A stretch of 33,491 nucleotides of DNA from Candidatus Wolfebacteria bacterium. Its GTDB lineage: Bacteria; Patescibacteriota; Minisyncoccia; UBA6257; UBA9933. Shown piece by piece: positions 1 through 33,491 of the stretch. The DNA lies in NCBI GenBank assembly GCA_024654025.1, contig JANLIR010000006.1:1-33491 (forward strand), given 5' to 3'. Below the pieces are notes generated by a model, which saw only the letters and a list, made by a program, of their open reading frames with translations, made no database searches and had not been told where the DNA came from. How positions within the stretch are numbered: the first letter of the stretch is position 1; every line of letters starts with the position of its first letter. Made by a program: the position numbers and the translations under genes.

Positions 1-144
1 TAGTCATTCGAGCGATGAGCGACTGACTACCCGCGTGACTAGGTAAAGTGCCTCCATTTTTGCTAAAATGAGTGCGAGTCTCCTTTAAGAGACACACCAA
101 AATCTGACTTTCGGTATAAATCCTTGACGTGGACTAGTCACTAC

Positions 145-172
145 TTGACGAAAGGCAAAAATTACATACAAT
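145..172 (+). promoter_or_regulatory. Putative sigma70-type promoter for the 67-aa ORF (TTGACG, 16-nt spacer, TACAAT)
   Basis: TTGACG at 145-150 and TACAAT at 167-172, about 50 nt upstream of the ORF, which has a strong GGAGG ribosome-binding site. Confidence 0.5.
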
Positions 173-223
173 TCAAGCAGTTGTTAACCCAATTATTAAA
201 CCACAGGGAAGGAGGCGAGAAAG

Positions 224-427
224 ATGAGGCGAAAAATCATCAAAATCCTCGTGAAGCTGGAACGCGGGCGAATCACAATCTCTGACGCGGTCGATCGTTT
301 GAGCCTGATTATCGGGCCAATCAACGACCGTGAAAGGCAGGACCTGGAGACGTTGGCAATTCGCCAGCTAACAATCAAAGAGGTTCTTGAACGTCTCAGA
401 TACACTCACCAGGAGGATGCCGCATGA
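224..427 (+). CDS. Small hypothetical protein (67 aa)
   Basis: ORF preceded by GGAAGGAGGCGAGAAAG, with an upstream promoter-like sequence and a downstream terminator. Confidence 0.6.
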   Translation: MRRKIIKILVKLERGRITISDAVDRLSLIIGPINDRERQDLETLAIRQLTIKEVLERLRYTHQEDAA

Positions 428-451
428 AACCACTCCCCGCAGTGTGGCTCA

Positions 452-513
452 AAGCCCCGCCAAAATTAATCGAGACCAATATCACTCGGTTTGAGGCGGG
501 GCTTCTTTTTTTT
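452..513 (+). terminator. Rho-independent terminator with perfect 10-bp stem AAGCCCCGCC/GGCGGGGCTT followed by a T-run
   Basis: Stem arms 452-461 and 495-504, then CTTTTTTTT; 33-nt loop. Confidence 0.65.
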
Positions 514-1024
514 CCGAATAAAACAATAAATACTTGATCAAATAAAAACTTAAAATAGCAATAATAACCCCTCCTAAAATATCGCTCGGCCAATGCACGC
601 CTACAAATATTCTAGCCATGCCTATTAAAAATGTAGTCCCAAAAAACCAATAACCGGCTTTTTTGTTTAAATAAAAAATCGCCAAGGACAGCGCTAGATA
701 CGCCGCCATGTGTCCGGACGGAAAAGAATAAGCGTAGTCGTATAAAAGCGGTTTGAACCCCAGTGCCACAAAAGGCCTTGGACTATGATAAAAAAATCTG
801 ATAACTTCGGTTATAATTCCACGCGACAAAATAACAGACAAAGAAACTAAAGAAAAAAAGTAAATTTTTTTCTTCCATTTTTTCTCCTTAAAAATTAAAA
901 ATATAGCCACGATGGCTAATACATAAGCCGCGTACTGAGCGAAAAAAACACCAACAATATCGAGAATGCCGTTAACGTTGGCCAAACCGTGTATTATGTT
1001 AAAAACTTGTTGATCAAGGAGCAT
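482..1024 (-). CDS. PAP2-superfamily membrane phosphatase
   Basis: Multi-TM protein with PSGHMAAYLALS and GVHWPSDILGG motifs typical of PAP2. Confidence 0.88.
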   Translation of the reverse strand: MLLDQQVFNIIHGLANVNGILDIVGVFFAQYAAYVLAIVAIFLIFKEKKWKKKIYFFSLVSLSVILSRGIITEVIRFFYHSPRPFVALGFKPLLYDYAYSFPSGHMAAYLALSLAIFYLNKKAGYWFFGTTFLIGMARIFVGVHWPSDILGGVIIAILSFYLIKYLLFYSEKKEAPPQTE

Positions 1025-1039
1025 TAAAAAGAAAGGTGA

Positions 1040-1240
1040 TTATTGTTTTACAAACGGTAAAAGTCCCATTATCCGGGCGCGTTTTATCGCTTGAGCCAGA
1101 TGCCGCTGATGTTTTCGGCAAGTTCCGGTGTGTTTTGGGTCGATAATTTTCGCTTGTCCCGAAATAAAGCGTTTTAATAAATCAACCTCCTTGTAATCAA
1201 TACTTCTTAAATTTTGAGAACAAAAAAAACACTGTTGCAT
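1040..1240 (-). CDS. rpsR: 30S ribosomal protein S18
   Basis: S18-like sequence (DYKEVDLLKRFISGQAKIIDPKHTGTCRKHQRHLAQAIKRARIMGLLPF); adjacent to ssb and rpsF. Confidence 0.93.
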   Translation of the reverse strand: MQQCFFCSQNLRSIDYKEVDLLKRFISGQAKIIDPKHTGTCRKHQRHLAQAIKRARIMGLLPFVKQ

Positions 1241-1243
1241 ATT

Positions 1244-1708
1244 TTAAAAAGGTAAATCTTCCGGCTTAATTTCTTCTTCGTCGATATTGATTTCCGGAAG
1301 TTCTTCTTTTGGTTTATTATCCGTGCCTTCGACTGCGGGCTGCTTATCCGAAGTAAATCTTGGTCCGCTTCCCTGGCCTGCCGGCCTAGGCCCTAATTGC
1401 ATTCTTTCGCAAATAATCTCCGTTGTTTTTTGATTCTGGCCTTCTTTATTCTGCCATGTTCTGGTTCGAATTCTTCCTTCTATTAAAACCAGGCTTCCTT
1501 TTATTAAAAACTGCGAGGCCACTTCAGCCTGCCTTCCCCAAACTACAATATTGTGATAATCCGTTTCCTCTTGTTTAACCCCTTTTTTATCGAACCAAAC
1601 GCGGTTAGTCGCCACGGAAAAACTGCCGACTTGCTGGCCAGTAGATGTGCTTCTTAATTGCGGGTCGGCGGTTAAACGCCCCAATACAAAAACTTTATTT
1701 AAATTCAT
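1244..1708 (-). CDS. ssb: Single-stranded DNA-binding protein
   Basis: OB-fold SSB sequence MNLNKVFVLGRLTADPQLRSTSTGQQVGSFSVATNR and C-terminal acidic tip EEEIKPEDLPF. Confidence 0.95.
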   Translation of the reverse strand: MNLNKVFVLGRLTADPQLRSTSTGQQVGSFSVATNRVWFDKKGVKQEETDYHNIVVWGRQAEVASQFLIKGSLVLIEGRIRTRTWQNKEGQNQKTTEIICERMQLGPRPAGQGSGPRFTSDKQPAVEGTDNKPKEELPEINIDEEEIKPEDLPF

Positions 1709-1709
1709 T

Positions 1710-2168
1710 TTATTTTAGTATTTCCTCTAATTTCTTTTCCAATAACTCGTTGTCGATTACTGTTGGGGTTTCTTCTTTTTGAGTTTTTACCTGTTCCCCT
1801 TCTAAAATCGGCTGTTTCTTTATTTTCGGCGGCTTAATAACCTCTCTGGCTCTTGCGGCTATTTTTTTATCGCGCAACTGGACCGGCGGGGTGATAATTA
1901 AAAACCTTAAGATTTTTCCGTTCAATTTAAGTTTTTCGGTTATTTCTTTTATAAACTCCGGTTCCAGTGAAAACCAAATAAAACCGAAATAGGCGGATTT
2001 CTCTTTTTTAATTGGATAGGATAAATTAATTTTTGCTACCTTTCCTTCGTTTAAAATTATCGCTTTATAGCCGGAAAGCAGTTTCATAATTTCTTGCCGG
2101 TCGTCTTCTTCTTTTGCTAAGTACCCTATTTCGTATTCTCTTTTTTGTATGTCTTTTTGTTCTTCCAT
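1710..2168 (-). CDS. rpsF: 30S ribosomal protein S6
   Basis: S6-like sequence (YEIGYLAKEEDDRQEIMKLL...) in rpsF-ssb-rpsR order. Confidence 0.85.
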   Translation of the reverse strand: MEEQKDIQKREYEIGYLAKEEDDRQEIMKLLSGYKAIILNEGKVAKINLSYPIKKEKSAYFGFIWFSLEPEFIKEITEKLKLNGKILRFLIITPPVQLRDKKIAARAREVIKPPKIKKQPILEGEQVKTQKEETPTVIDNELLEKKLEEILK

Positions 2169-2313
2169 GCCCAGTACTACAACTTCGATTATTTTTGTGT
2201 TAATTCTCGAAATTATGGTTAATTAAATAATTTTATTTTTACTGCCCAATATTATCTTAGCTCAAATTCTCAAAAATATAGAGGGAATTCGTCGAAGTTG
2301 TAGTACTGGGCAT
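2167..2313. repeat. 147-bp element bounded by a perfect 22-bp inverted repeat, abutting the rpsF start codon
   Basis: ATGCCCAGTACTACAACTTCGA (2167-2188) and TCGAAGTTGTAGTACTGGGCAT (2292-2313) are exact reverse complements. Confidence 0.9.
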
Positions 2314-2360
2314 ATCCAATTTATATTATTGGTCAAACCGATAAAAGTCAATTAAAATCC

Positions 2361-5300
2361 CTACCCTTCAGTTTCTTCTTTTTTTGCGGCGACTTTATCT
2401 TTATAACCAGTGCCAGCCGGAATTAACCGTCCGATAATAACGTTTTCTTTAAGGCCCCGAAGCTTGTCTACCTTACCCTCGGCCGCGGCAGAAACCAAAA
2501 CTCTGGCGGTTTCCTGGAAAGAAGCCGCTGAAAGGAAACTGTCCGTTGAAAGGGAAACTGATTTTACACCCATCAAGAGTTGCTGAGCCCGCGCCGGCTT
2601 TTTGCCTTTGGCTTTCATCTCACGATTAATTTCCAAAAATTTAGACTTGCTGCTAACTTCGCCCATAACAAAATCAGTATCTCCTGATTCTTTTATTCTA
2701 ACTCTGGAAAACATCTGCCTTATTATTATTTCGATGTGTTTGTCGTTAATAATATTTCCTTCCGGAACATAAATTCTTTGAATTTCGTTTATCATATAAC
2801 GCTCAACGGCTTCCTTGCCTTTAAACTCAAATAATTCTTTAAGATCTATGTTTCCCTCGCAAAGTTGGTCACCCTTAGAAACTCGCGCCCCTAAGCCAAC
2901 AAAAACCTCCACCGTTCGAGGAATAATATATTCTATTATTTTTGATTTTTTATTCTTCGGAATTTTAAGCTTTATAACTTTGACAGCGTCGCGCTGTTCG
3001 ATGTCTTCTATTACTCCATCTTCTTCAGCTAAAATCGCCTTTCCTTTAGGAGAGCGGGCCTCAAAAATTTCTTCAACCCGCGGCAAACCATGAGTAATAT
3101 CAAGACCGGCAATGCCTCCAATATGGAAAGTTCTCATTGTCAGCTGAGTTCCCGGCTCTCCGATTGATTGCGCAGCTATAACTCCAACCGCTTGTCCTTT
3201 TTTAATAAGCCCCCCCCAACCCATATCAAGGCCGTAACACTTGGAACAAACGCCGTACAAAGTTTTACAATAAAGAGGCGACCTTGTTTTTACGGATTGA
3301 ATTTTTTCATCTTGGCTGATAATTTTAGCGGTTTTTCTATCAATTATCTCTCCGGCTTTAGATAAAATTTTATTGCCTGATTTTACGTCTTCCAAAGGAA
3401 TTCTTCCAAAAACACGGTGTTCATAAGAATACCCGAATTCTTCTCCGTCTTTTCTTAAAATTTCAGTTCCTTCGCTGGTGCCGCAATCATCTTCTCTTAT
3501 GGTTATATCTTGCGCAACATCCACTAACCGGCGGGTAAGATAGCCGGCTGACGCGGTTTTTAAAGCAGTATCGGTCAACCCTTTTCGAGCTCCGTGCGTA
3601 CTGATGAAATACTCTAAAGGGGTCAGCCTTTCTTTATATGACGATTTAATTGGCAATTCGATAATTTCACCGCTCGGATTAGAAACCAAACCCTTCATTC
3701 CCATCATCTGGACAACCGCAACCCAAGAAGATCTCGCGCCAGAATCAATAATAGAAAAAACTGAATTAAATTTTGATTGTATTTTAAGAGCTTCGGGAAC
3801 AACTTTGGAGATTTTCCTTTTGGCCTCTTGCCAAACATCAACCACTCTAGCCCTTCTTTCAGAATCGGTTAAAAGTCCCTCTTCGTATTGCCCTTGAATT
3901 TTTTCGATTTCTTTTTCCGCTTCTGCCAAAATACTTGGTTTTTCTTTGGGGACTATAAGATCATCCATGCCCCAGCTGACAGCCGATAGAGTGGCATATT
4001 TGAATCCAAGATTTTTTATCTTGTCCATTGTTTCCCAAGTCATTTCAGGGCCATAAATATCTATAACTTCGGCTGCCAATCTTTGAAGGGATTTGCTGTT
4101 CAAAGCGTCATTTACAAATCCAATATCTTGCGGTAAGGCTGTATTGAAAATCAAACGGCCCACTGTTGTCTCGGTAAGTTCTTTTTTATCGCTTAATTTT
4201 ACTTTTATCGGCGCGTTAACGTCTACGTAACCAAAATCATAAGCTAAAAGAGCCTCGTCAGAAGAAGGAAAAGTTTTCCCGGCTCCGAGAGCATCGTTGT
4301 CTAACCGAGTTAAATAATAAATACCTAAAACTATATCCTGGGAAGGAATTACAATTGGGTCGCCGCTGGCGGGCTTCAAAATATTTCTCGTTGAAAGCAT
4401 TAATTCCTCGGCTTCTTTTTGAGCTTCTTTGGAAAGCGGTAAATGAACAGCCATTTGGTCGCCGTCGAAGTCGGCATTAAACGCCTTACAAACCATTGGC
4501 GGGATCCTAATAGCCAAATCTTCGGTGAGAATCGGTTTAAAAGCCTGAATACCCAGCCTATGAAGCGTAGGCGCTCTGTTTAATAAAACTTTTTTATCGG
4601 CAATAACATCTTCCAAAATAGCCCAAATTTCGGCTGGAGCTTGCTCAATCAGACGAGTGGCGTTTTTAACCGTGTGAGCCAAGCCGTCTTTTATAATTCT
4701 GCTAATCACGAATGGCTTGAATAATTCAAGCGCCATTTTTTTGGGAAGGCCGCAGTTTTGAAGTTTCAATTCGGGTCCGACAATAATAACCGAGCGGCCG
4801 GAATAATCCACCCGCTTACCAAGCAAGTTCTGCCTGAATCTTCCTTTTTTACCTTTTAAAATATCAGCCAGAGACCTAAGCGGCTTTTTCTGTTTGGACA
4901 TTTGAACCGCGGCAGTGCCAAATCTTATGGAATTGTCGATTAAAGCGTCAACCGCTTCTTGTAGCATTCTTTTTTCATTAACAATAATAATTTCCGGCGC
5001 GTTAAGCTCTAATAATTTTTTCAAACGGTTATTTCTATTTATGACGCGCCTGTACAAATCATTTAAATCGGAAGTGGCGTAGCGGCCGCCATCAAGCGGT
5101 ACCATAGGCCGAAGCTCCGGAGGCAAAACCGGAAGCACATTCATTACCATCCATTCAGGCCTTAGCTTTGCTTTAATAAACGAATGCAAAAGCTTTAAGC
5201 GGATAAGAAGTTTTTTTCTTTTAAGCTCTTCTTTGGTAGTTTCTAAATCTTTTTCAGTCTGGTTATAAGCCTTTTTTAAATCAACGCCCTCAAGTATTTT

Positions 5301-5945
5301 TTTGATGGCTTCAGCCCCGCTGCCGGCCTCAAAAACATCTCCGAATTTTTTCGACAATGTAAAGTATTCGGCCTCGGATAAAATCTGACCAATTGAAAGA
5401 TCCGCAATCAAATCCCTAGTCTGTTCGGTCGCCGATTCCAAGTCTTTTGATTTTTGCTTGTCCAACCCTTTCTTTTTAGCGTCAAATTCCGAACCTATTT
5501 CTTTTAAAACTCTTTTCCTCGCTTCTTCATTAATCGAAGTAATTACGTACGCGGCATAATAAATAACTTTTTCCAATTTTTGAATGGGAATATTGGTGAA
5601 CAGACCAATTCTCGAAGGAATAACTTTAAGAAACCAAATATGAGTAACAGGAGTAGTTAGGCTGATATGGCCCATTCTTTCGCGCCTGACGCTCGAATGC
5701 GTAACTTCTACGCCGCAACGATCGCAGACAACGCCCTTATAACGAATTCTTCGATATTTTCCGCAATAACATTCGTAATCTTTGGTCGGTCCAAAAATAC
5801 GCTCGGAAAATAATCCGTCTTTTTCCGGACGCTGCGTCCGGTAGTTTATAGTTTCCGGCTTGATAACCTCGCCGTGAGACCACGACAAAATATTTTCCGG
5901 CGAAGCAACGCTTATTTTTATTGAATTGAAATCTAATTCTGACAT
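2361..5945 (-). CDS. rpoC: DNA-directed RNA polymerase subunit beta'
   Basis: NADFDGDQMAVHLPLS catalytic motif, zinc-binding CYCGKYRRIRYKGVVCDRCGVEV, 1194 aa. Confidence 0.98.
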   Translation of the reverse strand: MSELDFNSIKISVASPENILSWSHGEVIKPETINYRTQRPEKDGLFSERIFGPTKDYECYCGKYRRIRYKGVVCDRCGVEVTHSSVRRERMGHISLTTPVTHIWFLKVIPSRIGLFTNIPIQKLEKVIYYAAYVITSINEEARKRVLKEIGSEFDAKKKGLDKQKSKDLESATEQTRDLIADLSIGQILSEAEYFTLSKKFGDVFEAGSGAEAIKKILEGVDLKKAYNQTEKDLETTKEELKRKKLLIRLKLLHSFIKAKLRPEWMVMNVLPVLPPELRPMVPLDGGRYATSDLNDLYRRVINRNNRLKKLLELNAPEIIIVNEKRMLQEAVDALIDNSIRFGTAAVQMSKQKKPLRSLADILKGKKGRFRQNLLGKRVDYSGRSVIIVGPELKLQNCGLPKKMALELFKPFVISRIIKDGLAHTVKNATRLIEQAPAEIWAILEDVIADKKVLLNRAPTLHRLGIQAFKPILTEDLAIRIPPMVCKAFNADFDGDQMAVHLPLSKEAQKEAEELMLSTRNILKPASGDPIVIPSQDIVLGIYYLTRLDNDALGAGKTFPSSDEALLAYDFGYVDVNAPIKVKLSDKKELTETTVGRLIFNTALPQDIGFVNDALNSKSLQRLAAEVIDIYGPEMTWETMDKIKNLGFKYATLSAVSWGMDDLIVPKEKPSILAEAEKEIEKIQGQYEEGLLTDSERRARVVDVWQEAKRKISKVVPEALKIQSKFNSVFSIIDSGARSSWVAVVQMMGMKGLVSNPSGEIIELPIKSSYKERLTPLEYFISTHGARKGLTDTALKTASAGYLTRRLVDVAQDITIREDDCGTSEGTEILRKDGEEFGYSYEHRVFGRIPLEDVKSGNKILSKAGEIIDRKTAKIISQDEKIQSVKTRSPLYCKTLYGVCSKCYGLDMGWGGLIKKGQAVGVIAAQSIGEPGTQLTMRTFHIGGIAGLDITHGLPRVEEIFEARSPKGKAILAEEDGVIEDIEQRDAVKVIKLKIPKNKKSKIIEYIIPRTVEVFVGLGARVSKGDQLCEGNIDLKELFEFKGKEAVERYMINEIQRIYVPEGNIINDKHIEIIIRQMFSRVRIKESGDTDFVMGEVSSKSKFLEINREMKAKGKKPARAQQLLMGVKSVSLSTDSFLSAASFQETARVLVSAAAEGKVDKLRGLKENVIIGRLIPAGTGYKDKVAAKKEETEG

Positions 5946-5976
5946 GCCAATTATGTTTAAATTTTCGAGCTCATTT

Positions 5977-6008
5977 ATTCTGTAGCGACGAAAATTTATC
6001 TACAGAAT
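5977..6008 (-). promoter_or_regulatory. Hairpin in the rpoB-rpoC intergenic region
   Basis: ATTCTGTAG (5977-5985)/CTACAGAAT (6000-6008), extendable with flanking GCTCA/TGAGC through a 3-nt bulge; no T-tract. Confidence 0.5.
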
Positions 6009-6042
6009 TGAGCACCCAGCCCTGGCGGGATAGACAAAGCCC

Positions 6043-9000
6043 TTATTTTTTATCTTTTTTATCAACTTCGATATTCAATCCCAGCGCTTTCAATTCACTA
6101 ACCAAAACATTGAACGCGGACGGAATATTGGGATTTTTAATTTCTTCTCCTCGAATTATGCTTTCGTATGCGGCGGCGCGACCAAAAATATCGTCTGATT
6201 TTGTGGTAAGCATTTCTTGTAAAATATGAGCGGCGCCATATCCTTCAAGAGCCCAAACTTCCATTTCTCCGAATCTCTGGCCGCCGAATTGCGCCTTGCC
6301 TCCCAAAGGCTGCTGGGTAATAAGCGAATAAGGCCCGGTAGCGCGCATATGAATTTTATCCTCTACTAAATGATCAAGCTTAAGCATGTAAACATAGCCA
6401 ACGGTAATTGGTTTTGAAAATTTTTTGCCTGTTCTGCCGTCATATAACGGGAGTTTGCCGTCTTCTTTAAAGCCAGCCTTTTTGAGCTCAACCTTAATCG
6501 CCTCTTCAGTGGCTCCGACAAATACCGGACTAACCGCCCGATAGCCCAAAGTTTTGGCTGCTAATCCTAAATGCGTTTCTAAAATTTGTCCAAGGTTCAT
6601 ACGCGAAGCAACGCCTAATGGATTTAAAACAATATCAACCGGCGTTCCATCTTCAAGATAGGGCATATCTTCAAGCGGCCTGATTGAAGAAATAACGCCT
6701 TTATTGCCGTGACGTCCGGCTAATTTATCTCCAGCGGTTATTTTTCTAAGCTGGGCTACTTCGATTTGAATTTTTTTAATAACTCCGGGATCAAGTTTGT
6801 CGCCTCTGTCTCGAGAAAATATTTTAACGCTGATAATCCTTCCTGATTCTCCATGCGGCAAAAGAAGCGAAGTATCTTTAACGTCGCTGGCTTTTTCGGC
6901 AAATATTGCCCGCAAAAGTTTTTCTTCAGGAGTCAGCTCGGTTTCTCCTTTTGGAGAAATTTTCCCGACTAAAATATCTCCGGCTTTAACGTCGGCTCCT
7001 ATTCTTATAATTCCTTCTTCATCGAGATTCCGTAATTTTTCTTCCGAAACATTAGGAATGTCATTAGTGGTCATTTCCGGGCCGAGCTTGGTGTCTCTGA
7101 CATCGCAGTAAAAATCTTTTATGTGGATAGAAGAAAAAATTCCTTCTTTAACAACTCTCTCCGAGAGAATAATGGCGTCTTCGTAATTTCCGCCTTCCCA
7201 AGACAAAAAAGCAACCAATAGATTTTGCCCCAAGGCTAAAGTTCCATTTTCGGTGGACGGCCCATCAGCCAAAACATCGCCTTTTTTTACATGTTCGCCC
7301 TTCGCCACCCTCGGTTTTTGCGAAAAACAGGTATAGTGATTGGATCTTTGATATTTGAATAGGTTATATACCTTTAATTCTTTTTTTGTTTTTAAAACAA
7401 TTTTGTCAGCGTCAACCTCGACAATTTCTCCGTCGTCTACGGCCACAACTATTCTTCCTGAATCTTTAGCCACTTTGTCTTCTATGCCAGTTCCCACAAG
7501 CGGAGCTTGGGGAAAAAGAACCGGCACTGCCTGCCTCTGCATGTTTGATCCCATAAGCGCCCGATTCGCATCGTCGTTTTCCACAAACGGAATAAGCGAA
7601 GTAGCAACGCTGACTAATTGAGTATTAGCAATATCCATAAGTTCGACTTGATCTCTGGCGCAGGTTTTTGGTTCGCCGTGAATTCTTACTTCAGCTATTT
7701 TATCGATAATTTTTTTGCTTTCATCAAGTTTTACTCCGCTATGGGCAATTTTATATTTCTTTTCTTCGAAAGCGTCAAGCCAGATATATTCGTCGGTAAC
7801 TTTTCCATTTTTAACTTTGAAGTATGGCGTTTGAAGAAAACCTAATTCGCTGATTCTCGCGTAGCTCGCTAAATGATTTATCAAGCCGATATTTTGTCCT
7901 TCAGGAGTTTCGATAGGACAGATTCTTCCGTAATGGGAAGAGTGAACGTCTCTTACTTCAAAACCAGCGTGTTCTCGGGTCAATCCTCCGGGCCCCATCG
8001 CGGACAATCTTCTCTTATGTTCGACTTCCGCCAAAATATTGTGCTGATCCATAAATTGCGATAATTGGGAAGAGACCAAAAAGTCGTTCATTGCCACAAC
8101 AAGCGGTCGGCCGCTTATTAAATGCACGGCGGAAACAGTTCTCAAATCAGAAGTAGAAATTTTATCTTGAATATTCCGCCTCATTCTGGCAAAACCGACG
8201 TAAAGGCGGTTCTGCAAAAGCTCGCCGACTCCTCTTATCCGGCGGTTGCCCAAGTCGTCAATATCGTCCGGCTGAGAATTAGAATCATTATTTAACCGGA
8301 TTATTTCTTTGATAATATTTAGAAGGTCCTCATAATCAAGGATGGTGGTGTTTTTATTTTTAAATCCCAGCCGCTGATTAATCTTAAACCGTCCCACCGA
8401 AGACAAGCTGTACCGGTCAACTCTCTTGAACATCGCGTCAATTAAGCTTTTGGCGTTTTCAGCGGTTGCCAAATCACCGGGCCTGAGACGCTTGTAAATT
8501 TCAAGATAAGATTCCTCGGTATTCTTAGCAACGTCTTTTTTAAGAGTCGCTTGGATAAATTTTAAAGTACCGGTGTCGGCGTCTTTAAAAAGGTCAATGA
8601 TTTTTTGATTATCATCCAAAGGATTTTTGGTCCCGGCGGCAAAAATTCTTAAAAGATCGGTTACCGGCGCTTTTCTTTTCCTGTCTATTTTAACGCCAAT
8701 ATATCCGTCAACCTCTGTTTCAAATTCCAGCCAGCTTCCCCTGTTTGGTATAATCTTAGCTCCAAATAATTTTCTCCCTCTTGAAATATTAGCGCTGAAA
8801 TAAACGCCGCTTGAACGGATAATTTGAGAAACCACCACTCTTTCAACGCCATTCATTATAAAGGTATTTCTCGAAGACATAATCGGGAAATCGCCTAAAT
8901 AAATCTCTTCTTCTTTGGTTTCGTTGGTTAAATGGTTTACTAATTTTATTTTTGCCCGAAGCGGCGCCTCGTAAGTAAGGCCTTTCACTCGCGTGGTTTC

Positions 9001-9219
9001 TTCGTCATATCTGGGCTCGTCAAAATAATAATCAACAAAATAAAGCTCCAGTTCTTTGCCGGAGTAATCTTTAATAGGAGAAATTTCTGAGAAAAGTTCT
9101 TTTAGTCCTTTTTTGATAAACCATTCCCAACTATCGGATAAGGATTGCGCCAAAAAGGGCTGTTCCAATACAGGCGCAGGAATGGAAGAGAAATTTTTTA
9201 CTGGGGTTTTTTTATCCAT
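6043..9219 (-). CDS. rpoB: DNA-directed RNA polymerase subunit beta
   Basis: Full RpoB sequence (GGLTREHAGFEVRDVHSSHYGRICPIETPEGQNIGLI; KAQFGGQRFGEMEVWALEGYGAAHILQEMLT). Start placed at MDKKTPVK; the ORF itself opens to 9285. Confidence 0.97.
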   Translation of the reverse strand: MDKKTPVKNFSSIPAPVLEQPFLAQSLSDSWEWFIKKGLKELFSEISPIKDYSGKELELYFVDYYFDEPRYDEETTRVKGLTYEAPLRAKIKLVNHLTNETKEEEIYLGDFPIMSSRNTFIMNGVERVVVSQIIRSSGVYFSANISRGRKLFGAKIIPNRGSWLEFETEVDGYIGVKIDRKRKAPVTDLLRIFAAGTKNPLDDNQKIIDLFKDADTGTLKFIQATLKKDVAKNTEESYLEIYKRLRPGDLATAENAKSLIDAMFKRVDRYSLSSVGRFKINQRLGFKNKNTTILDYEDLLNIIKEIIRLNNDSNSQPDDIDDLGNRRIRGVGELLQNRLYVGFARMRRNIQDKISTSDLRTVSAVHLISGRPLVVAMNDFLVSSQLSQFMDQHNILAEVEHKRRLSAMGPGGLTREHAGFEVRDVHSSHYGRICPIETPEGQNIGLINHLASYARISELGFLQTPYFKVKNGKVTDEYIWLDAFEEKKYKIAHSGVKLDESKKIIDKIAEVRIHGEPKTCARDQVELMDIANTQLVSVATSLIPFVENDDANRALMGSNMQRQAVPVLFPQAPLVGTGIEDKVAKDSGRIVVAVDDGEIVEVDADKIVLKTKKELKVYNLFKYQRSNHYTCFSQKPRVAKGEHVKKGDVLADGPSTENGTLALGQNLLVAFLSWEGGNYEDAIILSERVVKEGIFSSIHIKDFYCDVRDTKLGPEMTTNDIPNVSEEKLRNLDEEGIIRIGADVKAGDILVGKISPKGETELTPEEKLLRAIFAEKASDVKDTSLLLPHGESGRIISVKIFSRDRGDKLDPGVIKKIQIEVAQLRKITAGDKLAGRHGNKGVISSIRPLEDMPYLEDGTPVDIVLNPLGVASRMNLGQILETHLGLAAKTLGYRAVSPVFVGATEEAIKVELKKAGFKEDGKLPLYDGRTGKKFSKPITVGYVYMLKLDHLVEDKIHMRATGPYSLITQQPLGGKAQFGGQRFGEMEVWALEGYGAAHILQEMLTTKSDDIFGRAAAYESIIRGEEIKNPNIPSAFNVLVSELKALGLNIEVDKKDKK

Positions 9220-9353
9220 GGCGATATAGAAAAAAATCGAACAAAAAAATACTCTATCCGAAATTGACGGACTAAAAAGTGCCAAAATCTAATTGGATGA
9301 AATTAGAATATGAATATTATAAATATTTAATACTATTTGTATACCTTGTGTCA

Positions 9354-9371
9354 ACCCCGCACCTTTTAAGC
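9354..9371. repeat. Left inverted repeat flanking the GIY-YIG gene
   Basis: ACCCCGCACCTTTTAAGC matches the reverse complement of 9646-9663 (ACCCCGCACCTTTTGAGC) at 17/18. Confidence 0.8.
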
Positions 9372-9626
9372 CTCTTGAAGGCTATTTTTAATCCTTCGTT
9401 TTAACTGTGAATAAACTTTGCCAAAATGTTTTAGATTATGTTCTCTGCCTTTGGTATCATTTTCAGAAAAATAGCCTTCTAAATATGCAACTTTCCAAGG
9501 CTTGTACCTTTTTGTAGCTTTTTCTCTGCCTGAATTATGCTCTTCTAATCGTTTTTTAATATTATTAGTGCTACCGATGTATAATTCCCCATTTACCTTA
9601 CTTTTCAATATATACACGTAATACAT
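9366..9626 (-). CDS. GIY-YIG endonuclease family protein (YhbQ/UvrC-N-like)
   Basis: MYYVYILKSKVNGELYIGSTNNIKKRLEEHNSG is a canonical GIY-YIG motif. Confidence 0.92.
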   Translation of the reverse strand: MYYVYILKSKVNGELYIGSTNNIKKRLEEHNSGREKATKRYKPWKVAYLEGYFSENDTKGREHNLKHFGKVYSQLKRRIKNSLQEA

Positions 9627-9645
9627 TTATAAAAACGATTACTGA

Positions 9646-9670
9646 GCTCAAAAGGTGCGGGGTCAACCCC
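9646..9670. repeat. Right inverted repeat flanking the GIY-YIG gene, with GGGGT-CA-ACCCC palindrome
   Basis: GCTCAAAAGGTGCGGGGTCAACCCC. Confidence 0.8.
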
Positions 9671-9673
9671 CAT

Positions 9674-10702
9674 TTACATTTTTAAATACTTGTAACGGTT
9701 TTCGTTATGCTCATCAAAAGTCGAGCTGAATATCGTTCTCTTTGTTTTTGGATCAGAAAGATAATACCAGTAATTAGAGTAAACGGGATTTACCGCCGCT
9801 TTGATAGCCTCCACGCCAGGATTGCTTATCGGCGCAGGCGGCAAGCCTTTATTTAAATAGGTATTAAAGGGCGAGGGCTTCTTGTAATCTTTGCGAACAA
9901 CATTTGCGCATCCCAAAAACTTTCCCTCGCATTTGAAATAAAATATTGTGGCGTCCACTTGAAGAGGAATATTATTTTTTAATCTCTTTTCAAGGATGCC
10001 GGCGGCGATTTGCCTTTCAGCAATATCGGGTATTTCCTTTTCCAATAAAGAAGCAACAACCAACTTTTCCAATATATCTTTTCGTTCTAAAAAAGTCAAC
10101 CCCTTGGAATCTTTTAAGTCCTTAGTTTTTGCCTGGAAGTTATCTAAAAATTTTTTAACTACTCCATTGACATTGGAATATGCGAAAAATTTATACGTAT
10201 CTGGCATAATAAACCCCTCAAGAGAAACAGCTCCGGCTAAAAAAGTATAGCTTTTCTTAAAGGGCGCGGGGTTAAAATTAGCTAATTCGCCTTTAGAAAT
10301 AACTTTTACCGCGACCAATCTCTCCTCGACTTCTTTCAGGGTCAACCCAGGAAACACCGTAAAGGAGACTTCGTTCGGCTTCGAAGATAATTTATCAAGA
10401 ATTTCCGAAGCCGATTGCGCGTTTGATATATAATGGAGGCCCGGCTGAAGCAAAAACGCGCCACCGGTCAAAAGCCCGTAAAATTCAAATAAAATTTTGG
10501 ACTTGACTAAGCCGGTTGCTTTTAAAACTTCTGCCACTTGATCAATATTGTCCCCTTGCTTAACCCAAAACTCGACAGTTTGCGCGCCAGCGCCGGGAGA
10601 AACCGGCCTTAATGATTGGCGGAAATAAATTCCCGAACCGAAGACCAACAGTAAAAGAAGGATGAGGGCGAAAAACTTTTTTGAAAAAATTTTGTTTTTC
10701 AT
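9674..10702 (-). CDS. mltG: Endolytic murein transglycosylase MltG (YceG-like)
   Basis: N-terminal TM, LQPGLHYIS, LEGFIMPDTYKF, NIPLQVDATIFY, FNTYLNKGLPPAPISNPGVEAIKAAVNP. Confidence 0.93.
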   Translation of the reverse strand: MKNKIFSKKFFALILLLLLVFGSGIYFRQSLRPVSPGAGAQTVEFWVKQGDNIDQVAEVLKATGLVKSKILFEFYGLLTGGAFLLQPGLHYISNAQSASEILDKLSSKPNEVSFTVFPGLTLKEVEERLVAVKVISKGELANFNPAPFKKSYTFLAGAVSLEGFIMPDTYKFFAYSNVNGVVKKFLDNFQAKTKDLKDSKGLTFLERKDILEKLVVASLLEKEIPDIAERQIAAGILEKRLKNNIPLQVDATIFYFKCEGKFLGCANVVRKDYKKPSPFNTYLNKGLPPAPISNPGVEAIKAAVNPVYSNYWYYLSDPKTKRTIFSSTFDEHNENRYKYLKM

Positions 10703-10709
10703 TCATTTT

Positions 10710-11783
10710 TCATGCTCTTCTAATTTTAACAGCCTGTACAAAACCGATTAAAATAAAATCCGTTATTATGTGCGACCCCCCGTAACTTAGAAACGGAAAA
10801 GGCACTCCTATAACAGGAGTCAAAGCGATATTTGAACCTATATTAAACAAAAAATTCGCTAAAAACAATATTGCCGACCCCAAACAAAGAAATTTTCCGA
10901 AATTATTATCGGCATCCAACCCGATTTTAACAATGTGTAAAATCATCAGCAGAAAAGCGGCGAAAATCAAAAAAGCGGAAATAAGTCCCCACTCTTCCAC
11001 TATGGCGGCGAAAATAAAATCAGTTTGCGCTTCAGGTAAAAATCCGAGCTGAGCCTGCGAACCTTGTTTAAAACCCTTGCCAAAAAATCCGGCCGAACCT
11101 ATGGCTATTTTCGACTGAATTACATTGTAATTTATCCCCAGCGCGTCTCTCTGTGAAAAAAACAAGCCCGTAATTCTTTCTTTTTGATAATCTTTTAAAG
11201 CAAAACTCCACATTAGCCCCGCGACCACTAAAAGAGTAACAATAATTATCGCCAAATGCTTATATCTTATCCCCGACACTAAAACAAACCCAAACCATAT
11301 GGAAAAAACCAATAAAGCTGAACCGAAATCCGGCTGCGCCATAATAAAAGCGGCGGGAAGCAAAAAAAGCGCAAACGAATAAATTAAATTAGAAACAAGC
11401 GCGATGCCTTTGTGCCGTTTGCTGAAAAAATTCGCTAAAAATATTATAAGAGCTATTTTAACGAATTCCGAAGGTTGTAGCTGAAAAGACCCCAGAGGAA
11501 TCCAACTTCTAGCTCCTCTTATTTTCGGCGCCAAAAACAACGTAAGAGCCAGGAGCGAAACGGTAAAAAGATAAAACCCCCAAACCACTCCTTTATAGTT
11601 TACAAGAGATCGCCAATCAATTTGGGTTATTAAAAAAGCGGTGGAAATTCCGATTATTATCCAGAGCAGTTGTTTATAAAAAAGCCCGGGCTTTGTGCTG
11701 AACAAACTTAACAAGCTCAAAAAAGACAAAAACAAAACCGCGCCGTTAAGTTTCCAATCAAAATTTTTTATAAAAAAAGACAT
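10710..11783 (-). CDS. rodA: RodA/FtsW/SpoVE (SEDS) glycosyltransferase, RodA-like
   Basis: Multi-TM SEDS protein; GSFQLQPSEFVKIALIIFLA, QPDFGSALLV, FIFAAIVEEWGLI, FPFLSYGGSHI. Confidence 0.88.
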   Translation of the reverse strand: MSFFIKNFDWKLNGAVLFLSFLSLLSLFSTKPGLFYKQLLWIIIGISTAFLITQIDWRSLVNYKGVVWGFYLFTVSLLALTLFLAPKIRGARSWIPLGSFQLQPSEFVKIALIIFLANFFSKRHKGIALVSNLIYSFALFLLPAAFIMAQPDFGSALLVFSIWFGFVLVSGIRYKHLAIIIVTLLVVAGLMWSFALKDYQKERITGLFFSQRDALGINYNVIQSKIAIGSAGFFGKGFKQGSQAQLGFLPEAQTDFIFAAIVEEWGLISAFLIFAAFLLMILHIVKIGLDADNNFGKFLCLGSAILFLANFLFNIGSNIALTPVIGVPFPFLSYGGSHIITDFILIGFVQAVKIRRA

Positions 11784-11796
11784 TTGTAATTTTATC

Positions 11797-12849
11797 TTAT
11801 AAATTCAAGTTCGCTTGGGCTTTTAACGCCATTTTCTTATTTTTTAAAAAACTTATATATCCGGCCGCGGCAATAATAGCCGCGTTGTCAGTGCAAAATT
11901 TAGGCGAAGGAATAAATAAATTTAATTTCAAATTTTCTTTTTTTATCTTTTTTTTGAACGCTTTCTGAAGCGACCTATTGGCGGCAACTCCTCCTCCTAT
12001 TATAAGCGATTTGGCTTTAATTTCTTTAACCGCTCTCAATGTTTTTATGGTTAAAACATCAAACACCGCCTGTTGGAAGCTAGCGGCAATATCGGCTTTG
12101 GATATTTTTTCCGGCTTTTTTGAGAGTTTGTATTTTTTTACAAATTCTTCATTTTTATTTTCCCTGAAAAAATATAGCACGGAAGTTTTAAGCCCGGAAA
12201 AACTGAAATCATAATTTTTCTGATGGATCATCGGCCTTGGAAATTGAATCGTATTCGGGTCTCCATCTTTTGCCAATTTTTCTATTTCGGGACCTCCGGG
12301 ATAAGGCAAATTTAATAATCTGGCGGTTTTGTCGTAGCATTCCCCCACTGCGTCATCAACGGTTTCTCCTATTTTTTTCCAACTCGCCATATTTTTAACA
12401 TTCAACAAAATCGTGTGTCCTCCGCTAATTATCAGGGCGATGGCGGGAAAGTCTAAATTTTTATTACCTTCAAGTTTAGGCGAATACAAATGTCCCTCTA
12501 GATGATTTACTCCAAGAATTTTAATTTTTAGTTTCTTATGTAGCTCTTTTGCAAAATTGATGCCGGTCCATAAAGCCGGTTCAAGCCCGGGCCCGACGGT
12601 TACGGCTATCAAGTCAGGGTTTAGTGAATAACCACTAGCCACTAGTTTTTTAAAAAGAATCGGTAAGTTTTTCAAATGCTCGCGCTTGGCAAGATTAGGA
12701 ACTACCCCACCAAATGGCCGGTGGATTTTAATCTGGCTGGCTACTAAATTTTTTTCAATTTTAAAACGCGGCTGTTTAACGCCGCCTTTTGCGTCAACTA
12801 AAGCAATAGCTGTTTCATCGCAACTTGTTTCAATAGCGAGAATTTTCAT
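11797..12849 (-). CDS. tsaD: tRNA N6-adenosine threonylcarbamoyltransferase
   Basis: MKILAIETSCDETAIALVD, HLEGHLYSP, ISGGHT, PYPGGPEIEKLA; start placed at MKILAIE. Confidence 0.96.
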   Translation of the reverse strand: MKILAIETSCDETAIALVDAKGGVKQPRFKIEKNLVASQIKIHRPFGGVVPNLAKREHLKNLPILFKKLVASGYSLNPDLIAVTVGPGLEPALWTGINFAKELHKKLKIKILGVNHLEGHLYSPKLEGNKNLDFPAIALIISGGHTILLNVKNMASWKKIGETVDDAVGECYDKTARLLNLPYPGGPEIEKLAKDGDPNTIQFPRPMIHQKNYDFSFSGLKTSVLYFFRENKNEEFVKKYKLSKKPEKISKADIAASFQQAVFDVLTIKTLRAVKEIKAKSLIIGGGVAANRSLQKAFKKKIKKENLKLNLFIPSPKFCTDNAAIIAAAGYISFLKNKKMALKAQANLNL

Positions 12850-12883
12850 AATAAAATTACTACTAACCACCGACTACATACTA

Positions 12884-13474
12884 CTAACTCTTGTTGGCAA
12901 TTTCTAATATGGAATTGAGTGCGGAGGGTAATTCTTTAATTCCGGCGTCGTCGCTAAAATGTCCTTTGCCGTGCTCTAAAATAATTTCAGATCCTAATTT
13001 CTCTTTATAGGTTTTTGAGTTTTCTTCAAACGGCACGTACTCGTCATCGTCTGAAAATATCGCGACGAATTTTCTTCCAATCTTTTTAACTTTTTCGTAA
13101 TCTATCGAAGCAACTAACCATTTCCGAACAATTTCTTTTTCCTCCTCGGTTCTCATAGCCATTGGAGTCAAACTTACCCAGCCAGCGACAAAAACAACGC
13201 CACCCGCTTTTTCGTTGTCTCCCAGCTCGTCCAAATACTTTATTATTGTTCTGCAGCCCATACTATGACCAATAAAATACGTATTTTCATCGCATTTCCC
13301 TACTAAATTTTTTAAAAATAAAACCCAAGCCTCTATTTTGGGATTGCTGCTGTCTGGCATTGCGGGAACAAAAACCTCGAATCCTCTTTTTTCTAATTCA
13401 TTTTTGATCCACGGAAACCAGGCATTTTCAGGATACTCCTCCCATCCATGAATTATAAAAACTCGTTTTTGCAT
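12884..13474 (-). CDS. Alpha/beta hydrolase, RBBP9/YdeN-like serine hydrolase
   Basis: MQKRVFIIHGWEEYPENAWFPW and nucleophile elbow GHSMGC; start moved to 13474 because the longer ORF runs into tRNA-Glu. Confidence 0.85.
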   Translation of the reverse strand: MQKRVFIIHGWEEYPENAWFPWIKNELEKRGFEVFVPAMPDSSNPKIEAWVLFLKNLVGKCDENTYFIGHSMGCRTIIKYLDELGDNEKAGGVVFVAGWVSLTPMAMRTEEEKEIVRKWLVASIDYEKVKKIGRKFVAIFSDDDEYVPFEENSKTYKEKLGSEIILEHGKGHFSDDAGIKELPSALNSILEIANKS

Positions 13475-13476
13475 TG

Positions 13477-13548
13477 TGACCCCACGGAGAATCGAACTCC
13501 GATTTTCAGGATGAAAACCTGATGTCCTAACCATTAGACGATGGGGCC
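13477..13548 (-). tRNA. tRNA-Glu (anticodon TTC)
   Basis: Reverse complement GGCCCCATCGTCTAATGGTTAGGACATCAGGTTTTCATCCTGAAAATCGGAGTTCGATTCTCCGTGGGGTCA folds as a cloverleaf with loop TTTTCAT. Confidence 0.95.
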
Positions 13549-13633
13549 GTTGAATTAACTATTAACAACTACAAACATATTATATGCATTAATTTTATTT
13601 GAATTCAAGGGATTTTTAAACTAATATTATTCT

Positions 13634-15145
13634 ATGTCCCAAATGCGGCTTTACGAATTTATCCCTGGATTTTTGTCCTGGATTACTATAATTTTAATGT
13701 TTTTGCTGTCATGGCTATTTCCCGCAGGAGTGGCTATTTTTATTATTCTTTTTGACATTTATTGGCTGCTCAAAACAATTTATCTTTCTCTTCATTTACG
13801 CTCCACATTTGTAAGAATGAAAAAAAATCTGAAAATAAATTGGTTAGCAAAATTGACCCACAACCTACAACCCACAACCTACAACTGGAAAGATATTTAT
13901 CATTTGATAATTCTCCCGATGTACAACGAGCCCTATGAAATAGTCAAAGAAAGTTTTGACGCGCTCATCAACACAAATTATCCTAAAGATAAATTCATTA
14001 TTGTTTTAGCCACAGAACAACGGGCTGGACAGATAATTCAAGAAACCGCCAAGAAAATAGAAGAAAATTTCGGAAATAAATTTTTTAAATTTTTAATCAC
14101 TACCCACCCCGCCGACTTACCTAATGAAATCCCGGGCAAAGGATCAAACGAAACTTGGGCCGGAAAACAAGCTAAAATTTTAATCGACCAGCTAAAAATC
14201 TCTTATGAAAATATTTTGGTTTCTGTTTTCGACGTAGACACGCAAGTGCCCCTCGATTATTTCGGCATTTTAACTTACACATTTTTAACCGCAAAAAATC
14301 CGCAACGATCAAGTTTTCAACCGATTTCGCTTTTTACCAATAATATTTTTCAAGCGCCGGCTTTGGCGCGAGTTATCGCTTTTTCCTCGACTTTCTGGCA
14401 TATGATCCAGCAATCGAGGCCTGAACGCCTGACTACTTTTTCGTCGCACTCAATGCCTTTTAAGGCGATTGTGGAAATAGGCTTCTGGCAAACCGATATT
14501 GTTTCCGAGGACTCAAGAATTTTCTGGCAATGCTATATCCACTACAACGGAGATTGGCGGGTAGTGCCTTTGGACTATCCTGTTTCTATGGATGCTAATG
14601 TGGCGCCGACTTTCTGGCAAACAATGATAAATCAATACAAACAACAGCGCCGCTGGGGCTGGGGTTGTGAAAATATCCCCTATTTACTAGACGGTTTTAA
14701 AAAAAATAAGAAAATTTCTTGGACAAAAAAACTTTACTGGAAATTCAATTATATAGAAGGCTTCCATTCGTGGGCAACAAATTCTTTGATAATTTTCGCG
14801 CTCGGCTGGCTACCGATAATTTTGGGAGGGCCGGATTTCAAATTTTCCATCCTTTCATACAATCTTCCTTTCGTGACAAAAACAATTATGAACTTAGCAA
14901 TGATCGGAATTATAACTTCGGCGGTTTTAGGAGTTGTCTTGCTTCCTCCAAAACCGAAGTGGTTTAAAAAACGGCATTATTTTTTGTATTTTATACAATG
15001 GATTTTAATGCCTTTCACTTTGATAATTTTTGGGGCATTTCCGGCAATAGAATCGCAAACACGATTAATGCTTGGCGGAAAATTTAAATTAGGATTTTGG
15101 GTAACGCCGAAACACCGCAACGCGGCGCAACAAACCAACTTATAA
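13634..15145 (+). CDS. Glycosyltransferase family 2-like multi-TM membrane protein
   Basis: N-terminal TMs, PMYNEPYEIVKESFDALINTNYP, FDVDTQV, QQRRWGWG, C-terminal TMs. Confidence 0.8.
   Translation: MSQMRLYEFIPGFLSWITIILMFLLSWLFPAGVAIFIILFDIYWLLKTIYLSLHLRSTFVRMKKNLKINWLAKLTHNLQPTTYNWKDIYHLIILPMYNEPYEIVKESFDALINTNYPKDKFIIVLATEQRAGQIIQETAKKIEENFGNKFFKFLITTHPADLPNEIPGKGSNETWAGKQAKILIDQLKISYENILVSVFDVDTQVPLDYFGILTYTFLTAKNPQRSSFQPISLFTNNIFQAPALARVIAFSSTFWHMIQQSRPERLTTFSSHSMPFKAIVEIGFWQTDIVSEDSRIFWQCYIHYNGDWRVVPLDYPVSMDANVAPTFWQTMINQYKQQRRWGWGCENIPYLLDGFKKNKKISWTKKLYWKFNYIEGFHSWATNSLIIFALGWLPIILGGPDFKFSILSYNLPFVTKTIMNLAMIGIITSAVLGVVLLPPKPKWFKKRHYFLYFIQWILMPFTLIIFGAFPAIESQTRLMLGGKFKLGFWVTPKHRNAAQQTNL
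13857..13884. repeat. Tandem duplicated 14-mer (CCCACAACCTACAA x2) inside the glycosyltransferase ORF
   Basis: Two exact head-to-tail copies, encoding part of LTHNLQPTTYN. Confidence 0.85.
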
Positions 15146-15260
15146 CCGACAACTAACGACTAAAAATTCTTTATTCTAATGTTCTTGAGAATTTGAGAAT
15201 AAACCGAGACTTTTAATTTGCCATATTTGCACAAATTCGCCATATTCGCGATTACTCCAA

Positions 15261-15300
15261 TAAAAAAGCCGGGTACCACAACAAGTTGAGATACCGGGCT
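15261..15300 (-). terminator. Rho-independent terminator for the small gene pair
   Basis: Minus-strand AGCCCGGTA...TACCCGGCT (one mismatch) followed by TTTTTT. Confidence 0.6.
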
Positions 15301-15349
15301 CACCGTTTAGAGCTTACGCTCAAGGCACGGTCGGGCCTTGTGAATTCAG

Positions 15350-15514
15350 TCACGAAAGACTGTCGATCAAGAAACGTCCAGGGTTGTCGATCACATTCGG
15401 TTTTGACTTTTTATCCCTTTTCTCTTTCTCTTTTTCGCAATAGTCTTTTGCATCAGGGTTGCTAGAGAATTTAATCCCCCTCTTCTCCGCAATTCCGCCT
15501 TTTCTTGGCAACAT
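15350..15514 (-). CDS. Small hypothetical protein (54 aa), absent from the supplied ORF track
   Basis: Minus-strand ATG preceded by GGAAAGGAGGATCAC; translates as MLPRKGGIAEKRGIKFSSNPDAKDYCEKEKEKRDKKSKPNVIDNPGRFLIDSLS. Confidence 0.6.
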   Translation of the reverse strand: MLPRKGGIAEKRGIKFSSNPDAKDYCEKEKEKRDKKSKPNVIDNPGRFLIDSLS

Positions 15515-15529
15515 GTGATCCTCCTTTCC

Positions 15530-15850
15530 TCATACCCAAGCATCATTGGGATATTTTTTCTTGAATTCGGCTTCCTTTTCTTTGTCTCTCTTATCAGCCA
15601 ATTCGCACGTTTCACTAAACGAAAGGTTCAGCACCGCACACATCTTTTTCAATTGAGTTATTATATCTGCGATTTCGGTTTGAGCATACGCTCTGTAGCC
15701 GTTAAAATGGTTTGCCGAGTTATGCGGTTTCCGCGTATGAAGCCGGATAATATGAAAAAACGTGTCGGATAACTTTGTTAATTGCCGAGTGGCCATCATA
15801 TAACAAACCACCAGTCTCTCGTGGATATCGGTAACAATCATTTTCGGCAT
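15530..15850 (-). CDS. Hypothetical helical protein (106 aa), possibly related to MazG-like NTP pyrophosphohydrolases
   Basis: SD-like GGGGG upstream; EIADIITQLKKMCAVLNLSFSETCELADKRDKEKEAEFKKKYP resembles MazG-like C-terminal helices (weak). Confidence 0.55.
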   Translation of the reverse strand: MPKMIVTDIHERLVVCYMMATRQLTKLSDTFFHIIRLHTRKPHNSANHFNGYRAYAQTEIADIITQLKKMCAVLNLSFSETCELADKRDKEKEAEFKKKYPNDAWV

Positions 15851-15898
15851 AAAATACCCCCTATAGAAAGATTTTTATTTTTACAAGTTTCTGAACCA

Positions 15899-15927
15899 AA
15901 ACTAAAACATTACCGAGTCCTTGTCAA
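15899..15927 (-). promoter_or_regulatory. Sigma70-type promoter for the 106-aa/54-aa gene pair
   Basis: Minus-strand TTGACA (15922-15927), 17-nt spacer, TAGTTT (15899-15904). Confidence 0.5.
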
Positions 15928-15928
15928 A

Positions 15929-17203
15929 TTACTTCACAACGGCAAACCTGTAGTCCTTTTTACCTCTTTTTATTACCAAATACCTTCCGAATAAAAGATT
16001 CTTTTTATTTATTGCGAAGCTTGCGCTTATTGTTTTTTCTCCGTTTATTTCAATCGCCCGGTTTAAGATATCCTCGCGGGCTTGGCGCTTGGAATCAACA
16101 ACCTTTGCCAAAACAAGCAAATCAACGACATTTAAAGAATCAAATTTTTCCAGCTTTACGACTTCGGTATTTAATAAAACTTCTTCCAATTCTTTCTGAT
16201 TTAATTTTTTGACATCTCCGTAAAAAAGAACTTCGGAAATTTTTTGCGCCCTCTTGTAAGCGCTCTCGCCATGAACAAATGTGGTTATTTCTTTCGCCAG
16301 CGTTTTTTGAGCTTCCCTGTTTTGAGGGGCTTTTGAAAATTCTTTTTCAATTTCTTTTATTTTTTCCAACGGCAAAAAAGTAAAGTATTTCAGAAATTTA
16401 ACAGCGTCTTTGTCGTCAATATTCATCCAAAATTGGTAAAACGCGTAGGGGGAAGTCAATTTAGAATTCAACCAAATAGTTCCGAGATCTGATTTCCCTA
16501 TTTTAACTCCGTCAGAAGTAGTAATCAGCGGAGCCGTAAAACCATAAACCTCTTCGCTGGAATTTTTTCTGACTAATTCTATGCCGGCGGTAATATTCCC
16601 CCACTGGTCAGAACCGCCGACTTGCAAACGACAATCAAATTTTTTATGCAAATTTAAAAAATCATACGCCTGAAGAATCATATAGCTGAACTCCGTGTAC
16701 GAAATCCCCGCTTCTAAACGATTTTTTACAGCCTCTTTGGCAAGCATTTCGTTTACTGAAAACCTCTTGCCGATGTCGCGCAAAAATTCTATCAAAGAAA
16801 TTTTCGAAAACCAGTCGAGGTTATTAACAAATTTTATTTTTTTTCCGCCAGAGGCGGATCCGCCTTTGGAGGAGATGTCAAAAAAAATAGTAAGCTGTTT
16901 TTTTATCGCGGCGGTGGATTCTTTTACGTCTTTTTCGCTTCTTAAAACTCTCTCTTGAGATTTTCCGCTGGGATCGCCCACCATTCCCGTCGCTCCTCCA
17001 ACTAAAGCAATGGGCTTTAAACCGGCCTTTTCCAAACGCTTCATTAAAGTAATGATCAATAAATTTCCGATTGTTAAACTTGCGGCAGACGGATCAAAAC
17101 CCGCGTAAAAATACCCTTTTTTATCAAAATATTTTTTTACCGCTTCCTCGTTAGAAACTTGATAAATAAGCCCTCGTTCTTTTAATTCGTCGTATAAATT
17201 CAT
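15929..17203 (-). CDS. tyrS: Tyrosyl-tRNA synthetase
   Basis: YAGFDPSAASLTIGNLL, GGATGMVGDPSGKSQER, QVGGSDQWGNITAG, KIGKSDLGTIWL; start set at MNLYDEL because the longer ORF overlaps tRNA-Pro. Confidence 0.96.
   Translation of the reverse strand: MNLYDELKERGLIYQVSNEEAVKKYFDKKGYFYAGFDPSAASLTIGNLLIITLMKRLEKAGLKPIALVGGATGMVGDPSGKSQERVLRSEKDVKESTAAIKKQLTIFFDISSKGGSASGGKKIKFVNNLDWFSKISLIEFLRDIGKRFSVNEMLAKEAVKNRLEAGISYTEFSYMILQAYDFLNLHKKFDCRLQVGGSDQWGNITAGIELVRKNSSEEVYGFTAPLITTSDGVKIGKSDLGTIWLNSKLTSPYAFYQFWMNIDDKDAVKFLKYFTFLPLEKIKEIEKEFSKAPQNREAQKTLAKEITTFVHGESAYKRAQKISEVLFYGDVKKLNQKELEEVLLNTEVVKLEKFDSLNVVDLLVLAKVVDSKRQAREDILNRAIEINGEKTISASFAINKKNLLFGRYLVIKRGKKDYRFAVVK
16844..16873. repeat. 30-bp twin-hairpin element in frame inside tyrS (encodes SSKGGSASGG)
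   Basis: TCCGCC-AGA-GGCGGA followed by TCCGCC-TTT-GGAGGA. Confidence 0.8.
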
Positions 17204-17207
17204 ATTT

Positions 17208-17281
17208 TGGTCGGGCTGCTGGGAATCGAACCCAGTCTTTACGCACCCGAAGCGCACGTACTACCGGTATACTACAGCCCG
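17208..17281 (-). tRNA. tRNA-Pro (anticodon CGG), CCA encoded
   Basis: Reverse complement CGGGCTGTAGTATACCGGTAGTACGTGCGCTTCGGGTGCGTAAAGACTGGGTTCGATTCCCAGCAGCCCGACCA. Confidence 0.93.
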
Positions 17282-17335
17282 CTAAAATAGCTTAATTGAT
17301 TTTTAGAAATAAAAAAAGGGGAGGTTTTCTGGCTC

Positions 17336-18838
17336 TTATTTCACCCAATATTTTTTCTTCATCTCTTCTTCCTCGCCTGATTCGAATTCTTCTTTAGATT
17401 CTTTGGCTTTATCGGATAATTTTTTTAATTCTTTGTCGGATAATTTATAAATCCCAGCCGCGCGTTTGGATAAATATTCTTTGTCGTTTCTTTTCGGATC
17501 GTCTAAAACCTCTTCAAGTAAAATATTCAAAATAAATCCCACTTTCGGGCCTGGCTGAATATTTAACAATTCCATCAACTCATTGCCGTTTAATTTCAGC
17601 ATTTTCGGCAAAATCGGATCCTTTTTTACCTTATCAATCATAAAGAGCAGATGGCGAAGTTTGTAAGGAACCGCTTTAGGCACGCCGGAACCGATTCTGT
17701 CCGCTTCTCGAACTTTTATAAAATCATCAACATTTTCCGGACCAACGCGCGCTAAAAATCTTCTTACGCCCGCTTCGGTAACATCGCCGACATTATAATA
17801 AAACATATGATACCGGACTAAGTGTGAAACTTTTTCAATAAGCGATTTTGAAAATCGCAAACGGTCTAAAATTTTAATCGCCATCTTGGCGCTTACAACT
17901 TCATGTCCGTAAAAAGTAGACTCCGGACCTTCGCCTCTTTTGGTTTTAGGCTTGGCAATATCATGAAACAAACTCGCTAAACGAACTTCCAATGAATAAT
18001 TTTTCTTAACGGAGTAGTCGAAAGTTTTTAGAGAATGCTCCCAAACAGTATAAATATGGTGGCGATTTTGTTTAACGTTAATCCCCTCCCGCAATTCTGG
18101 AATTATATGTTTTAAAAGCCCCGCTTGTTCTAATAACTCTATTCCCATAGAAGCGTCTTTCGCCATAACAAGCTTTTCAAACTCGTCGCGAATTCTTTCT
18201 TTGGCAATCATCTCCAAAAGTCCAGCTTGTTTTTTTATTGACGCAAAAGTTTTTTCTTCGATTTCCCAGCCAGAGGCTGGTCCGCCTTCGGCGGAAAAAC
18301 CCGAGAGTTCAGTTGCAAATCTAACAGCCCGCATCAATCGCAAGGCATCCTCGGCAAATCTGGCTTCAGGATCGCCAACAGTACGAATTGTCTTATTTTT
18401 TAAATCTTTTTGGCATCCATAAAGGTCTATAATATTGCCCGCCATCCCTTCGACTACGCTCAGGGCAAGTGCGTTGATAGTGAAGTCTCGACGGGATAAA
18501 TCTTCCTCAATCGTTTTGGCGAATTTAATTTCATCCGGGTGCCTTTTGTCGGTGTATTTGCCTTCTATTCTATAGGTTGTTACCTCAATGACTTTTAATT
18601 TAGGATTTTCACTTTCTGTCTTTACGCCCACAGTGCCAAATTGGTTTTCATAAACGCTGTCTGAAAAAATATTTTGGATTTTTTCGGGTTTAGCGTTAGT
18701 GGCAATATCCCAGTCCTTTGGTTCTCTATTTAATAAAATATCCCTGACGCACCCGCCTACTAAATGCGCCTCAAATCCCGCTTCTTCAAGCTTTTGAGCA
18801 ACTTCTAAAACTTCTTTTGGAATATCCGTTTTAATCAT
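17336..18838 (-). CDS. CCA-adding enzyme/poly(A) polymerase family nucleotidyltransferase with HD domain
   Basis: HLVGGCVRDILLNREPKDWDIAT, RRDFTINALAL, LMRAVRFATEL, HDIAKP. Confidence 0.92.
   Translation of the reverse strand: MIKTDIPKEVLEVAQKLEEAGFEAHLVGGCVRDILLNREPKDWDIATNAKPEKIQNIFSDSVYENQFGTVGVKTESENPKLKVIEVTTYRIEGKYTDKRHPDEIKFAKTIEEDLSRRDFTINALALSVVEGMAGNIIDLYGCQKDLKNKTIRTVGDPEARFAEDALRLMRAVRFATELSGFSAEGGPASGWEIEEKTFASIKKQAGLLEMIAKERIRDEFEKLVMAKDASMGIELLEQAGLLKHIIPELREGINVKQNRHHIYTVWEHSLKTFDYSVKKNYSLEVRLASLFHDIAKPKTKRGEGPESTFYGHEVVSAKMAIKILDRLRFSKSLIEKVSHLVRYHMFYYNVGDVTEAGVRRFLARVGPENVDDFIKVREADRIGSGVPKAVPYKLRHLLFMIDKVKKDPILPKMLKLNGNELMELLNIQPGPKVGFILNILLEEVLDDPKRNDKEYLSKRAAGIYKLSDKELKKLSDKAKESKEEFESGEEEEMKKKYWVK
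18266..18295. repeat. 30-bp twin-hairpin element in frame inside the nucleotidyltransferase gene (encodes SAEGGPASGW)
   Basis: CCAGCC-AGA-GGCTGG followed by TCCGCC-TTC-GGCGGA. Confidence 0.85.
18446..18465. repeat. CCCTTCGACTACGCTCAGGG repeat-like element in frame inside the nucleotidyltransferase gene
   Basis: Encodes ALSVVEG on the minus strand; resembles a dispersed repeat word common in bacterial and metagenomic genomes (recollection). Confidence 0.55.
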
Positions 18839-18895
18839 AAAAAATGTTGAATTTCTTTATTTTTAATTATACACTGAAGATTAGAAATAATCATT

Positions 18896-18967
18896 GCTCT
18901 CGTAGTGAAATGGATATCATAACTGCCTTCGAAGCAGTCGTTGGGGGTTCGAATCCCTCCGAGAGCA
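18896..18967 (+). tRNA. tRNA-Arg (anticodon TCG)
   Basis: GCTCTCGTAGTGAAATGGATATCATAACTGCCTTCGAAGCAGTCGTTGGGGGTTCGAATCCCTCCGAGAGCA. Confidence 0.94.
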
Positions 18968-18995
18968 CAAAAAGCTTGAGTTCGTATGCTATATG

Positions 18996-19017
18996 TCATA
19001 TACTCAGTAGTATATGA
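18996..19017. promoter_or_regulatory. Perfect 9-bp inverted repeat overlapping the start codon of the HTH ORF
   Basis: TCATATACT-CAGT-AGTATATGA; ATG at 19014-19016 lies in the right arm. Confidence 0.75.
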
Positions 19018-19736
19018 TAAAATACCCCGTTGCACTAAAAACAGCAGCTCATAAGTTAAGAAACGCGGGTTATAGTTATAAAGAAATTTCAGAAAAACTA
19101 AAAATTTCAAAAAGTACCGCAAAATTATGGTGCGGTAACATTAAATTATCGCCAAAACACAAAAAGAGATTATATACTAAACAAATAGAAATACTTTCAA
19201 GAGGTCCTAAAAGCAGCCACGAAAGGCGGAAAAAAGAAATAAACGAAATAATTAGAAAAGCTGAAAATGATATAGAACAACCAGTCAGCTTTGAAACATA
19301 TAAACTTTTTGGAGCAGCACTTTATTGGGCAGAGGGCTCTAAAACTCAACATTTTTCTGTTGCAAATTCAGATCCTTTTTTGATAAAATTTATGACAAGA
19401 TGGATAGAGGATGTTTTAGGTGTAAAATCTGAATATTTGAAAGCTTACTTAAATATTTATCCGCAACAAAACGATATAGAGATTAAAAAATTCTGGTCTG
19501 ATTTAACGGGTATACCTGTTAAAAATTTTGGTAAAAGTTTTGTAAAGCCAGCTAATAAAAATTTTAAAAAGAATACATTGTATTATGGAACAATTAAGAT
19601 TAGAGTGCCAAAAGGCACAGACACAAGGCATAAAGTTTTTGGCTGGATAAAAGCAGTTTTAAAAAATCTTCAGCCAAGTATTGAAAATACTGAAAGAAAA
19701 TGGCATAAACTAAAAACAGATTACAAGCGCCCATAG
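19014..19736 (+). CDS. HTH-domain protein with putative LAGLIDADG-like nuclease domain
   Basis: N-terminal HTH (LRNAGYSYKEISEKLKISKSTAKLWC) and FGAALYWAEGSKTQHFSVANSDPFLIKFMTRWIEDVLGV resembling LAGLIDADG-type repeats. Confidence 0.65.
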   Translation: MIKYPVALKTAAHKLRNAGYSYKEISEKLKISKSTAKLWCGNIKLSPKHKKRLYTKQIEILSRGPKSSHERRKKEINEIIRKAENDIEQPVSFETYKLFGAALYWAEGSKTQHFSVANSDPFLIKFMTRWIEDVLGVKSEYLKAYLNIYPQQNDIEIKKFWSDLTGIPVKNFGKSFVKPANKNFKKNTLYYGTIKIRVPKGTDTRHKVFGWIKAVLKNLQPSIENTERKWHKLKTDYKRP

Positions 19737-19799
19737 CTCAGTTGGTAGAGCTGCTCGCTCTTAACGAGAAGGTCCCAGGTTCGAGTCCTGGTGGGCGCA
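19727..19799 (+). tRNA. tRNA-Lys (anticodon CTT)
   Basis: GCGCCCATAGCTCAGTTGGTAGAGCTGCTCGCTCTTAACGAGAAGGTCCCAGGTTCGAGTCCTGGTGGGCGCA. Confidence 0.94.
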
Positions 19800-19865
19800 C
19801 AAAAAGAAGTTTTTAGGTTTGAAAGTTTATAAGTTGTACGGTAAAATTTAGTTCATTGCGGTTAT

Positions 19866-19927
19866 CCCGCCAGTAGGCGGGCAGGCGTATACCCCGCACT
19901 AAAACAAAGTTTAGTACGGGGCGGGGT
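19866..19927. repeat. REP-like double palindrome
   Basis: CCCGCC-AGTA-GGCGGG (19866-19881), then CCCCGcACTAAA...TTTAGTaCGGGG (19892-19921). Confidence 0.6.
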
Positions 19928-19947
19928 GGCTATTATAAAATTCAATC

Positions 19948-20021
19948 GCGGGATTCGTACAGTGGTAGTACACGTGCTTGCCAAGCACGAGGCGCGAGTT
20001 CGATTCTCGTATCCCGCTCCA
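19948..20021 (+). tRNA. tRNA-Gly (anticodon GCC), CCA encoded
   Basis: GCGGGATTCGTACAGTGGTAGTACACGTGCTTGCCAAGCACGAGGCGCGAGTTCGATTCTCGTATCCCGCTCCA. Confidence 0.95.
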
Positions 20022-20051
20022 AGACATTCGCCTCGGACATTTCCACTAGGA

Positions 20052-21737
20052 CTACTTACTCGGAACCGTCACCACATTAGACTGCAACGTCACCGCTGTT
20101 TGTGCCAATGCTCTTCCGTTTAATGTTGCACCGGTTATCATAGCAATGTTTGTTTGAGCTAAGATATTTCCCTCAAAGTGAGAACCGGCTCCAAGAGTCA
20201 CCGCACCGGCAACCTGCCAAAAGACGTTTTTGGCCTGTGCACCACCAATTAGAATGACATTCTTATTTGCAGCCATGTCGAGAGTTCCCGCTATCTGGAA
20301 GATCCAAACTGCATTCTCGTCGCCCTGGGCGTCGAAAGTGAGATCCGTTGGTATTGTCACCGTGGAACCCCAAGTGTAGGTGCCAGGGACAAGGGTCAGA
20401 CCGGTGAGAGTTCCGGCTCCAACATTCAAGAAGGAACCAACTCCTCCTGGTCGTCCGGCAGCATTAGTGTATGCGGCTTCCATGTCGAGTACCGCTGTGG
20501 TCAGTAATGGTGCGTTAGTCACTTTGCATGCAGGGCCAGTAGCATCAACGGTATATATTGTACCGGTCACTTCTCCACAACCTAATCCGGTAATAGCTGC
20601 ACCGGTAATCGGACTTGTTCCGATATTTCCCGTAATAGCAGATGCAGGGACATCGGTGATTCCTGTTTTGGAGAGGATCACGAAATTACCTGCTGACAGA
20701 AGATCAACTGAAGTTGGGGTGGGTGTTGGCGCAGGCGCCACGACAATAGCTAGATTGTATGCAGCTACGGCGGCATTTAATGCAGCAACTTGAGCATCAA
20801 CCACTGATTGAGCATCCGCACTGGTTGCGTTCGCCGCCACGTTGGCTGACGTGAGCGTTGCGAGTGAACCAACAACATGGTCTCCCAGAGTTGTTGACTC
20901 GGTTGCATTCGCAGTAATCAATTCTTGAGCTGAAGCTTTGGCTGTAGTAAGAAAAGAGACGTCTGCTAGGACAGGGACTGATACCGACACAGGAACCGAA
21001 ACAACATTGGACTGTAATGTAACAGCTGTTTGTGCCAGCAATCTGCCATTGATTGTTGCACCGGTTATCATGGCGATGTTTGTTTTCGCCAATATCGTTC
21101 CCTCAAAGTGTGAGTTCGCTCCAAGGGTCACCGCACCGGAGACCTGCCAGAAGACGTTTTTGGCCTGTGCTCCACCACTTAGGATAACGTTCTTAGCAGC
21201 GGCCATGTCGAGAGTTCCCGCTATCTGGAAGATCCAGACATCCGTTGCGCTGCCTGAGAGCATGAGATCTGTTGGTATTGTCACAGCGGAACCCCATGTG
21301 TAGGTGCCAGGGACAAGGGTTTGACCGGCGACAGTTCCGGCTCCAACATTCAAGAAGGAACCAACTCCTCCTGGTCGTCCGGCAGCATTAGTGTATGCGG
21401 CTTCCATATCGCTTACGGCCGCAATCAGTAATGTGGCATTAGTCACATGACAGGCAGGACCAGTAGCATCAACCGTGTATATTATCCCAGTCACTTCTAC
21501 ACAATCTAATCCGGTAATAGAAGCACCAGTGATTGGACTCGTTCCAACATTTCCAGTAATAGCTGATGTAGGGACATCGGTGATTCCTGATTTTGAGAGA
21601 ATCACGAAATTACCTGCTGACAAAAGATCAACTGGGGATGAGGCGGCCGCGAAGATAGCGGCTGATCCAGTAAGACCGAGTACTAAGGCAACGGTCAATA
21701 CAGTAGTTACTATTAAATTCTTATTAAGTTTTTTCAT
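20052..21737 (-). CDS. Secreted protein with two tandem DUF3494 (ice-binding-like) domains
   Basis: Signal peptide; two copies of VDLLSAGNFVILSK(S/T)GITDVP...GTYTWGS...WIFQIAGTLDMA...NVFWQV.GAVTLG..SHFEG.ILA.TNIAMITGAT.NGR.LAQTAVTLQSN. Confidence 0.9.
   Translation of the reverse strand: MKKLNKNLIVTTVLTVALVLGLTGSAAIFAAASSPVDLLSAGNFVILSKSGITDVPTSAITGNVGTSPITGASITGLDCVEVTGIIYTVDATGPACHVTNATLLIAAVSDMEAAYTNAAGRPGGVGSFLNVGAGTVAGQTLVPGTYTWGSAVTIPTDLMLSGSATDVWIFQIAGTLDMAAAKNVILSGGAQAKNVFWQVSGAVTLGANSHFEGTILAKTNIAMITGATINGRLLAQTAVTLQSNVVSVPVSVSVPVLADVSFLTTAKASAQELITANATESTTLGDHVVGSLATLTSANVAANATSADAQSVVDAQVAALNAAVAAYNLAIVVAPAPTPTPTSVDLLSAGNFVILSKTGITDVPASAITGNIGTSPITGAAITGLGCGEVTGTIYTVDATGPACKVTNAPLLTTAVLDMEAAYTNAAGRPGGVGSFLNVGAGTLTGLTLVPGTYTWGSTVTIPTDLTFDAQGDENAVWIFQIAGTLDMAANKNVILIGGAQAKNVFWQVAGAVTLGAGSHFEGNILAQTNIAMITGATLNGRALAQTAVTLQSNVVTVPSK
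20409..20483. repeat. 75-bp exact direct repeat, copy 1 (DUF3494 domain duplication)
   Basis: AGTTCCGGCTCCAACATTCAAG...GCGGCTTCCAT identical to 21333-21407. Confidence 0.9.
21333..21407. repeat. 75-bp exact direct repeat, copy 2
   Basis: Identical to 20409-20483; offset 924 bp = 308 codons. Confidence 0.9.
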
Positions 21738-21842
21738 GTGTTTTGTTTATTGTTTATTATTTAGTTAATTAATTAGTCTTATTTTTAATGATTATCGTTG
21801 GGCATTATCGACCTCCATGTAATGTGCATGTACACCCATGTC

Positions 21843-21866
21843 ATATAGTGTACCCCTACACTATAT
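21843..21866. promoter_or_regulatory. Perfect 10-bp inverted repeat in the DUF3494 promoter region
   Basis: ATATAGTGTA-CCCC-TACACTATAT; minus-strand TTGCTT, 17 nt, TACACT may form the promoter overlapping it. Confidence 0.55.
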
Positions 21867-21971
21867 TAAAAGCAAGTTAAATTTTAATAGAGTATACTTG
21901 TTGCCTTTAGCCCTAATTAGACCAAAAAACACCGTATTATATGGCTTATTTACTGTTTACCCAATAAAAAT

Positions 21972-21997
21972 AAAAACACCTTATGTGGATAAGGTGT
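21972..21997 (-). terminator. Rho-independent terminator for the histidine kinase gene
   Basis: Minus-strand ACACCTTAT-CCAC-ATAAGGTGT followed by TTTT. Confidence 0.75.
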
Positions 21998-22020
21998 TGA
22001 TAACTTTAATCTAAATTTAA

Positions 22021-23394
22021 CTATTGAATCTTCGCCTTTATTGGCAGGGAGACACTGAAAACACTGCCTTTAGTTTTATTTTGCGCGCTGACAGTACCAC
22101 CATGAGCTTCTGCAACCCATTTTACAATGGATAATCCTAAGCCTATACCAATACTATTTCTATCAGAGCTATGAGACTTGTCTGCCCTATAAAATCGTTC
22201 GAATACATGGGGCAAGTCTTCTTTGGATATGCCGATTCCATCATCAGTTACGCTTATTATAATAAATCCCTTGGACTCTTTAGCCAGAATTTCGGTATGG
22301 CCATTTTTATTGCCGTAGACAATAGAATTCTTGATAAGATTGGTTAGCATTTTTTCCAAATATATCTTATCCCCTAAAATAACAAGACTCGGTATCTTTC
22401 TAGCAGTTATAGAGATATTTTTTTTATAAGCAATAGTCTTACATCTTCCCACAACGACCGACACAAGAGACTTCAGATTTACTTTGTCATAGGCAATTCT
22501 ATTTTGTAATTCTCCTTTTTTGGAAGTTATTAAGGTGAGATCTGAAAGAATGCCTGCGAGATGCTTTATCTCATAGTTTATAGCCCGGAGAGCGCTCCTC
22601 GGCGGCTTCGGGTTTTTTGACTTATTTTGCATAGCCAGATCCACATTTCCTTTTATTATTGCAAGAGGGGTACGGAGTTCATGGGTCGCATCCGCAATTG
22701 ATGCCACTTTCAACCTCTCTTCTTCAAGAAGCCTATCTGTCTCTTTCACTAATTCTAATTTCTTGCGTTCAGTTATGTCCCGTATATTACATTGAATAAC
22801 GAGGGTTTCACCAACCATGTAAGAATTACTTACAAACTCAACCTCGATGGATTGCCCAGATTTTGTCTCTAGGGGTAAATCCTCATAACGCAAACGGCCG
22901 CCCCTTTTAAAAATCTTAAAAGCCTCCTTGGATGCTTTTATATTCTTAAATGCCCCAACTTCCCATAATTTTTTGTTTAAGAATTCACTTTTAGAATAAC
23001 CGAGTAGTTTCTCTAGAAAAGGATTTACATCGGTAATTTGACCGGTTTGAGAATTAAGTATAAGTACTCCATCGTGGCCAGTTTCAAAAAGACGACGGTA
23101 TCTGATTTCCGACTCTTTTAGCTTTGTTTCTATTTTATTTTGTTGCTTCGCTTTGAGACGAAGTTCCTCTGCCGTCACCGCTAGCTTGCGCCGAACATCT
23201 TCCTTTTCTTTGGCGATTACAGCTAGCTGTTTGGCCGTCACCGCCAGCTTGTTCCTGACGTCTTCCTTCTCCTTAGCTGCCACAGCGAGCTGTTTGGCTT
23301 TGAGACGAAGTTCCTCTGCCGTCACCGCTAGCTTGCGCCGGATACTTTCCTTAGCAGTCACGGAGAGTTGTTTTTTTTTCAGTATATTTTTCAT
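22021..23394 (-). CDS. PAS-domain sensor histidine kinase with N-terminal heptad-repeat coiled coil, no obvious TM segment
   Basis: H-box DATHELRTPLAIIKGN, N-box NLIKNSIVYGNKNG, DDGIGISKEDLPHVFERFYR, GLGLSIVKWVAEAHGG; PAS region YRRLFETGHDGVLILNSQTGQITDVNPFLEKLLGYS. Confidence 0.92.
   Translation of the reverse strand: MKNILKKKQLSVTAKESIRRKLAVTAEELRLKAKQLAVAAKEKEDVRNKLAVTAKQLAVIAKEKEDVRRKLAVTAEELRLKAKQQNKIETKLKESEIRYRRLFETGHDGVLILNSQTGQITDVNPFLEKLLGYSKSEFLNKKLWEVGAFKNIKASKEAFKIFKRGGRLRYEDLPLETKSGQSIEVEFVSNSYMVGETLVIQCNIRDITERKKLELVKETDRLLEEERLKVASIADATHELRTPLAIIKGNVDLAMQNKSKNPKPPRSALRAINYEIKHLAGILSDLTLITSKKGELQNRIAYDKVNLKSLVSVVVGRCKTIAYKKNISITARKIPSLVILGDKIYLEKMLTNLIKNSIVYGNKNGHTEILAKESKGFIIISVTDDGIGISKEDLPHVFERFYRADKSHSSDRNSIGIGLGLSIVKWVAEAHGGTVSAQNKTKGSVFSVSLPIKAKIQ
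23150..23193. repeat. 44-bp exact direct repeat in kinase coiled coil, copy 1
   Basis: GCTTTGAGACGAAGTTCCTCTGCCGTCACCGCTAGCTTGCGCCG. Confidence 0.9.
23297..23340. repeat. 44-bp exact direct repeat in kinase coiled coil, copy 2
   Basis: Identical to 23150-23193; offset 147 bp = 49 codons = 7 heptads. Confidence 0.9.
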
Positions 23395-23416
23395 TATACT
23401 TTCAAGACATGCCCAG

Positions 23417-24085
23417 CTACTCTTTGAGAACAAAACCAACACCGCGTATCGTATGTATTAGAAGTTTGTTTTTATTTCCATCAATCTTCCTGCGAAGGTA
23501 TTTTATGTGAACATTCAGCTCATTATTTGTTTCCTCAAATTCAGGCCCCCATGCATTGTCAATAAGCTTCCGCCTCGTTATTACTTCTCCATGATTAGAA
23601 AGAAGTGTGTCTAGGAGTTTATATTCTTTTGGAGTAAGAGGAATAACTTTACCAGCACGGGTAACTTCATGTTTCTTCTTATCCATGACCAAATCAGCAA
23701 TCCTAGTTATATCTGAATCGGTTGTTTTTCGGCGACGTAACACAGCGCGAATTCGAGCAAACAGTTCATTGAGACCAAAGGGCTTTATCAAATAGTCGTC
23801 AGCGCCGACATCAAGGCCAGCAACCCGATCTTCTGTACTACCCTTCGCAGTAAGCATAATAATGGGTGTATGAATCTGATGCGCTCTAAGCTCCTTACAG
23901 ACCGCAAGACCGTCTTTCTTCGGAAGCATTATGTCCAGAAGAATCAAAGAATAATTATTCTTCATTGCTTTATTCAAACCTTCTTTACCGTCATACGCCA
24001 CCTCAACAGAATAGCGTTCGCCTTTTAACGCTCTTTTTAATATACTCACTAACTTTTTTTCGTCTTCGATGATTAAGATTGACAT
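23417..24085 (-). CDS. OmpR/PhoB-family response regulator
   Basis: MSILIIEDEKKLVSILKRAL, LILLDIMLPKKDGLAVC, DDYLIKPFGLNELFARIRAVLRR, winged-helix LTPKEYKLLDTLLSNHGEVITR. Confidence 0.95.
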   Translation of the reverse strand: MSILIIEDEKKLVSILKRALKGERYSVEVAYDGKEGLNKAMKNNYSLILLDIMLPKKDGLAVCKELRAHQIHTPIIMLTAKGSTEDRVAGLDVGADDYLIKPFGLNELFARIRAVLRRRKTTDSDITRIADLVMDKKKHEVTRAGKVIPLTPKEYKLLDTLLSNHGEVITRRKLIDNAWGPEFEETNNELNVHIKYLRRKIDGNKNKLLIHTIRGVGFVLKE

Positions 24086-24182
24086 GTGGTTAATTATAGC
24101 ACCTATCATTAAAACTTGCAAGACATATTGTTAAATTTTAATGTTATACATAGTTTATTCACATATAATAAAAGCTAAGAAG

Positions 24183-24239
24183 TGCCCTTCGTAACTTTAC
24201 GTGAAGAAGGGCAGTAAAATAAACAAAATATGCTATAAT
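24183..24239 (+). promoter_or_regulatory. Hairpin plus extended -10 promoter upstream of the ECF sigma gene
   Basis: TGCCCTTC (24183-24190)/GAAGGGCA (24206-24213) and TGCTATAAT (24231-24239). Confidence 0.5.
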
Positions 24240-24241
24240 AG

Positions 24242-24265
24242 AAAAAGCCGCTTTAACGGCTTTTT
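24242..24265 (+). terminator. Terminator-like hairpin AAAAAGCCG-CTTTAA-CGGCTTTTT
   Basis: 9-bp perfect stem with T-run, just downstream of the TATAAT and upstream of the sigma ORF. Confidence 0.65.
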
Positions 24266-24295
24266 TGAAACTTTAGCCTTATTCCATCGTTTTAT

Positions 24296-24826
24296 ATGTT
24301 AGATGGCGAGAAAAAGATAATTGAAGATGCCATTAAGGGCGAGGCCTCGGCTTTTGGCCTGCTTTACGATAAATACCAACCGCAAATTTACCGGTTTATT
24401 TATCTTAAGGTTGGCCACCGTGAGGAGGCCGAGGACCTCACCCATCAGGTTTTTCTAAGCGCTTTGCAAAATATCGAAAAATACCAGCACAAAGGATTCC
24501 CCTTTTCCAGCTGGCTATATCAAATATCCAGGAACAAAATCATAGATCACTGGCGAACCAGAAAAATCACTTTAGACATTGAAGATGCCGCAGAACAAGG
24601 AGAAAACGATTTAGAAATAGAAAAAATTGGCATTAGATTTGAAATAGAAAGAGTGCAAAAAGCCATCCCCCAACTCAAAGACGAATATCAAGACGTGATT
24701 ATAATGAGATTTATCGAAGAGCTTTCTTATGAAGAAATTGCGACAGCCTTAAATAAACCTCAAACAACCGTAAGAGTTTTACAGCACAGGGCAATAAAAC
24801 AATTAAAAGATATTTTAGAAAAATGA
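24296..24826 (+). CDS. RNA polymerase sigma-70 family factor, ECF subfamily
   Basis: LYDKYQPQIYRFIYLKVGHREEAEDLTHQVFLSALQNI (region 2) and LSYEEIATALNKPQTTVRVLQHRAIKQLKDIL (region 4). Confidence 0.93.
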   Translation: MLDGEKKIIEDAIKGEASAFGLLYDKYQPQIYRFIYLKVGHREEAEDLTHQVFLSALQNIEKYQHKGFPFSSWLYQISRNKIIDHWRTRKITLDIEDAAEQGENDLEIEKIGIRFEIERVQKAIPQLKDEYQDVIIMRFIEELSYEEIATALNKPQTTVRVLQHRAIKQLKDILEK

Positions 24827-25311
24827 CAGAGGAAAAATTAGTAAAAATTTTAAGCGAATTAAAAAGCATTAAACCAAAAAGCGATTATTCCAAAAAATCG
24901 CGAGTTTTACTTTTATCTTTGGCAAATCCGGAAGCCGCGCCTCGCCTTGCAACTTTTAGAAGCGTTTTTGATTTTTTAAGAGTGTCGGCTGTAACCGCTT
25001 TTGGAATCATTCTTCTTCTGACTATATTCAGTGGGGTTTCTTATGTGAATAAAAATTTCTCCCCTATTTTGCTGCCTGGACTAGACCAAAAAAGCGTTAT
25101 AACCGAGGCTGATGAAATAAACAATTCTATCGATGTCACCTTAAAAGAAATAACTTATTTAGATAATTCAACAGCGGCAACCAACAACCAAATCGATCAA
25201 GTTGCCAACAATAAAAAAACATTAGTGACTGAAACGGTTCCAACTCCAACCTCGACTAATTCCCAGTATGACCAGAAAATAAATGATTTACTTGAAAAGG
25301 CATCACAATAA
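24823..25311 (+). CDS. Single-TM protein, candidate anti-sigma/membrane partner
   Basis: ATGA overlap with the sigma gene; cytoplasmic N-terminus, then TM (VSAVTAFGIILLLTIFSGVSYV). Confidence 0.6.
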   Translation: MTEEKLVKILSELKSIKPKSDYSKKSRVLLLSLANPEAAPRLATFRSVFDFLRVSAVTAFGIILLLTIFSGVSYVNKNFSPILLPGLDQKSVITEADEINNSIDVTLKEITYLDNSTAATNNQIDQVANNKKTLVTETVPTPTSTNSQYDQKINDLLEKASQ

Positions 25312-25322
25312 GTTAAGTTGTA

Positions 25323-26104
25323 TGAATATTTATAGAAAAATGATGGTTGTAGTTTTTGCGACCTTAAGTCTTTTTTTATTTAAAGGTCCGGTTTTTGCCG
25401 ACCAAATAGACCAGAATCCTAGCTCAACCACCTCAACAACAGCTGTTGTTTCCGCTCTGGAATCTAAAAAAGAATCCCTTACCGACGCCCTAACCGCGTC
25501 CTATGACGAATTAAACGAACTAAAAAGTGAGGTAGAATCGATAAAAGTCAATGACCCGTGGGATAAAATAAAAACAAACTTGTTAAATCAGACCGATAAA
25601 ATAAAGGATTATTACAATAACTCCAGTGAAAAATTGGGCAGCGAAAATATTGATCAAGATTCAATTAAAAGCTTGGCTAAAGAATTAAAATATTTTAGAG
25701 AGGGAGTTTTTAGCGAATATTATAAAAATTCAATAAATTTTATTCTTATTTTTGAAGAAGCTAATTTGTTAAAAATTGCTGACAGCCGTTTAGATAAAAT
25801 TTCATCTGATCTCGCTAGATTGGAAAAACAATCCGTTTCAAAAACTAAAACATTAAAAACACTTTATAATGACGCGGATAAACATTTAAAACTAGCCCAC
25901 GATTTAAACGACAGCGCCAAAACTTTATTTTATAACTACTTGAATCCCGTAAAACCCGACGAAACAAAGCCGGAAGAAACCAACCAAAAAAAAGAAGATC
26001 AGATTTCCGACCCTCAAGCGCTAATACGCAATATTAGCCATAAATCTCTTGATGAGCTTAAGGCCACTTACGATATTTTTATAAATATGAGTAAAACCCT
26101 GTAG
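25323..26104 (+). CDS. Secreted helical protein of unknown function in the ECF cassette
   Basis: Signal peptide MNIYRKMMVVVFATLSLFLFKGPVFADQ; start placed at 25323 within the longer ORF. Confidence 0.65.
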
Positions 26105-26178
26105 TGAATTTTGGCTTAATAAAATTTGATTTTACCCCGCCAATGGCGGGGATAGCCAAAATCTACTACGGGGTAAAA
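26096..26178. repeat. Nested palindromic REP-like element at the end of the ECF cassette
   Basis: Centre CCCCGCC-AAT-GGCGGGG (26135-26151); outer arms ACCCTGTAGTGAATTTTGGC (26096-26115) and GCCAAAATCTACTACGGGGT (26155-26174), 17/20 complementary; also TTTTACCCCG/CGGGGTAAAA. Confidence 0.75.
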
Positions 26179-26211
26179 CCCTTTAAATTTAAAATAGATT
26201 TCATCGGCTAC

Positions 26212-26243
26212 AAAAAATTCCCCGAAATATCAGGGAATTTTTT
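26212..26243. terminator. Bidirectional rho-independent terminator between convergent ECF cassette and HU gene
   Basis: AAAAAATTCCC (26212-26222)/GGGAATTTTTT (26233-26243), perfect 11-bp stem. Confidence 0.8.
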
Positions 26244-26267
26244 CAAAAGCACGTTCCTTGTAAAAAA

Positions 26268-26543
26268 TTATTTAACTGCCTCCTTAAGAAGCTTTCCGGC
26301 TCTAAACTTAGGCTTTACAGAGGCAGCGATTTGAATTTTTTCACCAGTCTTAGGATTAACTCCCATCCTTGCCGCTCTTTTGACAATTTTGAAAACTCCG
26401 AAACCGGTAATCGCTACTTCCTCTCCACGACTTAGTGATTTAACAATTGTATCAAAAACCGCTTCTACTATTTCAGTGGCTTGTTTTTTAACCTCAAGAT
26501 TAGCCGCTTTCATTACTGCTTCAACTAAATCTGTTTTTTTCAT
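26268..26543 (-). CDS. HU-family DNA-binding protein
   Basis: MKKTDLVEAVMKAANLEVKKQATEIVEAVFDTIVKSLSRGEEVAITGFGVFKIVKRAARMGVNPKTGEKIQIAASVKPKFRAGKLLKEAV. Confidence 0.97.
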   Translation of the reverse strand: MKKTDLVEAVMKAANLEVKKQATEIVEAVFDTIVKSLSRGEEVAITGFGVFKIVKRAARMGVNPKTGEKIQIAASVKPKFRAGKLLKEAVK

Positions 26544-26714
26544 AATACTATTTCACAAATTTTCACAAATATACCCGCTAATAACACAAATAACCATTCG
26601 TGAAATTAACGCTCAAATTCGTGTTTATTCGTATATCAAATTCGACCTTTAAACCTATTGCCTAAAATTATATAGGGAAAATCAACTAAATACAACATTT
26701 TGTGGATAACTTCC

Positions 26715-28250
26715 CTATTTGGCGTACTCTACCGCTCTTACTTCTCTTATAATGTTAACCTTTATCTCGCCCGGGTACTTTAATTCCCCTTCAATTCTAG
26801 CGGCAATGTCCCGCGCCAGCTGGAAAGCTCCAAAATCGTCTATCTTCTCAGGAGTAACGAAAATCCTTATTTCCCTGCCTCCGGAAATAGCATATGCGGA
26901 TTTTACTCCCTCAAAGCCGGTGGCGATTTTTTCCAAATCCTCTAAACGCTTTATGTAATTTTCCATATTTTCTCTTCTAGCTCCCGGGCGGGCAGCCGAT
27001 AAAGCGTCGGCAGCCGCGATAACAAACGATTCCGGAGTAGAAAACGGATAATCTTCATGATGCGCCATCATTGTTTCTATAACATTTTCGGCTACTCCAT
27101 ATTTTTTTAGAATTTTCTGCCCTAATTCCACGTGATTACCTTGCACTTCATGATCTATGGCCTTACCAATATCATGAAGTAACCCGGCTTTTTTAGCTAC
27201 CTCGGCATTTATCCCAAGCTCTGAAGCAATCATCGCCGACAAATGCGCCACCTCTATTGAATGAACAAGCGCGTTTTGGCCATAGCTGGTTCTGAAATGC
27301 AACCTGCCGACTAATTGAATGATTTCTTTGGGCAAATCATAAACGCCCACTTCATACACGGCTTCTTCGCCTATTTCGTTAACTCTTTTATTAATTTCCT
27401 GTTTAGCTTCCTCGACTTTCTCTTCTATTCTGGCTGGTTGAATACGGCCGTCTTTTACGAGTTTCTTAAGCGCTAAATTAGCGATTTCCCGGCGCATTGG
27501 ATCAAAAGAAGAAATAACAATATAATCCGGCGCTTCGTCTATTATAAATTCAACGCCGGTCGCTCTTTCAAGCGCTTTGATGTTTCTACCATCGCGGCCG
27601 ATTATTTTCCCTTTCAAGTCCTCGTTTTCAAGCGGAAAAACACTAGTGGTAATTTCCGAAACATGAGAACGGCTATACCGGCCAATAGCTGTTAAAAGTA
27701 TTTCCAAAATCTTTTTTTCAACTTCTTCCTTTCTCTCTTTTTCCAATTTTTGCAGAGCGGAAACTAAATCTTCCTGATATTTTTCTTTGGTCCTTTCCAA
27801 AATAAGAATCTTTGCTTGCTCGGGGGTCAAGCTAGCCCGTTTTTCAACTTCTTGGTCGGCTTTTTTCTTAAGTTCTTCTACCTCGAATTTCCCTTTTTTT
27901 ACTTCTTCTACGTTACGGCTTAATTCCGTTTCTTTAAACCTCAAATCGCTCAATTGTTTTTCAATTGTTTCTTCTTTTTTTATTATTCTCTCCTGTTCTC
28001 GGTCTATATGCAGTTTTCTTTCTCTTTCTTCTTTTTTTGTTTCTTCAATAATTGAGGCGGATTTTTCCTGCGCTTCCAATACGATTTCCTTGGCTTTTGA
28101 TTTAGCCTCTTCAAACTGCCTTTTTACTTTTTCCTCAATGGAGTTTTTAAGCCGCGAACTGCTTAAGTGGCGGATTAAATAACCAACTACCGCGCCTACT
28201 AAAACCAAAATTGCCCAAAAAATTGGGTTTGAATTCATAAATTGAATCAA
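26715..28250 (-). CDS. rny: Ribonuclease Y
   Basis: N-terminal TM, coiled coil, KH domain (GKIIGRDGRNIKALERATGVEFIIDEAPDYIVISSFDPMRREIA), HD domain (LLHDIGKAIDHEVQGNHVELG). Confidence 0.97.
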   Translation of the reverse strand: MIQFMNSNPIFWAILVLVGAVVGYLIRHLSSSRLKNSIEEKVKRQFEEAKSKAKEIVLEAQEKSASIIEETKKEERERKLHIDREQERIIKKEETIEKQLSDLRFKETELSRNVEEVKKGKFEVEELKKKADQEVEKRASLTPEQAKILILERTKEKYQEDLVSALQKLEKERKEEVEKKILEILLTAIGRYSRSHVSEITTSVFPLENEDLKGKIIGRDGRNIKALERATGVEFIIDEAPDYIVISSFDPMRREIANLALKKLVKDGRIQPARIEEKVEEAKQEINKRVNEIGEEAVYEVGVYDLPKEIIQLVGRLHFRTSYGQNALVHSIEVAHLSAMIASELGINAEVAKKAGLLHDIGKAIDHEVQGNHVELGQKILKKYGVAENVIETMMAHHEDYPFSTPESFVIAAADALSAARPGARRENMENYIKRLEDLEKIATGFEGVKSAYAISGGREIRIFVTPEKIDDFGAFQLARDIAARIEGELKYPGEIKVNIIREVRAVEYAK

Positions 28251-28399
28251 CCTCTAATGCTTCTGATAATTTTATGAATGCGCCAAAAAATCGCGGATTT
28301 GTATTCGCTTTTTCTGTGGCGTTATTTCGTAAAATTTCCAAATTCATTAAAAAGTTTTTAATTAATTTTCGGCTGTTTTATTGGGTTAATTATAAATCA

Positions 28400-28432
28400 A
28401 AAACAAGCGCTGTCAATGACGGCGCTTGTTTT
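28400..28432. terminator. Bidirectional terminator-like hairpin downstream of the FN3/peptidoglycan-binding gene
   Basis: AAAACAAGCGC/GCGCTTGTTTT perfect 11-bp stem with flanking T/A runs. Confidence 0.75.
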
Positions 28433-28470
28433 GTAAAAAATTTTTGTCTTAGCTTGCTTCTTACTGCTCC

Positions 28471-30909
28471 TTATTGCTGTCCTGCTTTAAGTTTTTTTAA
28501 CTGCTCCAAAAGCACTAGTATCCGAACTTCGATTTGCCTTATTAATTCCTTAAGTTGAGCGATTAATTCGGCTTTAGAAAGAGGCTTTGTAGAAGTGGTA
28601 GTTGAAGTGGAATAAGTTGACGGAGAGTAAATGCCCCCGTAAGAAATAAGGTAATTAAGTTTGCCTCTGGTTGAAGGGCCTACTTCTCCGTAGCCGGGAG
28701 TGGAGGGACTGGCAATACCATACGTTTCCTGAAATCTTTGAACTGCTCTTTGGGTAGCTGGACCGTAATAACCGGTTATTTGCTGCTGGGGATAAATAGT
28801 TGGATTGGCGGACAATAATTCCTGAAGTTTCTTTACTTCGTCTCCGGATTTGCCAATGGTTAGATATTGAGTAAAAGTGAAGCTCGACACACTTGAAGGA
28901 ATAACAATTTGGCCGGTCCCTGAAACAGTTGGCTGAATGGTTGCTGTTGGTTGGGTGGTTGGAGCTGGCTGGGAAACAATAGAAGTTTGGCCGGGTTCTG
29001 CTTTTAGAACCACGGGTTGAGAATAATTATTGTTGGCGTCATAGGAATAAAGCGCGTAGTAATAGGTTTTCACCGCATCAATATAACTATCGATAAAATT
29101 CTGCAGGTTGTTGTTATAAACTATTGAGCCGTCAGTTCTTGAGGAAGGAGCTAAATTTTCTTTTCTGACTACCAATACTCCCCGGAAGTCTGATTCCGTT
29201 GTGTTTGTCCAGACAATCGTAACTGAATTACCGCTTCGCGATATTTTAGTATTTAAAGGCGCTTGCGGAGGCGTCGTATCAATTGATGCGCCCCCTCCAC
29301 CTCCACCGCCTCCACTACCGCTAGACGGGAGGGTTGTTGCCGTAACATTATTAACAGTGATTGCAACCGAATTAGACGTTGCCTGATTGCCCGAAGAATC
29401 TCTGGCAGTGGCGGTAAGCGAATGAGACCCATTTGCGGAAGTTTGCGTATTCCATGGCGCCAAATAAGGAGGGGTCGTAACTTCTGCGGCAATAACTACT
29501 CCGTCTAACTTAAATGTTACCCCTGCAACGGAAACGTTATCAGAAGCCGTGGCTGATACAGTTATAGTTCCTGAAACTGTTGATCCTGAAGCAGGTGAAG
29601 ATATCGAAACCGTCGGAGGAGTCGTGTCAGGGGCCGGATTAACAATTATTACAGCTCTGTTTTCAGCAGCCATTATCCCCCTTTCAACAATAACTTTGGC
29701 AGAATAAGTACCGGGAATTGAATAAGAACAAAGATTAGTAGCCGTATAAGTGGTCCCAGTTTGATTGTCATATTTCCCATTATAAGGAAGCGTGATATTA
29801 GTGCCGGAATCAGATCTGTTGCAATAAAAAGTATAATTTATATTTCCTGTTTGCGAACCGGAAACGCTTGCGATTAATGAAGCATTTGGCAAAGTTGAAG
29901 TTCCGATATTAGGAGAGGCTGTTAAAGTAGTCGACAGAGTAAAAGATTGGGTTGTGGCAGAAGGAATATTTGATAATCCTGAAACATTTCCCGCGGGGTC
30001 TGTGGTTCGAATGGCAAAATAATAAGTTGTTATAGCAGACAATCCGGAAATAGTCATTGATTGGGCTGTGCCGGCGACGGATGGGGCGGGTTCTCCGGTT
30101 ACCTGAATAGCTGAGGCCCAATTAGACAACGTTATTGTTGAAGCTGAATATCTGATGTCATAGCTGGCGGCAGTCCCTACGCTTCCGTCATTTCCAGGAG
30201 CTGTCCAGTTCAATTGAATTGAGGTTTGAGTCGTATTAGAAGTTGAAAGATTAGCAATGCTTGCAGGAGGAGTAGTGTCCAGAACTGCCGGAGTTGTCGC
30301 CGAAGCTGAAGTTGACTGAGCCGAAACATTCCCAGCCGCGTCATAAGCGGCGACTGTGTATGAATAAGCAGTGGCCGGTGAAAGACCAATGTCAGAATAA
30401 GAATTAGTGGCAGAAGTGCCTACTTGCGCTCCTCCTCGATAAATTCTGTATCCGGTTACGCCTATATTGTCGGTGGAAGCTGTCCAGGAAAGATTTATTT
30501 GGGAAGAAGAAATTGCTGTGGCTGATAAATTTGTTGGTATTGTGGGAGGAGTTGTATCACCTACCGCCGGTAAAACTTTGCTTACCTCCGCGGAAAAACA
30601 ACTTGCGTTATTAGAAGTATCATAAGCGGCTACGGAAAAGTACCAAGTCATGCCGTCGGTTAAACTATTAAAGGTATGAGAAGTGGTAAGCCCGACGCTT
30701 AAATTGTTAGCGTATCCCCCTGGGGGGCAAGCGCCGGTTCTGAGGCTAGTGCCGTAATAAATCCTATAGCCAGCTAGGTCCGGCTCGGTATTAGCGTTCC
30801 AATTTAAAGTTGCCGATCCGGCAAACGCTTGGTTAGTAAAAATTCCGCCTGAAATTAAAACAGCCGCCAAAAATAACGGCGTGATTAAAAATTTTTTATA
30901 TATATTCAT
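28471..30909 (-). CDS. Secreted multidomain protein: FN3 repeats, Ig-like domain, poly-Gly linker, C-terminal peptidoglycan-binding domain and coiled-coil tail
   Basis: Signal peptide; repeated DTTPP...Y.I.Y motifs; SSGSGGGGGGGGAS; QYLTIGKSGDEVKKLQELL...ITGYYGPATQRAVQRFQ...GEVGPSTRGKLN. Confidence 0.9.
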   Translation of the reverse strand: MNIYKKFLITPLFLAAVLISGGIFTNQAFAGSATLNWNANTEPDLAGYRIYYGTSLRTGACPPGGYANNLSVGLTTSHTFNSLTDGMTWYFSVAAYDTSNNASCFSAEVSKVLPAVGDTTPPTIPTNLSATAISSSQINLSWTASTDNIGVTGYRIYRGGAQVGTSATNSYSDIGLSPATAYSYTVAAYDAAGNVSAQSTSASATTPAVLDTTPPASIANLSTSNTTQTSIQLNWTAPGNDGSVGTAASYDIRYSASTITLSNWASAIQVTGEPAPSVAGTAQSMTISGLSAITTYYFAIRTTDPAGNVSGLSNIPSATTQSFTLSTTLTASPNIGTSTLPNASLIASVSGSQTGNINYTFYCNRSDSGTNITLPYNGKYDNQTGTTYTATNLCSYSIPGTYSAKVIVERGIMAAENRAVIIVNPAPDTTPPTVSISSPASGSTVSGTITVSATASDNVSVAGVTFKLDGVVIAAEVTTPPYLAPWNTQTSANGSHSLTATARDSSGNQATSNSVAITVNNVTATTLPSSGSGGGGGGGGASIDTTPPQAPLNTKISRSGNSVTIVWTNTTESDFRGVLVVRKENLAPSSRTDGSIVYNNNLQNFIDSYIDAVKTYYYALYSYDANNNYSQPVVLKAEPGQTSIVSQPAPTTQPTATIQPTVSGTGQIVIPSSVSSFTFTQYLTIGKSGDEVKKLQELLSANPTIYPQQQITGYYGPATQRAVQRFQETYGIASPSTPGYGEVGPSTRGKLNYLISYGGIYSPSTYSTSTTTSTKPLSKAELIAQLKELIRQIEVRILVLLEQLKKLKAGQQ

Positions 30910-30938
30910 TTTTTAATTTGTTTTGACGACTATTTTTA

Positions 30939-31376
30939 TTATTTTTGAATTATTTTTTTAACTTCTGTTGAAAAACAGCTTTCGTTTCCTGATTTATCGT
31001 AAGAAGTTATGGAAAAATAATAGTCTTTTCCTGTTTCTAGCTTTTCTATAGTATAACTTGTTTTATTGCCTATATCCACCTTTTGTGGATAACCCCCTGG
31101 CGGGCAATTACCGGTTCGGGGTGTTGCGCCATAGTAAATTTTATAGCCCGCTAAGTCCACTTCTTTATTCGGGCTCCAGGAAAGAGTCGCTTTGCCGTTG
31201 GGGAATATATTAGGAATTAAACTGCTAGTGGACGCGTTATCGACAGATTTTTGTTCAAAATTTTTATTAACCGAAGGCGCCCCGTCTTTTTTTGACGCGT
31301 AAAACCAGTATCCAAATAACCCGACTATCACTATCGCTGCGATTAAAATACCTAATACTTTTTTTGTTTTATCCAT
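30939..31376 (-). CDS. Membrane-anchored single FN3-domain protein, paralogous to the N-terminal domain of 28471..30909
   Basis: N-terminal TM; LSWSPNKEVDLAGYKIYYGATPRTGNCPPGGYPQKVDIGNKTSYT. Confidence 0.82.
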   Translation of the reverse strand: MDKTKKVLGILIAAIVIVGLFGYWFYASKKDGAPSVNKNFEQKSVDNASTSSLIPNIFPNGKATLSWSPNKEVDLAGYKIYYGATPRTGNCPPGGYPQKVDIGNKTSYTIEKLETGKDYYFSITSYDKSGNESCFSTEVKKIIQK

Positions 31377-31513
31377 TGGTATTATTATATCAAATTTAAA
31401 TAATTATAAAATCTTCTTATCCACAATCGTTTTGTTGCGCATTTCGTCAAATCTCGTTAAGAAAATTTTTTGATCTAGCTCAAGAGTGATGGTGTCGAAC
31501 TGAAATCTTATTT

Positions 31514-32200
31514 TTAGCTAATGACATCGGATTTCAATTTCTTGGCTTCTTTGATGAAAAAATTCTGCCATTCGTGATGATTGATGGATTTTAGCATTCG
31601 CGGGTAATCGGTCATCTCTGATGCCTCCAAAAGCCGAGCCCCTAATTCAATAAATGTGATGTCCCAATCAAATTTCGCTTTGGCTTGGGTTAACAACTCG
31701 CGAAAATCGTATTTTTTTTCTTTCAAGATGAAATAAAGATCTATAAAATCTCTCGCTCTGGGTTTCAATACAATTGTATGCGTTTTATCAACGCCTATAT
31801 CATAAATGCTTTCAACTTCCAAATTGCCAAACTTTACGCCGCGTTCAATCCGCGGAAATGGATAATAATTGAAATCAACCTTAAGAATGTCGCCGTCGAT
31901 AAATTTGAGGAATAACGTGAATAATCCCATAACTTGTTTGGTCTCAATTTTATCAATACCAAATTTTTTTAGCCGATTTTGAAAAAATCTCAAGACGGGG
32001 AAAGGATTCACTTCTTGATTTTCGGTAAAGAAATCCAAATCTTCGGAGATCCGATGTTTTAAATAGAACTCAGAAAGAGCAGTGCCGCCCGCCAAATAAA
32101 AACGTTTTGAAAAATAATCTTCTCCAGCAACAGCTTTTAGAATATCACTCTGATGCGCTGTTAAGATGCTTTTATTTTTATTTTGCTCTTTTTTGGCCAT
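31514..32200 (-). CDS. Nucleotidyl transferase AbiEii/AbiGii-type toxin family protein
   Basis: FYLAGGTALSEFYLKHRISEDLDFFT; VDFNYYPF; LKPRARDFIDLYFIL. Confidence 0.85.
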   Translation of the reverse strand: MAKKEQNKNKSILTAHQSDILKAVAGEDYFSKRFYLAGGTALSEFYLKHRISEDLDFFTENQEVNPFPVLRFFQNRLKKFGIDKIETKQVMGLFTLFLKFIDGDILKVDFNYYPFPRIERGVKFGNLEVESIYDIGVDKTHTIVLKPRARDFIDLYFILKEKKYDFRELLTQAKAKFDWDITFIELGARLLEASEMTDYPRMLKSINHHEWQNFFIKEAKKLKSDVIS

Positions 32201-32394
32201 AATAAAAATTCTAAAAATAGCCGATAACGATGGTCTATTCTTTTGCTGATAAAATTCCAATATTTCTTTAATTCTTGTTCATCAAGCTTCTCACCGGGTT
32301 CACCGAAGTTTATCATCTGCTCAAGCCGCCAAATTTTATATCTTTCAGGGTCCTCTTTTTTGAATTTTTTCTCATCAATTGACCAATTATACAT
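32161..32394 (-). CDS. Small partner protein of the AbiEii-like gene (candidate antitoxin)
   Basis: 77-aa ORF overlapping the AbiEii-like start by 40 nt. Confidence 0.65.
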   Translation of the reverse strand: MYNWSIDEKKFKKEDPERYKIWRLEQMINFGEPGEKLDEQELKKYWNFISKRIDHRYRLFLEFLLWPKKSKIKIKAS

Positions 32395-32458
32395 ATATAT
32401 ATTATAGCAAATTTTAAGACTTTATACCAGCAAAAAATTACCCTTGGATTTGCTCTTG

Positions 32459-32576
32459 TTACGTCTTGCGATGACGTAAATATTATAATGAGGGCTTTTT
32501 GAGTTGAATCAAGATTTGATTCAATTGATTTTGTAGGTAATTTATTTGTTCAAGGAGATTGAGAATTTTTCTTGTT
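32459..32576. repeat. 118-bp direct repeat, copy 1: truncated 3' end of a peptidoglycan-binding gene plus hairpin
   Basis: Gapless alignment to 33272-33389 with about 16 mismatches; minus strand encodes TRKILNLLEQINYLQNQLNQILIQLKKPSL*. Confidence 0.88.
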
Positions 32577-32582
32577 AAATTT

Positions 32583-32933
32583 TCAAATCTTTAAATCTTT
32601 TTTTAGTTTTCGTATTTGTTTTTTAAAAGGCGGTAAATCTTCTGTTACCGACTTCCAAAGTATTTCTTCGTCAACCGCAAAATATTCGTGAACAATCTTA
32701 TTTCTCATACCCATAATTTCACGCCAAGGAATATCTGGATATTTCTGTTTAATTTCTTTCGGCAAATTTTTAATAGATTCGCCAAGTATCGTAAAATTCC
32801 TGATGATAGCATCAATGGTTTTTGTGTCCTTCGTAAAATCTTCAAACTTATATCCCTTGGAATATTTTTCTATTTTTCCAATGGAATCCCAAATGTCGTC
32901 TACATACAATTTAGCGCTTCTTCGCTTAGACAT
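32583..32933 (-). CDS. HEPN (DUF86)-family protein, candidate toxin
   Basis: MRNKIVHEYFAVDEEILW HEPN motif; overlaps the upstream MNT gene by 8 nt. Confidence 0.9.
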   Translation of the reverse strand: MSKRRSAKLYVDDIWDSIGKIEKYSKGYKFEDFTKDTKTIDAIIRNFTILGESIKNLPKEIKQKYPDIPWREIMGMRNKIVHEYFAVDEEILWKSVTEDLPPFKKQIRKLKKDLKI

Positions 32934-33216
32934 AAATAGTTTCCTTGAGAATATCTTTTTTAATCGCCCGTTTAAGAGCTTTTTTGGTTACTAAATCAAC
33001 TTTTCTTTTTAGAATTTTCTTTAAAAAATATTCCAATCTGATAAATTCAAACATCCCAATCGGCTCATTAAATTCTACCAATACATCAATATCGCTTTTT
33101 TTGTTCGCCTCATTTCTGGCAACCGAACCAAAGATACCCATTTTTTTCACATGGTATCTTTGTCTCAAAAACGGCTTTTGCGATTTTAATTTTTCTCTAA
33201 TTTGTTCCCTTTCCAT
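32926..33216 (-). CDS. MNT-type minimal nucleotidyltransferase, candidate antitoxin
   Basis: GSVARNEANKKSDIDVLVEF (GSx10DxD motif). Confidence 0.92.
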   Translation of the reverse strand: MEREQIREKLKSQKPFLRQRYHVKKMGIFGSVARNEANKKSDIDVLVEFNEPIGMFEFIRLEYFLKKILKRKVDLVTKKALKRAIKKDILKETIYV

Positions 33217-33271
33217 ATTTTTACTATACCATTATGGAATTTTTTTTCAATTCAACCTGATACATTAATAT

Positions 33272-33389
33272 TTACGTCTTGCGATGACGTAAATATTATA
33301 ACGAGGGCTTTTTGAGTTGAATCAGGAGTTGATTCAGTTGATTTTGCAAATCGTTTATTTGTAGGAGTAGATTAAGTATCTTTCTTGTT
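33272..33389. repeat. 118-bp direct repeat, copy 2 (3' end of the off-window peptidoglycan-binding gene plus hairpin)
   Basis: Contains TTACGTC-TTGCGAT-GACGTAA hairpin and LNQLLIQLKKPSL* coding sequence. Confidence 0.88.
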
Positions 33390-33491
33390 TTCGGGCCTAC
33401 TTGTCCATAAGCGGGGTCGGATTTGTTTGTTATATTGTATTTGAGTTGAAGCTTCTGAATAGCTTGTTTGGTTAGTTGTCCGTAATAACCG
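33296..33491 (-). CDS. Partial (C-terminal) peptidoglycan-binding domain protein running off the window
   Basis: Minus-strand translation GYYGQLTKQAIQKLQLKYNITNKSDPAYGQVGPKTRKILNLLLQINDLQNQLNQLLIQLKKPSL*, similar to the C-terminus of 28471..30909. Confidence 0.85.
   Translation of the reverse strand, partial: GYYGQLTKQAIQKLQLKYNITNKSDPAYGQVGPKTRKILNLLLQINDLQNQLNQLLIQLKKPSL

Follow-up and report, generated by a model that had tools for sequence, protein, structure and literature searches.

Two copies of a twin-hairpin element lie in coding sequence

The window (the whole stretch of 33,491 nucleotides analysed, from a genome of a Candidatus Wolfebacteria bacterium) carries on its minus strand the tyrosyl-tRNA synthetase gene tyrS (15929..17203; PDB match 2ts1, E 1.6e-133) and a gene for a nucleotidyltransferase of the CCA-adding/poly(A) polymerase type (17336..18838). 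The latter was named from its own sequence, and its orthologues were present in 54 of 61 genomes searched. By direct reading, a 30-bp twin hairpin is located in frame in tyrS at 16844..16873, with TCCGCC-AGA-GGCGGA at 16844..16858 followed by TCCGCC-TTT-GGAGGA, with one mismatched pair, at 16859..16873. On the minus strand, the element is read as FFDI|SSKGGSASGG|KKIKFVNNLDW. Another 30-bp twin hairpin (18266..18295) is inserted in frame in the nucleotidyltransferase gene, in the same phase as in tyrS, and encodes SAEGGPASGW. It is a stem variant, CCAGCC/GGCTGG + TCCGCC/GGCGGA, consisting of CCAGCC-AGA-GGCTGG at 18266..18280 (direct reading) and TCCGCC-TTC-GGCGGA at 18281..18295 (pattern search). 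Both of its stems are perfect, and the CCAGCC/GGCTGG stem is altered on both sides. The original prediction had reported the tyrS element and a second copy of the same phase, and both claims held upon direct reading. It had also described this region of TyrS as usually short and charged; in an alignment to a solved homologue, the block fell in a length-variable stretch. Within the window alone, the number of hairpins (3 mismatches allowed) was barely above chance, and the evidence rests on the whole genome.

Two other repeats were observed in the window. A short palindrome, CCTGAGCGTAGTCGAAGG, at 18447-18464 on the minus strand is read in frame as LSVVEG in the nucleotidyltransferase gene and probably represents a second family of coding palindromes. 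At 26096-26174, an intergenic inverted repeat with 21-nt arms (86% complementary) encloses CCCGCC-AAT-GGCGGG; this may be a further repeat or a terminator.

Copies are dispersed in the source genome

The half-element TCCGCCNNNGGCGGA occurred 24 times in the genome of 629,802 bases, and the reversed-pattern control gave 0. A covariance model trained on ten copies was run over the genome, with clear matches at E up to 2e-4; the tyrS copy, itself one of the training copies, scored E 5.7e-9. Based on pattern and covariance searches and an unbiased 100-kb sample, we counted 19 clear copies, namely fifteen 30-bp twins and four 60-bp versions with four hairpins each. The original prediction would have been refuted had genome scans yielded no further copies; they were found here and in many other genomes. 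Its description of the genome as CPR-like appears to fit the size of 630 kb and the many matches in Parcubacteria.

Except for the copy in valS, all 16 genic copies were found in one frame (frame 0), reading SAxGGSAxGG, and 3 copies lay outside convincing genes. Hosts of the 30-bp form in frame 0 are tyrS, the nucleotidyltransferase gene, dnaK, dnaJ, pheT (two copies) and the genes for L10, GAPDH, a ROK protein, a GH1 glycosidase and a class-V aminotransferase (IscS type); those of the 60-bp form encode a glycosyltransferase, MiaA (IPP transferase), a PfkB kinase and one further protein. The identities of pheT, the nucleotidyltransferase gene and the fourth 60-bp host were assigned from sequence only. 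Among 61 genomes, the 60-bp form was restricted to the source genome; it has therefore moved after the split from the same-genus species. The differences among the four 60-bp copies (L019, L023, L027, L028) lie mainly in the loop bases while the stems are constant, which is odd for ordinary mutation of recent copies.

Insertions are precise and seamless

TyrS of the same-genus genome G001 is 91% identical to that of the source genome and lacks exactly ten residues (30 nt) at the block, so the block is not a sequence conserved throughout the phylum. At the DNA level, GAAATT|AAAAAAATAAAATTT in G001 corresponds to GACATC|30 nt|AAAAAAATAAAATTT in the source genome. Thirteen further regions were searched jointly against G001. 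Exact 30-nt insertions were found in dnaK and the genes for L10, GAPDH and GH1, as in tyrS, and exact 60-nt insertions at all four 60-bp sites. Together, these amount to nine exact empty sites; each insertion is seamless, measures precisely 30 or 60 bp and has continuous flanks. No target-site duplication was detected at the nine sites or by a flank test. The PheT pair and IscS (no usable alignment) and the DnaJ, ROK and ValS regions (length too variable) were excluded from this comparison.

Both G001 and G010 have an empty nucleotidyltransferase site (exact in G010, with TTTT|GAAATAGAAGAA versus TTTT|30 nt|GAAATCGAAGAA in the source genome), whereas it is filled in the source genome, G013 and G022. 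The shared filling in three lineages could reflect either recurrent insertion or common ancestry. A 63-bp insert, SRRPSDGVGTPTPSLADVGAD, containing a CCCGAC/GTCGGG hairpin, follows QNIF in frame in the nucleotidyltransferase gene of G001 (L199) and is absent from the orthologue in the window; the gene looks like a hotspot of insertion.

The flanks are rich in TT/AA, and the consensus of the element itself ends with TCC...GGA. Position -2 is T in 81% of flanks and position -1 is T or C in 84%, in a symmetric pattern, which defines a TTN|AA-like target. Inverted matches between the two flanks at 4 bases numbered 0 (5.4 expected). This apparent deficit fits a one-base offset of the target (TTN|AA or TT|NAA), though it is not fully explained.

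Covariation supports two separate hairpins

The unit of 30 bp is composed of two abutting 15-nt hairpins, each with a 6-bp stem and a 3-nt loop. We examined covariation in 48 distinct two-mismatch copies taken from many genomes and picked by mismatch count, not by pairing. Under the twin-hairpin model, 98.6% of cells were paired, and 7 pairs and 40 cells were changed on both sides, relative to means of 3.1 and 7.7 in shuffled sets. A single long 30-bp palindrome was rejected as the conserved structure; its covariation was below that of its shuffles, although single copies can fold so. The stems are conserved, including at synonymous positions, and the loops are variable, with the third loop position (or its mirror) mostly A. 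The simplest inference is that the two hairpins are recognized separately.

Genic copies are concentrated in one reading frame

At least 118 loci contained the exact 30-mer (24 fixed bases). At these loci, 91 of 123 copies were located inside chosen ORFs of at least 100 amino acids. Their distribution over the three frames was 81:6:4, compared to 4965:3992:3634 for TTN|AA-like sites in the same ORFs (binomial p about 1e-22). Per 1000 target-like sites, frame 0 held 16.3 copies and sequence outside ORFs 12.2, while the other two frames, with 1.5 and 1.1, were lower by a factor of about ten. Per site, frame-0 genic insertions are therefore about as common as intergenic ones. The 118-locus set demanded exact stems and may favour young, conserved or coding-constrained copies.

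The stem variant TCAGCC/GGCTGA carries a TGA stop in frame 0 and therefore cannot sit within a gene in that frame. Most of its 22 copies lie outside convincing genes, a placement consistent with selection filtering a blind inserter. Host genes in other genomes include pheT, cysS, tsaD, dnaJ and those encoding a UvrD-type helicase, ATP synthase beta, phosphomannomutase and a Mur ligase. For TyrS, GAPDH, AtpD and TsaD, alignment to solved structures places the block either in a gap or in a stretch of variable length; in AtpD and TsaD, it is located in a gap of the solved homologues.

In four Ignavibacteria loci (L092, L121, L137 and L147), the element was repeatedly seen in different proteins inside NYPNPF|NP, a motif similar to the type IX secretion signal for C-terminal sorting.

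The element is distributed over many bacterial groups

Carriers of the exact 30-mer belong mostly to Parcubacteria and other Patescibacteria. Outside this group, it was found in metagenome-assembled genomes (MAGs) of Omnitrophota, Kiritimatiellae, Lentisphaerae, Ignavibacteria, Firestonebacteria, Auribacterota, Margulisbacteria, Zixibacteria, Deltaproteobacteria and Chloroflexota. When up to two mismatches were accepted, the element was present in the source genome's phylum in 57 of 380 genomes, at up to 28 copies, and 13 chosen MAGs of other groups contained 2-89 copies each; reversed controls were 0 in both searches. Copy numbers for other phyla come from these chosen genomes only. Some of the MAGs may be mis-binned, though several hold tens of copies. 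In scale, then, the observation is larger than originally claimed, extending to many phyla and up to 89 copies per genome.

In 1.04 Mb of DNA, 135 perfect twin 6-3-6 hairpins were found, 124 of them with TCCGCC/TCCGCC stems, and one Markov shuffle gave 0; this tally is enriched by design, as the DNA was mostly retrieved with the same pattern. Rfam gave no match over the element, save one far below its threshold. Carriage by phages was rejected, the 30-mer being present in just 1 of 2.9 million viral contigs.

Two side observations concern loci outside the window. In two genes of a single genome, the palindromes TGCCCGCC...GGCGCAGGC (L029:1789-1813 and L022:786-810) are read in frame as RLRQGFGGQ and RLRQDFGGQ, and constitute a candidate third family. 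In the same-order genome G047, in-frame TGA codons occur in several genes, including tyrS (L179), the nucleotidyltransferase gene and Y1 matches; its TyrS has two TGA codons, one at a conserved Trp (NNYDW), which suggests that UGA encodes tryptophan in that lineage.

Search for a mobilizing enzyme

Y1_Tnp (PF01797) had no match in the source genome or in four other high-copy genomes (G184, G386, G305 and G296). In other genomes, a twin hairpin was found within about 1.5 kb of only 1 (L317) of 56 Y1 loci examined (30 + 26). Over 61 genomes, copy number was weakly and positively correlated with Y1_Tnp (rho 0.29, p 0.03, without phylogenetic correction). A resident Y1_Tnp/RAYT was therefore rejected as the mobilizer, being absent from the source genome and only weakly correlated elsewhere; an enzyme that has diverged or been lost remains possible. 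No parent IS came to light, though not from a systematic IS search.

Discussion

Our analysis established the dispersal of the element, its precise and seamless insertion, a TTNAA-like target, evolution coupled to structure and a bias in reading frame. The feature in tyrS is likely one copy of a very small, non-autonomous mobile palindrome that is tolerated in coding sequence, though no intermediate has been observed and the mobilizer is unidentified. We propose that an enzyme acting in trans would recognize the pair of hairpins, with the DNA single-stranded or in cruciform shape, and join the unit to its target. The hairpins and the lack of a target duplication are reminiscent of HUH/Y1 (IS200-type) chemistry. 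Genes apparently tolerate insertion because the length is a multiple of three, the unit is palindromic and frame 0 has no stop. With palindromy, either orientation yields the same kind of peptide; in frame 0 this is Ser-Ala-x-Gly-Gly-Ser-Ala-x-Gly-Gly, which resembles an engineered flexible linker. Insertions in other frames and stop-bearing stem variants would be purged by selection. The element is probably selfish and near-neutral to the host protein; neutrality is inferred from the insertion densities, without protein assay data.

Among alternatives, it is possible that the element is of the REP/REPIN type, a minimal REPIN in the two-hairpin 'clover' form moved by RAYT (a Y1 tyrosine transposase). 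This would be a sub-case of the mobile-palindrome explanation rather than its opposite, with RAYT as the enzyme that is otherwise lacking. For REPINs, doublets of hairpins with compensatory changes have been described, as has a possible clover form recognized by RAYT (PMC3116915); the lack of target duplication resembles IS200-type chemistry, and the weak, phylogenetically uncorrected correlation with Y1_Tnp points the same way. Against it, Y1_Tnp is missing from the source genome and the four other high-copy genomes, the twin hairpin accompanies a single Y1 locus, the GTAG and CGTC end tags are absent, and REPINs are mainly extragenic.

A domesticated peptide or RNA regulatory element, selected for a function in its host genes, is unlikely. 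The dominance of frame 0, the good conservation of stems and the filling of one nucleotidyltransferase site in three lineages are in its favour; however, the host genes have no function in common, the block is missing from most orthologues, the density of copies outside genes is roughly that of frame-0 copies, and the stems are conserved even at synonymous positions while the loops vary. That the palindromes are terminators, protein-binding sites or uptake signals formed in situ, and not mobile DNA, is still less probable. Some intergenic copies are flanked by T and A runs, but the empty sites in a close relative, exact at 30 or 60 bp and with their flanks intact, and the mostly genic location speak against this reading, and a binding site would not predict inserts in multiples of three, in a single frame, in coding loops. 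Artefacts of assembly or binning, or local duplication and slippage, can be virtually dismissed: every other genome with a known title is a MAG, but the copies occur in assemblies that are independent and come from many sites and many groups, in a precise frame, without a local source copy and with reversed controls of zero.

A bolder version of the mobile-palindrome reading, which we hold only tentatively and consider somewhat less probable than its negation, is that a single family of 30-bp mobile palindromes extends over ten or more mostly uncultivated groups, is coding-compatible by design and is moved by an enzyme class not yet tied to such elements. The new class is invoked because Y1/RAYT is absent from several carriers. 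A flexible linker would be formed in either orientation, and genic insertions would therefore be kept as often as intergenic ones.

The closest parallels are the Rickettsia palindromic elements (RPE) and Wolbachia palindromic repeats, likewise short, palindromic, non-autonomous and in frame in genes of conserved proteins. These encode a tolerated peptide, occur outside genes as well and are seemingly selfish (PMC2229807, PMC10969869). In-frame insertion in conserved protein genes, a criterion for RPE, was met by 15 of 16 genic copies in the source genome and 81 of 91 elsewhere. However, RPE span about 100-150 bp, form a long stem-loop and are reported from Rickettsia, whereas the present element measures 30 or 60 bp, with tiny hairpins numbering two or four. 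It is 3-5 times shorter, inserts seamlessly, targets TTNAA and occurs in multiple phyla. The CGTC tag that terminates RPE in R. conorii (PMC3733652) is absent here (TCC...GGA ends). The original prediction of a small, non-autonomous palindromic element tolerated in coding sequence and analogous to RPE thus held as an analogy, which is well supported, but membership in the RPE family is not, given the different length and the missing tag.

REP/REPIN elements share hairpin units of 20-40 bp, a model of mobilization in trans and a possible two-hairpin fold, and their criterion, a hairpin doublet with compensatory stem changes, was met. Some REPs also occur within genes (PMC3116915, PMC3733652). 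The present element differs in lacking the GTAG/CGTC tag, in being mostly intragenic (91/123) and in having neither a consistent RAYT gene nor copies next to one. Bacterial MITEs (Correia/NEMIS, ERIC, RUP) are also small and non-autonomous, some with in-frame fusions, but share their terminal inverted repeats with a parent IS and usually generate target duplications. The present element shows no duplication, and a non-systematic search revealed no parent IS for it. In the open-access literature searched, no such elements were described in Patescibacteria or Omnitrophota; an earlier description elsewhere is not excluded. To our knowledge, no smaller precisely inserting element with demonstrated empty sites has been reported.

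For annotation, SAxGGSAxGG blocks in proteins from MAGs are insertion scars rather than conserved motifs, and they can mislead alignments, structure models and phylogenies. Selfish DNA inside essential genes, known from RPE of Rickettsia and Wolbachia, is here seen in a far smaller unit and in many phyla. Which enzyme moves a pair of hairpins of 30 bp, at what rate proteins accept a loop of 10 residues, and what role such insertions have in the evolution of protein loops thereby become measurable questions.
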